Positions 1 to 64,000 of a stretch of 64,000 nt of DNA are shown here, in pieces (the first letter of the stretch is position 1; every line of letters begins with the position of its first letter). Position numbers and translations under genes: made by a program. The notes beneath the pieces were generated by a model, which saw nothing but the letters and a program-made list of their open reading frames with translations, was not told where the DNA came from and ran no database searches. Source of the DNA: Mucilaginibacter tundrae (GTDB taxonomy: Bacteria > Bacteroidota > Bacteroidia > Sphingobacteriales > Sphingobacteriaceae); the NCBI RefSeq assembly GCF_013408825.1, contig NZ_JACCBZ010000002.1, positions 124,001 to 188,000 on the forward strand. The letters are read 5' to 3'.

Positions 1-1647
1 TTTAGGTGTATTTAATAGCTTGCTTACAAGTGCCAATGTATTACCACCTACATCAACATTCCCCCTGAAATAAATAAAATCCCTATAGGTATTAAGTTTG
101 TTAGCATTTAACACATAGCTATATTGGCTGCCTGTTGTAAAAATTGTACGGCCAATAAGATACACGTACGAATACCTGTTTTGCTTTAATAATGAATCCT
201 GCGCAATAGGATCAATAGTACCTTTTGAAAACTCAACATCAATCGGCGTTATAATATGTTCTTTATCGGGGGTTTCAAAGAAATCATAAGTAATGGAATT
301 TATAAAACTTTGACGTTTAACTAATTGACTTTGATAAAACAGCGAGTAATTAGTTGAAAAAGTAGTGTGCGGTACGCCATACTTACCTGGTTTAGCAAAA
401 TTAAATGGGGATATGATACCAGGGAAGATCAAGCTCACACCCGAGCTAAAATCCTGGTTTTCAATTGCACCATTTGCTGCAGCATTAGCGCCTGTATTAA
501 ATAAAATACTCTCGTTAAGTTTTATCTGTAATATGGCTGCGCTTTTAAAAATATTTCTACTGGTGAAAGTATTGCCAATATTGTAACCATATTCCCCGGC
601 GTTGAACAAGAACTCCCCTTCCACGCGGTCTGACATCTTTTTAAGCGGTACAATATCTATTTTGGTATCCAGCCTGTTAGTGCTATCCGCCAGTTTAGTA
701 TAAGTTGGGTTGGGTACATTTCTGAAAACATTTAACTCTGATAACCGCGTAGTGGTTAGTGTTTGATTATCGATATTATATAGTTGTCCTTTTTTCTGAA
801 AAATATAGTCGGTAACAACATGTGGTTTAAACCTATGAGAAAAATCCACGAATCTGAATTGGGAATCAACCTGTATAGTATCGGCCTTACCCGCAGTTTT
901 ACCATTAGTGGTTGAAATAGTTATCAGTGTGTTATTGATCTTATAGATAGGATGTGCCGATTTACCTGCCGGGTTATCTATAATCATGGTTAAGTCCACT
1001 ACACCTTTATTGAAGGTAGAATCATAATTAAAGCTCATGTACTGACGGTAAAAATCGTAATAGCCGTTACGCTTCATCACGAGGTAAAACGCATCCCTAT
1101 CAGCCGACAAGCTATCAGTATCAAAGCGTTTTCCGGGGGCTACATTGGCAAATATTTCAGACGATCTTTTAACAAGGTTTGCCACTTTTGGGTCGGCTAT
1201 GCTATCAGTAAATTTTCTGATCCTGAACATCGGCCCTTCAACAGCAGTAAATATTAACTCGGCCTTTTTCTTTTTTATGTGGATAGAATCGGTGACCCTG
1301 GCTTTCAGATATCCTTTGTTTTGGATGTACTTTTCTATCTGAACACGTGAAAATTCTACCAGCGCGCTGTCTAATATAGCAGGAGGTTCACCAATATCCT
1401 TTTTACCATTTTTACTGAAGAGATAATAAATCTGCAGGTTGATAACATTGTTAGGTTGCTGTTCCTTATCTACATAATTTACCGCGTTAAGGGCAAACTC
1501 CTTATCCATGCCTTTAATGGTAATTTTACGCACGAGCGCTTGGTTAGGCTTTAATCTGCGGGTAAGGCTACAGTTTGAAAGCGTAAAAACCAGGAATATG
1601 CTTAATATTGTAAGGCGAAAATTATACCCGGTTAACAATGCTTTCAA
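1..1647 (-). CDS. BamA/TamA-family outer membrane protein, partial at window edge
   Basis: The frame is open on the minus strand from about 1647 to the window edge, so the C-terminal beta-barrel is missing. The N-terminus reads as a lipoprotein signal: basic start, hydrophobic stretch, then LSNCS with the lipidated Cys about 25 residues in. The mature part begins LTRRLKPNQALVRKI and continues with POTRA-like segments and barrel-like alternating strands (for example SGVSLIFPGIISPF). No ATG is available: an in-frame TAG lies just upstream, and the first usable start is TTG at 1645-1647. That start overlaps the divergent methylase gene by about ten bases. Proteins of this type insert or translocate outer-membrane proteins. 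Family call is good; the exact start is inferred. Confidence 0.78.
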   Translation of the reverse strand, partial: MKALLTGYNFRLTILSIFLVFTLSNCSLTRRLKPNQALVRKITIKGMDKEFALNAVNYVDKEQQPNNVINLQIYYLFSKNGKKDIGEPPAILDSALVEFSRVQIEKYIQNKGYLKARVTDSIHIKKKKAELIFTAVEGPMFRIRKFTDSIADPKVANLVKRSSEIFANVAPGKRFDTDSLSADRDAFYLVMKRNGYYDFYRQYMSFNYDSTFNKGVVDLTMIIDNPAGKSAHPIYKINNTLITISTTNGKTAGKADTIQVDSQFRFVDFSHRFKPHVVTDYIFQKKGQLYNIDNQTLTTTRLSELNVFRNVPNPTYTKLADSTNRLDTKIDIVPLKKMSDRVEGEFLFNAGEYGYNIGNTFTSRNIFKSAAILQIKLNESILFNTGANAAANGAIENQDFSSGVSLIFPGIISPFNFAKPGKYGVPHTTFSTNYSLFYQSQLVKRQSFINSITYDFFETPDKEHIITPIDVEFSKGTIDPIAQDSLLKQNRYSYVYLIGRTIFTTGSQYSYVLNANKLNTYRDFIYFRGNVDVGGNTLALVSKLLNTPK

Positions 1648-2387
1648 AATCGACTATCAGTTTATTAAAATCTTTACAACAAAAAAAGTTTCGCATTGAG
1701 CATGGCTTGTTTTTGGTTGAAGGCTACAAATCTGTAATCGATTTCGCGAATTCAGCCTATCAAATTGTAACAATTTACTATACAAATGCAATCGACCCAA
1801 AATTGCTGAATTTATCGGGAAAAATAAACTTTAATGAAATTTCATTAAGCGATTTAGAGAAAATAAGTTCATTAAGGTCGCCTCAGGAAATTATCGCATT
1901 GATTAAGATGCCTGAATGGCCCATATTGAAGGCTGAGGAATTAAAGGGAAAATTCGCCATCGCACTTGATGGAATACAAGACCCAGGCAATATGGGCACA
2001 ATCATACGTACGGCAGACTGGTTTGGCATACAGCATATAATTTGTTCGGCCGACACTGTAGATGTTTATAACCCAAAAGTGGTGCAAGCTACCATGGGCT
2101 CGCTGGCACATATTAGCATTTATTATGTTGAGCTGGCCGAGTTTTTAGAAACTATAAACACGCCGTTATTTGGGGCATTACTTGATGGATCAAATATTTA
2201 TAAAACAAATTTCGGCACTGAGGGACTGGTAATTATGGGTAACGAGGGCAATGGCCTGCGGCCTGAAATTATTAAACTTGTGCAAAAGGCGGTTACTATT
2301 CCACGTGGTGGTAATGCTGAATCATTAAATGTTGGGATAGCTACGGCCATATTTTGTTCAGAAATAAAGAGGAATTCCTACAAATAA
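1638..2387 (+). CDS. TrmH/SpoU-family RNA 2'-O-methyltransferase
   Basis: 249 residues. The N-terminal substrate-binding domain (about 1-95) begins MLSKSTISLLKSLQQKKFR, the usual start for this family, which supports this ATG. The SPOUT catalytic domain (about 100-245) shows motif 1 ALDGIQDPGNMGTIIRTA, motif 2 IMGNEGNGL and motif 3 IPRGGNAESLNVGIA, which form the trefoil-knot SAM site. It transfers a methyl group to a ribose 2'-OH in rRNA or tRNA; the exact target cannot be read from sequence. It is divergent from the BamA-like gene with overlapping start regions, and is followed by tRNA-Cys. Confidence 0.93.
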   Translation: MLSKSTISLLKSLQQKKFRIEHGLFLVEGYKSVIDFANSAYQIVTIYYTNAIDPKLLNLSGKINFNEISLSDLEKISSLRSPQEIIALIKMPEWPILKAEELKGKFAIALDGIQDPGNMGTIIRTADWFGIQHIICSADTVDVYNPKVVQATMGSLAHISIYYVELAEFLETINTPLFGALLDGSNIYKTNFGTEGLVIMGNEGNGLRPEIIKLVQKAVTIPRGGNAESLNVGIATAIFCSEIKRNSYK

Positions 2388-2390
2388 AAC

Positions 2391-2420
2391 TTGGCAGCCA
2401 AATAATTATTACTATTTTTG
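2391..2420 (+). promoter_or_regulatory. Bacteroidota sigma-A-type promoter of tRNA-Cys
   Basis: TTG at 2391-2393, a 19-base spacer, then TATTTTTG at 2413-2420. This fits the Bacteroidota consensus TTG-N19-TAnnTTTG, and the tRNA starts 16 bases downstream. Confidence 0.75.
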
Positions 2421-2435
2421 CAGCCTTGAAAAAAA

Positions 2436-2506
2436 GGTCGGGTGGCCGAGTGGCTAGGCAGAGGTCTGCAAAACCTTTTACAGCGGTTCGAATCCGCTCC
2501 CGACCT
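2436..2506 (+). tRNA. tRNA-Cys (GCA)
   Basis: 71 nt. Acceptor GGTCGGG (2436-2442) pairs with CCCGACC (2499-2505), with U73 (2506) as discriminator, the normal identity base for tRNA-Cys. The anticodon loop CTGCAAA has anticodon GCA at 2468-2470. The T loop is GGTTCGAATCC. The 3' CCA is not encoded. Confidence 0.95.
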
Positions 2507-2536
2507 CAAGGTAAAAAACATTAAAAATACAAGATC

Positions 2537-2710
2537 ATGGGCGTTACACGTTTAAAAAGAAAAGATAGAAAAAACAAAACTACTTCACGTTTAGAAGTTC
2601 AGTTTTTAAAGAATGCTACTAACCTTGAGTCGGGAAGCCGCTCAAAAGAGCCAAAACACAGCCAAATTGCTAAAAACAATGCTGCTTTGTTAATAGCTGC
2701 TGGTAAATAA
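2537..2710 (+). CDS. small basic conserved-looking protein (57 aa)
   Basis: ATG at 2537, TAA at 2708-2710. The product starts MGVTRLKRKDRKNKTTSRLE and ends LLIAAGK; it is rich in Lys and Arg, with no signal peptide or membrane segment. It lies 30 bases after tRNA-Cys and is followed by a terminator hairpin, so it may be co-transcribed with the tRNA. The composition suggests a nucleic-acid-associated protein, but no function is known to me. Confidence 0.75.
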   Translation: MGVTRLKRKDRKNKTTSRLEVQFLKNATNLESGSRSKEPKHSQIAKNNAALLIAAGK

Positions 2711-2734
2711 TTTAGCATTTATATAAGGGAACTA

Positions 2735-2766
2735 AATCCTGTTGGTAATAACCGGCAGGATTTTTT
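2735..2766 (+). terminator. rho-independent terminator after the 57-aa gene
   Basis: AATCCTGTTGG pairs, with two G-U wobbles, to CCGGCAGGATT across a short loop, followed by TTTTTT. Confidence 0.75.
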
Positions 2767-2787
2767 GCGTTTTATAGTTTCCCTTCG

Positions 2788-2869
2788 TCATTCTGAACGT
2801 AGTGAAAAATCTATCGATGGGCATTTACGCCACGTATAGCGGATAGATTCTTCACTACGTTCAGAATGA
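2788..2869. repeat. dispersed hairpin repeat, CATTCTGA family (copy 1)
   Basis: Arms of about 28 bases (left begins TCATTCTGAACGTAGTGAA; right ends TTCACTACGTTCAGAATGA) around a central spacer. The same family recurs at 4890, 9680, 39291 and 45850, with variants at 6664 and 40357. Confidence 0.85.
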
Positions 2870-2896
2870 TAGTAAGAGGAATTCTAAGAGTGTTTA

Positions 2897-3940
2897 TTAA
2901 GATTTCAAGACAGCTTTATTAATCCTGCTTATCAATCCTGGGCCTTCATAAATAAAGCCAGTGTAAAGTTGTACAAGTGATGCACCAGCCGCTAATTTCT
3001 CTAAAGCATTTTGGGGTGAGTGTATACCCCCTACCCCAATTATTGGGAATGCGCCTTTTGATTTTCCGGAAAGATATTTAATCACTTCGGTCGAACGTTT
3101 GGTTACGGGCTTACCGCTTAGTCCGCCGGCTTCGTTTTTTAATTTATCTGCGGAGATCAAGCCTTCTCTACTAATAGTGGTGTTTGTAGCGATCACGCCC
3201 GCTATGCCGCTTTGTTGTACGATCTCTACAATATCATCTAGTTGTGTATTGGTTAAATCGGGTGCTATTTTTAGCAATATCGGTCTACTTATGCCGTCTT
3301 TTGAATTCCGTTGCTGTAAGGTGCTTAGTAAATTCATTAGCGGTTCTTTTTCCTGTAATTCACGTAATCCGGGAGTGTTGGGCGAGCTGACGTTCACTAC
3401 GAAATAATCCACCAGATCAAATAACCTGTCGAAGCATTTGATATAATCGTTTACCGCTTCTTCGTTAGGAGTAACTTTATTTTTGCCAATATTACCACCG
3501 ATGATAATTCCTTTTTGAGATGCAGGGGCATTTTTGCGGTAGGCCGCGATATGCTCGGCCACTACATCCATCCCCATGTTATTAAAGCCCATACGGTTGA
3601 TCAAACCACCATCGGCAGGCAACCTGAACATGCGTGGCTTGGGGTTGCCATCCTGTGATAGTGGTGTAACCGTACCTACTTCGATAAAGCCGAAACCAAG
3701 GTTTGCCATTTCGCTGATCACGTCGGCATTTTTATCAAAGCCGGCAGCTAAACCAACGGGGTTTTTAAATTTCAGTCCAAAAACTTCCTTTTCCAAACGT
3801 GGGTCATTCAGCATCCATATGGCTCTGCTCAGGGCAGCGCCGCCGGGTATGCGGTTGAAACGTTTTAGGTTACGGGTTACAAAATAATGTACCTTCTCTG
3901 GGTCGAACTTAAATAGTATGGGTTTGAGCAAAAAATACAT
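2897..3940 (-). CDS. pyrD: dihydroorotate dehydrogenase (quinone), class 2
   Basis: 347 residues, normal for class 2 PyrD. It oxidises dihydroorotate to orotate in pyrimidine synthesis, passing electrons through FMN to the membrane quinone pool. The N-terminal helices (about 1-45, [20 protein letters not shown]) form the membrane and quinone site typical of class 2. FMN/substrate motifs include [35 protein letters not shown] (Ser is the class 2 catalytic base) and IIGVGGI near the C-terminus. It is a single gene, with a hairpin repeat just past its 3' end. Confidence 0.96.
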
Positions 3941-4119
3941 GCCGCGAAGTTAGTGGTTTTTGTTAGTTGATGGTTCATGATTGGTGGTTCATAGTAATAC
4001 TTTTTTGTCTTTTTATTTTTGTATTGTGTAAATACACATCGCTAATTGAAAGAATAATTATATTAGCTGAACCAATTCGCGGCGCAACCGCGTTCGCGAA
4101 ATGAATTATAACATCTGTC

Positions 4120-4881
4120 ATGATACTAAAAAACAACCGCCGCAATTTTGTTAAAAACGCCGCAATTGGCGCTGTAGCCGCTTTGGCTATTCCTGATATT
4201 ATTTCATCGGCCTATGCTAAAGAGAACAGCAAAAAGGCGGTTATTAATGAGAACGATATTGTGCTTTTCCAGGGAGATTCCATCACCGAATGGGGACGCG
4301 ATAAAAACAAACATATGGCGAATGATTTTGGTTCGTTAGGTTCGGGATATGTATTGTTGACCGCGACTGAAGTTTTGCGGGATTACGCGACTAAAAATCT
4401 GAAGATATACAATACAGGCGTAAGCGGTAATAAGGTATTTCAACTGGCGGACAGGTGGGATACGGATACTATCGCTATAAAACCAAACGTATTAAGCATA
4501 ATGGTTGGGGTGAATGATTACTGGCACACGATTACATCAGGCTACAAAGGCACTCTTGATACATATAGAACGGATTATAAAAAATTATTAAAACGCACGC
4601 AACAGGCTTTACCCGGCGTAAAATTAATCATTGGTGAATCCTTCGCAATGAAGAACGTGAAAGCGGTTGATGATTCGTGGTATCCGGCTTTTGATGGTTA
4701 CCGCCAGGTGGCCCGTGAAATGGCAGATGAATTTGGCGCGGCATTTATCCCTTATCAAAGTGTGATGGATGAGGCTTTGAAACTGGCGCCGGCGACGTAC
4801 TGGTCGATTGACGGGGTGCATCCTACTCCTGCTGGTGCGAGTTTGATGGCGCAGGCATGGCTGAAGGCTGTGAAAGGGTAA
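4120..4881 (+). CDS. exported SGNH/GDSL-type hydrolase
   Basis: 253 residues. The N-terminus has a twin-arginine-like signal (NRRNFVKNAAIGAVAALAIP) with a cleavage-like region around AYA-KE. Blocks of the SGNH fold follow in order: LFQGDSITEWG (nucleophile Ser), NTGVSGNKV (Gly), MVGVNDYWH (Asn) and DGVHPTPAG (Asp-x-x-His). Such enzymes remove acyl or acetyl esters from carbohydrates, or hydrolyse lipids; the substrate is unknown. It stands alone between pyrD and a hairpin repeat. Export by Tat is inferred from the RR motif. Confidence 0.88.
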   Translation: MILKNNRRNFVKNAAIGAVAALAIPDIISSAYAKENSKKAVINENDIVLFQGDSITEWGRDKNKHMANDFGSLGSGYVLLTATEVLRDYATKNLKIYNTGVSGNKVFQLADRWDTDTIAIKPNVLSIMVGVNDYWHTITSGYKGTLDTYRTDYKKLLKRTQQALPGVKLIIGESFAMKNVKAVDDSWYPAFDGYRQVAREMADEFGAAFIPYQSVMDEALKLAPATYWSIDGVHPTPAGASLMAQAWLKAVKG

Positions 4882-4889
4882 AAGCGATT

Positions 4890-4962
4890 TGTCATTCTGG
4901 CACGAGAATCTATTGCAAACGTTGAGCAAAGTTCTGAGATTCTTCACTTCGTTCAGAATGAT
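4890..4962. repeat. dispersed hairpin repeat, CATTCTGA family (copy 2)
   Basis: Left arm GTCATTCTGGCACGAGAATCT and right arm AGATTCTTCACTTCGTTCAG plus AATGAT; the left arm is diverged from the family consensus. Confidence 0.75.
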
Positions 4963-5033
4963 AAACTGGATATCTTAACCGTCATTCTTAACTCATCATC
5001 GCAACTGTATTATGACTTTGTGTTGAGTACTTT

Positions 5034-5041
5034 TACCTTTG
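5034..5041 (+). promoter_or_regulatory. TAnnTTTG promoter element for the 130-aa membrane gene
   Basis: TACCTTTG lies 19 bases before the ATG at 5061. No well-spaced -33 TTG was found. Confidence 0.45.
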
Positions 5042-5060
5042 TTGCGGAAAAACATCTGCC

Positions 5061-5453
5061 ATGACAAAAAAATTGCTCAAAACGCTTTTCACAACGTTTA
5101 TTATATCAACCGTATTAAATATTGCCATCACTTGCATTTACTATTCGGCAACACAAAAAAACAGCGGGTACGACTATAAAACCATGCTACAGATGATTGC
5201 ATCCGGCGCGTTTTTATTAAATATTATATTATTGCTGATGGTGCTGCCAGTATTGTTTTTCTCGCTGCCCCACATTCGCAGCAGCATGCCAATGCGAATA
5301 CTGTTGTATTTTGCTGGGCCAGTCGTTTTTTTGATCACGGCTTCGCTTATGCACCTAGGGCCGATTAACAAGTTGTTCTATTTAGAAACCGGGCTAATAT
5401 TTATGTTAATTCATTCTATTCTTTATTTCAGATCAATCAAAAAGATAGTTTAA
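5061..5453 (+). CDS. small integral membrane protein, unknown function
   Basis: 130 residues with four predicted membrane segments: about 8-28 (LFTTFIISTVLNIAITCIYY), 47-68 (ASGAFLLNIILLLMVLPVLFF), 80-98 (ILLYFAGPVVFLITASLMH) and 106-124. There are no catalytic motifs. It lies upstream of purK on the same strand, but a separate TAnnTTTG element precedes each gene, so an operon is uncertain. I do not recognise the family. Confidence 0.7.
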   Translation: MTKKLLKTLFTTFIISTVLNIAITCIYYSATQKNSGYDYKTMLQMIASGAFLLNIILLLMVLPVLFFSLPHIRSSMPMRILLYFAGPVVFLITASLMHLGPINKLFYLETGLIFMLIHSILYFRSIKKIV

Positions 5454-5495
5454 GCTGCTTTACACATTGATTTAGGCTTTTTGAAAGATTTAGGG

Positions 5496-5503
5496 TAAAC
5501 TTG
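5496..5503 (+). promoter_or_regulatory. TAnnTTTG-like promoter element of purK
   Basis: TAAACTTG (one mismatch) ends 8 bases before the purK ATG. Confidence 0.45.
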
Positions 5504-5511
5504 CATTATAA

Positions 5512-6651
5512 ATGAAAACATTTTACGGAGACTTAAAACTCGGCATTTTAGGCGGTGGTCAGCTTGGCCGTATGCTGATACAACAGGCTATCAATTACAA
5601 TATTACCGTAAAGGTACTTGATCCGGATCGCGAAGCACCCTGCAAAAAATTGTGTGACGAATTTGTAGTTGGCTCGCTGAGTGATTACGAAACTGTTTAC
5701 AATTTCGGCAAAAAGGTGGATATGCTTACCATCGAAATTGAAAAGGTAAACGTAGAAGCTATGGAGCAGCTGGAAAAAGAAGGCGTATTGGTTTACCCGC
5801 AATCACGCATTATCAGGCTGATACAGGATAAAGGTTTACAGAAACAGTTTTTTAAAGAAAATGGTATCCCGACGGCTGATTTCAAGATCATATCCTCACC
5901 GCAGGAATTAAAAGAAAGCCACATCCCTTTTCCATACATACAAAAATTGCGCAGGGATGGTTATGATGGCAGGGGCGTTTACAAAGTTGTAAATGAATCA
6001 TACCTTGATAAAGCATTCACCGAACCAAGCCTGATTGAGCGCCTGATTGATTTTGAAAAAGAAATTGCCGTAATAGTTGCCCGTAATGAGAATGGCGAAG
6101 TAAAAACTTTCCCGATGGTGGAGATGGAATTTAATTCTGAAGCCAATTTGGTGGAGTTCCTTATCCAGCCTTCTACCCTGCCTTTTGAAATCCACCAGGA
6201 GGCTGAAAACATCGCTAAAAACATCGCGGAAACGCTTAAGATTGTGGGTATACTGGCAGTAGAAATGTTTTTAGATAAGCATGGCAAAATATTGGTGAAT
6301 GAGTTGGCTCCCCGTCCACATAATAGCGGGCACCAAAGTATTGAAGGTAACGTGGTTTCTCAATTTGAACAACATTTACGTGCTATTTTTAACCAGCCTT
6401 TGGGCGATACGGCTTGCCTTAACAATGCCATTATGGTTAACGTTTTAGGCGAAGTAGGTTACGAAGGTCCTGCGGTTTACAAAGGCATCGAAAAAATATT
6501 GAAATGCGCAGGCGTGTATGTACATTTATATGGCAAGGCGTTAACCAAACCCTTCCGCAAAATGGGGCATGTGACTATTGTTGATGCGGATAGGGAAAAG
6601 GCTATTGAGAAGGCGAAGTATGTCCAGGAGACGTTAAAAGTAATTAGTTAA
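5512..6651 (+). CDS. purK: 5-(carboxyamino)imidazole ribonucleotide synthase
   Basis: 379 residues, the usual PurK length. It uses ATP and bicarbonate to convert AIR to N5-CAIR in purine synthesis. ATP-grasp layout: Rossmann-like N-terminus (KLGILGGGQLGRMLIQQA), a central ATP-binding domain (IQDKGLQKQFFKENGIPTA, then KLRRDGYDGRGVYKV) and metal/phosphate residues around LVNELAPRPHNSGHQSIEG. Its partner purE lies 650 bases downstream; a hairpin repeat and a small membrane-protein gene separate the two. Confidence 0.97.
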   Translation: MKTFYGDLKLGILGGGQLGRMLIQQAINYNITVKVLDPDREAPCKKLCDEFVVGSLSDYETVYNFGKKVDMLTIEIEKVNVEAMEQLEKEGVLVYPQSRIIRLIQDKGLQKQFFKENGIPTADFKIISSPQELKESHIPFPYIQKLRRDGYDGRGVYKVVNESYLDKAFTEPSLIERLIDFEKEIAVIVARNENGEVKTFPMVEMEFNSEANLVEFLIQPSTLPFEIHQEAENIAKNIAETLKIVGILAVEMFLDKHGKILVNELAPRPHNSGHQSIEGNVVSQFEQHLRAIFNQPLGDTACLNNAIMVNVLGEVGYEGPAVYKGIEKILKCAGVYVHLYGKALTKPFRKMGHVTIVDADREKAIEKAKYVQETLKVIS

Positions 6652-6663
6652 ACTTTACCACAT

Positions 6664-6747
6664 GTCATTGCGAGCGATAGCGTGGCAAACTCATCGCTTT
6701 CAATATGCGAGCGACGAGTTTGCTTCGTCGTTCCTCCTCGCAATGAC
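6664..6747. repeat. dispersed hairpin repeat, GTCATTGCGAG variant
   Basis: GTCATTGCGAG and CTCGCAATGAC are exact inverted ends, with a further inner match (GGCAAACTC versus GAGTTTGC). It lies in the purK-purE gap. Confidence 0.8.
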
Positions 6748-6765
6748 ATAATGAAATAATATATA

Positions 6766-7215
6766 ATGCTTGAACTTAAATTTTACAAATCACCCTGGAA
6801 AGCAATTAAATTAATTTTGTTGTCTTTGCCATTTGTACTATTTAGTTTATATGATATTATTAGTCATAATCAAACAATGCCTTCCTCATTAAGTTGGTTT
6901 TGCCTTTGCTTCTTTGGGCTTGGAATTCCTTTAGGATTATTTAATCTGTTTGATCGTCGTCCTGAAATAATTGTTAGTGAAGTTGGGATATTTGACAGGA
7001 GAACTAATAAAGACTTTATTAATTGGGATGTAATTGAAGATGCATACATTAGAGACTTACATATAAGCCGAATATCAAGTCAAAAGTTCCTTTGTTTAGT
7101 ACTTAATCCCGATGCTCCTATACTTTTTAAGGCTAATAAAACCTTAATTAGATTTTCAGAAAATTTAGGATTTCAGGGTATTTCTATCGAATATAAGTCA
7201 ATTAAAAAAAAATGA
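6766..7215 (+). CDS. two-TM protein resembling STM3941-type membrane proteins
   Basis: 149 residues. Two hydrophobic segments (about 17-33, LILLSLPFVLFSLYDII, and 44-62, SWFCLCFFGLGIPLGLFNL) precede a soluble tail with a PH-like pattern (PEIIVSEVGIFDRRTNKDFINW, broken here as IIVSEVGIFD and INWDVIEDAYI). The layout recalls the STM3941 family, but that is from memory and weak. The codons are markedly more AT-rich than in purK and purE on either side, and the gene sits just after a mobile-looking hairpin, so it may be an insertion into a former purK-purE unit. Confidence 0.62.
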   Translation: MLELKFYKSPWKAIKLILLSLPFVLFSLYDIISHNQTMPSSLSWFCLCFFGLGIPLGLFNLFDRRPEIIVSEVGIFDRRTNKDFINWDVIEDAYIRDLHISRISSQKFLCLVLNPDAPILFKANKTLIRFSENLGFQGISIEYKSIKKK

Positions 7216-7299
7216 TTGGGGGAAATTTGGTGATTTTATAAAAGCTATGGCTCACGCCAACACCCTTACAAGAAAAAATCTATTATTAACCACTGAATT

Positions 7300-7797
7300 A
7301 TGAGCTCTACTCAACCAAAAATAGGAATTATAATGGGCAGCAAATCTGACTTGCATATTATGCAGGATGCTGCCGATGTTTTAAAAGAACTGGGTGTTGA
7401 TTACGAAATTACCGTAGTATCAGCTCACCGTACCCCTGACCGTATGTTCAGTTATGCACGTGCGGCGGCTGACCGTGGATTGAAGGTGATTATTGCTGGT
7501 GCGGGCGGTGCGGCACATTTACCGGGTATGGTGGCTTCGTTAACGCATTTACCGGTTATTGGCGTTCCTGTAAAATCAAGCAATTCCATTGATGGCTGGG
7601 ATTCTATCTTGTCTATCCTGCAAATGCCCAATGGTATCCCGGTTGCTACTGTAGCGTTAAATGCCGCTAAAAACGCGGGTATTTTAGCCGCGCAGATCTT
7701 ATCTACAGGCGATGAAACATTGGTTGCGAATTTGATCTTCTATAAAGAAGAATTGAAACGGAAAGTTGAGGAATCGGCAGCTGAGTTAGAAGATTAG
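7300..7797 (+). CDS. purE: N5-carboxyaminoimidazole ribonucleotide mutase
   Basis: 165 residues, the class I PurE length. It rearranges N5-CAIR to CAIR, the step after PurK. Active-site motifs are present: GIIMGSKSDLHIMQDA, VVSAHRTPDRMFSYA (catalytic His), IAGAGGAAHLPGMVASLT and GWDSILSILQMPNGIPV. The ATG at 7300 gives the standard N-terminus. Confidence 0.97.
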   Translation: MSSTQPKIGIIMGSKSDLHIMQDAADVLKELGVDYEITVVSAHRTPDRMFSYARAAADRGLKVIIAGAGGAAHLPGMVASLTHLPVIGVPVKSSNSIDGWDSILSILQMPNGIPVATVALNAAKNAGILAAQILSTGDETLVANLIFYKEELKRKVEESAAELED

Positions 7798-7853
7798 AGT
7801 TTCGAGATTAGTAAAATCAACACTCACTCAATGCTCATTCACTAAATCACTCA

Positions 7854-8417
7854 TTAATTTAGCGCAGGGTTTTCCGGGAAATTTGCAATGTGCGCGTAGC
7901 GTGTCCCCATACCTATTACTACGTCACGCCAAAGCGTATTTTCGTCATGCGTAAATAATGTATCCAGGCTGAATTTATTTGATACGATCCATACGTTTTC
8001 GCGCAACTCAGCATCTAATTGCCCTATTGTCCAACCAGAGTATCCGGTAAAAAATTTGATCTCGCTTTCTTTCAGTTGATATTGAGAGATCAAATCCTTT
8101 ACCACTTCAAAATCACCACCCCAAAAAACGCCGTCCCAAATTTCGATACCATTAGGAATAATGTCCGGGCGGTTGTGGAGGAAGTGCAGCGTATTTTTTC
8201 CTACCGGGCCGCCTACATATACTGGCATTTCTGAGTAGGAAGTGTCGGGTAAGATATCGCCTAACAAATACTCACTTTGGTGGTTCAATACAAAACCTAC
8301 AGCGCCGGATTCAGAATATTCTGTCAGGATAATAACAGAGCGCTTAAAATTAGGGTCCATCATAAATGGCTCTGATATTAATAAATGCCCAACCGCGGCT
8401 GATATTGAACTAAGCAT
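7854..8417 (-). CDS. YqgE/AlgH family protein
   Basis: 187 residues, the family's usual size. The N-terminal pattern GHLLISEPFMMDPNFKRSVI followed by GAVGFVLNHQS and VYVGGPVG is diagnostic of UPF0301/AlgH. The biochemical role of this family is not settled. It is convergent with purE and divergent from pdxH. The start at 8417 fits family N-termini closely (MLSSISAAVGHLL). Confidence 0.93.
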   Translation of the reverse strand: MLSSISAAVGHLLISEPFMMDPNFKRSVIILTEYSESGAVGFVLNHQSEYLLGDILPDTSYSEMPVYVGGPVGKNTLHFLHNRPDIIPNGIEIWDGVFWGGDFEVVKDLISQYQLKESEIKFFTGYSGWTIGQLDAELRENVWIVSNKFSLDTLFTHDENTLWRDVVIGMGTRYAHIANFPENPALN

Positions 8418-8512
8418 ATTTGTATAATTATAATGTTATAACAATCATCGTGAAAATATGTTCATTTTCCCAAAAATGAAACATATATCATATATACGGT
8501 TCATTTAATTAG

Positions 8513-8520
8513 TAAGTTTG
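8513..8520 (+). promoter_or_regulatory. TAnnTTTG promoter element of pdxH
   Basis: TAAGTTTG ends only 5 bases before the pdxH ATG (8526), implying a leaderless or nearly leaderless transcript. Confidence 0.6.
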
Positions 8521-8525
8521 CATTA

Positions 8526-9176
8526 ATGGACCAAAACGAGTTACAAAACATGAGGCAGGACTATAGTGCTGCCGAATTATCAGAAGACGCAACCAAAGGC
8601 GACCCGATTAAACAATTTGAAAAATGGTTTAACGAAGCCGTGGAAGCTCAAGAACACGAGCCTAATGCCATGACCCTGGCAACAGCGACTTACGATGGCC
8701 GTCCATCAGCCAGGATAGTTTTGTTAAAGGGATTTGATCCATCGGGATTTGTGTTTTATACCAACTATTTAAGCCGTAAGGGAAAAGAGATCACCAAAAA
8801 TCCTTTGGGTGCATTGACTTTCTTTTGGGGATCGCTGGAAAGACAGGTTCGGATTGAAGGCACTATTGAAAAGTTAAGCAAAGAGGATTCTGAAAAATAC
8901 TTTAAAGTCCGTCCGCGCAATAGCCAGTTAGGTGCTGTTGCTTCGCCACAAAGCCAGGAAATTGCGAGTCGCGATGTTTTGGAAAAGAAATTGGAAGAAC
9001 TGATTGAAGAATATGGCGAGGAGAAAGAAATACCCAAACCATCTTTTTGGGGTGGATATGTATTGAAACCACGTTATGTTGAGTTTTGGCAAGGCCGACG
9101 CAGCCGCCTGCATGATCGTATCGTTTACAAAAAGATCGATAACAAAAACTGGAAAAAAGTTCGTTTGGCACCATGA
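8526..9176 (+). CDS. pdxH: pyridoxine/pyridoxamine 5'-phosphate oxidase
   Basis: 216 residues, typical PdxH. This FMN flavoprotein makes pyridoxal 5'-phosphate from PNP or PMP. Visible motifs: AMTLATATYDGRPSARIVLL, GFVFYTNYLSRKGKEI (FMN phosphate site), RQVRIEG and the C-terminal WQGRRSRLHDRI with substrate-binding Arg and His. The stop overlaps the nuoC start by four bases (ATGA), so the two are translationally coupled. Confidence 0.96.
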   Translation: MDQNELQNMRQDYSAAELSEDATKGDPIKQFEKWFNEAVEAQEHEPNAMTLATATYDGRPSARIVLLKGFDPSGFVFYTNYLSRKGKEITKNPLGALTFFWGSLERQVRIEGTIEKLSKEDSEKYFKVRPRNSQLGAVASPQSQEIASRDVLEKKLEELIEEYGEEKEIPKPSFWGGYVLKPRYVEFWQGRRSRLHDRIVYKKIDNKNWKKVRLAP

Positions 9177-9670
9177 GTTTTGAGGGTATTAAAACATTAT
9201 TGGCCACTAAATTTGGTACTGACGTAATTGTTGGTGAAGAAACCAGCGGCTTGCAATCGGCGTTGCTTATTAATGCTGATCGTATTACAGATGTATGCCT
9301 TGAATTGCGCAATAACCCAGATACTTATTTTGATTTTCTTTCATGCTTGAGTGGAGTTGATTATGGCACTGAGATCAATCGTTTTGGTGTGGTTTACCAT
9401 TTGGCATCCATCCCCTACAAAACACAATTGACGTTAAAAATCAGCACAGAGAATAATCGGGACTTAGCCGATTTGCCGACGTTCCCAAGTATTATTTCTG
9501 TTTACAAATCTGCAGATTGGCACGAGCGTGAGGCTTATGATATGCTGGGGATATTTTTTGAAGGACACCCCGATTTAAGGCGTATTTTGATGCCGGATGA
9601 TTGGGAAGGGTTTCCGTTGAGGAAAGACTATAAAAATGCGGAGTATTATAAGGGGATAAAAATAGATTAG
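9173..9670 (+). CDS. nuoC: NADH-quinone oxidoreductase subunit C
   Basis: 165 residues, the 30 kDa subunit of complex I in the peripheral arm. Diagnostic segments are FDFLSCLSGVDYG, FGVVYHLASIPYKTQLTLKI and the C-terminal WHEREAYDMLGIFFEGHPDL followed by RRILMPDDWEGFPLRKDY. It starts inside the pdxH stop. nuoD follows after 138 bases occupied by a hairpin repeat. No other nuo genes are in the window. Confidence 0.95.
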   Translation: MSFEGIKTLLATKFGTDVIVGEETSGLQSALLINADRITDVCLELRNNPDTYFDFLSCLSGVDYGTEINRFGVVYHLASIPYKTQLTLKISTENNRDLADLPTFPSIISVYKSADWHEREAYDMLGIFFEGHPDLRRILMPDDWEGFPLRKDYKNAEYYKGIKID

Positions 9671-9679
9671 TCTAAATTT

Positions 9680-9770
9680 TTGTCATTCTGAGCGCAGCGA
9701 AGAATCTTCTACAAGAGCAAAGTTCGCTATGCAGACCGAAGAAGATTCTTCGCTGCGCTCAGAATGACAA
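9680..9770. repeat. dispersed hairpin repeat, CATTCTGA family (copy 3), in the nuoC-nuoD spacer
   Basis: Nearly perfect 31-base arms: the left begins TTGTCATTCTGAGCGCAGCG and the right ends CGCTGCGCTCAGAATGACAA. A short direct duplication of AGAATGACAAAAGG follows at 9761-9791. Confidence 0.9.
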
Positions 9771-9808
9771 AAGGCGCAGAATGACAAAAGGAAAAAGAAT
9801 AACAGAAA

Positions 9809-10990
9809 TTGAACGAGGCATTACAACGATATACTGAAAAAATAGCCAACGCTGCTGTTGAGGATATGGTGCTTAATATGGGGCCGCAGCATCCGTCAAC
9901 GCATGGGGTTTTGCGGTTGGAACTGATTACCGATGGCGAAATTGTTAAAGAGGTTATCCCCCACCTTGGCTATTTGCACCGTTGTTTTGAAAAACATGCT
10001 GAATCGCTGACATATCAGCAAACTATCCCATTCACCGACCGAATGGATTATCTGGCATCAATGAATAACAGTCACGCTTTTGTGATGGGTGTTGAGCGGA
10101 TGATGGGAATTGATAAAGACATCCCGAAACGTATTGAATACATCCGCGTGCTGGTTTGCGAGTTAAACCGCATCGCATCGCACCTGATAGCTATTGGCAC
10201 TTATGGTATTGATATTGGCGCTTTTACTCCATTTTTGTGGTGTTTTAGGGATCGTGAACATATTATGGGTATGCTGGAATGGGCTTCGGGCTCGCGCATG
10301 CTGTATAACTATATTTGGGTTGGTGGTTTGTTTTATGACCTGCCCGTTGGATTTGAAGAACGCTGCCGCGAGTTTGTGGACTACTTTAAGCCCAAAATGG
10401 TTGAGCTAAATCAACTTTTAACCGATAACCAAGTATTTATCAGTCGCACAGCTAATGTGGGCGTGTTGCCGCTGGATGTAGCTATAAACTATGGCTGTTC
10501 AGGGCCTATGCTGCGTGGTTCAGGATTGAAATGGGATCTACGCAGGATTGATGGTTATTCTATATACCCGGAATTGGAATTTGATATACCCGTAGGTACG
10601 GGACTGATGGGTACTGTTGGTGATTGCTGGGACAGGTATAAAGTTAGGATTGATGAGATAGAACAATCATTAAAAATGGTTGAGCAATGCCTGGATCGTT
10701 TACAAAAAGAATTAAAACGTACACCTGAGTTTGACCCGCGGGCTAAAATGCCACGTAAGATAATACCCAAAGCCCAGGATTATTATGTGCGTTGCGAAGG
10801 CGCCAAAGGCGAATTAGGCTTTTATTTTATGTGTGACGGAAAATCGGAAATACCAACCCGTGTAAAATCCAGGGGGCCGAGCTTTAGTAATTTATCGGTA
10901 TTGCCTGAAATATCTAAGGGTGTAATGATCGCCGATCTGATAGCCATTGTAGGTTCGATTGATTTTGTGCTGGGCGAAGTAGACAGATAA
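9809..10990 (+). CDS. nuoD: NADH-quinone oxidoreductase subunit D
   Basis: 393 residues, the 49 kDa subunit that forms the quinone pocket with NuoB. Hallmarks: [16 protein letters not shown] (quinone-site His), [32 protein letters not shown] and the C-terminal end [11 protein letters not shown]. The start is TTG at 9809; an in-frame TAA at 9800 excludes longer forms, and the next ATG (codon 20) would remove conserved sequence only marginally upstream of LNMGPQHP. A terminator follows immediately. Confidence 0.96.
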
Positions 10991-11009
10991 AGATAATCAT
11001 CCCAACAAA

Positions 11010-11032
11010 AAAGGCTTCATTTAGAAGCCTTT
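11010..11032. terminator. bidirectional terminator between nuoD and the anti-sigma/protease gene
   Basis: AAAGGCTTC, loop ATTTA, GAAGCCTTT, with A and T tracts on either side. It serves convergent genes. Confidence 0.85.
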
Positions 11033-11063
11033 CTCATTTATATATATTGTTAATTTATAGGGC

Positions 11064-12155
11064 TTATTGATAAACCTTAACGATAAACACATAGTTGTTC
11101 AGCTTTTTAACTTGCTGAACTCTTGTTAATCCTGCTAAAGTATTTTTAGTATTCAGATTGATTCTTTTAGTTAATGAATCGGCGGGGATGTTATGAATAG
11201 CACTTAGCAAATAGCTTGATTTTACCGCGAAGTGAACTCCTTCCAACTGGGTTTGTTTTGCCTGTATAATACCTACAACGTTTCCTCTGCTATCCATTAG
11301 TGGGCTACCGCTGTTACCGGCATTAATCGGGATAGAGATCTGATAATCTAAACTATCGCCATTTAAACCAACAGCTGATGTTACCTTGCCTTCGTCAAAG
11401 TGAGGTGCATCCTGCGGATAACCGTAGGTGTAAACACTTTCAGCCAAATCGCTCTCAGCCTTTTTAATGGTATAAGGGATAGTCCCCAAGTTTCTGAATG
11501 AGGTATCAACAATTTTTAAGATAGCGATATCATTTTGAGGTTCGGTATATAAAACTTTCGCTTTAAATGATTTACCGGCGCCATTTTGCACATAAACAGA
11601 ATCAGCGCCATTAATTACGTGGTAATTTGTAGCAATTAACCCGTTTGAGGTAATGGCGAATCCTGTGCCTCTAAACCTTTCGGTATTATTAAACCTTTCA
11701 GCCCTGCCGTTTTGTGTAAGCTTTTGATTTATTTTATCTGTTTTATTTTTAAGATTTCCTACTTCACGGCGCAACTGGATGTATTGCGAATCCTGGTCGG
11801 TCATTTTACCGGTTAGAAACATTACACTTAAAAAAGCAAATATGGCAACCGATGCAGCTACTGATATTTTTGAATGATGGTTACGCCATAACTGTACAAT
11901 CCACGATGGGTGAACCATCAGTTCATCCGTAAGGGTATGCACATCAATCTCATCGTGAATAGCATTCAAACGATTCTCCAACGCCAGGCGGTCGCTATAT
12001 TGTTTCAATAGCCTGGTAAAATCCTGGTGCTCGTTAATTTTAGCATCGATAGCAGTATTTTCCTTACGAAGCAATTCAAACTGCTTTATCTCTTCCGGGC
12101 TCATTTCGCCGTTCAGGTAACGTTCAATCTCTTCTTGTAATTTATACTCGTTCAT
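11064..12155 (-). CDS. anti-sigma-like / HtrA-type serine protease fusion
   Basis: 363 residues. Layout: a cytoplasmic helical N-terminus (about 1-95, starting MNEYKLQEEIERYLNGEMSP) of the kind seen in Bacteroidota anti-sigma factors, one membrane helix (about 97-116, ISVAASVAIFAFLSVMFLTG), a short coiled coil (about 124-148) and a trypsin/HtrA-like domain (about 160-325). The catalytic triad is intact: His179 in IATNYHVI, Asp209 in PQNDIAIL and Ser282 in INAGNSGSPL. There is no PDZ domain and no zinc-finger anti-sigma motif. The gene lies 10 bases after the ECF sigma gene in one operon. Inference: it holds the sigma factor at the membrane and carries its own periplasmic protease or sensor. 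Confidence 0.85.
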   Translation of the reverse strand: MNEYKLQEEIERYLNGEMSPEEIKQFELLRKENTAIDAKINEHQDFTRLLKQYSDRLALENRLNAIHDEIDVHTLTDELMVHPSWIVQLWRNHHSKISVAASVAIFAFLSVMFLTGKMTDQDSQYIQLRREVGNLKNKTDKINQKLTQNGRAERFNNTERFRGTGFAITSNGLIATNYHVINGADSVYVQNGAGKSFKAKVLYTEPQNDIAILKIVDTSFRNLGTIPYTIKKAESDLAESVYTYGYPQDAPHFDEGKVTSAVGLNGDSLDYQISIPINAGNSGSPLMDSRGNVVGIIQAKQTQLEGVHFAVKSSYLLSAIHNIPADSLTKRINLNTKNTLAGLTRVQQVKKLNNYVFIVKVYQ

Positions 12156-12165
12156 TTCGCCTCTC

Positions 12166-12735
12166 CTATTTCTGCTGAAAAAATAATTTTTTCAGCCTTT
12201 GCAAACATTTATATTTTTGCGTTTTCGCATTATCAGCATTGGTGTAACCAAACCTTTCGCATATATCCTGCATGGATAGGTTGTGGATATAAAAATCCTC
12301 CATTATAGTTTTGCAGGGTTCGCCTAATAATTGGAGCGCACTCTCCATTTTACTAAACTGTATATCCATGTCGCCTTGTTTTTCCAAATCATCCTCAACA
12401 TGCATATGCTCCTGAAAATCCCTTATATCCCCTCCAAACCTACTCATATGGCTCAACCTTTTAAGCCAAAGCCTCCTGCAGATGGAATAAATAAAGGTTT
12501 TAAGCTTACTGCTCAGCTCAAAATCACCGGCCTTAATTTTATTATACAGTATAATAACGGCCTCCTGGTAAATATCCTTGGCATCATCAGTGGTGCCGTT
12601 ATTGTTTATTATTAGCTGTAAAATCATCGGGAAGTAAGCAAGGTACATGCGCTTTAAAACACTTTCCGAGTTATTAAGTATGCCTAATATAACTTCACTA
12701 TCCGTTGGTATTGAATCTTTTAATTCCTTATTCAC
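12166..12735 (-). CDS. ECF-type RNA polymerase sigma factor
   Basis: 189 residues. Region 2 spans about 20-95 (DAKDIYQEAVIILYNKI, then LKTFIYSICRRLWLKRL) and region 4 about 125-185 (LLGEPCKTIMEDFYIHNLSM, DICERFGYTNADNAKTQKYK). The start read here is GTG at 12735; the next in-frame Met is too far into region 2. It is the first gene of the operon with the anti-sigma/protease, and its own promoter matches those of three neighbouring lipoprotein genes, indicating autoregulation. Confidence 0.93.
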   Translation of the reverse strand: MNKELKDSIPTDSEVILGILNNSESVLKRMYLAYFPMILQLIINNNGTTDDAKDIYQEAVIILYNKIKAGDFELSSKLKTFIYSICRRLWLKRLSHMSRFGGDIRDFQEHMHVEDDLEKQGDMDIQFSKMESALQLLGEPCKTIMEDFYIHNLSMQDICERFGYTNADNAKTQKYKCLQRLKKLFFQQK

Positions 12736-12748
12736 CTGATATTACTAC

Positions 12749-12776
12749 TTAATACAATTTATATGAAATGGTAACC
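12749..12776 (-). promoter_or_regulatory. ECF-type promoter of the sigma/anti-sigma operon (copy A)
   Basis: On the minus strand GGTTAC (12776-12771), 17 bases, then ATTAA (12753-12749), within the longer GTATTAAG. It lies 13 bases before the GTG start, so the leader would be very short. Confidence 0.8.
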
Positions 12777-12810
12777 CTGTTTTTAAAAAAAAACTAATTT
12801 ATTAAAATAA

Positions 12811-12838
12811 GGTTACCTTTTTGAAAAATGGGCATTAA
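12811..12838 (+). promoter_or_regulatory. ECF-type promoter of lipoprotein 1 (copy B)
   Basis: GGTTAC at 12811-12816, a 17-base spacer, ATTAA at 12834-12838. The -35-like box faces that of the divergent sigma operon across 34 bases. Confidence 0.8.
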
Positions 12839-12866
12839 TGCAAAGTAACACTTAAAAATAAACATC

Positions 12867-13064
12867 ATGAAAAACATTCTTAAAACAACATTAGTAGCTG
12901 TAACTGTATTAACATTTGCTGCTTGCGGTACTAAAAAAGCAGGTTCAGGTGTTGATTCAACTACTGTAAAAGTTGATTCAACCAGCAAAACAACTGTTGA
13001 CAGCACTAAAAAAGACACTGTGAAAGTTGATACAACTAAAAAGGATACAACTAAAAAAATGTAA
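12867..13064 (+). CDS. small Lys/Thr/Asp-rich lipoprotein 1
   Basis: 65 residues. Lipoprotein signal MKNILKTTLVAVTVLTFAAC with the lipidated Cys at position 20. The mature tail is low-complexity with VDST and KDT units (VKVDSTSKTTVDSTKKDT) and ends in KKM. No globular domain is visible. It is one of three tandem relatives, each with its own copy of the GGTTAC-N17-ATTAA promoter, which points to control by the adjacent ECF sigma factor. A long terminator-like hairpin follows. The role is unknown; an envelope-stress product is inferred. Confidence 0.85.
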   Translation: MKNILKTTLVAVTVLTFAACGTKKAGSGVDSTTVKVDSTSKTTVDSTKKDTVKVDTTKKDTTKKM

Positions 13065-13070
13065 TTATTT

Positions 13071-13106
13071 AATCAGGCAGTGTAATACAAATTACACTGC
13101 CTGATT
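13071..13106 (+). terminator. perfect 16-bp hairpin after lipoprotein 1
   Basis: AATCAGGCAGTGTAAT, loop ACAA, ATTACACTGCCTGATT. Only a weak T tract follows, so it may protect the mRNA end rather than act as a strict terminator. Confidence 0.7.
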
Positions 13107-13146
13107 GCTTATTTAACTGCCTTTCAGATATTTATTCAGGCTGATG

Positions 13147-13174
13147 GGTTACTTTTTATCAATTACTGTATTAA
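13147..13174 (+). promoter_or_regulatory. ECF-type promoter of lipoprotein 2 (copy C)
   Basis: GGTTAC at 13147-13152, a 17-base spacer, ATTAA at 13170-13174 within GTATTAAG; 26 bases before the ATG. Confidence 0.8.
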
Positions 13175-13200
13175 GATTATAAATCTATAAAAACATAACC

Positions 13201-13440
13201 ATGAAAAACTCATTTAAAATCGCGGCATTAGCATTAGTAGTTTCAATTTCAGTAGCAGCGTGCGGCGGTGCTAAAAAATCTGACGGAAGCGACAGTTCAA
13301 AAACTGACAGCGCTAAGGTAGACTCAACAAAAATTGTTAAGGATACTCTTAAAAACGATACTACCATTAAAAACGACAGCACCCATAAAGATACTACCGT
13401 TAAAACTGTTACTAAAACAACAGAAACTAAAAAGAAATAA
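13201..13440 (+). CDS. small Lys/Thr/Asp-rich lipoprotein 2
   Basis: 79 residues. Signal MKNSFKIAALALVVSISVAAC with the Cys at position 21, then GGAKKSDGSDSSK and repeated DST/KDT units (KVDSTKIVKDTLKNDTT), ending ETKKK. Composition matches lipoproteins 1 and 3, so the three form a local paralogous set. There is no folded domain. Transcription from its own ECF-type promoter is inferred from the shared motif. Confidence 0.85.
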   Translation: MKNSFKIAALALVVSISVAACGGAKKSDGSDSSKTDSAKVDSTKIVKDTLKNDTTIKNDSTHKDTTVKTVTKTTETKKK

Positions 13441-13473
13441 TAACACCCTGATTATTAGTTTTTTTATAATTTA

Positions 13474-13518
13474 AAAAGGTGATCCATGTTTTTTTTTCAA
13501 AAACATGGGTTACCTTTT
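13474..13518. repeat. hairpin overlapping promoter copy D
   Basis: AAAAGGTGATCCATGTTTTT pairs, with two mismatches, to AAAAACATGGGTTACCTTTT. The right arm contains the GGTTAC box of the next promoter, so one element may end lipoprotein 2 transcription and hold the next -35. Confidence 0.6.
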
Positions 13519-13535
13519 GTCATTTTAGGTATTAA
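13508..13535 (+). promoter_or_regulatory. ECF-type promoter of lipoprotein 3 (copy D)
   Basis: GGTTAC at 13508-13513, a 17-base spacer, ATTAA at 13531-13535 within GTATTAAT; 34 bases before the ATG. Confidence 0.8.
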
Positions 13536-13569
13536 TCAGCAAAACTATTAATCACTTAAAAAAATTAAC

Positions 13570-13797
13570 ATGAAAAATTCAATCAAAGTTAGCGTATTAG
13601 CTTTAGCTATCGCTTGTTCTTTCGCAGCTTGCAAAAGCAAATCTTCTTCAGCTTCAGCTGATTCTACTAAAATGGCTGATTCAGCTAAAGCAGCAGATTC
13701 AACTAAAATGGCTGATTCTTCTAAAATGAAAGCTGACACTGGTAAAATGAAAGCTGATTCATCTAAAATGACTAAAGACACAACTAAAAAAATGTAA
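13570..13797 (+). CDS. small Lys/Ser/Asp-rich lipoprotein 3
   Basis: 75 residues. Signal MKNSIKVSVLALAIACSFAAC with the lipidated Cys at position 21, then KSKSSSASADST and a regular repeat of about 7-8 residues (DSTKMADSAKAADSTKMADS, then KMKADTGKMKADSSK), ending TTKKM. The periodic Lys/Ala/Asp pattern could form an extended or helical rod, which is speculative. It is the third member of the ECF-controlled lipoprotein set. A strong bidirectional terminator follows. Confidence 0.85.
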   Translation: MKNSIKVSVLALAIACSFAACKSKSSSASADSTKMADSAKAADSTKMADSSKMKADTGKMKADSSKMTKDTTKKM

Positions 13798-13814
13798 TTA
13801 TTTTTTTAGACAAA

Positions 13815-13850
13815 CAAAAAAGCTCCTGATAATTATCGGGAGCTTTTTTG
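13815..13850. terminator. bidirectional terminator
   Basis: CAAAAAAGCTCCTGAT and ATCGGGAGCTTTTTTG form a 16-bp stem with one G-U pair around AATT, between convergent genes. Confidence 0.9.
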
Positions 13851-13871
13851 TTTTTAGTAGATTTTTGTTCT

Positions 13872-14042
13872 TTATGATTTTCCGCCTCTGAACAGTGATA
13901 TTATCCAAATAATAATCGCGATAACTATAACTACTGCAATAACACCTACTACGGCGCCTGCTTTAAAAATACCACCAATTACGGCGCAGCTGCTCATGGT
14001 CATTACAACAAGGGCCAACATTAGTAAACTTAGATTTTTCAT
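13872..14042 (-). CDS. very small membrane lipoprotein
   Basis: 56 residues from the ATG at 14042; an upstream in-frame ATG at 14081 would add 13 residues that spoil the signal peptide. The signal MKNLSLLMLALVVMTMSSC gives a lipidated Cys at position 19. A long hydrophobic stretch follows (VGVIAVVIVIAIIIWIISLF), then a basic end RGGKS. Lipid anchor plus transmembrane segment is unusual for so short a protein. Its upstream region lacks the GGTTAC-N17-ATTAA motif of the neighbouring lipoproteins. Function unknown. Confidence 0.7.
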   Translation of the reverse strand: MKNLSLLMLALVVMTMSSCAVIGGIFKAGAVVGVIAVVIVIAIIIWIISLFRGGKS

Positions 14043-14135
14043 GATAAATAGTTTTATGATTGATTTTATAAATTTATACAATAACTATACCTGTTTATAA
14101 AACAGATAAGTATTTTTACCGCCTACTTATTTACC

Positions 14136-15638
14136 ATGAGCACTATCCTACTATCTATACAGCACGCCAGCGTCCGTTATTTAAACAACCACATATTTAA
14201 AAGCCTGAATTTCAATATAAACAAAGGCGAAAACTGGGCTTTGATTGGAAAAAGCGGATCGGGAAAGAGCGCTTTGCTGCAAACCATTACAGGCAGGTTT
14301 AACGTTACCGGCGGTGAAGTAAATTATACCTTTTTTGAAGAGTTTTTAGCACACCACCCCAATCATGACCCAACGCTAACGCATCACAAACTGATCGCTT
14401 TGGTGGAATCGAAACATCATTTCAGGAATCTATCAAACACTACTGAGTTTTATTATCAGCAACGCTATAATTCATCGGACTCGGAAGATGCGCAGACTGT
14501 TGAAGAATATCTGCATGACATAAAACATGTTGATGGCGGTAATAACTATTGGACTTTTGATAAAGTTATTGAAACATTAAGGTTAGAACCACTACGAAGT
14601 AAACAGCTTATCAAACTATCCAACGGGGAAACCAAACGGCTATTGATAGCGGCAGCGTTGATCAAAAACCCGGTTTTACTGTTGCTGGATACGCCTTTAA
14701 CCGGCCTTGATGTACAAACGCGTGCTTTGTTTAATGTGATACTAAGTGAGATTACCGCCTCAGGTATCTCGGTAGTGATAGCTACTTCGCCGCGCGAAAT
14801 ACCTGACGCGATAACCCACATTGCCGTTTTGGATGATGGTAAAATAGTTGAGACCATAGAAAAGGCTAATTTTAATCCTGATCTGTTTAAAGACGAAGTA
14901 AAAACCAATGTGGATGTGGAGAAGTTGAAAAACTTGCTCAACAATATTGAAAAGCCCCCATATACCTACATGGTAAAAATGAATGATGTACATATAAAAT
15001 ATGGCGAAAAAGTGATTCTTGATAAGGTTAACTGGCAAATATTGCCCGGTGAGCGGTGGGCATTACTCGGGCCGAATGGGGCCGGAAAATCGACTTTATT
15101 GAGCTTGGTTAATGGCGATAATCCGCAGGCTTATGCCAATGATATTGTTTTGTTTGATGTGAAGCGCGGCAGCGGCGAAAGTATATGGGATATTAAAAAG
15201 AAAATAGGTTTTGTATCTCCGGAGTTACATCAATATTTCCCGACGGATAATAGTTGTTTGCAGGTAATAGAATCTGGTTTTTATGATACTTTGGGCTTAT
15301 TCAGACCGAGTCAGAAAGTTAAAGCTGATACGGCTTTAGCATGGATGCAGGCTTTAGAGATTGATAAATATGCGCGTACGTTGTTGAAAAACATCCCGGC
15401 CAGCGCACAACGTTTGTGTTTGCTTGCACGGGCACTTATTAAAAACCCAGACCTATTGATATTTGATGAACCTTGCCAGGGAATGGATGAACATCAGCAA
15501 CTAAACTTTAAGCAGATTGTAAATACCATTTGCGAGATAAGTGATGTGACGCTGATCTATGTAACCCATTACCAACATGAGATACCGGATAGCGTTACGA
15601 AGGTTTTGAGGTTGGATAAGGGGATGGTGGTGAGTTAA
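14136..15638 (+). CDS. ABC-type ATPase with two nucleotide-binding domains, ModF/PhrA-like
   Basis: 500 residues with two tandem ABC domains and no membrane segments. Domain 1 (about 1-250): Walker A IGKSGSGKSALL, signature LSNGETKRL, Walker B LLLLDTPLTGLD. Domain 2 (about 280-500): Walker A LGPNGAGKSTLL, Walker B LLIFDEPCQGMD, and a degenerate signature (NIPASAQRLCLLARAL instead of LSGGQ). The layout resembles E. coli ModF, a soluble duplicated ATPase of uncertain role. No permease lies next to it, so a transport role is doubtful. Confidence 0.85.
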   Translation: MSTILLSIQHASVRYLNNHIFKSLNFNINKGENWALIGKSGSGKSALLQTITGRFNVTGGEVNYTFFEEFLAHHPNHDPTLTHHKLIALVESKHHFRNLSNTTEFYYQQRYNSSDSEDAQTVEEYLHDIKHVDGGNNYWTFDKVIETLRLEPLRSKQLIKLSNGETKRLLIAAALIKNPVLLLLDTPLTGLDVQTRALFNVILSEITASGISVVIATSPREIPDAITHIAVLDDGKIVETIEKANFNPDLFKDEVKTNVDVEKLKNLLNNIEKPPYTYMVKMNDVHIKYGEKVILDKVNWQILPGERWALLGPNGAGKSTLLSLVNGDNPQAYANDIVLFDVKRGSGESIWDIKKKIGFVSPELHQYFPTDNSCLQVIESGFYDTLGLFRPSQKVKADTALAWMQALEIDKYARTLLKNIPASAQRLCLLARALIKNPDLLIFDEPCQGMDEHQQLNFKQIVNTICEISDVTLIYVTHYQHEIPDSVTKVLRLDKGMVVS

Positions 15639-15703
15639 ATTATCTATTTCTAAACTTTTACATTTCGCTAACAGCAAACTGCTTACTTCAAACTGAAACT
15701 ACT

Positions 15704-15711
15704 TATATTTG
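15704..15711 (+). promoter_or_regulatory. TAnnTTTG promoter element of mqnC
   Basis: TATATTTG ends 3 bases before the ATG at 15715; transcription would start at or inside the start codon region. Confidence 0.5.
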
Positions 15712-15714
15712 TAT

Positions 15715-16839
15715 ATGAATACAGCCGATCTGTTACAGCGCGCTTTAGATTTTGATTTCCTGAGCCAGGAGGAGGGTGTTTTTTTATATAATAATGCCTC
15801 TACGCCTGATTTGATGTACGTTGCTAACGAGCTGCGTAAAAAGCAGGTTCCGCATGGCAAGGTTACGTGGCAGATTGATAGGAATGTAAATACGACCAAC
15901 GTTTGTATCGCAAACTGTAAGTTTTGTAATTTCTTCCGTCGCCCCGGGCATGAGGATAGTTATATAACGGATATCGAAACCTACAAAAAGAAGATCGAGG
16001 AAACTTTCCGTTATGGCGGCGACCAGTTGCTGTTACAAGGCGGGCACCACCCAGATCTGGGCTTATCTTTTTATACCGATCTGTTTAAACAGCTAAAAGA
16101 ATTATATCCAACCTTAAAATTACACTCATTAGGTCCGCCGGAGATTGCCCACGTAGCGAAACTGGAGAACATGAGCCATATTGATGTGTTGAGAGCCATG
16201 AAAGAATCAGGTTTGGATTCGTTACCGGGTGCAGGTGCCGAGATATTGAACGACCGGGTACGAAGATTGATCTCTAAAGGAAAATGCGGCGGCAAAGAAT
16301 GGCTGGATGTGATGCGCGCGGCGCATCAGCTTAATTTACCAAGTTCGGCCACGATGATGTTCGGGCATGTGGAAACCATTGAAGAACGCTTTGAGCATTT
16401 GGTTTGGATCCGCGAGGTACAATCGGAAAAACCTGAAGGGCATTATGGCTTCGTGGCGTTTATTCCGTGGCCTTTCCAGGATGACGGCACGCTGTTGCGT
16501 AAAGTTCGTGGAATTACTAATAACGTAACCGGCGATGAATATATCCGCATGATAGCTTTAAGCCGTATCATGCTGCCAAATATTAAAAACATACAGGCAT
16601 CATGGCTTACCGTTGGTAAACAAGTAGCCCAAATATGTTTACAGGCAGGTGCTAATGATTTTGGATCGATCATGATCGAAGAAAATGTGGTATCGGCAGC
16701 AGGCGCACCGCATAGGTTTACTGCAAAAGGTATACAGGATTCTATTGCCGAAGCTGGTTTTGAACCTCAGCTGCGCAATCAAAAATATGAATGGCGAGAT
16801 GTACCCGTACAAATTGAAGAGCAGGTTATTAATTATTAA
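15715..16839 (+). CDS. mqnC: cyclic dehypoxanthinyl futalosine synthase (radical SAM)
   Basis: 374 residues from ATG 15715 (MNTADLLQRAL); a TTG six bases earlier is less likely. The radical SAM cluster motif CIANCKFCNF (CxxxCxxC) is preceded by WQIDRNVNTTNV. Further family marks are LLQGGHHPDLGL, HSLGPPEI, SLPGAGAEIL and GSIMIEENVVSAAGAPHRF, which favour MqnC over MqnE. It cyclises dehypoxanthine futalosine in the futalosine route to menaquinone, the quinone that would serve PyrD and complex I here. No other mqn genes are nearby. Confidence 0.92.
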   Translation: MNTADLLQRALDFDFLSQEEGVFLYNNASTPDLMYVANELRKKQVPHGKVTWQIDRNVNTTNVCIANCKFCNFFRRPGHEDSYITDIETYKKKIEETFRYGGDQLLLQGGHHPDLGLSFYTDLFKQLKELYPTLKLHSLGPPEIAHVAKLENMSHIDVLRAMKESGLDSLPGAGAEILNDRVRRLISKGKCGGKEWLDVMRAAHQLNLPSSATMMFGHVETIEERFEHLVWIREVQSEKPEGHYGFVAFIPWPFQDDGTLLRKVRGITNNVTGDEYIRMIALSRIMLPNIKNIQASWLTVGKQVAQICLQAGANDFGSIMIEENVVSAAGAPHRFTAKGIQDSIAEAGFEPQLRNQKYEWRDVPVQIEEQVINY

Positions 16840-16844
16840 AATAT

Positions 16845-16897
16845 AAACTCCATAAAAAAACGCCGTGCATTATACACGGCGTTTTTTTATGGAGTTT
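16845..16897. terminator. long perfect bidirectional terminator
   Basis: The 23-base arms begin AAACTCCATAAAAAAACGCC and are perfectly inverted around a short loop; A and T tracts on both flanks serve mqnC and the convergent ferritin-like gene. Confidence 0.93.
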
Positions 16898-16905
16898 ATT
16901 ATTGA

Positions 16906-17811
16906 TTAGCTAGTTGGTTTTGTAAATGCCGGCACTAATATAGCAAGTACTTCAGCCATTGTTAACGGCTCATCAAATGCAGCGGTTGCAGCAGCCACTG
17001 TTGTTGTACTACTTGTTGCGCTTGGCAAATTAAGAATATTAACACCGCCCTGTACGGTAGTATTCTCCGGAGTAGCACCACCGTAGTTTGCATTTACTGC
17101 TGCAACGCCGGTATCATTACTTGCAGCGCCAGAAGTATCGGTACTTCCTGATGCGGCACTGGTAATCCAAGGCAATACAGTTGCACCATATTTGCTTGAA
17201 CGTAAATAACGAATGGCAGATGCGTGCCTTGCTTCTACCGCGTGTATATCAAGCGCTGCAGTTAAGTAAGTTTGGTTACCTAATAAATTAGGGGCTTGGC
17301 CTTTGTATGCACGCACACCTGTGTCTTCAAATGTTTCGGCAACAGCTAAAAATGTTTGATAGTTTGTAAAAACACCGGTAAATGGACCAGCCATTGAACC
17401 TGAGCCACCAGTAAAATCCAAGTACACAAAGTCAGACGCGGTAACTGGGGTACCACCGGCAGCACTGATCGCACTTGTTAAAAACGCAACGTGTTTGTTT
17501 TCGTCAGCTTGAATTTGAGCGATGTATGAGGTATCGGTTACTAATCCAGAGGCATTCATGCCGTTATTATAAAATGTCGCTTCTAATAATTCAAGTGTCA
17601 AAGCAAAGTTTAATACACTAATTACACTTGCTGATGCTGTTTGTCCGTAGGCTTTTTTAAATAAATTACCTAAAGCGAATGGTATTGCAGCCACGGCTAC
17701 TTTAGAGCCAAAGCTTGTAATATTCTTTATCGCGTCGCGACGAGGACTGATCCGGTCATTAAATTCCGGGTCGATTTTCTCTATTTCTTCTACTATACTA
17801 AATAAATTCAT
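16906..17811 (-). CDS. exported ferritin-like domain protein (second of pair)
   Basis: 301 residues. The N-terminus carries a twin-arginine-like motif SPRRDAIKNITSFG and a hydrophobic core ending around KAYGQT. The four-helix ferritin-like domain shows metal-ligand-type positions LELLEATFYNN, DENKHVAFL, AETFEDTGVRAY and DIHAVEARHASAI. The C-terminal part (about 215-301) is Thr/Ala-rich and low-complexity. It is the downstream member of a two-gene operon, 21 bases after its relative. Metal binding is plausible; redox function is unproven. Confidence 0.83.
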   Translation of the reverse strand: MNLFSIVEEIEKIDPEFNDRISPRRDAIKNITSFGSKVAVAAIPFALGNLFKKAYGQTASASVISVLNFALTLELLEATFYNNGMNASGLVTDTSYIAQIQADENKHVAFLTSAISAAGGTPVTASDFVYLDFTGGSGSMAGPFTGVFTNYQTFLAVAETFEDTGVRAYKGQAPNLLGNQTYLTAALDIHAVEARHASAIRYLRSSKYGATVLPWITSAASGSTDTSGAASNDTGVAAVNANYGGATPENTTVQGGVNILNLPSATSSTTTVAAATAAFDEPLTMAEVLAILVPAFTKPTS

Positions 17812-17832
17812 GATCGTAATTGTTAAAAGTGA

Positions 17833-18519
17833 TTAACTGAAACTGTTAGCTGAAACTTTGGTTTTTAAATAAGCATTGGCTCCTGCTAATACTACGCTTG
17901 GTTTATTGCTGATATTTAAACCATTGGTATCAACCTGATCAGATGATACGAAGTTACCCTGGGTTATCAGATTGCCGATCAAAGCCGCGTGCCTTGCCTC
18001 TACCGAAACGATACTACCCGCAATAGATAAATAGGCAGCATTTTGGATGTTATAGGCAATACCATCATAAGCAGTTACACCTAAGTCTTCAAAAGCTTTA
18101 GCAACTCCTAATACTGATGTTCTGCTTGTGAAATCAATTTTACTAAAATCAGGGGTTAATCCTTTTATGGCGCTGGTGCCTAACGCTGCTTTAAAAAATT
18201 CACGGTGGCATACCTCATGGTCACGGATATCGGTCAAATATGCTAATTCTATTGACGGCATATTGGCGTAAGGGGTTGCGATTACCTGTAAATAAAATGC
18301 AGCTTCCAATTGTTCAAGTGCATAGGCAAAATTTAATATACCTATATCACCGCTGCCCACATCCGTCACACCCGCTGTAGGGGCAACATTATGATCTTTA
18401 TGGCATGAGGATGCAACTGATAGCAAGCCAATGCCGGCCACTCCTGCACCTGCATAACGTAAAAACGACCTGCGGGCCATGTTTACATTAACATTAGTTA
18501 AATCTGTTTCTGTTTTCAT
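17833..18519 (-). CDS. exported ferritin-like lipoprotein (first of pair)
   Basis: 228 residues. Tat motif ARRSFLRYAGAG followed by a hydrophobic stretch and lipobox LLSVASSC, so probably a Tat-exported lipoprotein. Ferritin-like ligands: LEQLEAAFYLQV, DHEVCHREFFKAA, AKAFEDLGVTAYDG and SVEARHAALIG, parallel to the next gene. It is the promoter-proximal gene of the pair. The four EARH/ExxH-type positions suggest a di-metal site assembled before export, which would explain Tat use; this is inference. Confidence 0.85.
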   Translation of the reverse strand: MKTETDLTNVNVNMARRSFLRYAGAGVAGIGLLSVASSCHKDHNVAPTAGVTDVGSGDIGILNFAYALEQLEAAFYLQVIATPYANMPSIELAYLTDIRDHEVCHREFFKAALGTSAIKGLTPDFSKIDFTSRTSVLGVAKAFEDLGVTAYDGIAYNIQNAAYLSIAGSIVSVEARHAALIGNLITQGNFVSSDQVDTNGLNISNKPSVVLAGANAYLKTKVSANSFS

Positions 18520-18639
18520 AATAGATGATTAATTTTATAAGTTTATATTGGTAAGTACGTCCAATAGTCGTTACCAGTTTTTTACTTTCAGGTTATTAAT
18601 CACAACGTGAGGGAATACAACTTTAAGCTATAGTTAAAA

Positions 18640-19200
18640 ATGTCAAATACAGATCTTTATATTGAAGCGCTTATATTTTCATCGGAGCAAAGTTTGCGAG
18701 TTGAGGAGATAGCCTATTGTTTACAGGCAGCACTGGAACAGGACATCAGTATTGAGCAAATAAATAAGAGCATCGATAGTATAAAAGAAAAATACCAAGA
18801 CGAAAATTTAGCAATTGAGTTGATAAAAGTAAATAATGGCTATCAGTTCCTAACCAAGAAGAATTTTCATCAGGTTATCAGTTTGCTACAATCGCAACGC
18901 TCAAAAAAGAAACTGAGCCAGGCAGCGCTGGAGACATTAGCGGTAATTGCCTACCGGCAACCGACCACCAAAACAGATATTGAACAAATACGTGGGGTAA
19001 ATTGCGATTACTCGATACAAAAACTACTCGAAAAGGAGTTAATAGCCATTGTAGGTAAATCTGAAGCGGTTGGTAAACCGATACTTTATGGTACGAGCAG
19101 CCTGTTTATGGATTATTTTGGTATAAATAGCATGAAAGATTTACCTCATATAAAAGAACTTATAACGGATGAAAGTTCCATTGGCGAGGCTACGGAATAA
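18640..19200 (+). CDS. scpB: segregation and condensation protein B
   Basis: 186 residues. ScpB works with ScpA and SMC in chromosome condensation. The winged-helix pair is visible: YIEALIFSSEQSLRVEEIA at the N-terminus and LSQAALETLAVIAYRQPTTK, DIEQIRGVNCDYSIQKLLEK (the diagnostic RGV motif) in the second half. scpA is not in the window. The ATG at 18640 gives the standard start. Confidence 0.95.
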   Translation: MSNTDLYIEALIFSSEQSLRVEEIAYCLQAALEQDISIEQINKSIDSIKEKYQDENLAIELIKVNNGYQFLTKKNFHQVISLLQSQRSKKKLSQAALETLAVIAYRQPTTKTDIEQIRGVNCDYSIQKLLEKELIAIVGKSEAVGKPILYGTSSLFMDYFGINSMKDLPHIKELITDESSIGEATE

Positions 19201-19337
19201 TTTTTAAATGATATTTTCAATAAAAATGGATTTTAATTATTTTTACTAATAAATAGCTCGCTATTTGGTAATAGGCAATTTTATATTTTATTTGATTTAA
19301 ATTTACATAGAATTAGTTTTAAACTAAAAATTCGACA

Positions 19338-19538
19338 ATGGGAACGCCAAAAAAACCTTTAAAGAAAAAGCCGGGTTCAAAAAGCGCAGGCGCGAAGAAA
19401 ACAGCTTCGGAATCTGTTGATCCGAAAGCTAAGAAGAGGATTATTGATGATGAGGACGACGAGGACTTTGATATGCCGCTTGAGGAAATTGGTGGTTACG
19501 AAAGCTTTGAGGAATTCGACGAGGAAGACGATTTTTAA
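19338..19538 (+). CDS. small charged protein with basic head and acidic tail
   Basis: 66 residues. The first third is Lys-rich (PKKPLKKKPGSKSAGAKK); the rest is strongly acidic (DDEDDEDFDMPLEEI, FEEFDEEDDF). It is probably disordered. A 137-base AT-rich stretch with no clear features precedes it, and a terminator follows. The bipolar charge suggests a nucleic-acid- or ribosome-associated factor, but I know no function. Confidence 0.72.
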   Translation: MGTPKKPLKKKPGSKSAGAKKTASESVDPKAKKRIIDDEDDEDFDMPLEEIGGYESFEEFDEEDDF

Positions 19539-19561
19539 GACATTTAGATATATTTTTTATT

Positions 19562-19597
19562 AAAGCATTCAGAATATGCCTCTGGATGCTTTTTTTA
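19562..19597 (+). terminator. rho-independent terminator
   Basis: AAAGCATTCAG and CTGGATGCTTT pair with one G-U, followed by a run of T. Confidence 0.8.
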
Positions 19598-19603
19598 TAT
19601 TTG
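19596..19603 (+). promoter_or_regulatory. TAnnTTTG promoter element abutting the terminator
   Basis: TATATTTG directly follows the T tract of the preceding terminator; the ATG is at 19621. Confidence 0.55.
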
Positions 19604-19620
19604 GGCATTTATAATACAAC

Positions 19621-20745
19621 ATGGTCATAACCGAGGTTAAAGATAAGGCAGCAAAAAAAGCATTTTTAGATGTAGCGAGGGTAATTTACCAAAACGACGA
19701 CATTTGGGTATGTCCGCTTGATAATGATGTTGAGGCTATATTCGACCCCGCTAAGAACAGCTTTTATAATCATGGCAAATGTATACGCTGGATACTTACA
19801 GGCAGCGATGGCCAACTTATTGGCCGTATTGCCGCTTTTATTAATAACGAAAAGGCTTATAATTACGAACAGCCAACCGGCGGTGTAGGTTTTTTTGAGT
19901 GTATTGATGATGAAAAAGCCGCTTTTTTATTGTTTAATACCGCCAAAAACTGGTTGAAAGAAAATAGCATGCAAGCCATGGATGGCCCCATTAACTTTGG
20001 TGAAAACGATACTTTTTGGGGTTTATTGAGTGAAGGTTTTACCTCGCCGCCATCTTATGGGATGAATTATAACCCGGAATATTATAAAGCTTTTTTTGAA
20101 AATTATGGCTTTAAAACACAATACGAGCAGATCACCAATTACCTAAATGTGCTTAAGCCGTTTCCTGAAAGATTCAGGAGGATTGCTAATTGGGTGATAC
20201 AAAAACCCGGGTATACGTTTAAGCATCTGAAAGCAAGTGAAATAGAACAGTTCGCGGCTGATTTTATTGAAATTTATAATGACGCATGGAAAGGCTTTGA
20301 GAATTTTGTGCCGATAACACATGCCACTATATTAGAAAGTTTTAGGAAAATGAAGCCGTTGATGGATGAAAACCTGATATGGTTTGCTTACTTTAACGGC
20401 GAACCGGCATCATTTAACATTGTGTTACCGGATGCCAACCCAATGATCAAACCGCTAAAAGGTAAACTCGACCTAAAAGGAAAACTCACCTTTTTATATC
20501 TGAAATGGAAGGGTGTTAACCGTATGCGGGCTATTGTGATGGGTACGAAGCAAAAATTCCAGAACCATGGTTTGGAATCAGCATTGTTTATAAAACTTGG
20601 CGAATATGTGCTACCCCTAAGCCAATATGAAGAAATGGAACTATCCTGGGTTGGTGATTTTAATGAAAAAATGATCGCTCTGCACGCTGCAATGGGTAGT
20701 GTATTTGGCAAAAAGCATTTAACAATGCGTTATATTTTCGCATAA
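19621..20745 (+). CDS. GNAT-like acetyltransferase-fold protein, unknown substrate
   Basis: 374 residues, soluble. Two GNAT-like halves are suggested: an N-terminal part with LIGRIAAFINNEKAY and a C-terminal part with LIWFAYFNGEPASFNIVLP and NHGLESALFIKLGEYV. A central conserved-looking segment, MDGPINFGENDTFWGLL, is typical of this Bacteroidota and proteobacterial family. The acceptor is unknown. It is a single gene flanked by terminators. Confidence 0.75.
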   Translation: MVITEVKDKAAKKAFLDVARVIYQNDDIWVCPLDNDVEAIFDPAKNSFYNHGKCIRWILTGSDGQLIGRIAAFINNEKAYNYEQPTGGVGFFECIDDEKAAFLLFNTAKNWLKENSMQAMDGPINFGENDTFWGLLSEGFTSPPSYGMNYNPEYYKAFFENYGFKTQYEQITNYLNVLKPFPERFRRIANWVIQKPGYTFKHLKASEIEQFAADFIEIYNDAWKGFENFVPITHATILESFRKMKPLMDENLIWFAYFNGEPASFNIVLPDANPMIKPLKGKLDLKGKLTFLYLKWKGVNRMRAIVMGTKQKFQNHGLESALFIKLGEYVLPLSQYEEMELSWVGDFNEKMIALHAAMGSVFGKKHLTMRYIFA

Positions 20746-20780
20746 AAAAAGAGCTTAGTGTCATTAAGCTCTTTTTTTAT
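20742..20780. terminator. bidirectional terminator
   Basis: ATAAAAAAAGAGCTTA and TAAGCTCTTTTTTTAT around a 7-base loop; it serves convergent genes and overlaps the stop codon of the upstream one. Confidence 0.9.
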
Positions 20781-20794
20781 ATGAAGTGTGTATC

Positions 20795-21136
20795 TTAAGC
20801 TATTTCGCGTCTGTGCCTTAATTCTTCAAAAAGCTCAATAACTTTTTTCTGCAATTCAATAACCTCGTTTTCACGATCGTTTAAACGTTTGTGTACATTT
20901 TCGAGCTCGGTAATAAATTTTTGATCCTGATCGGTTTCGTTAAAGGTAAGTAGTTGCACAACGCCCATTTCAAATAATGTGGCTATCTGCTCAAGGCGCG
21001 ATAAATTAATGTCGGTAATTCCGGTTTCGATTTTAGAAAACGCTGGTATCGAGATATCTAAACGCTTAGCCACATCTTCCTGGCTCCAGCCTTGTTGATG
21101 TCGAAGTAACCTTATTTTTTTACCAAGTGTTTTCAT
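20795..21136 (-). CDS. XRE-family helix-turn-helix regulator
   Basis: 113 residues. The HTH spans about 6-60: KIRLLRHQQGWSQEDVAKRL, DISIPAFSKIETG and NLSRLEQIATLFEM. The C-terminal 45 residues are a charged coiled coil (LENVHKRLNDRENEVIELQK), probably for dimerisation. The 160-base AT-rich space upstream could hold its own operator, but no clear palindrome was found. The target is unknown. Confidence 0.88.
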   Translation of the reverse strand: MKTLGKKIRLLRHQQGWSQEDVAKRLDISIPAFSKIETGITDINLSRLEQIATLFEMGVVQLLTFNETDQDQKFITELENVHKRLNDRENEVIELQKKVIELFEELRHRREIA

Positions 21137-21297
21137 ATAAAAAATTAAATTATGAGTAGGTTGCGCAATAGTTAATAAAGTTATGATTATTTTTTAATAA
21201 CCTAATAAATTATTAAAAAATAATTTTAATAATTTATTTCTTACTACTTCATTATCACTAAATTACGACACGTTATACGTAATAAGCTACCAAAAAG

Positions 21298-22134
21298 TTA
21301 CTTGATAAATTTTGCGGCAACCCAATCGCTATTTTTTTTGTGAATGATGTATTTTAAACCATATTTACGAGCCTGATCCATAATAATATCCAAATCTGGC
21401 TGCTCATAAAATCCACTTAAATAAAGCTCTCCATCGGCTTTTAATACCTCACTGTAACGTTGCATTTGATCGAGCAATATGTTGCGGTTAATGTTGGCTA
21501 ATATGGTATCATATTGCTCATCAGGTATTACTTCCTTCGATCCGCAGACGGCGGTAATATTTTCTATATTATTCAATTGCGCGTTTTCGAGCGTACTTTC
21601 ATAACAAATAATATCATAATCGATGGCAGTAATTTTCGCTGCACTTAATTTTGATGCCATGATAGCCAGGATGCCGGTTCCGCAACCCATGTCTAGTACA
21701 TTCTTGCTTGCAAATTCGTTCTCCAACATCAGTTCCAACATCATAGATGTAGTTTGGTGGTGCCCGGTGCCGAAAGCCATTTTAGGATCGATGACGATCT
21801 CATACTCGATCTCTGGCATCGGCTCATGAAAGGTTGCGCGCACAAATATTTTATCCTGAATATTTATCGGCTCAAAATTACTTTCCCATACTTCGTTCCA
21901 ATTTTTTTGCGGGATCAGCGTAACCTCGTAGCTAAATGTAAATAGATCCAGGTAAGGCGTTATTGCTTCGATAAGCTTAGCCTCATCAAAATCATCCACA
22001 GGGATATAGGCCTTAAAGCCAAATTCCAGCTCTTCAAAAGTATCAAAGCCGACTTCGCCAAGCGTATTGATCAACATATCCTGCTGATAATCCTCCGTGG
22101 TAATAACGGTAAAAAGTAATTCGTAGTAATTCAT
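21298..22134 (-). CDS. prmA: ribosomal protein L11 methyltransferase
   Basis: 278 residues. PrmA trimethylates L11 with SAM. The SAM-binding site is NVLDMGCGTGILAIMA, with AFGTGHHQTTSMMLELM just before and ILANINRNILLDQM (post-I region) after. The N-terminal substrate-recognition domain is about 1-90. It lies 12 bases after the 151-aa membrane gene and ends a probable four-gene unit (nucleotidyltransferase-like, tpiA, membrane protein, prmA). Confidence 0.94.
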   Translation of the reverse strand: MNYYELLFTVITTEDYQQDMLINTLGEVGFDTFEELEFGFKAYIPVDDFDEAKLIEAITPYLDLFTFSYEVTLIPQKNWNEVWESNFEPINIQDKIFVRATFHEPMPEIEYEIVIDPKMAFGTGHHQTTSMMLELMLENEFASKNVLDMGCGTGILAIMASKLSAAKITAIDYDIICYESTLENAQLNNIENITAVCGSKEVIPDEQYDTILANINRNILLDQMQRYSEVLKADGELYLSGFYEQPDLDIIMDQARKYGLKYIIHKKNSDWVAAKFIK

Positions 22135-22146
22135 TTTAGGTAGATA

Positions 22147-22602
22147 TTATTCGGTAGCGGGTTTGGCCTTGGGCTTCAATGTTATTTTATGCGTTGTTAT
22201 AAACGACAAGACAAAAAAATTGATAACCCAATAGGTTAGCTGGATCAGTAACATTAATGTAGCCATATTGGCCAGATGAAGCCAGCCGGTTTGTTTGTCC
22301 CAAATGATATAGGAGATACCACCGGCAAAAAGCGCGCATAACAAAGCGGTGGCAGTAACAGCAGCGTCCTTGCCCACCATCGACCATGAATGCGCGGCTA
22401 CCCATATTGGTAACACAATTAGGTATTGAGTTAATAATGCTGTGATGAAATATAAAGGCCAGCAATAATAAAAACAAGCCATAAAAGCATGTAAATTCCC
22501 TTTTCCCATGTCGCCTAAGTGTATTGGAAAAACAATAGATTGCAGTAATACTATTAAAGCAAATACTACAAAACCGGCAAATGGAGGGAGAAAAACTTTC
22601 AT
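22147..22602 (-). CDS. four-TM membrane protein of unknown function
   Basis: 151 residues. Hydrophobic segments lie at about 5-24 (PPFAGFVVFALIVLLQSIVF), 48-70, 82-101 (AAVTATALLCALFAGGISYI) and 112-138. The tail is Lys-rich. There are no catalytic motifs. It lies between tpiA and prmA on the same strand; the 100-base gap from tpiA contains AT-rich GAGATTTGAGATT-like repeats. Confidence 0.7.
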   Translation of the reverse strand: MKVFLPPFAGFVVFALIVLLQSIVFPIHLGDMGKGNLHAFMACFYYCWPLYFITALLTQYLIVLPIWVAAHSWSMVGKDAAVTATALLCALFAGGISYIIWDKQTGWLHLANMATLMLLIQLTYWVINFFVLSFITTHKITLKPKAKPATE

Positions 22603-22703
22603 TTGTTTAGACTATGAGATTTGAGATTCACTATTTTCTTTAATCAACAACAATAGATGCAAGATAGTTTTTGGTACCTATCTCACATCTATATCTCTAA
22701 AAT

Positions 22704-23471
22704 CTAAGCGTTGAACACTTTCAATATATCAACAAAATCTCTTGATTTTAATGAAGCACCACCTATCAATCCACCATCAATATCTGGTTGGGCGAATAAT
22801 TCAGGGGCATTTTTAGGGTTACAGCTACCGCCATATAAAATAGTGGTATCATTGGCAATTTGCTGATCATATTTAGCTGCGATCTCGGCACGAATAAAAG
22901 CATGGATTTCTTGCGCCTGATCGGCTGTGGCGGTTAATCCTGTACCGATGGCCCAAACCGGTTCGTAAGCGATAACTATTTTAGTAAATTGCTCTGCAGA
23001 TAAATGGAACAGTCCCTCAACCAATTGATCTTTGATCACCTGGAAATGAATTTCGGAGTTACGTTCTTCTAAAGTTTCGCCTATACAGAAAATCGGTTTT
23101 AATCCATTTGCTAAAGCAGTATCTGTTTTTTTAGCCAACAATTCATTGCTTTCATGAAAATATTGGCGACGCTCAGAGTGGCCTAAAATCACATACTCCA
23201 CACCTATTGATTTCAGCATTTTGGCTGAAACTTCGCCGGTGTAAGCACCTGATTCTGCCTGGTGGGCGTTTTGAGCGCCAACTGAAACTTTATCATAGCC
23301 TTTGGCCATTTGCACTAAGCTGTGCAGGTGTATAAACGGACTGCAAACCACTGCCTGTTGCTTACCGGTAACTTCATCCTTAACCATATTGGTTATTTCT
23401 GAAAATAAGGCTAATCCCTCGCTATAATCAAGGTTCATTTTCCAGTTTCCGGCAACTATTTTTTTTCTCAT
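22704..23471 (-). CDS. tpiA: triosephosphate isomerase
   Basis: 255 residues, standard length. It interconverts DHAP and glyceraldehyde 3-phosphate. Catalytic residues are in place: Lys in GNWKMN, His in VILGHSERRQ and Glu in IAYEPVWAIGTG; phosphate loops GGSCNP and GGLIGGASL are present. It starts 20 bases after the upstream nucleotidyltransferase-like gene, so the two are co-transcribed. Confidence 0.97.
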   Translation of the reverse strand: MRKKIVAGNWKMNLDYSEGLALFSEITNMVKDEVTGKQQAVVCSPFIHLHSLVQMAKGYDKVSVGAQNAHQAESGAYTGEVSAKMLKSIGVEYVILGHSERRQYFHESNELLAKKTDTALANGLKPIFCIGETLEERNSEIHFQVIKDQLVEGLFHLSAEQFTKIVIAYEPVWAIGTGLTATADQAQEIHAFIRAEIAAKYDQQIANDTTILYGGSCNPKNAPELFAQPDIDGGLIGGASLKSRDFVDILKVFNA

Positions 23472-23491
23472 TTTGTGTTGTGTAATAATTT

Positions 23492-24685
23492 CTAAATGTA
23501 AAGTTCTCTATATGCTTTGGTCAGTTTAAATACTTCTTTCAGGATGCTTTGTTCGGCATCATTAAATTCGCGGTGCTCACGGCGCTCAAATACCTTTGCG
23601 GTAGTTTCCAGCATTTTATGTAATGAATACTCCTCAAAACCAAACTGCGCGCCACCCCAGGCAAAATCAGGGATGTTATTAGGCGGAAAACCAGCTCCAA
23701 AAACATTGGAGCCCACGCCAACCACAGTACCTGTATTGAACATGGTATTTATACCGCACTTAACATGGTCGGCCATAATCATACCGCAAAATTGCAGCCC
23801 GGTTTTTCGGTAGCTTTGGATAGTGTAATCCCACAGCTTTACTTCGGCGTAGTTATTTTTCAGGTTGGAATTGTTGCTATCTGCGCCGATGTTACACCAC
23901 TCACCTAATACCGAGTTACCTAAATAGCCCGCGTGGCCTTTATTGGAATATCCCCAGATTACCGCATTGTTCACCTCGCCCCCAACACGACAACATGGAC
24001 CGATGGTAGTTGCTCCGTAAATCTTACTTCCCATTTTAACCTGCGAATCGCTGCAAATAGCAAATGCGCCGCGGATGTTGGTTCCTTCCCAGATCTCTGT
24101 ATTTTTACTTAAATAGATCGGGCCGTTTATGGTACTGAAGGTATTGCATTCGGTCTTTACATCATCTTCGGCAAAAAAATCATTACCGATGATGGTGTTG
24201 GTGCTGCTGATGGTGGCGCTTGTGCGGCCATTGGTTACCAGTTTAAAATCTTTTCGTAGTTCGATATCATTCTTGCGGAAAATATCTTCGGGGTATTTGA
24301 TGGTTACCGCAAAATTCTCATAGGCGATAGCCTGACCGTAATCAACATTGGTGGTAAAATGCTTCGCATCTGATTCGTTTAAACGAACTGCCAGCAATTG
24401 ATCTTTATATTTTAAAGCATCGCCGATATGCAGTTTATCGATAGCTTCCACCAAATCAGCATCCGGACAAAAAGCGCCGTTGATAAATATATTATCGGCT
24501 GTAATATTTATGGGGAACTTACCCTGCAAATAGGCCCGGGTATGAAACGAGAAATTGGTTTTTAAATGCTTAGCCCACTTTTCAGCAATGGTAAAAATAC
24601 CTATGCGTAAATCGGCAACAGGGCGAGTGTAGGTTAGCGGGAGCAGGGATTGGTGCGCGTTATCTTCAAAAAGAATAATTGCCAT
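23492..24685 (-). CDS. GlmU-like putative sugar-nucleotidyltransferase
   Basis: 397 residues. The N-terminal domain (about 1-180; start MAIILFEDNAHQSLLPLTYT, then RPVADLRIGIFTIAEKW) matches the GlmU-type N-terminal family common in Bacteroidota. The C-terminal half has hexapeptide left-handed beta-helix character (GPIYLSKNTEIWEGTNIRG, GSKIYGATTIGPCCRVGGEV). The canonical pyrophosphorylase GxGTRM loop is not evident, so the activity (nucleotidyl or acyl transfer) is uncertain. It is the first gene of the tpiA-prmA unit, with a TAnnTTTG promoter four bases before the ATG. Confidence 0.82.
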   Translation of the reverse strand: MAIILFEDNAHQSLLPLTYTRPVADLRIGIFTIAEKWAKHLKTNFSFHTRAYLQGKFPINITADNIFINGAFCPDADLVEAIDKLHIGDALKYKDQLLAVRLNESDAKHFTTNVDYGQAIAYENFAVTIKYPEDIFRKNDIELRKDFKLVTNGRTSATISSTNTIIGNDFFAEDDVKTECNTFSTINGPIYLSKNTEIWEGTNIRGAFAICSDSQVKMGSKIYGATTIGPCCRVGGEVNNAVIWGYSNKGHAGYLGNSVLGEWCNIGADSNNSNLKNNYAEVKLWDYTIQSYRKTGLQFCGMIMADHVKCGINTMFNTGTVVGVGSNVFGAGFPPNNIPDFAWGGAQFGFEEYSLHKMLETTAKVFERREHREFNDAEQSILKEVFKLTKAYRELYI

Positions 24686-24689
24686 GGCG

Positions 24690-24697
24690 CAAAAATA
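24690..24697 (-). promoter_or_regulatory. TAnnTTTG promoter element of the GlmU-like gene
   Basis: Minus-strand TATTTTTG ends 4 bases before the ATG; it lies just past the rpmE2 terminator. Confidence 0.6.
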
Positions 24698-24701
24698 AAA
24701 A

Positions 24702-24725
24702 AGTCTCCCGATGTATCGGGAGACT
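24702..24725 (-). terminator. terminator of rpmE2
   Basis: AGTCTCCCGA, loop of four, TCGGGAGACT; on the minus strand it is followed by a T run. Confidence 0.9.
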
Positions 24726-24750
24726 CTGACTATTATTTATGAACAAATAA

Positions 24751-24999
24751 TTATTTCTTGTTGTAACGGGTACGGAATTTATCGATACGACCAGCGGTAT
24801 CAACCAATTTCATTTTACCAGTGTAGAACGGGTGTGACATGTGTGAAATTTCTAATTTCACCAATGGATACTCGTTACCATCTTCCCATTTTACAGTTTC
24901 ACGGGTATCGATGCATGATTTAGTGATGAAAGAATAGTCGTTAGACATATCTTTAAATACAACTAATCTATAATTTGATGGGTGCAGATCTTTTTTCAT
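24751..24999 (-). CDS. rpmE2: 50S ribosomal protein L31, type B
   Basis: 82 residues. Starts [20 protein letters not shown] and contains [20 protein letters not shown] and FRTRYNKK, typical of L31. It lacks the CxxC zinc pairs of type A L31, hence type B, the form that works without zinc. It is monocistronic, with its own terminator. Confidence 0.96.
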
Positions 25000-25123
25000 T
25001 ATGTTTACTTCTTATAAAAGAGGTGCAAATGTAGTAAATAAATTTAAAATTTAAAAGTGGAAAGTGAAAAAATGAGAAATAGTGTGTAATTATTAAACAA
25101 GATGTTATTTCACCATTTAACTC

Positions 25124-25471
25124 TTATTCAATATTCATGCTATAAAGCAAGTTATCCCTAATAACATACACGTGTTTTACGTTTCCATCAAATAAAATAT
25201 TGCCTTCTAAATCCTTCACCAATTGGTCAACTCCAACCTCAACTTTTCCATCGGGGCGTTCAGTGATTGTTATAGGCTCTACTTTTGGGTTTATCTCGCT
25301 CCATTGCCTTGTCCAATAATCCCTTACAGCTTCGTGGCCGATCACATACCCGCCTTCAAATGCTTTGGGCCAATTGATATCCTGGTGCATTACAGAGAAT
25401 ACGGCATCAATATCTCTGCTATTGAATCCTGTATAGGCTTTGTTAATGATGTCGGTGTATTTCGAATTCAT
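25124..25471 (-). CDS. SnoaL-like / NTF2-fold protein
   Basis: 115 residues. The NTF2-like pattern starts KYTDIINKAYTGFNSRDIDA and continues VMHQDINWPKAFEGGYVIG and AVRDYWTRQWSEINPKVEP. Such proteins are small ligand-binding or isomerase-fold proteins; no specific activity can be assigned. It starts 6 bases after the preceding anti-sigma-like gene, as the last gene of the second ECF operon, which links it to that regulatory unit. Confidence 0.85.
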   Translation of the reverse strand: MNSKYTDIINKAYTGFNSRDIDAVFSVMHQDINWPKAFEGGYVIGHEAVRDYWTRQWSEINPKVEPITITERPDGKVEVGVDQLVKDLEGNILFDGNVKHVYVIRDNLLYSMNIE

Positions 25472-25477
25472 AATGGA

Positions 25478-25750
25478 TTAATGCTTTTTAAAGACATTGG
25501 CGATGCGCTGCATAAACCCGCGATGTTTTGGCGCGGTGGCTAATTGTTGTTGCACAGCAATGATCTCATCCTTTATTTTTTGGCGACCGTATTGCCGGAT
25601 CATTGTATAGGTGTTTTGCTGATGATAGACATTGTCTTTCAAATCATTATTCAGCAATAAATTTGCCTCAAATAAAAGTTTATCGCCGGGGAGTATGTGG
25701 CCCAACAGATAATCGTCGATAGCTTTGATATTATTCAATGAAGTCCGCAT
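25478..25750 (-). CDS. small anti-sigma-like protein without membrane segment
   Basis: 90 residues. The N-terminal pattern NNIKAIDDYLLGHILPGDKL followed by LLLNNDLKDNVYHQQNTY resembles the cytoplasmic head of Bacteroidota anti-sigma factors (helical, with a 'loaded membrane of the E/L-x-G' type pattern). It has no transmembrane helix, zinc motif or periplasmic domain. It overlaps the end of the ECF sigma gene by 20 bases, so translation is coupled. An anti-sigma or sigma-partner role is inferred from position and pattern. Confidence 0.75.
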   Translation of the reverse strand: MRTSLNNIKAIDDYLLGHILPGDKLLFEANLLLNNDLKDNVYHQQNTYTMIRQYGRQKIKDEIIAVQQQLATAPKHRGFMQRIANVFKKH

Positions 25751-26267
25751 AGCTTAATGATTTTTGTTTGACGGTTTCCCTTACTTTCTCCAGGCATTTA
25801 TACTTTGCTACACTTACGGAATGTGTGCCAGTGTAACCAAACAGCGTTGCGACATCACTTATCGGCAAATGATCGTAATAATAAGCTTTAAGCAATTCCA
25901 TGCATTTTTTCCCAGCTGTACTCAGGTAATGCAGTAACTTGTTAGCGGCGAGGTGTTCATCGGGAACAACCGCCATGTCAAAATTATTTAAGGGTTCGTT
26001 CTTACTGATTGTTTTATAATGTTGTAGCCATAATCTTTTCGCAATACCTAGTAGATAGGCTTTCTCGTTTACGATGATTTGAGGCTGCGCCGACGACATT
26101 TTTTCGTAATATATAACCAGTGTATCCTGAAAAACATCCTGTGCTTCTTCAAGACTGCCGCCCATGCGGGCTACATAACGCGCAAAGCCAGGAAATGACT
26201 TTTTGTAAAGCGCCAGGAAGGATGCTTCACGTTGTTCAATTGTTGATAATTTGTTCTTTTCCATCAT
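25731..26267 (-). CDS. second ECF-type RNA polymerase sigma factor
   Basis: 178 residues. Region 2: FARYVARMGGSLEEAQDVFQ, DTLVIYYEKM and KAYLLGIAKRLWLQHYK. Region 4: GKKCMELLKAYYYDHLPISD and VATLFGYTGTHSVSVAKYK. It is similar in type to the sigma factor at 12166 but clearly different in sequence. It heads an operon with a soluble anti-sigma-like gene and a SnoaL-like gene. Its upstream region has GGGTGAT and ATTAC boxes but not the GGTTAC-N17-ATTAA motif of the first regulon. Confidence 0.92.
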   Translation of the reverse strand: MMEKNKLSTIEQREASFLALYKKSFPGFARYVARMGGSLEEAQDVFQDTLVIYYEKMSSAQPQIIVNEKAYLLGIAKRLWLQHYKTISKNEPLNNFDMAVVPDEHLAANKLLHYLSTAGKKCMELLKAYYYDHLPISDVATLFGYTGTHSVSVAKYKCLEKVRETVKQKSLSYADFIE

Positions 26268-26430
26268 TATCAGTTGTATTTATTATCAGGTGTAATATAT
26301 GGACGAAATATCACCCATGAAATTGCATTTTTTTAGTTAAAAAGTAAAACTATTAGGGTTAGCTGTGATTTTTGACGAATGCTATTGTATAAACTGACGT
26401 TCGATAAACGCTCCTTTCTGTATTAATCAC

Positions 26431-26438
26431 TATTTTTG
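26431..26438 (+). promoter_or_regulatory. TAnnTTTG promoter element of map
   Basis: TATTTTTG lies 21 bases before the ATG at 26460. Confidence 0.55.
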
Positions 26439-26459
26439 TCATAGATAAAAACATTAAGA

Positions 26460-27224
26460 ATGTCTATAACTACCGAAGACGAAAAAATTGGCATGCAGCA
26501 GGCTAGTGATGCTGTCGCTATCACGCTTAAAAAGATGCGCGAGTTTGCCAAACCGGGCATTTCAGCAAAGGAACTTGACGAGTATGGCGGCGAATTGCTG
26601 GCACAGATGGGCGCCAAATCCGCACCTAAGCTAACTTATGATTTCCCCGGGTATACCTGTATTAGTATTAATGAGGAAACAGCGCACGGCATACCATCGT
26701 CGGATAAGATCCTGAAAGACGGTGACCTGGTAAATATTGATGTATCGGCAGAGCTAAATGGCTATTGGGCCGACAATGGTGGCTCATTTGTATTGGGCGA
26801 AGACATCTACGGCCATAGTAAACTGGTAGAAGCATCGAAAGAGATATTGAGAAAGGCGATCAGCAATATTAAAGGTGGCGTTAGAATATCCGAAATAGGC
26901 AAATTGATCGAAACTGAAGCTAAAAAAGCAGGCTACACGGTGATAAAAAACCTGACCGGGCATGGTGTTGGCCGTAGCTTGCATGAGGAACCTAGCGAAA
27001 TTGCTAATTACTGCGACCGATATAACACTACACGTTTTAAAAAGAATGCGGTGGTGGCTATAGAAACATTTATTTCAACACGGTCGACAATTGCTGAAAC
27101 ACAAGCCGATGGCTGGACATTAAAGGGTAATAAAGGCGGCTATGTTGCACAGCATGAGCATACCATTATGGTAACTGGTGGCGAACCAGTGATATTTACA
27201 GCGCAGAACGGCATTTGGGATTAA
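26460..27224 (+). CDS. map: type I methionine aminopeptidase
   Basis: 254 residues, type Ia length. It removes initiator Met from nascent proteins. Metal ligands are visible: Asp residues in VNIDVSAELNGYWADNG, His in TGHGVGRSLHEEP, Glu in VVAIETFIST and the final Glu in VAQHEHTIMVT. It is not beside ribosomal-protein genes here, so it may be a second, stand-alone copy; that cannot be checked from this window. Confidence 0.93.
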   Translation: MSITTEDEKIGMQQASDAVAITLKKMREFAKPGISAKELDEYGGELLAQMGAKSAPKLTYDFPGYTCISINEETAHGIPSSDKILKDGDLVNIDVSAELNGYWADNGGSFVLGEDIYGHSKLVEASKEILRKAISNIKGGVRISEIGKLIETEAKKAGYTVIKNLTGHGVGRSLHEEPSEIANYCDRYNTTRFKKNAVVAIETFISTRSTIAETQADGWTLKGNKGGYVAQHEHTIMVTGGEPVIFTAQNGIWD

Positions 27225-27440
27225 TGCGGTGCATTGATGGGGTGTCTAAACCTTAATTTTCACAGGTTGTTATTTGCGGTGTGTTTGACAGAGCTCCGCG
27301 GTTTATGGGATTTGAGAATTGAAAGATTTGGTTTGAGGGTGCCGTTACAAACAGCGATCATAGGCTGAATAATTTGCGCCCAACATACATTTGGGAATAT
27401 TTTATAATAGTTATAAATTTACGGTGAAACCCTAACCTTT

Positions 27441-28349
27441 ATGCATTCCAAAATTGAACAACACCACAACACTGCCGCACGACACGGCGATGCTGCCGGT
27501 TCTCGGGGTAAGACCCTCCCCGCTGTACCTGCGTTAGCTGTGCAGCGTAAGCAATTGATAGTGCAGATGGCCCCCCTGCCGGGCGAAATGAACGCTAAAG
27601 CCGGAGAACTAAAAGAAAATTATGATCGCAAGCTATTGGCAGACAGGATTTACGCGCGTATCAAAAATGAGGACGGCCAATGGAATTTTACCAATGTGGT
27701 AAATGGCAAACGGTTTTTGAACGCACAAACTCAGGGTGCACCTTATGTATCATTCAACGCCGAGGGTGCCGGTGAGCAAACCGCTATTACAAAAGAACTG
27801 TGCGCGCGTGTTTACCACGATCAAACCGCGTCGGGCGAGATCACAGGCGAAATGCGCACTAAGTTAGGCAAAGGCTTAGAGCTTGATGAAGAAGATGGCC
27901 CTGCTAAAAGCCCGGATATTACTGCCTCCAGCGTAAAACCTGAAGAAATAAAAAGTAACATGACGACCGCTAAGGCCTGTGTTATAACGGCCCTTATGTT
28001 TGCCGAAGGCGGAGGCGTGCTTGGTGCCCGCAGTGTTGAAGAATTACACTTTATTTTATCAACACGTTTTAACACCACCTGGAGGCATTACAGCGAAGAC
28101 GCGGTATTCAAATCATTATATGAGCATTTGGGTTATACTAAAACCGTACCCCCGGTAGAAAGAAGTTTAGAAAACTTAGGCACTACTATAGGCGGCATCA
28201 GAACAGGCATGGCATCAATTGGCGGGCATATGGTAGGCTTTAAGAAAGACGGGGCAGACATGTATATACGTGACAATGATGAGGGCCTGAAAAAGGCAGA
28301 TGAGCATAGCCGCAAAACCGAAATGGTTGTTGATTACTGGCACAAATAG
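27441..28349 (+). CDS. candidate effector with papain-like C-terminal domain
   Basis: 302 residues, no signal peptide or membrane segment. The N-terminus (about 1-50) is polar and His/Ala-rich with AVPALAVQRKQLIVQMAP, recalling the short leader of Bacteroidota proteins linked to extracellular contractile injection systems (VQRK/VQ motifs). The middle is variable. The C-terminus (about 175-300) has a papain-like order: Cys180 in TTAKACVITALMF, His263 in SIGGHMVGFKKDG and Asp278/Asn279 in MYIRDNDEG. A Cys-His-Asp/Asn protease or amidase is inferred. It is a single gene with no toxin-immunity partner seen; 216 bases of non-coding sequence precede it. Confidence 0.72.
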   Translation: MHSKIEQHHNTAARHGDAAGSRGKTLPAVPALAVQRKQLIVQMAPLPGEMNAKAGELKENYDRKLLADRIYARIKNEDGQWNFTNVVNGKRFLNAQTQGAPYVSFNAEGAGEQTAITKELCARVYHDQTASGEITGEMRTKLGKGLELDEEDGPAKSPDITASSVKPEEIKSNMTTAKACVITALMFAEGGGVLGARSVEELHFILSTRFNTTWRHYSEDAVFKSLYEHLGYTKTVPPVERSLENLGTTIGGIRTGMASIGGHMVGFKKDGADMYIRDNDEGLKKADEHSRKTEMVVDYWHK

Positions 28350-28396
28350 TACTCATTTAAGTTCCGCATACTCATTAAATTAGGCAAAGAATTTTC

Positions 28397-29197
28397 ATGA
28401 AATCACTTAAAGATCAGGTTGTATGGATAACGGGCGCATCTTCGGGTATTGGTGAAGCGCTGGCGCGCGAGCTGTCGGCACAGGGCGCTAAACTCATCCT
28501 GTCAAGCCGACGAATAGCTGAACTGGAAAGGGTAAAGAGTCTCTGTGCCCATCCTAACCAAGTCCATATACTGCCGCTCGACCTTACTGACAGTGACAGT
28601 CTTGAAGCGAAAGCTGCTACCGCCATAGCTTTATTTGGTCATATTGATATGATGGTACATAATGGGGGCATGTCACAACGTGCGCTTGTTGCGGAAACTG
28701 ATATTGCTGTTCACCGCGAAGTGATGGAACTTAACTATTTTAGTTACATCATATTAACCAAAGCGTTATTGCCGCATTTTATTGAGCGGCGTTCCGGTTA
28801 TTTTGTGGTAACCAGCAGCGTAATGGGCAAAATAGGGACGCCAATGCGCGCGGCTTACGCGGCTTCAAAACACGCGCTGCACGGTTACTTTGATTCGCTA
28901 CGTGCTGAGGTACATCAATACGGAATAAAGGTGACCATACTTACACCCGGTTATATCCACACGCCGATTGCTGTAATATCCGGCGATGGCAGTTTTCTAA
29001 GCAGTAAATCTGAACAGATAAATGGCGGTTTGCCGGCTGATATAGCTGCGGGACAAATTATAAAGGCAATCCAAAATGAAACTTACGAGCTGTATATTGG
29101 TAAATTTATAGGCGAAGAAAGGTTGGCGCTTTTTGTTAAACGCTTTCTACCGGGACTGTTTACCAGGCTGATACCTAAATTCGGGACGCCGAAATAA
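28397..29197 (+). CDS. short-chain dehydrogenase/reductase
   Basis: 266 residues. NAD(P) motif WITGASSGIGEALA at about 10, NNAG-equivalent VHNGGMSQ at about 90, catalytic Ser in TSSVMGKIG and YAASK at about 155. The C-terminal tail (ALFVKRFLPGLFTRLIPKFG) is hydrophobic and basic, resembling membrane-associated SDRs of the DHRS7 type. Substrate unknown. It starts 47 bases after the candidate effector gene. Confidence 0.9.
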   Translation: MKSLKDQVVWITGASSGIGEALARELSAQGAKLILSSRRIAELERVKSLCAHPNQVHILPLDLTDSDSLEAKAATAIALFGHIDMMVHNGGMSQRALVAETDIAVHREVMELNYFSYIILTKALLPHFIERRSGYFVVTSSVMGKIGTPMRAAYAASKHALHGYFDSLRAEVHQYGIKVTILTPGYIHTPIAVISGDGSFLSSKSEQINGGLPADIAAGQIIKAIQNETYELYIGKFIGEERLALFVKRFLPGLFTRLIPKFGTPK

Positions 29198-29199
29198 AT

Positions 29200-29541
29200 C
29201 TATTTCAATATCAACGCCGGGCCTTCGAAAGAAATTCCTTCCCAGCCGTGAATCATAAATTGCCTTATATTTTGATGGTCGCTTGCATCCGGGTGAGCCA
29301 ATACCGATTGATAATGCTCTGCAAACAGGTAAAGCGTATCTTCCTTACTCAGGTTGTTTTGTTGAGCGAAAGAGAAAACTTTAGCGCTGCCTTGATTTTG
29401 TGTTGCTTCGTTGTACAGATTACCGTTTTTGAACGCTGCCGGCTGGTATTGGTAGTAGGTTTCTATAAAAGCTAAAACCTGGCTGAATGATATTGAATTT
29501 TCTTTTAGACTTTTAATTAGAGTTGTTAGTTGCTCAGTCAT
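29200..29541 (-). CDS. HopJ-type family protein
   Basis: 113 residues. The pattern FSQVLAFIETYYQYQPAAFK, then NQGSAKVFSFAQQNNLSKED and HPDASDHQNIRQFMIHGWEG matches the HopJ family. The name comes from a Pseudomonas type III effector, but the family is widespread in bacteria with no type III system, so an effector role should not be assumed. It is convergent with the SDR gene, 2 bases apart. Confidence 0.88.
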   Translation of the reverse strand: MTEQLTTLIKSLKENSISFSQVLAFIETYYQYQPAAFKNGNLYNEATQNQGSAKVFSFAQQNNLSKEDTLYLFAEHYQSVLAHPDASDHQNIRQFMIHGWEGISFEGPALILK

Positions 29542-29607
29542 TGGGCTGTATTTCGGGTTCGAAATTACAATAAAAAGGTTATGTAGTATACGGGGTTTAA
29601 TATTTCT

Positions 29608-29632
29608 CTACGAGAGACCCTGCGAAGACTGG
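29608..29632. repeat. degenerate half of the CCGCAGGGTC REP element
   Basis: CTACGAGAGACCCTGCGAAG followed by ACTGG matches the right half of the REPs at 38.2-39.3 kb with small changes; the left half is absent. Confidence 0.5.
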
Positions 29633-29672
29633 ATAGCTTTACAGGGAGATTTTCATATATAGATAATTTCAA

Positions 29673-30479
29673 CTATTGATTTATATGAGAAGGATTTATC
29701 CCGAAATGCTTTTTAAAAATAAAAGAAAAATGTGAAAGGTCTTCAAATCCTACTTCGGTGTATACCTCTGTAGTTTTCAGGTTCTTTTCTTTTAATAGGT
29801 AATAAGCTTCGTCTAATCGCCTTTGCTGCAACCATTTCGCAGGGGTTTTTGTAAACTCCTTTTCAAAATCACGTTTAAAAGCCGAAATACTTCGACCTGT
29901 AAGATAGGCGAACCGGGATAAGCTTAAATTAAACCGGAAACTCTTTTCCATAAAAGCTTTCAGATTTATCTTTCCGGGAGTTTGAAAATCAAACAAAATA
30001 TTTTTTAGTTCCGGTTGTACTTTAAGTAACACAATTAATGCTTCTTTTAATTTGAGCTTCACCAGTTCACTATTTCCATCGCTAAAATAAGGCAACGAGT
30101 GCTGTAGCGAGTCGACAAAGTTTTGAAGAAGCGGGTGATTTTTTAGTTTGAATGAAGGCGGTGAATTTGGATTTCCCTCAGCAAATAAATGATGTTCATT
30201 GGCAAACTCCCGTAAAGTTTCCACGTCAAACTGGAGCGAAAGCGAACGAAAAGCATCGTTTTCAGCAGGTTGTTTAACAAACTTCGCTAATTTGTTACGC
30301 ACATTAAAGCGAAAATCGCCGGGCTGAAAGATTACCTTCTCCCGTCCGTCCTGAACGATCAGGCTGCCAGAAATCTGGTAAGCAAAAGCATGCCGGTTAA
30401 CAATATTTTCGCCTTTAACCGACTTTTTGTAATAACAGGAAATCAATATTTTCGGTTGTTCTGCCCTAGGTTTCATCAT
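29673..30479 (-). CDS. AraC-family transcriptional regulator
   Basis: 268 residues. N-terminal cupin-like sensor (about 1-130: FAYQISGSLIVQDGREKVIF, FQPGDFRFNVRN). The C-terminal double HTH (about 170-268) has LSRFAYLTGRSISAFKRDFE and VYTEVGFEDLSHFSFIFKKH. It lies just downstream of the epimerase/reductase gene on the same strand, 54 bases away; regulation of that gene is plausible but not shown. Confidence 0.92.
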   Translation of the reverse strand: MMKPRAEQPKILISCYYKKSVKGENIVNRHAFAYQISGSLIVQDGREKVIFQPGDFRFNVRNKLAKFVKQPAENDAFRSLSLQFDVETLREFANEHHLFAEGNPNSPPSFKLKNHPLLQNFVDSLQHSLPYFSDGNSELVKLKLKEALIVLLKVQPELKNILFDFQTPGKINLKAFMEKSFRFNLSLSRFAYLTGRSISAFKRDFEKEFTKTPAKWLQQRRLDEAYYLLKEKNLKTTEVYTEVGFEDLSHFSFIFKKHFGINPSHINQ

Positions 30480-30532
30480 AACAAATTTCGCAAAAACAAA
30501 GGTTGAAATATTATTATTTATCTAAACATTTA

Positions 30533-31567
30533 TTAAACCAGTTTAAATTTCACGAGGCTTTCTGCCGTTTCAATTATGGTTGTTTCTTTCGGGTGCGGGT
30601 TCCAGTTTAACAGGGATTTAGCTTTTGCATTTGATAATGTTTTTACTACGCCCAGCTGCGGCACAATTTGCTTTAACTCGGGTTTAAACCACGATGTAAC
30701 TCTTACCAGCCAATTAGGCAAAACTTTAGATGGTACTTTATCAACCGGCAGATTTTTATCAGCCTTCAATAATTGGGCAATACCCGGGAACGACATAGCA
30801 CCATCAGATGCTGCAAGAAAGCGCTGACCGTTAGCCGATTGGTTTTTCATCGCTTTGATATGAATATCCGCCACGTCGCGAACATCAACAACACCGAAAG
30901 ATATTTGTGGTATACCGGGCATCTTGCCTGAAAGTAAGTTTTGGATTAGGGCGATAGAGCTACTGAATTTTTTTCCCAAAACAGGCCCGAAAATGCCGAC
31001 CGGGTTAATAACAACCAGTTCCATATCACCGCCTTCTTTTTCCATAAAATCCCATGCGGCACGCTCTGCAATGGTTTTAGATTTTATGTAAGCAGGAATT
31101 TTAGCGTTTGGGTCTGTCCAGTCAGTCTCTGTAAAAACGTGATTCTTAGGATTGATAGAATAACCGATTGCCGCAAAAGATGAAGTTAAGACTACCCTTT
31201 TAACTTTTGCATCCTTTGATGCACGTAATACTCTTAAAGCGCCATCGCGTGCAGGTTTTATAATTTCCCCCTCATCTTTTGGCTCGCCAGAGGGAAATGG
31301 CGATGCCACATGAAGCACATAATCACAACCGGCGACAGCCTCTTTCCAGCCATTGTCGCTCGTCAGATCTGCTTCTGCAAAAGTGAGATTCTGCAAATTT
31401 CCAGCCTTGCCAGCCAAAAGCATTTCTGTAACATCGTCACTTTTATCTAATGACCGGATAGTAGTTTTAACTGTATAGCCTTCATTTAACAATTGTATAA
31501 TACAATAACTGCCTACAAACCCCGACCCGCCGGTAACCAGTACTGTTTCTTTTTTTGATTGTTCCAT
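30533..31567 (-). CDS. NAD-dependent epimerase/aldehyde reductase (extended SDR)
   Basis: 344 residues from the ATG at 31567 (MEQSKKETVLVTGG); a longer frame to 31615 adds 16 unconserved residues. NAD(P) motif VLVTGGSGFVGSYCIIQLL, active-site Tyr-Lys in AYIKSKTIAERAAW, and NPVGIFGPVLG typical of dihydroflavonol reductase/aldehyde reductase-like proteins. Substrate unknown. A run of three palindromes lies upstream of the gene. Confidence 0.9.
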   Translation of the reverse strand: MEQSKKETVLVTGGSGFVGSYCIIQLLNEGYTVKTTIRSLDKSDDVTEMLLAGKAGNLQNLTFAEADLTSDNGWKEAVAGCDYVLHVASPFPSGEPKDEGEIIKPARDGALRVLRASKDAKVKRVVLTSSFAAIGYSINPKNHVFTETDWTDPNAKIPAYIKSKTIAERAAWDFMEKEGGDMELVVINPVGIFGPVLGKKFSSSIALIQNLLSGKMPGIPQISFGVVDVRDVADIHIKAMKNQSANGQRFLAASDGAMSFPGIAQLLKADKNLPVDKVPSKVLPNWLVRVTSWFKPELKQIVPQLGVVKTLSNAKAKSLLNWNPHPKETTIIETAESLVKFKLV

Positions 31568-31689
31568 TATATTTGAATTAATGAAGCAAATCTCAGTATT
31601 ACTTATTGATCTCATTTTGTTGTGAGGCCCAGATTTTGTTTGTTGTAGTGTTCATACGTTTCAGGCATACACTAATATCCCTCACTGAT

Positions 31690-31767
31690 TTCAGTTTTAA
31701 ACTGAAACTTTTGGGTGGTGTCAGTTTTAAACTGACTGATCTGTGAGACTTCAGTTATAAACTGAAG
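31690..31767. repeat. three short palindromes at exact 30-base intervals
   Basis: TTCAGTTTTAAACTGAA (31690-31706), GTCAGTTTTAAACTGAC (31720-31736) and CTTCAGTTATAAACTGAAG (31749-31767). The shared core is CAGTTtTAAACTG; the third includes the stop codon of the mce gene. Confidence 0.85.
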
Positions 31768-32177
31768 CCAGTAGCGTTACTTAGTTCTTCACACAATTCC
31801 ACCAAAACTCCATTCGTCCCTTTTGGGTGCACAAAGCAAACCAGTTTATTATCAGCGCCGCGCTTGGGTTCATCATTCAATAAAATAAAGCCCTCGTTTT
31901 TGAGGCGCTGCATTTCGGCGCGGATGTCGGTTACTTCGAAGGCAATGTGGTGGATGCCCTCTCCTTTTTTGGCTATAAATCTGGCTATGGGGCTGCCTTC
32001 CGATGTTGCTTCTAATAGTTCAATCTTATTGGGGCCACATTGCAGGAAGGCGGTGAGCACATTTTCGGAGGCTACTTCTTCGGTTTTGTAAATCGTGGTG
32101 TTCAGCAGCTTTTCATATATGTTACCGGCTGATTGTATGCTGTTTACAGCTATGCCGATGTGCTCGATTTTTTCCAT
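31755..32177 (-). CDS. mce: methylmalonyl-CoA epimerase
   Basis: 140 residues from the ATG at 32177 (MEKIEHIGIAVNSI), the standard start; the longer frame to 32210 is unlikely. Glyoxalase/VOC fold with metal ligands His in KIEHIGIAV, His in GEGIHHIAFEV and Glu in GVLVELCEE. It interconverts (2R)- and (2S)-methylmalonyl-CoA in propionate/succinate metabolism. The mutase genes are not in the window. Confidence 0.94.
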   Translation of the reverse strand: MEKIEHIGIAVNSIQSAGNIYEKLLNTTIYKTEEVASENVLTAFLQCGPNKIELLEATSEGSPIARFIAKKGEGIHHIAFEVTDIRAEMQRLKNEGFILLNDEPKRGADNKLVCFVHPKGTNGVLVELCEELSNATGFSL

Positions 32178-32253
32178 TCCCAAATATTGCAAATTAATGA
32201 CGGCTGACACTTATTTGTCCTTGTTTTGAATGATTTTAAATAAAAAGTTTATA

Positions 32254-32261
32254 TATCTTTG
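32254..32261 (+). promoter_or_regulatory. TAnnTTTG promoter element of iscS
   Basis: TATCTTTG ends 18 bases before the ATG at 32280. Confidence 0.6.
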
Positions 32262-32279
32262 TATGTTTAATTGAAAGAT

Positions 32280-33491
32280 ATGAATATCCCCGTTTATTTG
32301 GATAATAATGCTACCACTCCCATGGACCCAAGGGTACTGGAAGCCATGCTACCTTATTTTGTTGAGAAATTTGGAAACGCGGCAAGCCGTAACCACCCTT
32401 TTGGCTGGGTAGCTGAAGAAGCTGTTGACTATGCCCGCGAGCAAGTGGCTAAATTAATAGGCGCAAGCGAGAAAGAGATCATCTTTACCTCGGGCGCTAC
32501 AGAATCGGACAACCTGGCTATTAAAGGCGTGTTCGAGATGTATAAAGAAAAAGGTAACCACATTATAACTACTGTTACTGAACATAAAGCTGTGCTTGAC
32601 GCTTGTAAACACGTAGAAAAAATGGGAGGCCGTGTTACTTATCTTCCGGTTAAGGAGGATGGTTTGGTTGACCTTGATCTGTTAGAAAGCAGCATGACGC
32701 CTGAGACTATTTTAGTTTCGATCATGTATGGTAACAACGAGATCGGTGTTATTCAGCCTATAAGGGCGATAGCAGATATTGCCCACAAACATGGCGCTTT
32801 AATGATGACCGATGCTGTACAGGCGGTTGGTAAAATACCGGTTGATGTTAATCGTGATGGTATTGACTTGTTAGCGCTATCTGCTCATAAATTTTACGGG
32901 CCTAAAGGTGTTGGCGCTTTATACGTTCGCCGTAAGGGACCACGTGTTAAAGTTACCGCCCAAATGGACGGTGGCGGCCACGAGCGCGGTATGCGTAGTG
33001 GTACTTTAAATGTACCGGGCATTGTTGGTTTAGGTAAAGCCTGCGAACTTTGCATTGCCGAAATGGAAAGCGAAGCAAAACGTTTATCAGGCTTACGCGA
33101 TAAATTACAGGCGGGTTTGACTGTACTTGAAGAAAGCTATGTGAATGGCAACCAGGAACATCGTTTACCGCATGTAGCTAACATCAGCTTCAAATATGTT
33201 GAGGGTGAAGGCTTAATGATGGCGATGAAAGACCTGGCTGTATCATCAGGTTCAGCTTGTACATCAGCTTCGTTAGAACCATCTTACGTGTTGAAAAGTT
33301 TAGGCTTGTCGGATGATTTGGCGCACTCTTCTATCCGTTTTGGTTTAGGCCGTTTCACTACCGAAGAGGAAGTTGATTACGCAGTTGAAGTAACTAAAAA
33401 AGCGGTTACCCACCTGCGCGAACTTTCACCGCTTTGGGAAATGTTTAAAGAAGGTATAGACCTTGACTCGATTGAGTGGGCGGAACATTAA
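32280..33491 (+). CDS. iscS: cysteine desulfurase
   Basis: 403 residues from the ATG at 32280 ([20 protein letters not shown]); an earlier TTG adds three residues and is less likely. PLP Lys lies in [20 protein letters not shown], substrate His in VTEHKAVLD, and the mobile catalytic Cys in [17 protein letters not shown]. It supplies sulfur for Fe-S assembly on IscU, which is encoded next. The unit continues iscS-iscU-iscA, with hairpin-bearing spacers. Confidence 0.97.
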
Positions 33492-33623
33492 GATATCGGA
33501 TTTGAGAATTTCGATTTCGAATCTATTGATCCGTTTGAGAATTGGAGAATCATAATAATTTAGGCAATAATTAACAAAAAAGTTAACCCGATATCGAAAA
33601 TTCGAAATTGAAAATCCGATATC
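33492..33623. repeat. inverted repeat in the iscS-iscU spacer
   Basis: The left arm begins GATATCGGATTTGAGAATTT and the right arm ends ATTGAAAATCCGATATC; about 20 of 24 positions pair. It may set differential mRNA stability. Confidence 0.75.
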
Positions 33624-33639
33624 CGAAATAAAAAATAAA

Positions 33640-34053
33640 ATGGCTTATTCAGAAAAAGTAATTGATCACTATACTAACCCCCGCAATGTTGGCACTTTAG
33701 ATAAAGCCAGCCACAAAGTAGGTACCGGTTTAGTTGGTGCCCCTGAGTGCGGCGACGTTATGCGCCTGCAGATACAGGTTGATGATAACAACGTTATAAC
33801 CGACGCTAAATTTAAAACATTCGGCTGCGGATCAGCAATCGCGTCATCATCATTAGCAACCGAATGGCTTAAAGGCAAAAGCATCGATGATGCCATGAAA
33901 ATTGACAACATGGACATTGTTGAAGAACTTGCGCTTCCGCCGGTAAAAATTCACTGCTCGGTTTTGGCAGAGGATGCTATCAAGGCAGCAATTAATGACT
34001 ATCGCGTTAAAAACGGCATGGAGCCGATAGCAAGCGAAAAAGTACATCACTAA
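33640..34053 (+). CDS. iscU: Fe-S cluster scaffold protein
   Basis: 137 residues. The three cluster-ligand cysteines are present: APECGDVMRLQIQ, FKTFGCGSAIASSS and VKIHCSVLAEDAIKAAI; LPPVK is the chaperone (HscA)-recognition motif. It receives sulfur from IscS. The start MAYSEKVIDHYTNPRNVG is standard. Confidence 0.97.
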   Translation: MAYSEKVIDHYTNPRNVGTLDKASHKVGTGLVGAPECGDVMRLQIQVDDNNVITDAKFKTFGCGSAIASSSLATEWLKGKSIDDAMKIDNMDIVEELALPPVKIHCSVLAEDAIKAAINDYRVKNGMEPIASEKVHH

Positions 34054-34059
34054 GAAAAA

Positions 34060-34160
34060 GACAAGAATCAAGAGTAAAAAATCAAGAAATTGGTTTGACT
34101 TTTGAGATGTACACAAGAACCGGGTTAAGTCTTGGTTCTTGATTCTAAAATCTTGAATCT
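34060..34160. repeat. inverted repeat in the iscU-iscA spacer
   Basis: AGAATCAAGA (34064-34073) pairs with TCTTGATTCT near 34137-34146, with more AAGAATCAAG-like units around it. The same unit forms the hairpin at 58713-58763. Confidence 0.65.
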
Positions 34161-34168
34161 ACAATAAA

Positions 34169-34495
34169 ATGGTAACAGTAACAGATAAAGCGAAAGATAA
34201 AATAGATCACCTGGTGAAGGATTCCGGCTTGGATGAGTCGTATTTCCTAAGGGTATCTGTTCAGGGTGGTGGCTGCTCAGGCCTGTCCTACAATCTCGAC
34301 TTTGATAACGAAATAAAAAAGGGCGACCAGTTTTTTGAAGATAAAGGTGTACGCCTTGCTTTGGATATGAAGTCGTTCCTATACCTTGCCGGTACCGAGC
34401 TTGATTTTAGCGATGGTTTGAATGGCAAAGGTTTTAACTTTCATAACCCGAATGCGACAAGAACTTGTGGTTGCGGGGAGAGTTTTTCGGTTTAA
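34169..34495 (+). CDS. iscA: A-type Fe-S carrier protein
   Basis: 108 residues. The three conserved cysteines appear in VQGGGCSGLSYNL and the C-terminal TRTCGCGESF. It accepts or carries Fe-S clusters after IscU. ErpA or SufA would look the same at this level; iscA is chosen from gene order. A terminator follows. Confidence 0.92.
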   Translation: MVTVTDKAKDKIDHLVKDSGLDESYFLRVSVQGGGCSGLSYNLDFDNEIKKGDQFFEDKGVRLALDMKSFLYLAGTELDFSDGLNGKGFNFHNPNATRTCGCGESFSV

Positions 34496-34514
34496 TCTTT
34501 CTTAAGATATATTT

Positions 34515-34540
34515 AAAAGGCGCTTAATAGCGCCTTTTTT
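34515..34540 (+). terminator. terminator of the isc unit
   Basis: AAAAGGCGCT, loop TAAT, AGCGCCTTTT, then TT. Confidence 0.92.
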
Positions 34541-35034
34541 GTTTTATTCCTTTTTCAAAGCGTTATTGCGAGCGGAGCATGGCAATCCATTACTTACAGA
34601 GCGAATGCAAAGCGTTTTACTTTCTTTGATATCGCTGCGCTAAGCGTCACTTTTCTTTTGACCGCCAAAAGAAAAGTAACCAAAAGAAAAACTCTCGGCT
34701 ACGTTCTGATCCTACTTTGGGTTGTGTTCTTAGTTGGGCCTGTGGTTGCCGGATCAGCCCTGATGCCGATTGGGAACGGTGAACTGGTGGTTGTGCTTTT
34801 GCATTAGCGGCTTTATTTGCGTTAGGGATTGGAGCGGATACCGGCCCCGCGCCTAATGCCTTGTGACGTATGAGTGGAAAGCCCGACCGAAGGGAACGCC
34901 CAAATTTTGCTTGCAATGTTCTCGTTGGCTTCATGTGCTGCAATGAGATATGGTTTTAAAATCAACACAATCAATATTTTCCAAAATTTATTAGATTTGT
35001 TTTCTGATTAATATTTTAATTCTGATTATTCCTG
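34541..35034. other. gene-free 494-base stretch with inverted repeat
   Basis: No convincing gene. It holds a degenerate GTTATTGCGAGCGGAGCATG segment (a relative of the hairpin at 6664), an inverted repeat ACTTTTCTTTTG/CCAAAAGAAAAGT at about 34650-34680, and a 98-codon minus frame of repeat-like composition. TAGATTTG at 34992-34999 could be the -7 element for the next gene. Confidence 0.6.
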
Positions 35035-36948
35035 ATGAACATATCAACTGACATAAACACAGTTCCTAAATTTATACGTAATACTGTTGCTAACATCCAT
35101 CCTGATACTGCTACTTTTTTAAAGCACAAGGTTGGCGATGCCTGGGTGGAGATCAGCTATAAACAGGCTTTAGAGAAGATCGACGCGGTATCTGCATGGT
35201 TTTTGAGCATTGGTGTACAAAAAGGTGATAGACTGGCCTTGATTATTGAGAACGGCCCCGACTATGTGTATTACGACCAGGCTTTGCAACAGATTGGCGC
35301 GGTGAATACGTCGATCTACCCTACCCTTAGCGAGGCGGAGATCGAATATATCTTGAATGATTCAGGTGCTAAGACGCTACTTGTTGGCAATCCTTTCCTG
35401 CTGCGTAAAGTCGCTAAGGTCGCTAATAACTGCCCCGAGCTGATCCGCATTATTCCGGCGTTTGATGATTATGAAAAGAACTTGGGCAAGGCGCCGTTAA
35501 ATGCTGGTGTTATCGGCTTTAAAAAACTGATTGAGGAAGGTTTAACTTTGGTTGAGCAATATACATCAGCCATAAACATAGCCCGAGAGGCGATTTTACC
35601 ATCTGATCTTTCTTGTTTGATCTATACCTCGGGCACTACAGGTACGCCAAAGGGTGTGATGCTTACGCATCATAACCTTTGTGAGAATGTGCGTGTTTGT
35701 TTGATACAGATCCCGGTTATTGAATCGAGCGATTTGTTTTTATCGTTCCTTCCACTATCTCATGTGTTTGAACGTACGGCGACTTACCATATCTGTTTGG
35801 CTGCTGGTTGTCAGATAGCTTTCGCGCAAAGTTTGGAATTGTTAGCCAAGAATATGGGCGAGGTTAGGCCAACCGTAATGAATTGCGTGCCGCGTTTGTT
35901 AGAACGTATCCACGATAAAGCCATTAAAGGCGGCACCGAAGCAGGTGGCATAAAAGCCAAGATATTTTTATGGGCGTTGAAGATCGGCAAGCAATACCGA
36001 GAGGTAAATGAATCCGGCAAAAAAACCGGGGCGATATTGAGTTACGAATATAAACTGGCTGATAAATTGGTTTTCAGCAAGATAAAAGAGAAAACAGGCG
36101 GCAGGCTGAAGTTTATGATTTCGGGCGGTGGCGCTTTGCCTAAGAATATTGGTGAGTTTTTTGGTGACCTGGGGATTAAGGTATTGGAGGGTTTTGGGTT
36201 GACGGAGACTTCGCCGGTGATGTCGGTTACGGAGAATGACAGGCAGGTTTATGGTACGGTTGGCCGCATTATCCCGGGAATTGAAGTGGCGATACAGAAT
36301 TATGAGACCCGCCAGATCCATACCATACAAACTTATGAGAGTTTTAACCCGGAATATGAGTCGCCGGAGGGTGAGATCATCGTTCGCGGGCATTGCGTGA
36401 TGAAGGGCTACTGGAACAAACCTGAGGAAACTGCGGCAGCTATTGATTCGGACGGCTGGTTCCATACCGGGGATATTGGCCGCTACTATAAGGGCAACCT
36501 GCAAATTACCGACCGATTGAAGAACATGCTGGTGAATGCTTACGGTAAGAACATTTACCCTACCCCGGTGGAGAATACGTATTTAAAGAGTCCGCGGATT
36601 GAGGGCGTGTTTTTGGTGGGTGATAAACGCGAGTATGTTACCGCTATCATTATCCCCGCTAAGGAAACCTTACAGGAAACTTTTAATTTAAAGGATGAGT
36701 TTTTCGCGGATCAGGATGTATTTATTAAGGACAAGGAGATCGTAGACTGGATAGGTCAGGATGTACGCCGCTTGTCGAACGAATTAGCCAAGTTTGAGCG
36801 AATTAAGAACTTTAAGATCAAGCGCAACCCGTTTAGTATGGATGAGGGTGAGATAACGCCGACCATGAAGGCTAAGCGTAAGGTGATTGAGAAGAAGTAT
36901 GCTGATTATATTGATGAGATGTATTTGACTGAAGTGGATGCGGAGTAG
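35035..36948 (+). CDS. long-chain acyl-CoA synthetase (AMP-forming)
   Basis: 637 residues. The ANL-family P-loop LIYTSGTTGTPKGVMLTH lies at about 200; later motifs GFGLTETSPVMSV, GWFHTGDIGRYYKG and DRLKNMLVNAYGKNIYP complete the adenylation domain. It activates fatty acids with ATP and CoA for lipid synthesis or degradation. It is a single gene; a truncated REP follows its stop codon by six bases. Confidence 0.94.
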   Translation: MNISTDINTVPKFIRNTVANIHPDTATFLKHKVGDAWVEISYKQALEKIDAVSAWFLSIGVQKGDRLALIIENGPDYVYYDQALQQIGAVNTSIYPTLSEAEIEYILNDSGAKTLLVGNPFLLRKVAKVANNCPELIRIIPAFDDYEKNLGKAPLNAGVIGFKKLIEEGLTLVEQYTSAINIAREAILPSDLSCLIYTSGTTGTPKGVMLTHHNLCENVRVCLIQIPVIESSDLFLSFLPLSHVFERTATYHICLAAGCQIAFAQSLELLAKNMGEVRPTVMNCVPRLLERIHDKAIKGGTEAGGIKAKIFLWALKIGKQYREVNESGKKTGAILSYEYKLADKLVFSKIKEKTGGRLKFMISGGGALPKNIGEFFGDLGIKVLEGFGLTETSPVMSVTENDRQVYGTVGRIIPGIEVAIQNYETRQIHTIQTYESFNPEYESPEGEIIVRGHCVMKGYWNKPEETAAAIDSDGWFHTGDIGRYYKGNLQITDRLKNMLVNAYGKNIYPTPVENTYLKSPRIEGVFLVGDKREYVTAIIIPAKETLQETFNLKDEFFADQDVFIKDKEIVDWIGQDVRRLSNELAKFERIKNFKIKRNPFSMDEGEITPTMKAKRKVIEKKYADYIDEMYLTEVDAE

Positions 36949-36953
36949 GCTAA

Positions 36954-36985
36954 CCGCAGGGTCCTCTTCGAGAGACTCGGAGACT
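36954..36985. repeat. truncated REP of the CCGCAGGGTC family
   Basis: CCGCAGGGTCCTCTTCGAGA followed by GACTCGGAGACT; eight bases of the right arm (CCCTGCGG-type) are mostly lost compared with 38294 and 39248. Confidence 0.75.
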
Positions 36986-36991
36986 GAAAGA

Positions 36992-37849
36992 TTAATAATA
37001 ATTATTCTTATTTAAGAAATCCTCAAAACTGTCTATAAGCGAATTATTTTCTAATGGATAAATATTGGGGTAATCATCAAATGATTTTGGTTTTAACGGA
37101 AATACCATATAGAAATATTTTCTAAATAAAGGTTCTATTTTATTGGCTTCTTGGGTAGCAGTAAAACCTACTTTTAAGTATACTAAAACCGTATCTGGAT
37201 ATACGTTTATAACCGGAACATCAAAAGGGAAGCTCATAAAGGTTTCTATGCCCTTAAAAGACTTTATAACTCCATTTTTTCCTTTTATCTTTCCACCAAA
37301 GTAAAAAGTATTATTAAATTTTTTAAAAACAAAAACTTCTGAATTAATATTAAATGCTATACCATCATTAATTGGAGCAAAATAAACTGTAAAGTAAGGT
37401 TCTGAGCCATGTTTTATAAAAACAGGATTTTTGAAGTTTTCTTTATAAACCATATCCATTACTGGATGAATAACCGCACTTTTAGTCGTATCAAATGTTC
37501 TAATAGTATCAGTTTTTTCTATAGTTTTTTGAATGATTTTGGTAATTGGATTAAATGATGCATTATGCTTCTTAAACGCATCATTTACATAACTTAAGAT
37601 TTCTTTTTTATCTGATTGTCTCACTTTTGCTGCTACGCTATCAGCATCAGCCTTTTCACTATTAGATACATAAATTGTATAAGCAGATAATACACCAGCT
37701 ATTACGGCGAAAATCAACATTATCCAACCCAACTTAGTTATTTTATTTAATCCTGTTTTTTCGCTATCTCTAATTAAATCCCAACACGGGATAATAAAAA
37801 AAGCCAAAGGAATAATAATGCTTATATAATTAAGATTTAGGGATGTCAT
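36992..37849 (-). CDS. AT-rich two-TM membrane protein, unknown function
   Basis: 285 residues from the ATG at 37849 (MTSLNLNYISIIIPLAFF). The frame runs on to 38026, but those 59 extra codons lie partly in an inverted-repeat element and have no membrane logic. Membrane segments are at about 8-23 and 40-58 (LGWIMLIFAVIAGVLSAYTI). The rest is a soluble, Phe/Asn/Lys-rich domain with no known motif. AT content is higher than in the surrounding core genes, and it sits next to the RAYT island, suggesting acquired DNA. Confidence 0.6.
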   Translation of the reverse strand: MTSLNLNYISIIIPLAFFIIPCWDLIRDSEKTGLNKITKLGWIMLIFAVIAGVLSAYTIYVSNSEKADADSVAAKVRQSDKKEILSYVNDAFKKHNASFNPITKIIQKTIEKTDTIRTFDTTKSAVIHPVMDMVYKENFKNPVFIKHGSEPYFTVYFAPINDGIAFNINSEVFVFKKFNNTFYFGGKIKGKNGVIKSFKGIETFMSFPFDVPVINVYPDTVLVYLKVGFTATQEANKIEPLFRKYFYMVFPLKPKSFDDYPNIYPLENNSLIDSFEDFLNKNNYY

Positions 37850-37934
37850 TTTTTTTCTACTGAATATAAAGCAGATATCAAACATCCACAAAATATTCCA
37901 AAGCAAAAAAGAAAGATGAGATTTTTCGCACTTC

Positions 37935-38092
37935 AGTCCCATTCTGGCGCGAGTATGCAGCGCAGGTAAAAGCGTGGCGTACTCGTGCTTTAAATAATGT
38001 TCCTGAATTTGTATTTTTACGCTCATTAAATAAAAAAGTCACGAGTACCCTGCCCACAGGCCTGTACTACATACTCGCGCCAAAGTGGGACT
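37935..38092. mobile_element. 158-bp MITE-like inverted-repeat element
   Basis: Terminal arms of 23 bases matching at 21: the left begins AGTCCCATTCTGGCGCGAGT and the right ends ACTCGCGCCAAAGTGGGACT. A nested inverted pair lies inside (GTACTCGTG and CACGAGTAC). No coding content. It differs in sequence from the REP family next to it. Confidence 0.75.
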
Positions 38093-38160
38093 AAAAAGAT
38101 GTCAGCATGACTAAAAAGAAATAAATGAAATTCATTTTAACCTTAGTATTCTTGTCATTT

Positions 38161-38328
38161 CCAGTCTCCGCAGGGTCTCTCGCAGAGGACCCTGCGCTGC
38201 CCAAATTTTGTGATGTGTAAAACGCTTACTCTATTTCACGAATGATCCGAACCCAACATGACCTAAAATCTTACACCACAATTAAACCGTACACCGCAGG
38301 GTCCTCTTTGAGAGACCCTGCGGAGACT
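38161..38328. mobile_element. internally deleted non-autonomous copy of the RAYT element
   Basis: Left REP (38161-38200) and right REP (38294-38328) match those of the full element at 38433-39132. Between them is the same leader and the first codons of the transposase gene (ATGATCCGAACCCAACATGA), then a jump to the gene's 3' flank (AATTAAACCGTACACCGCAG). The central ~560 bases are missing. Confidence 0.85.
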
Positions 38329-38432
38329 AAAGTATTTATAATGCTTTTCTAATTTTTAATATTTCAAAGAACTTTCGTTGCTCTTTCACAAGAGCGGGTG
38401 ACCGGTATATACAAATTTCGGGAAATGGTTTT

Positions 38433-39132
38433 CCAGTCTCCGCAGGGTCTCTCGGAGAGGACCCTGCGCTGCCCCAATTTGTGAATTATAAAAACCAATA
38501 GTATATTTCACAAATGATCCGAACCCAACACGACTTAACCGATAAAACTTGGTTCATCACCTTCACCTGCTATCAATGGATACCGTTATTTGAGCTAACT
38601 GATTCTTATGACTTGGTATATAACTGGCTAAATCTTATCGTAGAGAAATATCAGATACAATGCTTTGGTTTTGTTATTATGCCTAACCATGTGCATTTGC
38701 TTTTGAATCTTCCTGATAGTGTAAAAAGCCTTAATACAGTTATCAGCAACGGCAAACGCTTTATGGCATATGAATTAATAAGTCGACTGCAACAACGGAA
38801 CCAAGGTGAAATACTGAGCAGCCTTTCAGCAGGATGTTCGGAAAAAGAAAAAGCGAAGGCACAGAAGCATAAAGTTTTTGAACCATCCTTTGATGCAAAG
38901 CCTGTTTACACGCTTGATTTTCTAAATCAGAAATTGATTTATATGCATAATAATCCGGTGAATGGTAAATGGAATTTATGTAGTGAGTTTAGCGATTATG
39001 TGCATAGTAGCGCTGCTTTTTACTTGGATGAAAAATCGCATCCTTTTGTAAATATCGATGATTATCGCTTATATTGGTTCGAGAATTAAATCGTACATCG
39101 CAGGGTCCTCTCCGAGAGACCCTGCGGAAACT
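38433..39132 (+). mobile_element. RAYT element with inverted REP ends
   Basis: A 700-bp unit. The left end CCAGTCTCCGCAGGGTCTCT...GGACCCTGCG (38433-38468) is the inverse of the right end (39098-39132); each end is itself a hairpin with the core CGCAGGGTC/GACCCTGCG. The transposase gene lies between. Confidence 0.88.
38514..39089 (+). CDS. REP-associated tyrosine transposase (Y1, HUH)
   Basis: 191 residues. The Y1/IS200-like domain includes WFITFTCYQWIPLFEL, the HUH motif in FVIMPNHVHLLLNLP (His59, His61) and the likely catalytic Tyr143 in KLIYMHNNPVNGKW, the usual Y..NPV pattern of RAYTs. It cuts and joins single-stranded DNA at REP hairpins. All motifs look intact, so it may be active. The last ~30 codons and right REP are duplicated directly downstream. 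Confidence 0.92.
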   Translation: MIRTQHDLTDKTWFITFTCYQWIPLFELTDSYDLVYNWLNLIVEKYQIQCFGFVIMPNHVHLLLNLPDSVKSLNTVISNGKRFMAYELISRLQQRNQGEILSSLSAGCSEKEKAKAQKHKVFEPSFDAKPVYTLDFLNQKLIYMHNNPVNGKWNLCSEFSDYVHSSAAFYLDEKSHPFVNIDDYRLYWFEN

Positions 39133-39136
39133 AAAA

Positions 39137-39286
39137 GTTTAGCGATTATGCGCATAGTAGCGCTGCTTTTTACCTGGATGAAAAACCACACCCTTTTGTA
39201 AATATCGATGATTATCGCTTATCTTGGTTCGAGAATTAAATCGTACACCGCAGGGTCCTCTTCGAGAGACCCTGCGGAAACTAAAA
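39137..39286. repeat. 150-bp tandem duplication of the RAYT 3' end and REP
   Basis: 39137-39286 repeats 38987-39136 at an offset of exactly 150 bases, with roughly eight substitutions. The copy contains the transposase C-terminal codons and a full REP (39248-39282) but no start. Confidence 0.9.
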
Positions 39287-39290
39287 AGAT

Positions 39291-39390
39291 TTGTCATTCT
39301 GAGGAATGAAGAATCTTCTTTGATATGTATAGTAGTCTTGCATGGCTACACTCGCTTTTAGAAGATTCTTCACTCCGTTCAGAATGACAA
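39291..39390. repeat. dispersed hairpin repeat, CATTCTGA family (copy 4)
   Basis: Left TTTGTCATTCTGAGGAATGA, right ends CACTCCGTTCAGAATGACAA. With the preceding repeats it fills the 314-base gene-free gap 39090-39403. Confidence 0.85.
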
Positions 39391-39403
39391 GCGTGGAGGG
39401 AAA

Positions 39404-40282
39404 TTACTTAGCCGCTGTGATTTTTTCCAGTATCTGCTTAATACAGCCATCAACAGCTTTACCCGGATCTTTACTAAACTGCTGTATGCTGCGGTTAGCA
39501 AGGATGATATTGAACGAGATAGCCTTGTGACCTAATACGTTAGCGAGTCCATAAATACATGCCGTTTCCATTTCAATATTGCTTATCCTTTTGCCCGAAT
39601 GCTCAAAACCGGAAAATGCAGAGATCAGGTCAGTACTTACCGGGTCGAACCTTAATGTCCTTCCTTGCGCGGCGTAAAAGCCTGGCGCGGTTAGGGTAAT
39701 TCCGAGTGTTATATCATTCGCAAGCTTTGTTAAAAGCGCATTGTCGGCATTAGCTAAATATGGGGCACAATCCAATTCTTTTGGCAACACTGATTTAAAT
39801 GCCGCAAGCAATTGCTCATCAGCCTGGCTCATTGAACTTTGATTATAAAAATGCATAGCAGAATCAAGCCCAAAAGCTGTTGTCGAGACCAATAGACTAT
39901 CCACAGGAATATCAGCCTGTATAACCCCGGAAGTGCCGATACGGATGATATTCAAACTTTTAAGATTTGGCTTTGGCGTGCGGGTGTTTAGGTCAATATT
40001 AACCAGCGTGTCCAGATCATTTAGCACTATATCAATATTACCGGCACCAATTCCTGTGGATATAACGGTGAGGCGTTGCCGGCCAATTGTGCCCGTATGC
40101 GTAACAAACTCGCGCTTACTTTTCTTTAGCTCAACTCCGTCAAAATATTTGCTTATTTGCGCTACCCTGTCAGGATCGCCTACCGTGATTATTGTATCTG
40201 CAATATCTTCCGGTAGCAGGTTGATATGATAAGCGCTGCCATCGGGGTTTAAAATAAGATCGGTTTCGCTAATAATGGGCAT
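39404..40282 (-). CDS. uridine phosphorylase-like nucleoside phosphorylase
   Basis: 292 residues. PNP/UDP family motifs: TIITVGDPDRVAQISKYFDG (phosphate site), VISTGIGAGNIDIVLNDL, LNIIRIGTSGVIQADIPVDS and the late SNIEMETACIYGLANVLGH with the ribose-binding Glu-Met-Glu. It phosphorolyses nucleosides to base and ribose 1-phosphate; the precise base is uncertain. Single gene flanked by hairpin repeats. Confidence 0.92.
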   Translation of the reverse strand: MPIISETDLILNPDGSAYHINLLPEDIADTIITVGDPDRVAQISKYFDGVELKKSKREFVTHTGTIGRQRLTVISTGIGAGNIDIVLNDLDTLVNIDLNTRTPKPNLKSLNIIRIGTSGVIQADIPVDSLLVSTTAFGLDSAMHFYNQSSMSQADEQLLAAFKSVLPKELDCAPYLANADNALLTKLANDITLGITLTAPGFYAAQGRTLRFDPVSTDLISAFSGFEHSGKRISNIEMETACIYGLANVLGHKAISFNIILANRSIQQFSKDPGKAVDGCIKQILEKITAAK

Positions 40283-40356
40283 TGTAATTATAATTGGTCG
40301 CCCAATATAAAAAACAACTTTGAGTTAAGTGCACTGGCTTGTTATAAAATAATTTA

Positions 40357-40440
40357 TCATTTCGACCAGCAGGAGAAATCTTCTTTGAATGCATATTCGC
40401 CCGCAAATTATAGAAGATTTCTCTCTCCGGTCGAAATGAC
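40357..40440. repeat. dispersed hairpin repeat, TCATTTCGACC variant
   Basis: TCATTTCGACCAGCAGGAGA at the left; CTCTCCGGTCGAAATGAC at the right. Same architecture as the CATTCTGA family (AGAAATCTTCT/AGAAGATTTCT inner part) with different ends. Confidence 0.8.
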
Positions 40441-40464
40441 AACGGTAAGATAACCCGGTTCAGA

Positions 40465-41189
40465 CTACCAAGGACTAACGCCGGTTTCCGGGTTATTGTC
40501 ATCGCTGAAGAAACCGCCGGTTGGGCCGTTTTGGTTGATGGTGGCATATTTTACTACCCGTGCCGCTGCATCTTCAACAGTACCGGGGCCGCTGTGGTGG
40601 TTGAGTCGGTTGCTGTATAGCCAGGGTCGACAGCATTTACTTTGAAGGCGGTATCCTGCAGCTCATACGCTAGTACAATGGTATAGGCATTCAAGGCCGA
40701 TTTTGATGGGCCGTAGGCAGCGCTTTTTACTTTGTAGTATTTCCAGTTCGGGTCGGCGTGCAGGGTAAGCGAGCCTAAGCCAGAGGTTACGTTTACGATC
40801 CTTGGCTCTGATGATTTCTTCAGCGTATCTAAAAAAGCTTTTGTCACGTTGATGACACCGAAGAAGTTGGTATCAAATACCTCGCGGATGGTATCGGTAG
40901 TGGTATCTAACGCGGTTTGCGGTATACCACCGCTGATGCCTGCGTTGTTGATCAGTACATCTAAAGATTCGATCTGCTTGCTGGCGGATTCAATAGATGC
41001 CTGGTTTGTTACGTCTATCTGGACAGCCTCTACATTGGTTAATCCTTCGGCCTTTAATTTGGCAACGGCCTCATCGCCTTTGGCTTTATCTCGGGCACCT
41101 AAATAAACAAAATATCCTTGGTTTAATAGTTGGCGGGTTGCTTCAAAACCAATGCTTTTGTTGGCTCCTGTTATCAGTACTTTTTTCAT
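40465..41189 (-). pseudogene. SDR oxidoreductase with a -1 frameshift near its C-terminus
   Basis: The frame from 41189 encodes 211 residues and stops at 40554. Up to residue ~196 it is a normal SDR: VLITGANKSIGFEATRQLL, NNAGISGG, and YGPSKSALNAY as catalytic Tyr-Lys. At about 40603 the expected ...ATDFNHHSGPGTVEDAA is broken; shifting one base restores NHHSGPGTVEDAAARVVKYA and ends TGVSPW, stop at 40465. One lost T (GACTCAACC for GACTTCAACC) explains it. Either a real inactivating or end-altering mutation or a sequencing error. An AraC regulator lies 74 bases upstream on the same strand. Confidence 0.85.
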
Positions 41190-41263
41190 GTTTGTTGTAT
41201 GATGTTTTATTACAACACAAAAGTAGCGGGTATGTTAGTGCCTGGATTGTACTCTTGAGGGTT

Positions 41264-42211
41264 TCACTGGTACATTTCACGGGTAGTGGTGCGATACTTC
41301 ACCGGCGTATCATTCACCAGGCGCTTAAAGAACCGGTTAAAATAGGATGCATCCTCAAAACCCAATTGAAAAGCGATCTCCTTAATGGAATGCTCGGTAT
41401 GAAAAAGCAATCGTTTAGCCTCGAGGATCAAACGCTCATGAATGTGGGCGATGGCGGGCTTGCCGCTTTGCTCTTTGACCACCTCGCTTAAGTGCCCGGC
41501 AGAGATGTTAAGCATATCGGCATAAGCGGTTACCTCGTGCGTTTGCGTGTAGGATCCTTCTATTTTGGAGAGATATTTTTTTAGCATCAGCCTGTCAGGC
41601 GTTTCCTTTGCGCTGCTATATTGTTCGGAGTAGAGCCTGCTTAGGCAAATCATCAATACCTGTACGTAGGCGGTCACCATGCCGTGTTGCCAGTTGTTTT
41701 TGACGATGTATTCGGCGTACATTTTCTCAAGGATATCTTCGATAAAGATTACGTCAGCAGGCGTTAAACTCAAATCGTGCCCGTTATGCTTGTTTTGGAT
41801 GATGGGCAATTGCTTTAATGAACTATTTCCCTCCAAAGCCAGGAATTCCTCGGTAAACGCTAATATCATATCAGTGAGCGGTTCCGCTTCTTCCTTTAAC
41901 TGCACCTGGTTGGGTACAGTAAAGTAAAAGGTATCAGCCTTTAGGGTGTAGGGCATCATGTCAATCCAATGGCGACTGCTCCCCTGCTTTACCAGGCAAA
42001 AAAAGTAATAGTCCTTACGGTGGGGCCGTAGAAAATCCGAACGCATCATGCTCATGCTGCAATCCGACTTTTCCATCCGCAACATTTTATTGCCGGTGCG
42101 GGTATCAGGTTCGAGCTGAAATTTGGGGATGACTGTTTCGGTATCGGAATAATACATGGTACAAATAACGGGAAAAGACGCTGAAATGTGTTTCGCTTTT
42201 GATTTAAACAC
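41264..42211 (-). CDS. AraC-family transcriptional regulator
   Basis: 315 residues, or 297 from the in-frame ATG at 42157 (MYYSDTETVIPKFQ), which looks as good. N-terminal sensing region with YFFCLVKQGSSRHWIDMMPY and KADTFYFTVPNQVQL; C-terminal HTH pair with VTAYADMLNISAGHLSEVVK and SIKEIAFQLGFEDASYFNRF. It precedes the frameshifted SDR gene on the same strand and is its likely regulator or operon mate. The 211 bases upstream contain nothing I can name. Confidence 0.9.
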   Translation of the reverse strand: MFKSKAKHISASFPVICTMYYSDTETVIPKFQLEPDTRTGNKMLRMEKSDCSMSMMRSDFLRPHRKDYYFFCLVKQGSSRHWIDMMPYTLKADTFYFTVPNQVQLKEEAEPLTDMILAFTEEFLALEGNSSLKQLPIIQNKHNGHDLSLTPADVIFIEDILEKMYAEYIVKNNWQHGMVTAYVQVLMICLSRLYSEQYSSAKETPDRLMLKKYLSKIEGSYTQTHEVTAYADMLNISAGHLSEVVKEQSGKPAIAHIHERLILEAKRLLFHTEHSIKEIAFQLGFEDASYFNRFFKRLVNDTPVKYRTTTREMYQ

Positions 42212-42422
42212 GTATAAAAACAGTCATTTTTTACGCTTTTTGGGGCAAATTTCGATGAAAAACAAGTGCTTTTGAGGTGTTTTTTGACGAAAAATAGGCA
42301 AACAACATGATTTTAAGGGTCGTTTTTCCTTCTAATAACCGTGTTTTTGAGTACTTTTAGCTCATTTTTAGGGTCTAAATTGTTCCAACTGTACCAACTG
42401 TTTCACCTGTTTCGTGGTACAG

Positions 42423-43907
42423 TTAGGTAGTCGGGGTGCCTTCGCTGGACGCAGTTAGCACCTGCTCTTTTCCGGCTTCAACAATAGGCGTATATCCAAA
42501 TAACTGGCGATCCTTGATCATGGCGGCTACATCAGTGGGTACATATTGCTCCCAGCCTTCAACACCTTGCTTGATCAACTGCAACACAATATCGGTTTGC
42601 ACATGCAGGTTATTCTCATTATAGTGGTGAATATCCTCTATTTTATTGTTAGCGATGAGGTAGCGATACAGGTCGATCAAATGCGCGGGCGGGTTAAAGC
42701 GAAGACAATTCCAAATCACGCCATCGCGCAGGGTTGGGTATATGAACAGCTTCACCTTTCGGCTAAACAGCGTGGCGAAGGACTCTAAAATGCCGCCTGG
42801 TAGATCTTTATAATGTTCTTCGGAGAAGATGTATTCTAAGTTAGGATAGCCTAATACCACGCCTAATTTAAGTATGGTGATTTTGGATAAGTACGATACC
42901 AGTTTATAATACTCATGGAAATTAGAGATCAAAACCGTTTGCCCAAGCGAGCAGAGGATATCCACCCTATCCAGGAAATCCTTTTCGTCTATTTCTGCGG
43001 ATTCATCAGCATTCCGCTCCTTAAGGGATTGAAGGGTAAGCTCGGTAATCACCACTACATTTTTGGCATCTACATCGGGTTCCTGCATAAACTGCTTTAC
43101 ACCGGTGTTGAGCATATCCAAATGCACATTGATGATCGGGCGGAAGCGACCACGGATAACCACAATATGTTTCTTATATAACACTTCTGATGGCTGCTGG
43201 TTCTTGCCATCCGGACCAAATACCGCGGCATCGGAGAAGCCGTATTTAACCAGATGAAGGCTCATTAGCCTGTTATCCACCTTTTTAAAGTTAGGCCCTT
43301 CAAAGCGGATCATATCTATCTGTAAACGATCTTTGGAAAGCTCGTCCATCAGCGACAGCAAAAATAACGGTGGGTTCTCGTGATAATAGAAACAGGCATA
43401 AATCAGGTTTACACCCAAAGTGCCTACCGCTTGCTGTTGTAAATTATTGTCGTTATCCAATAACTTTACGTGTAATACAACGTCATTAAACTCACCGTTC
43501 GGCTCCAATTGAAAACGCACCCCCATCCAACCATGACCATCATTTGTTTTATGATAGTTAAGCGCAGACATGGTATCCGAGAACGCGAAAAAGGTGGTTG
43601 TATTACCGCGTTGCTCGGCAAGGCGTTCAATTAACAAGCCGTATTCGCGCTCCAGCATGGCTATCAAACGGGGCTCACTTACATATCGGCGGGTTTGTTG
43701 CACCCCGTAAATAGCGTCAGAAAAAGTCATGTCGTAAGCCGACATGGTTTTAGCTACTGTTCCCGCCGCGGCACCTGCTTTAAAAAAGTTGGCCGCAACA
43801 TCCTGTCCTGCACCTATTTCGGCAAATGACCCGTAAATCTGGGGGTCGAGATTTATAGCTAAAGCTTTTTGTTTTGTGCCGATGTCCGTATTCTGAATGG
43901 GAGTCAT
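42423..43907 (-). CDS. large conserved Bacteroidota-type protein, function unknown
   Basis: 494 residues, soluble, no signal peptide. The N-terminus (KALAINLDPQIYGSFAEIGA, then GQDVAANFFKAGAAAGTVAK) is highly characteristic of a family I recall as sometimes auto-annotated nicotinate-nucleotide adenylyltransferase; no HxGH nucleotidylyltransferase motif is visible, so I do not accept that name. Other marks: DMTFSDAIYGVQQTRRYVSE and YHKTNDGHGWMGVRFQ. The C-terminal part has segments such as VLISNFHEYYKLVSYL. Monocistronic; convergent or unlinked to neighbours. Confidence 0.75.
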   Translation of the reverse strand: MTPIQNTDIGTKQKALAINLDPQIYGSFAEIGAGQDVAANFFKAGAAAGTVAKTMSAYDMTFSDAIYGVQQTRRYVSEPRLIAMLEREYGLLIERLAEQRGNTTTFFAFSDTMSALNYHKTNDGHGWMGVRFQLEPNGEFNDVVLHVKLLDNDNNLQQQAVGTLGVNLIYACFYYHENPPLFLLSLMDELSKDRLQIDMIRFEGPNFKKVDNRLMSLHLVKYGFSDAAVFGPDGKNQQPSEVLYKKHIVVIRGRFRPIINVHLDMLNTGVKQFMQEPDVDAKNVVVITELTLQSLKERNADESAEIDEKDFLDRVDILCSLGQTVLISNFHEYYKLVSYLSKITILKLGVVLGYPNLEYIFSEEHYKDLPGGILESFATLFSRKVKLFIYPTLRDGVIWNCLRFNPPAHLIDLYRYLIANNKIEDIHHYNENNLHVQTDIVLQLIKQGVEGWEQYVPTDVAAMIKDRQLFGYTPIVEAGKEQVLTASSEGTPTT

Positions 43908-44093
43908 ACGTTTTGTATTTAGTATTCCGGGAGCAATATCCTACGTTGGATAAGATGCGTAAAAATACAGTTTTTTAATTAATCGTGATATAAAAATTTA
44001 GCACTAAGTGTACATTTTACACCCATTTGAATTTACTCATTTGTTAATAAACAGCTTGTTTACAAACACATCGCAGCATATATAAAAAAACGC

Positions 44094-44101
44094 TATTTTT
44101 G
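44094..44101 (+). promoter_or_regulatory. TAnnTTTG promoter element of lysS
   Basis: TATTTTTG ends 16 bases before the ATG at 44118. Confidence 0.6.
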
Positions 44102-44117
44102 CAGCTTTGATAAAAAT

Positions 44118-45842
44118 ATGAGTATTGCACTATCCGAACAGGAAATTTTACGCCGCGAATCATTACAACAGCTTCGCGATTTAGGCATCAATCCCTACCC
44201 TGCCGAAGCATTTGATGTTACCGCATGGGCACAAGATATAACTGATAATTTTGAAGCCAATCCTGATATTTACCAGCATGTAACCCTTGCTGGCCGTATC
44301 ATGACGCGCCGCATTATGGGCAGCGCTTCCTTTGCCGAGCTGCAGGATTCTACAGGTCGCATCCAGATCTACTTGAAACGCGATGATATTTGCCCTGACG
44401 AGGATAAAACCCTGTATAATACAGTATTCAAGAAATTATTGGACATCGGCGATTTCATCGGCGTTAAAGGATATGTATTCTTAACTCAAACAGGCGAAAT
44501 TTCTGTACACGTACAACAGTTATTCGTATTGTCTAAATCACTAAAACCGCTTCCGGTTGTAAAACGTGATGAGGAAGGCAATATTCATGATGGTTTTACC
44601 GATCCTGAGCAACGCTACCGCCAGCGTTATGTGGATCTGACCGTCAACCCGGATTTTAAACAGATCTTCGTCAACCGCTCTAAAGTGATCAGCAGCATGC
44701 GTGAGTATTTTAATAGCGAAGGCTGGATGGAAGTGGAAACCCCGATACTGCAACCGGTACATGGGGGTGCGGCAGCAAGACCTTTTGCCACGCATCATAA
44801 TACGCTGGATATGCCACTTTTTTTACGCATAGCCAACGAACTTTACCTAAAACGACTGATCGTTGCCGGATTTGATGGCGTATATGAATTTGGTAAGATG
44901 TTCCGTAACGAGGGCATGGATCGCACACATAACCCGGAATTTACCTCGGTAGAAATATATGTGGCTTATAAGGACTATATATGGATGATGGAAATGGTAG
45001 AAAAATGCCTGGAGCATGTTGCCCGCGCGGTGCATGGTATCCCAGTGGTTCAGTATGGCGCTAACGAGATCAATTTCGCGGGGCCTTATGAAAAACTATC
45101 TATGTATGATTCTATCCTGAAATATACTGGTATTGATGTATCGGCAATGGATGAGGCAGGCTTACGTAAAACTTGTGCCGATTTGGGTATTGAAACCAAT
45201 GAGAGCATGGGTAAAGGTAAGTTGGTGGATGAGATCTTCGGTGCTAAGGTTGAGGCTAATCTAATACAACCAACCTACATAACCGACTACCCTATCGAAA
45301 TGACACCGCTTGCTAAAAAGCACCGCAGCAAAGAAGGCCTTGTAGAGCGCTTTGAGCTGTTTGTAAACGGCAAGGAGATAGCTAACGCCTATTCGGAATT
45401 AAACGACCCTATAGATCAGCGTGAGCGCTTTGAGGACCAGCTATTATTAGCAGGCCGTGGTGATGATGAGGCAATGGCTATGGATGACGACTTTTTACGT
45501 GCATTGGAATATGGGATGCCGCCAACATCAGGCTTGGGTATTGGTATTGATCGTTTAGTGATGATGATGACCAATCAAAGCACCATACAGGAAGTATTAT
45601 TCTTCCCGCAGATGCGCCCCGAGAAAAAATCAAAAATTGCTACGCTTGATGATTTTGTAAACATTGGTGTCCCTCCTGAATGGGTGCCCGTACTCAATAA
45701 AATGGGCTTCAACACCGTTGAAGAACTGAAAGCTGCCAATCCCAACAAAGTATTTAATGACCTTGGCGGGATGCGTAAGAAATTGAAATTGAATATAGAT
45801 ATGCCTGTAAAAGAGGTTGTAATGGCGTGGTTTGAAGGATAG
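44118..45842 (+). CDS. lysS: lysyl-tRNA synthetase, class II
   Basis: 574 residues, about 70 longer than E. coli LysS. N-terminal OB-fold anticodon domain (about 55-150, [20 protein letters not shown]); class II catalytic core with motif 1 region [20 protein letters not shown], motif 2 [18 protein letters not shown] and motif 3 [13 protein letters not shown]. The extra C-terminus (about 515-574: [35 protein letters not shown]) looks like a helix-hairpin-helix module, seen in Bacteroidota LysS. Confidence 0.97.
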
Positions 45843-45849
45843 AGCCTTT

Positions 45850-45941
45850 TTGTCATTCTGAACGCAGCGAAGAATCTTCTTCGACCTGGAAAGCGAACAT
45901 TGCAAGTTTTAGAAGATTCTTCGCTACGCTCAGAATGACAA
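45850..45941. repeat. dispersed hairpin repeat, CATTCTGA family (copy 5)
   Basis: 31-base arms, TTGTCATTCTGAACGCAGCG... and ...CGCTACGCTCAGAATGACAA, matching at nearly all positions; directly after lysS. Confidence 0.9.
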
Positions 45942-46026
45942 TCTTATTAAGATTAAGCTTATTACTCTTTAAAAACAATCTCTCAACTAATTTCAAATTC
46001 CGCTTTTAACTTTTAACTTTAATTAC

Positions 46027-46034
46027 TACATTTG
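46027..46034 (+). promoter_or_regulatory. TAnnTTTG promoter element of rpmH
   Basis: TACATTTG, 38 bases before the ATG at 46073. Confidence 0.55.
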
Positions 46035-46072
46035 CGCTCTTGTTTTAAAAAACAACGATAGAATAAACAATC

Positions 46073-46231
46073 ATGAAAAGAACGTTCCAGCCTTCGCAAA
46101 GAAAAAGAAGAAATAAACACGGTTTCCGTGAGCGCATGTCATCTGCTAACGGCAGAAGAATATTAGCAGCAAGAAGAGCTAAAGGTAGAAAAAGACTGTC
46201 AGTATCTGACGAAGGTCGCCATAAAGCATAA
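46073..46231 (+). CDS. rpmH: 50S ribosomal protein L34
   Basis: 52 residues. [20 protein letters not shown], then [20 protein letters not shown]: the standard L34 sequence, with a slightly extended tail ([12 protein letters not shown]). First gene of the conserved rpmH-rnpA-yidD cluster. Confidence 0.98.
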
Positions 46232-46301
46232 GCTGGCTGCAATTTCCTTTACAGGATTTGAGCCGTTATTTGCTTAATTTTCGGTTCCGCATCAGCAAAA
46301 T

Positions 46302-46688
46302 ATGTATACTTTTAAAAAAGAAGAACGGTTATGTAATAAAAAGCTCATTGACGAGCTTTTTCATAAAGGTTCTTCTTTTTTGTGCTACCCCTTCAAGGCA
46401 TCATGGCTTTTGGTTGATGATGCTGTACAAACAGTCCCTGTACAACTATTAATTTCTGTTTCCAAACGGCGGTATAAACATGCAGTCGACCGGAACTTGG
46501 TGAAACGCCGTCTGCGCGAAGCCTATCGCCTCAACAAACAGCAGCATTTGTACGACTTACTTGCTGGTTCTAATAAAAAAATTATCATCTCCATTGGTTA
46601 CATCGGTAAGCAGATAGAATCTTATGAGCTTTTCGAAAAAAAAATGCTCAAGTTATTAAAACAGTTAAGCGAGGAGTTGGCTAAATGA
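46302..46688 (+). CDS. rnpA: ribonuclease P protein component
   Basis: 128 residues. RnpA assists the RNase P RNA in 5' maturation of tRNAs. [20 protein letters not shown] at the N-terminus and the basic RNR-type motif [20 protein letters not shown] are diagnostic. It lies 70 bases after rpmH and overlaps yidD by four bases. Confidence 0.95.
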
Positions 46689-46930
46689 TGCTCATCTACA
46701 ATATATTTAAAGTTATTGTAGGTGGTATTTTTTTAATACTGATCAAAATATACCAATATTTTATTTCGCCAATGACAGGTGCTTCTTGCCGCTACACTCC
46801 TACTTGTTCGCAATATGGTGTAGAAGCCATCAAAAAACATGGCGCTTTTAAGGGCGGATGGTTAACTTTGAAGCGCATTGCTAGTTGCAATCCATGGGGT
46901 GGCCATGGGCATGATCCGGTACCGGATTAA
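46685..46930 (+). CDS. yidD: membrane protein insertion efficiency factor
   Basis: 81 residues. YidD aids insertion of membrane proteins by YidC. Family marks: [39 protein letters not shown] and [14 protein letters not shown] hydrophobic N-terminal helix precedes them. Starts inside the rnpA stop (ATGA). yidC itself is not adjacent. Confidence 0.96.
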
Positions 46931-47017
46931 AGTCAAAAGGAAAAATTAAAAAGTCAAAATATCAGGTTGATTTTTTTTGTCTTAACACTTGATACTAACT
47001 ACTCGATACTAAAAAAA

Positions 47018-47698
47018 ATGATCTTACAAATAGAAACCGCCACAACCGTTTGCTCCGTTGCTTTGTCAAAGGACGGCGAAGTATTGGCCGTTAAACAGAT
47101 GGATCGACGTAATATTCACGCTGAGGTTATCACTTTGTATATTGAAGAGTTGCTTACCACAACCGACACCAAATACAGTGATTTGGATGCCATTGCCGTA
47201 AGCTGCGGCCCGGGTTCATACACAGGCTTACGTATTGGCATATCGACCGCTAAAGGTTTGTGTTACGCTTTAGACAAACCATTGATCGCTATTGAAACAT
47301 TACAAGCAATGGCCAGCGGTGTGGTAATGGAAAGCGAACTGGCTACTGGCGATACTTTGCTTGTCCCAATGATCGACGCCCGGCGTATGGAAGTATATAC
47401 AGCAATATTTAATACAAAGGGAGAGCGAATTAAACCCACCGCTGCGGAGATTATCGACGAAAACAGCTTTGCGAAATTGCTAAATAACAATAAGGTTTTA
47501 TTTTTTGGCGACGGGGCCGAGAAATGCAGAGAAACACTGCACAATCCTAATTCTCAATTTTTAGAAGGCTTTACCAATTCTGCAGCTTACCTAACTAAAC
47601 GAGCTACAGAAAAACTTGCTATGAAAGATTTTGAAGATGTAGCTTACTTTGAACCTTTTTATTTAAAAGATTTCATCGCCGGAAAAAAGAAGGCTTAA
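47018..47698 (+). CDS. tsaB: tRNA t6A biosynthesis protein TsaB
   Basis: 226 residues from the ATG at 47018 (MILQIETATTVCSVALSKDG); a frame from 46967 adds 17 unconserved residues. ASKHA-like ATPase fold with AVSCGPGSYTGLRIGISTAK, the hallmark of TsaB. It scaffolds TsaD in making N6-threonylcarbamoyladenosine of tRNAs. Ends one base from the convergent DUF5723 gene. Confidence 0.94.
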   Translation: MILQIETATTVCSVALSKDGEVLAVKQMDRRNIHAEVITLYIEELLTTTDTKYSDLDAIAVSCGPGSYTGLRIGISTAKGLCYALDKPLIAIETLQAMASGVVMESELATGDTLLVPMIDARRMEVYTAIFNTKGERIKPTAAEIIDENSFAKLLNNNKVLFFGDGAEKCRETLHNPNSQFLEGFTNSAAYLTKRATEKLAMKDFEDVAYFEPFYLKDFIAGKKKA

Positions 47699-47699
47699 T

Positions 47700-49136
47700 T
47701 TATTCAGACATAGCTTTATCATCGCTCGGTTTAAATAATTTATCCCATAGTCTGCCTAAAAATCCTTTTTCACCCATTGGTATATGGCTAGCGTTCATTG
47801 GGTGTTCTATTACCGGGCCGAATTTCATAGAGAAACCAATTGATATATCGGTACCTGTAAAAGAACCATTTTTGGCTACGTCACTTCTCACCTTGCCTGC
47901 TACATCAGCCAGGGTAACACTTTGCGGCAACTGATTACTTGCTATAAAAAATTCTCCGTTTTTAGACTTGATCATGAACTGAGTACCAAATCTGAATATT
48001 TTACGATCATCATAACTTGTAACCAAACTAACCGAGTAGTTATTATATTGTATAGGGCTAACCAGGGCGGCTGTAAACCCAGTGTAAAACAATTCTTTAG
48101 ATAAGATCAGCGTAGGCACATAATGCAGGTCTGTCATATCATCGGCCAATAAAAAGGATTTTGATCCGCTTAATTCAAAAGTACCATCCAGTGGCGTATT
48201 ATACGATTCTCTTATTTCCTTCCCCCCTGATGTGACACCATTATTGGCGGCATTAAGAACAGCGGTTTCACGATTGGACGATGTCAGATCGTAAATGCCG
48301 GTTTCGCTATCGAAGTCATATGTTTTTGCATACTTATTCCAGTGTATAAAACCCAGATCTTTTAAATTCGCCTGAATGATAAATGCATCCAGGGTACGAT
48401 AGGTAGTTCCCATGCTGAAATCCAAACCGGGGTTACTTAACGGCAACTTGCTGAATCCTGCTTTTCTATCCGTCCCTTGTAGCCTTAAACCCGCGGTATC
48501 TGCTGTTTTATCAAAGGTGATACTCGATTTAGTGATATTCACATTTTCAGCGCTCATGCCTGATACAATACCAACTTTAAAACCTAATGCTAATTGCTTG
48601 GTCACCTGCTCCCGATAAGTAAATCCGGCTTCGTTATATAACTGATAATTGAATCTCGAATTAAAAATATTGTTATATGAATTTTTCGGAAAATCAGCCG
48701 AACCATTAAGCAAAGCTATGCTCTCATCTGTAAATGCCCCGCGCCCGTCCAATTTAGTTTGCGTGTAAAAACCCAACTCCACATTTCCATCAAGACTGCT
48801 GAACGCTTTAAACATAATAGAATAAGCATTAGCGTTGGTGGTAACGTAATTATATTTATTACCCTGGCCAATTTGCAAAGCCGAATTGTTATATGCATTG
48901 TAAGCATAGCGATTTTTCAACGTTTGCTGTGCATCGCCGGATAAAGAAAAGTTAACGTCGAAATTTGGTACCAGGAAGTTAAAAGCATAAGTGCGGCTGG
49001 TATCTGGTGTAAACGTTTTTTGAGAGGGATTTTCAAATGAATCGTAAAGAGTACCTGTATTATATTGCGAAAACTCCTGGGCGAACGCCCCTGAAGCAGA
49101 AAACAGCAAGAAAAAAATTATTAGAAATCTCTTCAT
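47700..49136 (-). CDS. DUF5723-type outer membrane protein
   Basis: 478 residues. Signal peptide MKRFLIIFFLLFSASGAFAQ with cleavage at AFA-QE. The mature part consists of alternating amphipathic strands (FNFLVPNFDVNFSLSGDA, LGFKVGIVSGMSAENVNI, FSMKFGPVIEHPMN) typical of a beta-barrel of the PorV/DUF5723 kind. Role unknown; such proteins are often part of Bacteroidota surface complexes. Lies downstream of a second envelope gene on the same strand. Confidence 0.82.
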   Translation of the reverse strand: MKRFLIIFFLLFSASGAFAQEFSQYNTGTLYDSFENPSQKTFTPDTSRTYAFNFLVPNFDVNFSLSGDAQQTLKNRYAYNAYNNSALQIGQGNKYNYVTTNANAYSIMFKAFSSLDGNVELGFYTQTKLDGRGAFTDESIALLNGSADFPKNSYNNIFNSRFNYQLYNEAGFTYREQVTKQLALGFKVGIVSGMSAENVNITKSSITFDKTADTAGLRLQGTDRKAGFSKLPLSNPGLDFSMGTTYRTLDAFIIQANLKDLGFIHWNKYAKTYDFDSETGIYDLTSSNRETAVLNAANNGVTSGGKEIRESYNTPLDGTFELSGSKSFLLADDMTDLHYVPTLILSKELFYTGFTAALVSPIQYNNYSVSLVTSYDDRKIFRFGTQFMIKSKNGEFFIASNQLPQSVTLADVAGKVRSDVAKNGSFTGTDISIGFSMKFGPVIEHPMNASHIPMGEKGFLGRLWDKLFKPSDDKAMSE

Positions 49137-49248
49137 ATACTAACCCTAAATCAATTCTCACTAAAGATAAATCATGCTTGCTAACAAATTGCATTAGAAA
49201 GCTAAAAATATAGCAAACCTGTTATTATCTTTTTGTTAACTACAGGCC

Positions 49249-50844
49249 CTACTGGAATTCATTGTTTACGGCTGCAGTATCAACATTGTTTAGCCGCATG
49301 CAAAAATTAGTATAAAAATTTTCGTCAGAAGATGACAATTGATACGACGCCCCATAAAAGCTCTTCCATCCGGGGTTATCGTTTTCAAAAGAGCTGTAAA
49401 CATCAGCGCTCATATCCTTTTTTAATATTGGTTGGGAATTTTTAAAGTTGATGAAAAATGCCACATTGCTCCTTTCAGACAGCAAGTCATAAAACTGGTT
49501 ATACGCCTCGGTTTTACTTAAAAATTTCCGGTTGAGGTAAGTATCAGAATAACTGGTTAATTCCTTTTGGCTTGTCGCTAGTATCAGGTAATTATCCAAT
49601 ATCATAAAATAAGGTTTTTTCAAAATCCCAAAAGCATCTCCCAATAAAAAGAAAGGTAATTTACTATACTTGAATTGCCCGATATTATCAGTAACCATGT
49701 TGCTGATGTTCGTCATAAAAGGCAACAGTTTTGACCCATCCTTAACTGATATGATAGCGTATTTTTCTTCGTAACGTGTGGTTACAATGGCAAACTCGTT
49801 TCCTAATAAATTATTAAATTCTGTTCTTAAATTGATCCCGGCTTCGGCTTTTATCTTTTTAAAAAGTGAATCCTGTTCTTTTTGTATCCCGGCTTTTACG
49901 TGATATTGGTAAAGGTCTGTCCCAAATTTTAACGGATCTGAAACTGACAAATTAGTACTGTAAGCCGTAGTTGCCGGGAATATATCTTTTAAATGGTTCA
50001 CAACCGGCTGCTGACCGGCGAAAATATCAAGGTAAGTGAAAGAGCCTTTTTGTAATGTTGAGATACCGCTGAACATGAGCGCATCACTCTTATAATTCAT
50101 ACTCAGGACTGCTTTGGCGGATAACAGTTTAAAACTCCTGAAAATATCAGTGCTATTTACAAAGAGCTTGCCGAACAATGTCGTTAGCTGGCCATAATTC
50201 ACATACAGATTAGCCAGCGAATTGGAATTTTGCTGTTCGGATAACAGCACAAAATCCTGCTTATCACCTTTAAATTTAGTTTGCGCACTCAACTTTGCCA
50301 ACTCTTGCGAAAAGCTTCCTGCAAAAATACCCGCTCCTTTATCAACCACATAAAACCGCTTTTTAATTGAATTAAAGTAAATGCTGTAACCCTTAGCCCC
50401 CTGTATATGTAAAGGATTAACAATAAATCCGCTATTTTTTTCTACAGATAGTTGCCCAATCCTTTCATCATCAAAACCTTTACCGGCAGAGAGTGTAAGT
50501 AACATACCAACTCCATCGTTTTTCAGCGGATGTAACGAAATAAATAAACTTTGTTCGTTAAAATATTTGGAAATTAATGGATTACCCAGCAACACATCGC
50601 GTATAGTATCAATATCAGCTAACTGGTCTTTCCCGGTTACAGATTCCAGTAAAGTATTACCATTAAAAATATCGTAAAAACTTTTCTCGTTAGTAAATTG
50701 AAATATAATCGAAGCATCATCAGGTATGGAGGCCATTACCCTGCTGGTGTTTGATCCCGGTGGGTTCAGATTTTTAAAATAAGCCACCGTGATAGCCGCG
50801 GTGGCTATCAATAAAATTATAGTGGTTATTATCTGTTTCTTCAT
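49249..50844 (-). CDS. signal-anchored periplasmic protein, unknown function
   Basis: 531 residues. N-terminal anchor KKQIITTIILLIATAAITVA (about 2-21), then a long extracytoplasmic region beginning MASIPDDASIIFQFTNEKSF. Pattern recalls DUF3352-type proteins (large two-repeat periplasmic domain), a weak match from memory. No catalytic motif. Followed by the DUF5723 gene 112 bases downstream; joint envelope role possible. Confidence 0.68.
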   Translation of the reverse strand: MKKQIITTIILLIATAAITVAYFKNLNPPGSNTSRVMASIPDDASIIFQFTNEKSFYDIFNGNTLLESVTGKDQLADIDTIRDVLLGNPLISKYFNEQSLFISLHPLKNDGVGMLLTLSAGKGFDDERIGQLSVEKNSGFIVNPLHIQGAKGYSIYFNSIKKRFYVVDKGAGIFAGSFSQELAKLSAQTKFKGDKQDFVLLSEQQNSNSLANLYVNYGQLTTLFGKLFVNSTDIFRSFKLLSAKAVLSMNYKSDALMFSGISTLQKGSFTYLDIFAGQQPVVNHLKDIFPATTAYSTNLSVSDPLKFGTDLYQYHVKAGIQKEQDSLFKKIKAEAGINLRTEFNNLLGNEFAIVTTRYEEKYAIISVKDGSKLLPFMTNISNMVTDNIGQFKYSKLPFFLLGDAFGILKKPYFMILDNYLILATSQKELTSYSDTYLNRKFLSKTEAYNQFYDLLSERSNVAFFINFKNSQPILKKDMSADVYSSFENDNPGWKSFYGASYQLSSSDENFYTNFCMRLNNVDTAAVNNEFQ

Positions 50845-50928
50845 AATAGTTTATAGGTGCAATTTATGATTTTTACCAACGGTCAATAAACTAATCCTAT
50901 CAATTGGTTAACTTAGCCTTTTATCACC

Positions 50929-51324
50929 ATGATGAATAAACGAATAATTATTACCGCTTCAATTTTTGGTTTACTTGCCGTTATAGCAGGGGCATTTGGC
51001 GCCCATGGCTTAAAACCTTATCTTGATGCCGATAAACTCGAAGTTTGGCATACAGCGGTACAATACCAGTTTTACCATGTTTTCGCGCTATTGTTCCTGG
51101 CAACCTTTGCACGTACCAAAAATAGCTTAATTACTGCCAGTTATTACTTTTTTACTTTCGGTATTGTATTTTTTTCGGGTTCGTTATACCTTTTGGCTTG
51201 TCGCGACCTTATAGGTTATAGCTGGCTGGTTTACTTTGGCCCTGTTACACCCTTAGGCGGATTACTGTTTATCATAGGCTGGATAACCCTTGCCGTAGCT
51301 GCATATAAAACAAAGGCTGCCTAA
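50929..51324 (+). CDS. DUF423 family membrane protein
   Basis: 131 residues, four membrane segments. Diagnostic motifs: AVIAGAFGAHGLKPYLDADK, LEVWHTAVQYQFYHVFALLF, GSLYLLACR and GPVTPLGGLLFIIGWI. Function of the family is unknown. The stop codon shares its last A with the priA start, so the genes are coupled. Confidence 0.94.
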   Translation: MMNKRIIITASIFGLLAVIAGAFGAHGLKPYLDADKLEVWHTAVQYQFYHVFALLFLATFARTKNSLITASYYFFTFGIVFFSGSLYLLACRDLIGYSWLVYFGPVTPLGGLLFIIGWITLAVAAYKTKAA

Positions 51325-53810
51325 TGTTAGAATTTGCCGAAGCCGGACATACCGACCGCCAAACGCTTTTTGTTGAGGTGATACTACCTTTAGCTATAGC
51401 TAAAAACTATACCTATCGCGTACCATTTGAACTGAACGACAATGTAGCTATAGGCAAACGGGCCGTGGTGCAATTCGGTAAAAGCAAATTATATACAGCC
51501 ATAATCGCCGGGATTGGCACACAACCTCCAGAAAAGTATGAGGCCAAGTATTTGGTTGAGTTATTAGATGACAAACCCGTTGTAACCCATGAGCAACTCC
51601 ACTTTTGGCAATGGATAGCCGACTATTACATGTGCAACCTGGGAGAAGTAATGAATGCCGCCCTCCCATCTGCCCTAAAATTAGCTAGTGAAACCAAGAT
51701 CGTTTTGAATAAGGATTTTGAGATCGATAAATCAGCTTTACACGATAAGGAGTTCTTAATTATTGAGGCCCTTGAAATTCAACCCGAATTAACAGTAAGT
51801 GACATTGTAAAACTCCTCGGTCAAAAGCAGGTAATGCCTTTGCTCAAGATCCTTTTTGAAAAGAATATCATCAACATATCCGAAGAAGTTAACGAACGTT
51901 ACAAACCTCGCCGCCGAACCTTCATCACACTTAATCCTATTTACAACAATCCCGATCAGCGACAGGAATTATTCGCCATACTGGAGAAAAGGGCACCTAA
52001 ACAAGCTGATGCAGTATTGGCTTTTCTAAAGCTATCCCGCCAGCAAAAATGCGTTTCAAAAAGTGAACTGATCGAGGAAAGTGGCGCGGGTGATGCCAGT
52101 ATAAAAAGCCTTATTGAAAAAGAGATCTTCATCCCGGAATATAAAAATGTTAGTCGCTTATATTACGAGGAAGAGGAAGCTATAGGAAACTTTGAACTAA
52201 GCGTGCAACAACAACTCGGCTTGCAAAGTATAAGCGATCAATTTGGTGAAAAAGATGTGGTTTTATTGCATGGTGTAACATCATCCGGCAAAACGCAGCT
52301 TTATATTAGGTTGATTGAGGAGATGATCAACTCAGGCAGGCAGGTGCTTTATTTATTACCAGAAATTGCACTAACTACACATATTATCGAACGGCTGCGC
52401 ATATATTTCGGCGCTGATATTGGCGTATACCACTCCCGGTTTAATGATGCGGAACGGGTTGAAGTTTGGCAAAAAGTACTAAATCATGAGTATAAAGTGG
52501 TGTTAGGTGCACGTTCATCTGTATTTCTTCCTTTCAATGATCTGGGATTGATTATTGTTGATGAGGAGCATGAAACATCATATAAACAATATGATCCTGC
52601 GCCACGATATAATGCCCGCGATGCTGCTATATTTCTAGCGAATATGCATGCTGGTAAGGTATTATTGGGATCGGCTACGCCATCGTTTGAGAGCTATTAC
52701 AATGCCCGCACACACAAATATGGTTTTGTTGAACTGACTGAGCGTTTTGGAGGTGTAGAAATGCCCTTGGTTGAAATTGTAAGCATCGCCGAAGAAACCA
52801 AAAAGAAAACCATACAATCGCACTTTACCAGCGTGTTGATTGCAGATATACAGCAAGCTTTAGCCAACAAGGAACAGGTGATACTTTTTCAAAATCGCCG
52901 TGGTTATGCGCCGGTTTTAATGTGTAAAACTTGTGCCTATACGCCTAAATGCATCAACTGTGACGTCAGCCTCACCTACCACAAAAGTAGTGGTAAACTG
53001 CATTGTCACTATTGTGGTTATAGAGAAGATTCACCATCCATTTGTCCCGCCTGCGGATCAACGCATTTGGAATATAAGGGTTTTGGCACCGAAAAGATAG
53101 AAGATGAATTAAGCTTAATATTGCCTGACGCTCGTATAGCCCGAATGGATCTGGATACCACACGTTCTAAAAATTCGCTTCAACTTATTCTCAATAATCT
53201 GGAGGAAAAGAAGATCGATATTTTAGTGGGCACCCAAATGGTAGCTAAAGGATTGGATTTTGCTGATGTGACCGTTATCGGCATTATTAATGCAGATAGT
53301 TTACTTAAATTTCCGGATTACCGGGCCAACGAACGCAGCTTTCAAATGCTGGCACAGGTAAGTGGCAGGGCAGGCAGGCGCGGTAAGCAGGGCAAGGTAG
53401 TTATTCAAACTTACAACCCTAACCATCGCGTGATAAAACAAGTAATCGAAAACGATTACGCCGATCTCTATTTTACAGAGATGAGCGAGCGTAAAAGCTT
53501 TGGTTATCCGCCATTTTCACGTATTATTAACTTAGATATTAAGCATAAAGAGCCCGAAATATTATACAATCAGGCACAATACCTAGGTAACGAGCTCCGC
53601 AAGCATTTCGGCGAGAGAGTTATCGGACCGCAGCCGCCTTTAGTTAGCCGGATAAGGAATTATTATATCCAATCCATACTGTTAAAGTTCGAGAAAGATA
53701 GCGTTTCTATCAATAAAGCCAAGGCTATTATCAGGGATGTAATTACCCAATTTCAAACTACAAAATTGAGTAAGGGCAGTATAGTTCAACCTGATGTAGA
53801 TCCGTATTAA
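51324..53810 (+). CDS. priA: primosomal protein N' (replication restart helicase)
   Basis: 828 residues. PriA restarts stalled forks. N-terminal 3' DNA-binding domain (about 15-110), helicase with Walker A LLHGVTSSGKTQLYIRLIEE and DEEH box IIVDEEHETSYKQYDP, a zinc-binding insertion (CKTCAYTPKCINC ... CHYCGYREDSPSICPACGST) with eight cysteines, and motif VSGRAGRRGKQGKVVIQTYN. All motifs look intact. Confidence 0.97.
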   Translation: MLEFAEAGHTDRQTLFVEVILPLAIAKNYTYRVPFELNDNVAIGKRAVVQFGKSKLYTAIIAGIGTQPPEKYEAKYLVELLDDKPVVTHEQLHFWQWIADYYMCNLGEVMNAALPSALKLASETKIVLNKDFEIDKSALHDKEFLIIEALEIQPELTVSDIVKLLGQKQVMPLLKILFEKNIINISEEVNERYKPRRRTFITLNPIYNNPDQRQELFAILEKRAPKQADAVLAFLKLSRQQKCVSKSELIEESGAGDASIKSLIEKEIFIPEYKNVSRLYYEEEEAIGNFELSVQQQLGLQSISDQFGEKDVVLLHGVTSSGKTQLYIRLIEEMINSGRQVLYLLPEIALTTHIIERLRIYFGADIGVYHSRFNDAERVEVWQKVLNHEYKVVLGARSSVFLPFNDLGLIIVDEEHETSYKQYDPAPRYNARDAAIFLANMHAGKVLLGSATPSFESYYNARTHKYGFVELTERFGGVEMPLVEIVSIAEETKKKTIQSHFTSVLIADIQQALANKEQVILFQNRRGYAPVLMCKTCAYTPKCINCDVSLTYHKSSGKLHCHYCGYREDSPSICPACGSTHLEYKGFGTEKIEDELSLILPDARIARMDLDTTRSKNSLQLILNNLEEKKIDILVGTQMVAKGLDFADVTVIGIINADSLLKFPDYRANERSFQMLAQVSGRAGRRGKQGKVVIQTYNPNHRVIKQVIENDYADLYFTEMSERKSFGYPPFSRIINLDIKHKEPEILYNQAQYLGNELRKHFGERVIGPQPPLVSRIRNYYIQSILLKFEKDSVSINKAKAIIRDVITQFQTTKLSKGSIVQPDVDPY

Positions 53811-53830
53811 AGACATTAAACCAATTCAAT

Positions 53831-54295
53831 ATGAACCACTTTTATAAAGCTACTATCAACTGGACAGGCAACTTGGGTAAAGGCACAAGTCAGTATAAAG
53901 CGTACAGCCGTAATCACGAAATAAGCAGCGAGGATAAACCAACAATTTATGCTTCATCAGACCCAAGCTTCCGTGGCGAAGCCACAAGGTATAACCCTGA
54001 AGAATTGTTTGTGGCATCGCTTTCATCATGCCACATGTTGTGGTACCTGCATTTATGTTCTGAAGCTGGTGTTATTGTTATTGACTATATAGATAATGCG
54101 ACAGGCACAATGACCGAAACTGAAGACGGAAGTGGCCACTTTACAGAAGTTACCCTGCATCCTGTGGTGATAGTTACCGATGCAAGTATGATTGATAAAG
54201 CCAATGAGCTGCATTATGAAGCACATAAGTTTTGCTTTGTGGCAAATTCATGTAATTTCCCCGTACATCATAACCCCAGTTGTCAGGTGCTATAA
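53831..54295 (+). CDS. OsmC-family thiol peroxidase-like protein
   Basis: 154 residues. The two redox cysteines of the family are at SLSSCHMLWYLHLCSEAG and FVANSCNFPVHHNPSC. N-terminal pattern FYKATINWTGNLGKGTSQYK is typical of OsmC/YhfA-like proteins, which reduce organic hydroperoxides. It follows priA by 20 bases and may be co-transcribed. Confidence 0.9.
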   Translation: MNHFYKATINWTGNLGKGTSQYKAYSRNHEISSEDKPTIYASSDPSFRGEATRYNPEELFVASLSSCHMLWYLHLCSEAGVIVIDYIDNATGTMTETEDGSGHFTEVTLHPVVIVTDASMIDKANELHYEAHKFCFVANSCNFPVHHNPSCQVL

Positions 54296-54414
54296 AAGTA
54301 GCGTAAAACGTGAATAAATATCTCGTCTGTATATCAGCTACATGAAATTATACAGCGGGGCATCGTATTGAACAACGCTTATAATCTTTAAAAACGTGGT
54401 ATATTAGCCATGCA

Positions 54415-55071
54415 ATGGCATATAAATACATCGACAATTACAGAGAACAGGGCGCACGCAAAAAACTGGTTGAGGTTTTAAGGAAGAAGGGTATTGCGGA
54501 TGAAAATGTATTAGCCGCAATAGGTTCGATGCAACGCCATTACTTTTTTGATGAAACCTTCTGGAACCAGGCTTATAAGGATATTGCCTTCCCGATCGGT
54601 GCCGGGCAAACTATATCGCAGCCTTATACTGTTGCTTATCAAACTGAACTATTGCATATACGTAAAGGCGATAAAGTATTAGAAATTGGTACAGGCTGCG
54701 GTTATCAAACCTGTATATTAATGAAACTTGGCGCAAAAGTATATACCATTGAGCGTCAGGAAACTTTATACGAGCATACTAAACAGGTTTTACCATATTT
54801 AGGCTATAAACCCCATTTCTTTTTGGGTGATGGATCAAGAGGCATAGCAGAACATGCAGCCTACAACAAAATTATTGTAACTGCAGGTGCACCTACTGTG
54901 CCTGAAGAATTATTAAAGCAATTGGCTATAGGAGGAATAATCGTTATCCCTGTCGGCGATGAGGCGCAGCAGAAGATGGTTACGATATTAAAAACCGGTG
55001 AGCATGATTATGAGAAACATGTATTAGATACTTTCAGGTTTGTGCCTCTAAAGGGTGAGAATGCTTGGTAA
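54415..55071 (+). CDS. pcm: protein-L-isoaspartate O-methyltransferase
   Basis: 218 residues. Repairs isoaspartyl residues using SAM. Motifs: AIGSMQRHYFFDETFWNQAY, PIGAGQTISQPYTVAYQTEL and SAM loop VLEIGTGCGYQTCILMKLGA. A second ATG five bases upstream is in another frame. The 119-base gap after the OsmC gene holds no clear signals. Confidence 0.95.
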   Translation: MAYKYIDNYREQGARKKLVEVLRKKGIADENVLAAIGSMQRHYFFDETFWNQAYKDIAFPIGAGQTISQPYTVAYQTELLHIRKGDKVLEIGTGCGYQTCILMKLGAKVYTIERQETLYEHTKQVLPYLGYKPHFFLGDGSRGIAEHAAYNKIIVTAGAPTVPEELLKQLAIGGIIVIPVGDEAQQKMVTILKTGEHDYEKHVLDTFRFVPLKGENAW

Positions 55072-55099
55072 TTTACCATTTGAGATAGAATAATATTAA

Positions 55100-55552
55100 C
55101 TATCTTTTCATCGCTCTGTCCATCTCCACCTTAACATCACGCTCTTTCATCGTTTCGCGTTTATCGAAGGTCTTTTTACCCTGGGCTAGGCCTATTTCAA
55201 GCTTGGCAAAACCACGCTCGCTAATAAACAAAGCTAATGGTACTATGGTTAGGCCTTTTTCTTCGCCGCGAGTTAGCAGTTTCTTTAATTCCTTTTTATT
55301 AAGCAATAAAACGCGGTCGCGTTTGGCTTCGTGATTATAGAATGAGCCAAATGAATATTCGGCAATATGCAGGTTACGCACATAAAGCTGACCGCCAATA
55401 AAAGTGCAAAAAGCGTCATTCACATTGGCTTTACCATCACGTATTGATTTTATTTCGGTACCCAATAATTTTATACCGGCAACATATTTATCCAGTATTG
55501 TATACTCAAAATAGGCTTTCTTATTCTTTATGTAGATCTTATCGTCACTCAT
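55100..55552 (-). CDS. smpB: SsrA-binding protein
   Basis: 150 residues. SmpB brings tmRNA to stalled ribosomes. Family marks: [58 protein letters not shown] with a basic C-terminus. The ssrA gene is not in the window. Confidence 0.97.
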
Positions 55553-55573
55553 TACACTGCAAATATGCGAATT

Positions 55574-57460
55574 TTATTTTCCTCCTGCCTTAACTATCAG
55601 TACTGGTACCTTAACCATATGCCGCACTTTGTTAACAGTTGTACCGAAAAGCAGATCTTTAATAGCCTTATGCCCATGCGAACCCATCACTATAAAATCA
55701 ACACCTTCCTTTTTTACAATATCAGCAATGGCAGTCGCTGGTGATCCGTAGCCAATCTGTGCATTAGCATCGTACTGCAGCTTCTTCATGGCATCTACAT
55801 ATCGCTGCAAATTATCAACGTCGCTTTGTGTTTCCTGGTCTAATACCTCATTACCATAGTATCTTGCTCCCGCGGTTTCAACTACGTGTATCAGCGTATA
55901 AACCGCGTGCTTACCACCCTGCATTATGGCATGGCGAATGGATTCGGTATCATTTTTTGAAAAATCAATACTCACCGCGATATGGTGGTATTTAATAGCA
56001 TCAAGCTCGTCAATAACAGTTGCCAATCCATGCGGTATATAAGTTGGCAGGTCTGAATGTTTAAATAACAGAGGTCTTAAAAACACATATAACATCAGTA
56101 ATGCTATTGCCAACACAAATGGCTCAACCAAAAAATGCATCCACACGGCTGATGAATGTGAAGCATGTATCCATTCGCCTAATTGCTGTACGACCAGTTG
56201 AGCATTTAATCCTATAATTAGTATCGCGCAGCCCCAAGCCATTATTTTTGTTTTTAGGTCGATAGTAAATTTGCCCATCTTCTTTTTATCGGATACAAAA
56301 TGGATCAAGGGCACTACTGCAAATCCAAGCTGCAAGCTTAATACTACCTGACTCAATATAATTAAATTACCTAATCCTTCTTCACCAGAATAAAGTATAG
56401 TAAACACGGCGGGCACAATAGCCATCAATCGTGTAAGCAAACGCCGTAACCAAGGCTCAATACGCAAATTAATATGCCCCTCCATAATAATTTGCCCTGC
56501 CAGCGTACCTGTAATGGTTGAACTTTGCCCTGAAGCAATTAACGCCACCGCGAATAAAACCGGCGCCATCGACCCGAAAATGTGCCCAAGTAGCTTATAA
56601 GCATCCTGTATTTCGGCAACCTTAAAAAAACCGTTGGTAAAAAACGCGCTGGCAGCTAATATCAAAATTGCCGCATTAACCACGAAAGCTACGTTAAGCG
56701 CTATAACGGTATCAAAAACGTTAAATTTTATTGCCGACCTTATGCCCTCTTCTGTACGGGTTATTTTGCGGGTTTGCACCAATGACGAATGCAGGTACAA
56801 ATTATGCGGCATCACGGTTGCACCAATTATACCAATGGCCAGGTATAAAGCATCACCACTTAGCATGTTTGGTATAAAGCCTTTGGCTATTGCCACCACA
56901 TCGGGCTTCACAATGAACATCTCAATCAAGAACGATAACCCGATGATGAATATCATGGAAACAATAAAACCCTCTAACTTGCGCATGCCTTTGTTCATTA
57001 GAAAAAGCATCAACACGGTATCGGTTATGGTAAGCGACACCCCCCATATCAATGGTAGATGGAATAGCAGGTTTAAGCCTATCGCCATACCAATGATTTC
57101 GGCCAGGTCACAAGCGATGATAGCTATTTGGGCCAATATGTACAGGCAAAAGTTTATAAAGCGATTGTAAGTATGTTTTGACGCCTGGGCAAGATCCATA
57201 CCACGTACTATACCCAACCTGGCGCTTAATGATTGTAGTAGCAAAGCAATCAAGTTAGATGCGAACAATATCCATATCAACCGGTAACCGAATGCGCTAC
57301 CACCAGCTATATCGGTAGCCCAGTTGCCCGGGTCCATATAACCAACACTTATTAAATAAGCGGGGCCAATAAAAGCCAAAAATTTGCGCCAACCGGTTTT
57401 ATTTTCGGTTGATACAGAGCTATGCACATTAGCTAATGATTCGTTATGGTTATCGCTCAT
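55574..57460 (-). CDS. mntH: NRAMP-family Mn2+ transporter fused to a universal stress domain
   Basis: 628 residues. The NRAMP part (about 25-450) has the metal-site motifs SVGYMDPGNWATDIAGG and ATVMPHNLYLHSSLVQTRK, with about eleven membrane helices. The C-terminal ~150 residues form a UspA-like domain (HHIAVSIDFSKNDTESIRHA ... GSHGHKAIKDLLFGTTVNKV, PVLIVKAG) with the nucleotide-binding G-(2)-G-H pattern. Fusion is longer than typical MntH (~410). It overlaps the upstream DtxR-type regulator by four bases, so manganese control is expected. Confidence 0.93.
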   Translation of the reverse strand: MSDNHNESLANVHSSVSTENKTGWRKFLAFIGPAYLISVGYMDPGNWATDIAGGSAFGYRLIWILFASNLIALLLQSLSARLGIVRGMDLAQASKHTYNRFINFCLYILAQIAIIACDLAEIIGMAIGLNLLFHLPLIWGVSLTITDTVLMLFLMNKGMRKLEGFIVSMIFIIGLSFLIEMFIVKPDVVAIAKGFIPNMLSGDALYLAIGIIGATVMPHNLYLHSSLVQTRKITRTEEGIRSAIKFNVFDTVIALNVAFVVNAAILILAASAFFTNGFFKVAEIQDAYKLLGHIFGSMAPVLFAVALIASGQSSTITGTLAGQIIMEGHINLRIEPWLRRLLTRLMAIVPAVFTILYSGEEGLGNLIILSQVVLSLQLGFAVVPLIHFVSDKKKMGKFTIDLKTKIMAWGCAILIIGLNAQLVVQQLGEWIHASHSSAVWMHFLVEPFVLAIALLMLYVFLRPLLFKHSDLPTYIPHGLATVIDELDAIKYHHIAVSIDFSKNDTESIRHAIMQGGKHAVYTLIHVVETAGARYYGNEVLDQETQSDVDNLQRYVDAMKKLQYDANAQIGYGSPATAIADIVKKEGVDFIVMGSHGHKAIKDLLFGTTVNKVRHMVKVPVLIVKAGGK

Positions 57461-58116
57461 ATTACAATTAATAAATTGTTGGCTACCTCACGGCTAATAT
57501 GTATCTGCTTGTCGTTAGCTTGTAATATCATGGAGTTATCGTATCCAATAATTTCTGTCACTTTAATTTTTTTACCTATAGTAAGCTGTTGTTTTTCGAG
57601 GTATTGCAAAAATCCTGCTGAATGGTCGCGCACACCCGAAATAATCCCGCTTTCATTAACGCCGATAGTGGCTATTGGTTTAAGTTCATGTGTATTAAAA
57701 TTTCCGTCGCTATCGGGTATTGGGTCGCCATGCGGATCATATTTGGGGAAATTCATAAATTTATCCAAGCGATCAACCAACTCCTTTGATGATATGTGCT
57801 CCATCTCTTCGGCCATTTCGTGTACCTCATCCCATTTAAAGTGTAGTTTTTCCACCAAAAAGTACTCCCACAAACGATGCTTGCGAACAATTTGTAAGGC
57901 TATCTTTTCGCCAGAAGCAGACAAGCTCACACCCTGGTAACGGGCATAGTTTATCAGCTGTTTATCAGCTAGTTTTTTAACCATATCTGTTACCGAAGCA
58001 GCCTTGGTATTTAACAATGCGGCCAACTGATTTGTGCTTACATTTTGAGTGGTAAGCGACAAATGGTAAATAGACTTTAAGTAGTTTTCTTCGGCTAAAG
58101 TATTCATTTTAAACAA
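57457..58116 (-). CDS. mntR: DtxR/MntR-type metal-dependent repressor
   Basis: 219 residues; the in-frame ATG at 58107 (MNTLAEENYLKSIYHLSL) is an equally good start. HTH domain about 5-65, dimer/metal domain with metal-type residues in KHRLWEYFLVEKLHFKWDEV and HEMAEEMEHISSKELVDRLD, and a C-terminal SH3-like FeoA domain (about 150-215). First gene of a two-gene operon with mntH; a 22-base perfect palindrome just upstream is its likely operator. Confidence 0.93.
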   Translation of the reverse strand: MFKMNTLAEENYLKSIYHLSLTTQNVSTNQLAALLNTKAASVTDMVKKLADKQLINYARYQGVSLSASGEKIALQIVRKHRLWEYFLVEKLHFKWDEVHEMAEEMEHISSKELVDRLDKFMNFPKYDPHGDPIPDSDGNFNTHELKPIATIGVNESGIISGVRDHSAGFLQYLEKQQLTIGKKIKVTEIIGYDNSMILQANDKQIHISREVANNLLIVI

Positions 58117-58126
58117 ATCTAATAAT

Positions 58127-58148
58127 AAATTTAGACAAGTCTAAATTT
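58127..58148. promoter_or_regulatory. palindromic operator of mntR-mntH
   Basis: AAATTTAGAC-AA-GTCTAAATTT, perfect arms of 10. It lies 10-20 bases before the mntR start and has the size and TTAGAC core typical of DtxR/MntR boxes. Confidence 0.82.
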
Positions 58149-58219
58149 CCATCAATGAAAAATATGCTTTTGTAAAAACCTTTTTTCAAAAAATTTTATT
58201 TTGTGAGATAACTAAAATC

Positions 58220-58227
58220 TATATTTG
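58220..58227 (+). promoter_or_regulatory. TAnnTTTG promoter element of the Lrp-type gene
   Basis: TATATTTG ends 8 bases before the ATG; TTTG occurs 16 bases upstream, a shorter spacer than usual. Confidence 0.6.
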
Positions 58228-58235
58228 CACCCATT

Positions 58236-58706
58236 ATGGCAGCTGAACTCGATAAAATAGATTTGCAAATCCTTAAGATTTTGCAGGAGAATGGACGTAT
58301 TACAAATCTTCAACTTTCCAACGAAATAGGGCTATCTCCCGCCCCCACTTTGGAACGTGTGCGCAAACTGGAAAATGCCGAATATATTAAAAGCTACCAT
58401 GCTTTAGTAGATGAAGAAAAACTTGGTCTGGGTATTAAAACTTTCATCCAGATCTCGCTGGATTTTCACCAAAAAAACACCATACAAACTTTTATTGATG
58501 AGATACAGAACATCCCGGAAGTAACTGAGTGTCACCACGTAACCGGGCAATGTGATTTTCTGTTAAAAGTATATGTACGCGACATTAAATCATACGAACA
58601 ACTGATCATGGAAAAAATTAGCCGCATTAGTGTGGTTAAAACCTTCCAAACTATGATGATCATGTCAACCAGCAAAAAGGAACCGATAGTTCCGTTGGAA
58701 TACTAA
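58236..58706 (+). CDS. Lrp/AsnC-family transcriptional regulator
   Basis: 156 residues. Winged HTH (DKIDLQILKILQENGRITNL, NEIGLSPAPTLERVRKLENA) followed by the RAM ligand domain (VTECHHVTGQCDFLLKVYVR). Divergent from mntR, sharing a 119-base intergenic region; effector (amino acid) unknown. Confidence 0.94.
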   Translation: MAAELDKIDLQILKILQENGRITNLQLSNEIGLSPAPTLERVRKLENAEYIKSYHALVDEEKLGLGIKTFIQISLDFHQKNTIQTFIDEIQNIPEVTECHHVTGQCDFLLKVYVRDIKSYEQLIMEKISRISVVKTFQTMMIMSTSKKEPIVPLEY

Positions 58707-58712
58707 TTTTTT

Positions 58713-58763
58713 AGAATCAAGATTCAAGACTAACGCAACCGTCCTATCTTGATTCTTGATTCT
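58713..58763. repeat. inverted repeat between lrp-type gene and ung
   Basis: AGAATCAAGATTCAAGA and TCTTGATTCTTGATTCT; may act as a terminator for the convergent genes. Related to the iscU-iscA spacer repeat. Confidence 0.75.
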
Positions 58764-58766
58764 CTC

Positions 58767-59444
58767 CTAATGTATTTGCCAATCAATCGGCTTTTTACCT
58801 TCTTTAATTAAAATTTCATTTGTTTTCGAGAATGGCTTCGATCCAAAGAAGCCACGGTCGGCAGAAAATGGTGAAGGGTGCGGTGATTTGATTATGAAAT
58901 GTTTTTTTTGATCAATTAATTCAGCTTTAGCCTGCGCAAATGCTCCCCAAAGTATAAATACAATACCTTCTTTTTTGTCCGAGATCGTTTTGATCACCGT
59001 ATCTGTAAAAGTTTCCCAGCCTTGCTTTTGATGAGAGCCTGGTGTTGCAGCCCGTACTGTTAAACTTGCGTTCAATAGTAATACTCCTTGCTCGGCCCAT
59101 TCGGATAAATTACCATGCGACGGAATCTGGAAGCCGGGAATATCAGTTGTTAATTCCTTGTAGATATTTGATAAAGACCTTGGTATAGGAATGCCCTTTT
59201 GAACGGAAAAAGAAAGCCCATGTGCCTGGTTTGGACCATGATAAGGGTCTTGCCCCAGGATTACAACCTCCACTTTATCAAAAGGCGTTTTATTAAAGGC
59301 CGCGAAAATATCGGCATTCCTTGGGTAAACTATTTGACCCGATTCCTTTTCTTGTTTAAGAAATTGCCTTAGTTTAATCATGTAATCTTTATCAAATTCA
59401 CCTGCTAAAACTTTAAGCCATGAAGGTTCCATATCTATCGCCAT
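58767..59444 (-). CDS. ung: uracil-DNA glycosylase
   Basis: 225 residues. Removes uracil from DNA. Motif A VVILGQDPYHGPNQAHGLSF (catalytic Asp) and motif B SPHPSPFSADRGFFGSKPFS (catalytic His) are intact. The ATG at codon 5 (MEPSWLKVLAG) is a possible alternative start. Confidence 0.97.
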   Translation of the reverse strand: MAIDMEPSWLKVLAGEFDKDYMIKLRQFLKQEKESGQIVYPRNADIFAAFNKTPFDKVEVVILGQDPYHGPNQAHGLSFSVQKGIPIPRSLSNIYKELTTDIPGFQIPSHGNLSEWAEQGVLLLNASLTVRAATPGSHQKQGWETFTDTVIKTISDKKEGIVFILWGAFAQAKAELIDQKKHFIIKSPHPSPFSADRGFFGSKPFSKTNEILIKEGKKPIDWQIH

Positions 59445-59517
59445 AAATATTAATTATGTTGTTGATTTAACGTGCAAATAAACGGATATTTGCACTCAAT
59501 TTATTGTATTACAAATT

Positions 59518-60069
59518 ATGTCAAATATTTTTAGGTTAATAATATCCTGTGTGTTTTTTGGCGGAGCAGTAGCACTTTGCGCAACAGGCTCGTGGTGGTG
59601 GGGTATCCTGATATTGCTTTTAGGCGGCATTGTGTTGCTTAGCTTTTTCTTTAATGAAAACATGATTATATCGCAATGGTTTTTGCGTAAAGAACAAAGC
59701 GACAAAGCTGAGCTATGGCTTTTAAAAATTAAAGATTACGAAAAAGAATTAAATAAAAATCAATGGGGTTACTATAACCTGCTAATCGGCTTGGTTGAAT
59801 CGCGTAAAGCGCCTTTGAAATCTGAAAAATATTTCAAAAAATCATTACAATTGGGTATGAAAATGTCGCACAATATCGCGTTAGCTAAAATAAGCTTGGC
59901 CGGTATATCAATGGCTAAACGCAACAAGCGCGAAGCTCAGATGTATTTATCAGAAGCAACCAAGGACGATAAAAACAAATTGCTTACCGAGCAGATAAAA
60001 ATGATGAAAGCCCAAATGGCCCAAATGGATAAGCAACAAGTAGTAAGAGGCGGATTTAGGCAATTTTAA
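59518..60069 (+). CDS. membrane-anchored TPR-like protein, unknown function
   Basis: 183 residues. Two hydrophobic segments at about 5-20 and 26-45 (WWGILILLLGGIVLLSFFF) precede a helical region with TPR-like spacing (DKAELWLLKIKDYEKELNKN, APLKSEKYFKKSLQLGMKMS) and a C-terminal Met/Gln-rich helix. No catalytic residues. Family not recognised. Confidence 0.7.
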   Translation: MSNIFRLIISCVFFGGAVALCATGSWWWGILILLLGGIVLLSFFFNENMIISQWFLRKEQSDKAELWLLKIKDYEKELNKNQWGYYNLLIGLVESRKAPLKSEKYFKKSLQLGMKMSHNIALAKISLAGISMAKRNKREAQMYLSEATKDDKNKLLTEQIKMMKAQMAQMDKQQVVRGGFRQF

Positions 60070-60089
60070 ATATACCAAACAAAAAAATA

Positions 60090-60112
60090 GACGTTCCGAA
60101 AACCGGGGCGTC
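60090..60112. terminator. bidirectional terminator
   Basis: GACGTTCC and GGGGCGTC pair with G-U wobbles; flanked by A and T tracts (60080-60120). Confidence 0.75.
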
Positions 60113-60147
60113 TTTTTTGTTTGTGGCGATCTTTTAAGCGGTTAGAA

Positions 60148-60363
60148 TTACTTCTCTTCCAACGAACTGAAGTAATCAGGCTCAGATGAATGGTTCTGAT
60201 TAACGGACAAATGCCTTTCAGGGATAACAAAATCTTCTTGTTCTGAAGGATTTGCCACCTCTACCATTTTCAATAAACTTCTTATAAACGAGAGGTTAAA
60301 ATTGCCCCTGTTAAGTTTGATTAAATATTCGTTTTCCGTTATTTCTAAGATTGAATTAGTCAT
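60148..60363 (-). CDS. small hypothetical protein (71 aa)
   Basis: 71 residues, acidic tail (EPDYFSSLEEK), N-terminal part NSILEITENEYLIKLNRGNF amphipathic. No signal peptide or known motif. The layout (short DNA- or partner-binding head, acidic end) recalls antitoxins, but no toxin gene is adjacent and I do not assign a role. Confidence 0.5.
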   Translation of the reverse strand: MTNSILEITENEYLIKLNRGNFNLSFIRSLLKMVEVANPSEQEDFVIPERHLSVNQNHSSEPDYFSSLEEK

Positions 60364-60470
60364 ATCTTTATTTTTTAAAATATCAGTTCATAAAATTAAA
60401 CAACCTTATTTGTACAAAAGTGTTATTCCTTTTAAGGTTTCATTAACAAATTGTTACCAATTTCAATTTA

Positions 60471-61370
60471 ATGGCTCGTTTAACTCCCTCAATAAAAATC
60501 CTAATCATCTTTCTTTTAACATTTTCACCTCTATTTGGCGTCAGCCAGAATAGCTTATCTACTCACTATAAAATATTCAATACCAAAACACAGAAGTTAG
60601 CTTCACTTGATGATATTGTTCGCGATATGAACAAGGCCGGCGTACTATTTTTCGGCGAAGAACATAATGACTCAACCGGCCATCAATTGGAATATATCTT
60701 ATTAAAAAAAATGACGGAGCGCTATCCAGACAAAACTGCACTTTCTATGGAAATGTTTGAAACAGACTGCCAAACGGTTTTGAATGAATATCTGGCCGGG
60801 CTCATCCGCGATAAAAGCTTTGAAACTGATGCCCGTGTTTGGCCGAACTATGATGATTACCGCCAACTGATAGAATTCGCCAAAGAAAATAAATTACCTG
60901 TTATTGCTGCCAATGCGCCCTCTCGTTACGCTAATATGGTTAATCGGTTAGGGCTAAGTAGTTTGCAGCAGTTAGGTGTAACAGGCAAATCATATCTCCC
61001 ACCCTTGCCTATTGATACCGCTACTGGGCTGTATCTCGAAAAATTCGATCAGATTATGGGTGGGCACAGTGCCATGCCTGGGATGCAAATGTACCAGGCG
61101 CAAAATTTATGGGACGCTACAATGGGGTGGTCAATAGCCAAGTTCATTAAAACTCACAGGGATTATAAAATAATACAAATAAACGGAGGTTTCCACAGCG
61201 AAGAAAAGTTGGGCGCAGCGGCCCAGCTATTGCATTATGATCCGAAAATACGAATAATTAATATCGCGGTTTATTCTGACGATAATTTTATTAACCCTGA
61301 TTGGAGTAAATTCAACAAGATGGGTGATTATATTATTTTAACCGATCCGAAGTTACCCAAGACTTTCTAA
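60471..61370 (+). CDS. ChaN/PhuW-type exported haem-related protein
   Basis: 299 residues. N-terminal signal or anchor (LIIFLLTFSPLFGVSQ). The ChaN domain has VLFFGEEHNDSTGHQLEYIL, ALSMEMFETDCQTVLNEYL and YRQLIEFAKENKLPVIAANA, followed by IIQINGGFHSE. ChaN-like proteins bind haem in some species; here function is inferred from family. Confidence 0.88.
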   Translation: MARLTPSIKILIIFLLTFSPLFGVSQNSLSTHYKIFNTKTQKLASLDDIVRDMNKAGVLFFGEEHNDSTGHQLEYILLKKMTERYPDKTALSMEMFETDCQTVLNEYLAGLIRDKSFETDARVWPNYDDYRQLIEFAKENKLPVIAANAPSRYANMVNRLGLSSLQQLGVTGKSYLPPLPIDTATGLYLEKFDQIMGGHSAMPGMQMYQAQNLWDATMGWSIAKFIKTHRDYKIIQINGGFHSEEKLGAAAQLLHYDPKIRIINIAVYSDDNFINPDWSKFNKMGDYIILTDPKLPKTF

Positions 61371-61410
61371 GAAAAGAATCAAGATAGAAAGATCTACCTG
61401 AGCTTAAAAA

Positions 61411-61818
61411 CTATTTTTTCGCAAGTAAATCACGTATTTCAGTTAACAATAGTTCTTCCTTAGTGGGTTCCGGATCGGCAGCTGGTGCAGGTTCTTCTTC
61501 CTTCTTCATTGAGTTAACTCCTTTTACAATTAGAAATATGCAAAATGCAACTATTAAAAAATCGATGATATTATTTATAAATAACCCATAGTTAATAGTT
61601 ACGGCAGGCGTTTTTCCTACAGCATCTTTTAAAGTATAATGCAGATCTTTAAAATCTATGCCATGAAGCAGCATACCAAGTGGCGGCATAATTATATCGG
61701 CTACTAACGAGCTAACAATTTTACCAAAGGCAGCTCCAATTATAACACCCACAGCTAAATCGACAACGCTACCGCGATTTATAAAGTCTTTAAATTCCTT
61801 AACTATTGACATAAGCAA
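61411..61818 (-). CDS. mscL: large-conductance mechanosensitive channel
   Basis: 135 residues. Opens under membrane tension to release solutes after osmotic downshock. N-terminal [22 protein letters not shown]1 [22 protein letters not shown]2 at about 75-97 ([20 protein letters not shown]), acidic cytoplasmic helix with [17 protein letters not shown]. Confidence 0.97.
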
Positions 61819-61941
61819 TAAATTATTTCAATAAATATATTAATAAAAAAATCTCAAATGCAAACAAATAGCCATTTTTCGTCTTTTTAAACATTAACCA
61901 AATACCATAATTAATTGTTTAAAGTTATAGGTAATTTGATG

Positions 61942-61949
61942 TATTTTTG
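61942..61949 (+). promoter_or_regulatory. TAnnTTTG promoter element of rpoN
   Basis: TATTTTTG ends 14 bases before the ATG at 61964. Confidence 0.6.
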
Positions 61950-61963
61950 CGTCGTCTATATAT

Positions 61964-63439
61964 ATGTTAAAACAAAATCTTCAACAAAAACTTTTACAAA
62001 AGCTCTCGCCTCAGCAAATACAATTTATTAAATTGTTGCAGGTGCCTACAGTTTCATTAGATACCCGTATTAAAGAAGAATTAGAGGAAAATCCCGCCCT
62101 TGAAGATCTTAGTTTAACTAACTTAAACGAACCGGAAGAGCAATACCCTGACCGCGACCCTGATGAAGACACTTACAACGGCGACGAGGAAAAGGGAGAG
62201 ATGGATGAGTTTAACATCGACGATTACTTACAGGAAGACACTGTAAGCGATTACGGTTCGCGTTACGATCAGAATGGTGATGATGAAGACGAACGCAAGG
62301 AGATACCTATAGCGGTGCAAAGCTCATTTTTCGAGAGTTTGCAAATGCAACTTGATTTACTCCCATTATCAGATAAAGACTTCCAAATTGGCAAACAGAT
62401 CATAGGCAGTTTGGATGATGATGGTTATTTGCGCAGGCCTATTATGTCTTTAACCGACGATCTTGCTTTTTCACAAAATGTAATGGCTGAGGATGAAGAA
62501 GTAGAGGAAATGCTGGCAGTTATTCAAAGTTTTGACCCGCCGGGTGTGGGCGCCCGCAGCTTGCAGGAATGTTTACTGATACAATTACGCCGTAAAGACC
62601 CGAACGACCCGATTATAAAAAAAGCCATGAATGTGGTTGAACATTATTTAGATGAATTTACCCGCAAGCATTATGACAAGCTGGAAAAATCGCTAAATAT
62701 GTCATCAATGGAGTTGCGCGGTGTGGTAAATGAGATATTAAAGCTTAACCCAAAACCCGGTGATAGTAACGAGGTAAATACCAAGCAAATGCAGGTAATA
62801 CCCGACTTTCATATCATTAATAGCGATGGTGTACTTATACTAACTCTCAATTCAAAAAATGCACCTGAACTTAGGGTGAGCCGCTCTTACCAGGAGATGT
62901 TTCAGCATTATGATAAAGCTTCCCAAAAAGACAGGAAACTTAAAGAGGCGGTACAGTTTGTAAAGCAAAAGCTTGATTCGGCTAAATGGTTTATTGATGC
63001 CATTAAACAGCGCCAGCAAACATTGTTAAAAACAATGAACGCCATTATGCAATATCAATACGATTTCTTTTTAACAGGTGATGATAAAAATCTGAAACCG
63101 ATGATATTAAAAGATATCGCCGATAAAATCGCGATGGATATTTCTACGGTTTCGCGTGTGGCCAACTCTAAATATGTGCAAACTGAGCACGGCACCTACC
63201 TCTTAAAATCATTCTTCTCTGAAGCAATTCAGACTGAAAGCGGTGAAGAAGTATCAAACAAAGAGGTTAAAAAAATATTGGAAGAGCATATTGGCAAGGA
63301 AGACAAACGCCATCCATTAGCTGATGAAAAACTAACTGATATTTTAAAGGAAAGCGGTTACAATATAGCCCGCCGTACCGTAGCCAAATATCGTGAACAA
63401 ATGAATATCCCGGTTGCAAGACTGAGGAAGGAGTTATAG
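61964..63439 (+). CDS. rpoN: RNA polymerase sigma-54 factor
   Basis: 491 residues. Region I Gln/Leu-rich start (LKQNLQQKLLQKLSPQQIQF), acidic region II (about 50-110), core-binding domain (FDPPGVGARSLQECLLIQLR), HTH (ILKDIADKIAMDISTVSRVA) and the RpoN box ARRTVAKYREQMNIPVARLR. All parts look intact. Needs an AAA+ activator, not seen in the window. Confidence 0.97.
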   Translation: MLKQNLQQKLLQKLSPQQIQFIKLLQVPTVSLDTRIKEELEENPALEDLSLTNLNEPEEQYPDRDPDEDTYNGDEEKGEMDEFNIDDYLQEDTVSDYGSRYDQNGDDEDERKEIPIAVQSSFFESLQMQLDLLPLSDKDFQIGKQIIGSLDDDGYLRRPIMSLTDDLAFSQNVMAEDEEVEEMLAVIQSFDPPGVGARSLQECLLIQLRRKDPNDPIIKKAMNVVEHYLDEFTRKHYDKLEKSLNMSSMELRGVVNEILKLNPKPGDSNEVNTKQMQVIPDFHIINSDGVLILTLNSKNAPELRVSRSYQEMFQHYDKASQKDRKLKEAVQFVKQKLDSAKWFIDAIKQRQQTLLKTMNAIMQYQYDFFLTGDDKNLKPMILKDIADKIAMDISTVSRVANSKYVQTEHGTYLLKSFFSEAIQTESGEEVSNKEVKKILEEHIGKEDKRHPLADEKLTDILKESGYNIARRTVAKYREQMNIPVARLRKEL

Positions 63440-63512
63440 ATAGAAATTAGCGGCTGGAGATCAGTGATTAGGCTTAATACTAGCCTTTAAGCTCATGTGT
63501 CTGATTACTAAC

Positions 63513-64000
63513 TTAAAACGTATGTTGCGGGCAGGTAACCTGATATTTGTTGTTTAGTAATATACCCAATACAATTTCGTGTGTGCCGTTACTTACGGTA
63601 TTAAGCGCTGAGGTAGTCATATCGTACGAGTAACCCACGTTTATAGTTGAGTTAATATTAAAACCGGCTAATATCCCAAACGAATCGTCCTTACGATATG
63701 ACCCTCCTAACCAAAACACATCTCTGAAAGAAATTTTGGCATTAATATCAAATGTAAAGGGAACAGGGTTGATCTCTTTTAGCATAATTGATGGCATTAC
63801 AGAAACATCATCAGATATAAAGAACTTGTAACCAGCCGTAAAAAAATATTGAGGTACTGTTTTATTTTGATAAACAGTATTCCGGGAATCAGCATAAAGC
63901 TTTTCGGGTAGCACTTGCTGTACAGAAGCTCCGAGGTAATAATTTGATGAGTATGCCCAAACACCCACACTTAAATCAGGGCTCCAAACACCTCCGCTGG
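63513..64000 (-). CDS. PorP/SprF-like type IX secretion outer membrane protein, partial
   Basis: C-terminal ~162 residues; the frame stays open through the window edge (GGVWSPDLSVGVWAYSSNYY), so the start lies beyond 64000. Marks: YYLGASVQQVLPEKLY, FFTAGYKFFISDDVSVMPS, GFNINSTINVGYSYDMTTSA and GTHEIVLGILLNNK, the typical end of PorP/SprF proteins that work with gliding or type IX secretion machinery. Cysteine near the C-terminus (TCPQHTF). Confidence 0.9.
   Translation of the reverse strand, partial: SGGVWSPDLSVGVWAYSSNYYLGASVQQVLPEKLYADSRNTVYQNKTVPQYFFTAGYKFFISDDVSVMPSIMLKEINPVPFTFDINAKISFRDVFWLGGSYRKDDSFGILAGFNINSTINVGYSYDMTTSALNTVSNGTHEIVLGILLNNKYQVTCPQHTF

Follow-up and report, generated by a model that had tools for sequence, protein, structure and literature searches.

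Envelope stress in Escherichia coli is handled by the RpoE-RseA-DegS pathway, which joins an ECF sigma factor, a single-pass inner-membrane regulator and the periplasmic DegS. Bacteroidota have pairs of ECF and anti-sigma factors, such as those of the FecI/FecR type. The parts of a study on Flavobacterium psychrophilum SM6 that were considered here describe ECF-type promoters, one of them ahead of a gene pair for an ECF factor and an anti-sigma factor (PMC9723704). In the considered sections of a survey, class I anti-sigma domains were encoded beside just 6% of the Bacteroidetes ECF factors as opposed to 32% on average, and for this low figure the authors suggested that synteny is broken or that control is exerted in other ways (PMC7406223).

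The locus analyzed here was found in a stretch of 64,000 bases, termed the window. Like the E. coli pathway, it combines an ECF sigma factor, a predicted single-pass regulator and a DegS-like protease domain with an intact catalytic triad. Unlike that pathway, the predicted regulator and the protease are one polypeptide instead of separate proteins, the PDZ domain that is the outer-membrane-protein sensor in DegS is absent, the putative regulon comprises tiny lipoproteins where RpoE controls outer-membrane assembly factors, and the -35 element reads GGTTAC instead of the GGAACTT of RpoE. Adjacent genes for sigma factor and regulator, an N-terminal regulator domain and one membrane helix are shared with FecI/FecR systems, but the C-terminal half of the regulator is a protease and no FecR domain was found in it with Pfam at E 0.1, and assignment to this type was rejected on the latter ground. 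The promoters of SM6 resemble the present ones in being of ECF type and in serving an ECF/anti-sigma pair; in the parts considered, a CGT box is conserved in their -10 region, unlike the motif described here, and type IX secretion and band-7 genes are among the targets listed, which also differs from this locus (PMC9723704). A literature search by title and start of abstract, covering few subscription journals, returned no description of a sigma/protease fusion or of the motif. A group for this sigma factor may already exist in the main ECF reclassification. What is new here is the predicted inhibitor/protease fusion, coupled to an output of sequon-rich lipoproteins.

A preliminary description had reported four copies of the pattern GGTTAC-N17-ATTAA, and a search of all 64,000 bases without mismatches returned exactly these four and no further copy, compared with 0.067 expected by chance from the base composition of a 64-kb window. 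The predicted, autoregulatory promoter of the sigma operon is located on the minus strand (12749..12776), 13 nt upstream of the sigma GTG, and the same kind of site precedes the sigma gene in relatives. The predicted promoters of small lipoproteins 1, 2 and 3 are located on the plus strand (12811..12838, 13147..13174 and 13508..13535), 28, 26 and 34 nt upstream of the three ATGs. The promoter of lipoprotein 1 is divergent from the sigma promoter, the -35 boxes of both being 34 nt apart by their coordinates, and carries the variant GCATTAA; the other three sites share the extended box GTATTAA, again as described before. Beside these genes, an ORF for a 69-aa membrane- or lipoprotein-like product (13872-14081, minus strand) has no such site, and its family matches were weak and below the cut-off. 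Elsewhere in the window (16906-18519, minus strand), two adjacent ORFs of similar layout have signal-like N-termini and are possibly ferritin-like.

In the whole genome of the same organism (4.83 Mb), the exact pattern yielded 14 matches, compared with 3 for the backward pattern and 5.1 expected by composition. The bare pattern alone is thus just mildly enriched in the genome. The stricter form GGTTAC-N15-GTATTAA had 5 exact matches, namely three window sites, one site on contig C1 (C1:455256) and one in an lgt-like gene; 21 matches were obtained with one mismatch allowed, compared with 14 for the backward form. Extending the spacer of the stricter form by one base left no exact match, and 16 versus 12 backward matches with one mismatch. 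The site on C1, the fifth in this genome, lies 120 nt upstream of the unlinked gene for a 72-aa lipoprotein paralogue. When the genome was queried with lipoprotein 1, 5 matches were detected, i.e. the three window lipoproteins, the C1 lipoprotein and a 158-aa frame that was dropped as unrelated (E 0.127); all 4 lipoprotein paralogues found in the genome carry a site. Re-examination of 13 further matches from the search with the stricter form placed 10 within open frames longer than 100 codons; the other 3 (L223, L225, L233) lie outside such frames, and none of the 13 precedes a lipoprotein of this kind. Of the 14 exact matches to the bare pattern, 12 were inspected, all but those on contigs C9 and C14. 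The ORF around the exact site in the lgt coding region (G000:C5:301096, L008) matches Lgt, the enzyme that modifies lipoproteins, and one Pedobacter locus (L165) has an exact site in what appears by eye to be an lgt frame. Sites within lgt frames are probably coding coincidences.

Conservation of the sites in related genomes, proposed earlier as a check, was examined in the best 80 of 245 loci (the named loci), which represent Mucilaginibacter, Pedobacter, Daejeonella, Solitalea and unclassified bins. Their 938,956 bases contain 247 matches to GGTTAC-N17-ATTAA, compared with 1, 0, 0 and 0 for four patterns with permuted boxes, counts that are not independent events because the compared sequences are kin. 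A site with spacer 17 was found within 200 nt ahead of the sigma gene in 79 of the 80 loci, and a search within 450 nt with spacers of 16 to 18 allowed located one in all 80 (spacer 17 in 79, spacer 18 in 1), which bears out the conservation. The 163 lipoprotein sites had a spacer of 17 in 153 cases, 18 in 9 and 16 in 1. Six more sites fit neither class, although one of them precedes a lipoprotein whose start codon was called differently by the script. Two lipoprotein sites were present in 32 loci, three in 22, one in 20, none in 3, four in 2 and five in 1, with some of the loci truncated by contig ends.

Lipoprotein and sigma sites of the named loci form two promoter subtypes that differ outside the searched boxes, with the consensus (G)GGTTACCTTTT...GTATTAA for the former and GGTTACnATT....AA..GTATTAA for the latter. 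Beyond the searched pattern, GGTTAC is followed by CTTT at 96-100% per position in the 153 lipoprotein sites, and GT precedes ATTAA in all 79 sigma sites with spacer 17. Lipoprotein sites are located a median of 36 nt ahead of the start codon; the first in-frame sigma start codon lies 0-3 nt past ATTAA in 73 of the 80 loci. This distance is too short for an ordinary leader and indicates either a leaderless mRNA or a wrongly annotated start, and judging by known ECF promoters the sigma mRNA from the proximal promoter would have little or no leader. Leaderless transcripts account for 5.5% of the mapped mRNAs in the considered parts of the F. psychrophilum study (PMC9723704). A second, distal site aimed at the sigma gene was identified in 35 of the 80 named loci, in many with spacer 18, and could provide a transcript with a leader. 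In these loci the distal site is located some 70-345 nt further upstream than the proximal one (L116, L119, L124, L172, L176, L183 and others). The lipoprotein promoter nearest to the sigma gene is identical over 28 bases including the spacer, GGTTACCTTTTTACCTTTGCGGCATTAA, in at least 13 Pedobacter-type loci (among the matches listed, L167, L172, L174-L177, L179-L184 and L188). One of these, L175, is titled Flavobacteriaceae bacterium; its copy of the locus is Pedobacter-like and it is possibly mislabelled.

The distribution of the sigma gene was determined in the genus and in the phylum. Within the genus, 147 of 149 genomes match the sigma factor at E 1e-20 or better, and 143 of these matches read as orthologues, with contig-cut pieces counted in; G074, G083, G097 and G136 score at paralogue level only, and this search yielded no match in G067 and G095. 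Among 395 genomes of the phylum, 69 give a match to the sigma profile at E 1e-20, and 29 of them hold an orthologue (at least 199 bits, with the next score, 149, following after a gap). The regulator profile gives 37 matches at E 1e-40. A full-length orthologue of at least 386 bits is present in the same 29 sigma-positive genomes, two of which (G395 and G515) encode regulators that lack the first 38-42 profile positions; the other 8 matches begin at position 113 or later and represent the protease part. By coordinates, regulator and sigma genes are adjoining in all 29 genomes, and GGTTAC-N17/18-ATTAA precedes the sigma gene at every one of the 29 loci. A divergent lipoprotein with an exact site is found at 19 of these loci and not at the other 10. 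In 8 loci the divergent lipoprotein keeps GGTTAC (as GGTTACC in 7 and GGTTACT in 1) with an altered downstream box, e.g. GTATAAA; G504 and G150 have no divergent lipoprotein site at the sigma locus. Both belong to genus g2, in which lipoproteins preceded by sites (with spacer 18 in G150) are encoded at places unlinked to the sigma locus.

Hand counts of GGTTAC-N15-GTATTAA gave 69 matches compared with 6 backward controls in the 29 sigma-positive genomes, 27 of which hold at least one, and 24 matches compared with 59 backward controls in the 366 sigma-negative genomes. The excess of the stricter motif is restricted to the 29 sigma-positive genomes. Intergenic positions account for 17 of the 22 off-locus sites fetched from sigma-positive genomes and for 5 of the 20 fetched (out of 24) from sigma-negative ones. 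Site conservation and this co-occurrence over 395 genomes support the earlier proposal that one sigma factor drives its own operon and the lipoproteins; its extent was underestimated, as the regulon is not confined to the window but would take in the fifth genomic site and, in relatives, sites before other small genes.

Several such genes were recognized. Four genomes of family f2 (L268, L270, L271, L275) have a site 17-29 nt upstream of a gene whose 96-aa product contains a glycogen-binding domain of AMPK type (Pfam run on L271), and a similar protein is encoded downstream in G239 and G445 (L266, L274), where the script placed the site inside an extended frame. Proteins of DUF2459 type follow sites in three genomes (L093, L099 and L101; Pfam run on L093), and several small, seemingly membrane-bound proteins lie downstream of sites in other genomes. 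Eighteen off-locus sites of the genus were hand-picked among the matches listed, with one recurring coding site left out, and 8 of them are located outside any 100-codon frame. In G095 (95% complete), matching sites occur 21-22 nt upstream of two small membrane-protein-like genes, despite the failure of the genus search to detect a sigma orthologue there; the motif may be common to another ECF factor, or the sigma gene may fall into an assembly gap.

The sigma gene (12166..12735, minus strand) encodes 189 aa from a GTG start. Region 2 matches PF04542 (Sigma70_r2, 29.2 bits, cut-off 24) and residues 28-183 match the ECF profile TIGR02937, which spans regions 2 and 4 (54.9 bits, cut-off 42.9); the Pfam search gave no separate match for region 4. 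The preliminary description had left out the operon partner, which starts 10 nt downstream and is next to the sigma gene in each of the 29 sigma-positive genomes. This gene (11064..12155, minus strand) is a single ORF for a predicted anti-sigma/protease fusion of 363 aa (Trypsin_2, 88.4 bits), and the same layout is seen in aligned relatives. An AlphaFold2 model built from 75 sequences reached a mean pLDDT of 83.1, with 48-66 per block over residues 71-130, after an earlier model from 11 sequences had been poor (58.5). Helices 3-15, 20-32, 34-69 and 72-78 make up an N-terminal helical domain (about residues 1-80; 11916..12155), the predicted cytoplasmic anti-sigma part, and are followed by a long helix that spans the membrane stretch, one more helix and the protease fold. 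The predicted single transmembrane helix (about residues 97-115; 11811..11867) is a hydrophobic stretch that falls into model helix 85-115, which is of low confidence. The trypsin/DegS-like protease domain, predicted to be periplasmic, covers about residues 159-321 (11193..11681). Foldseek returned PDZ-less DegS, e.g. 2qf0, as best PDB matches, and Pfam at E 0.1 gave no PDZ match. About 40 residues remain after the protease domain in the model, and a conserved C-terminal tail of the YVFMVKVY type (11064-11190, minus strand) occupies the position of the DegS PDZ domain. The triad H179, D209 and S282 is invariant in 80 of 80 sequences, a set that includes the window member and omits L125, whose contig ends there. 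An anti-phage system was also considered and dropped, as the PADLOC matches start at residue 122 or later and thus reflect the trypsin-like part.

The window holds a second ECF gene (25731-26267), whose reading frame overlaps by 20 nt with that of a 90-aa partner (both within 25478-26267, minus strand) and which has no GGTTAC-N17-ATTAA ahead of it. The partner belongs to a family of 148 proteins at E 1e-5, its own sequence counted; one of 120 listed relatives is named anti-sigma-K factor RskA, most being unnamed or hypothetical. It may be a minimal anti-sigma factor. In a single hhalign comparison the N-terminal domain of the fusion matched this family (96.9%, E 1.4e-10), and direct BLASTP between the 90-aa protein and the domain found nothing. 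Searching 12 N-terminal domains with zf-HC2 gave weak matches in 4, the best with E 0.011 and none reaching the curated cut-off (12.1 bits for the window member, cut-off 22.2), and with the NCBIfam anti-sigma models 1 of the 12 appeared at E 0.11, again with no match above cut-off. Profile kinship to a family of ECF partners with one member named RskA supports an anti-sigma role, short of proof, and we regard this role as reasonably likely. Anti-sigma factor and site-1 protease are predicted to reside in one protein, provided that the N-terminal domain is the anti-sigma part.

The three small lipoproteins are encoded on the plus strand and comprise 65 aa (12867..13064, lipobox FAAC, 6 D(S/T)x sequons), 79 aa (13201..13440, VAAC, 6 sequons) and 75 aa (13570..13797, FAAC, 4 sequons). 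The PG1828 family (NF050142) likewise consists of small lipoproteins, and its profile matches lipoproteins 1 and 2 weakly (28.8 and 23.9 bits, cut-off 50) and gave no match for lipoprotein 3. In the named loci, 149 distinct lipoproteins of 52-93 aa were collected, 134 of them with the cysteine at position 21; the mature chains contain 24% T, 17% K, 13% D, 11% S and 11% A and are nearly free of aromatic residues. The O-glycosylation sequon of Bacteroidota is D(S/T)(A/I/L/V/M/T). It occurs on average 5.3 times per mature chain, compared with 1.1 after shuffling, and at least twice in all 149. Of 956 Asp residues, 914 have Ser or Thr as the next residue, and a permitted third residue comes after this pair in 790 of the 914. 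The sequon density is 11.0 per 100 residues, whereas 51 window proteins of at least 150 aa average 0.38, with 2.37 as the highest value. Short tandem repeats by themselves could raise the sequon count. More distant relatives have a divergent lipoprotein in 18 of 19 loci examined, and 16 of the 18 carry at least two sequons within different repeats, which argues against the copying of one repeat. The lipoproteins are likely to be O-glycosylated and to have their anchor in the outer membrane.

On the sequence evidence, it is highly likely that the window sites are promoters of the linked ECF sigma factor, which would transcribe its own operon and the small lipoproteins from them. That a short A+T-rich pattern recurred by chance is close to inconceivable: the bare pattern does give about 5 chance matches per genome, and most of the other matches examined in the same genome fall within open frames, but the permuted-box controls and the stricter-motif counts in 395 genomes reject this reading. 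GGTTAC could instead be an operator, bound by a transcription factor that switches on housekeeping-sigma promoters, with ATTAA being incidental. It is the stiffer of the two boxes and is kept in the 8 phylum loci with a changed downstream box, yet of the 80 sigma and 163 lipoprotein sites just one departs from a spacing of 17 or 18 even though 16 was allowed, a constancy typical of a promoter and not of an operator. The housekeeping -7 box TAnnTTTG lies near 28 of 157 lipoprotein sites, compared with 19 after one shuffle of each, which lends no support to a housekeeping promoter with an operator and makes this alternative very improbable.

The sites might also be ECF promoters read by a different factor or by several, with the linked sigma gene as merely one target. 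The second ECF gene in the window, a paralogue locus in G197 (L222) with GGTTAC ahead of its own sigma gene, and G095 with its sites and undetected orthologue would fit such a situation, but the motif excess follows this orthologue over the 395 genomes, a site precedes its gene in every one of the 29 loci and the other ECF gene in the window is without one, and this reading is considered quite unlikely. A doubt of another kind concerns the operon partner, which could be a co-controlled envelope protease and no sigma inhibitor even if the link between sigma factor and promoters is correct. Proteins of this family are named S1C family serine protease, serine protease Do and similar in the sources, no curated anti-sigma model reaches its cut-off, and the members from G395 and G515 lack the N-terminal profile positions; the helical N-terminal domain is nevertheless profile-related to the small partner of another ECF gene, and its gene adjoins that of the sigma factor in all 29 genomes. 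A protease-only role appears unlikely, though less so than the other alternatives. The autoregulated ECF regulon is very probably real and somewhat wider than first thought.

For the steps past promoter recognition, from sigma binding and anti-sigma action through signal and cleavage to glycosylation and localization, we infer the following course. From these promoters the sigma factor would transcribe the operon to which it belongs as well as several small lipoprotein genes, and its regulator is most likely the product of the second gene in that operon. The cytoplasmic N-terminal domain of the regulator would bind the sigma factor, one helix would span the inner membrane and the PDZ-less, DegS-like protease would be exposed to the periplasm. 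An envelope signal might activate or derepress the protease, and the regulator would be cleaved by itself, by a neighbouring subunit or by another protease; self-cleavage is conceivable, at slightly worse than even chances. The freed sigma factor would give rise to more sigma factor, more regulator and a burst of lipoproteins, and the output could be a glycan-bearing coat or spacer layer of short Thr/Lys/Asp/Ser-rich lipoproteins. Taken as a whole, an envelope-stress pathway based on one protein, in which a fused anti-sigma factor and site-1 protease frees its own ECF sigma factor to build a mucin-like, heavily O-glycosylated lipoprotein layer, conserved across several families of one class, is put forward tentatively.

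The same switch of sigma factor, sites and lipoproteins appears to occur in many soil Bacteroidota, and the locus is a concrete candidate for the kind of other ECF control mode that has been suggested for this phylum. Its promoters are defined sharply enough for direct testing, and named strains of Mucilaginibacter and Pedobacter carry orthologues. A class of tiny, Ser/Thr-rich lipoproteins would thereby gain a dedicated regulatory circuit. If the proposal is true, a membrane fusion protein would sense trouble at the cell surface, and the answer of the cell would be the production of several tiny, sequon-rich lipoproteins.
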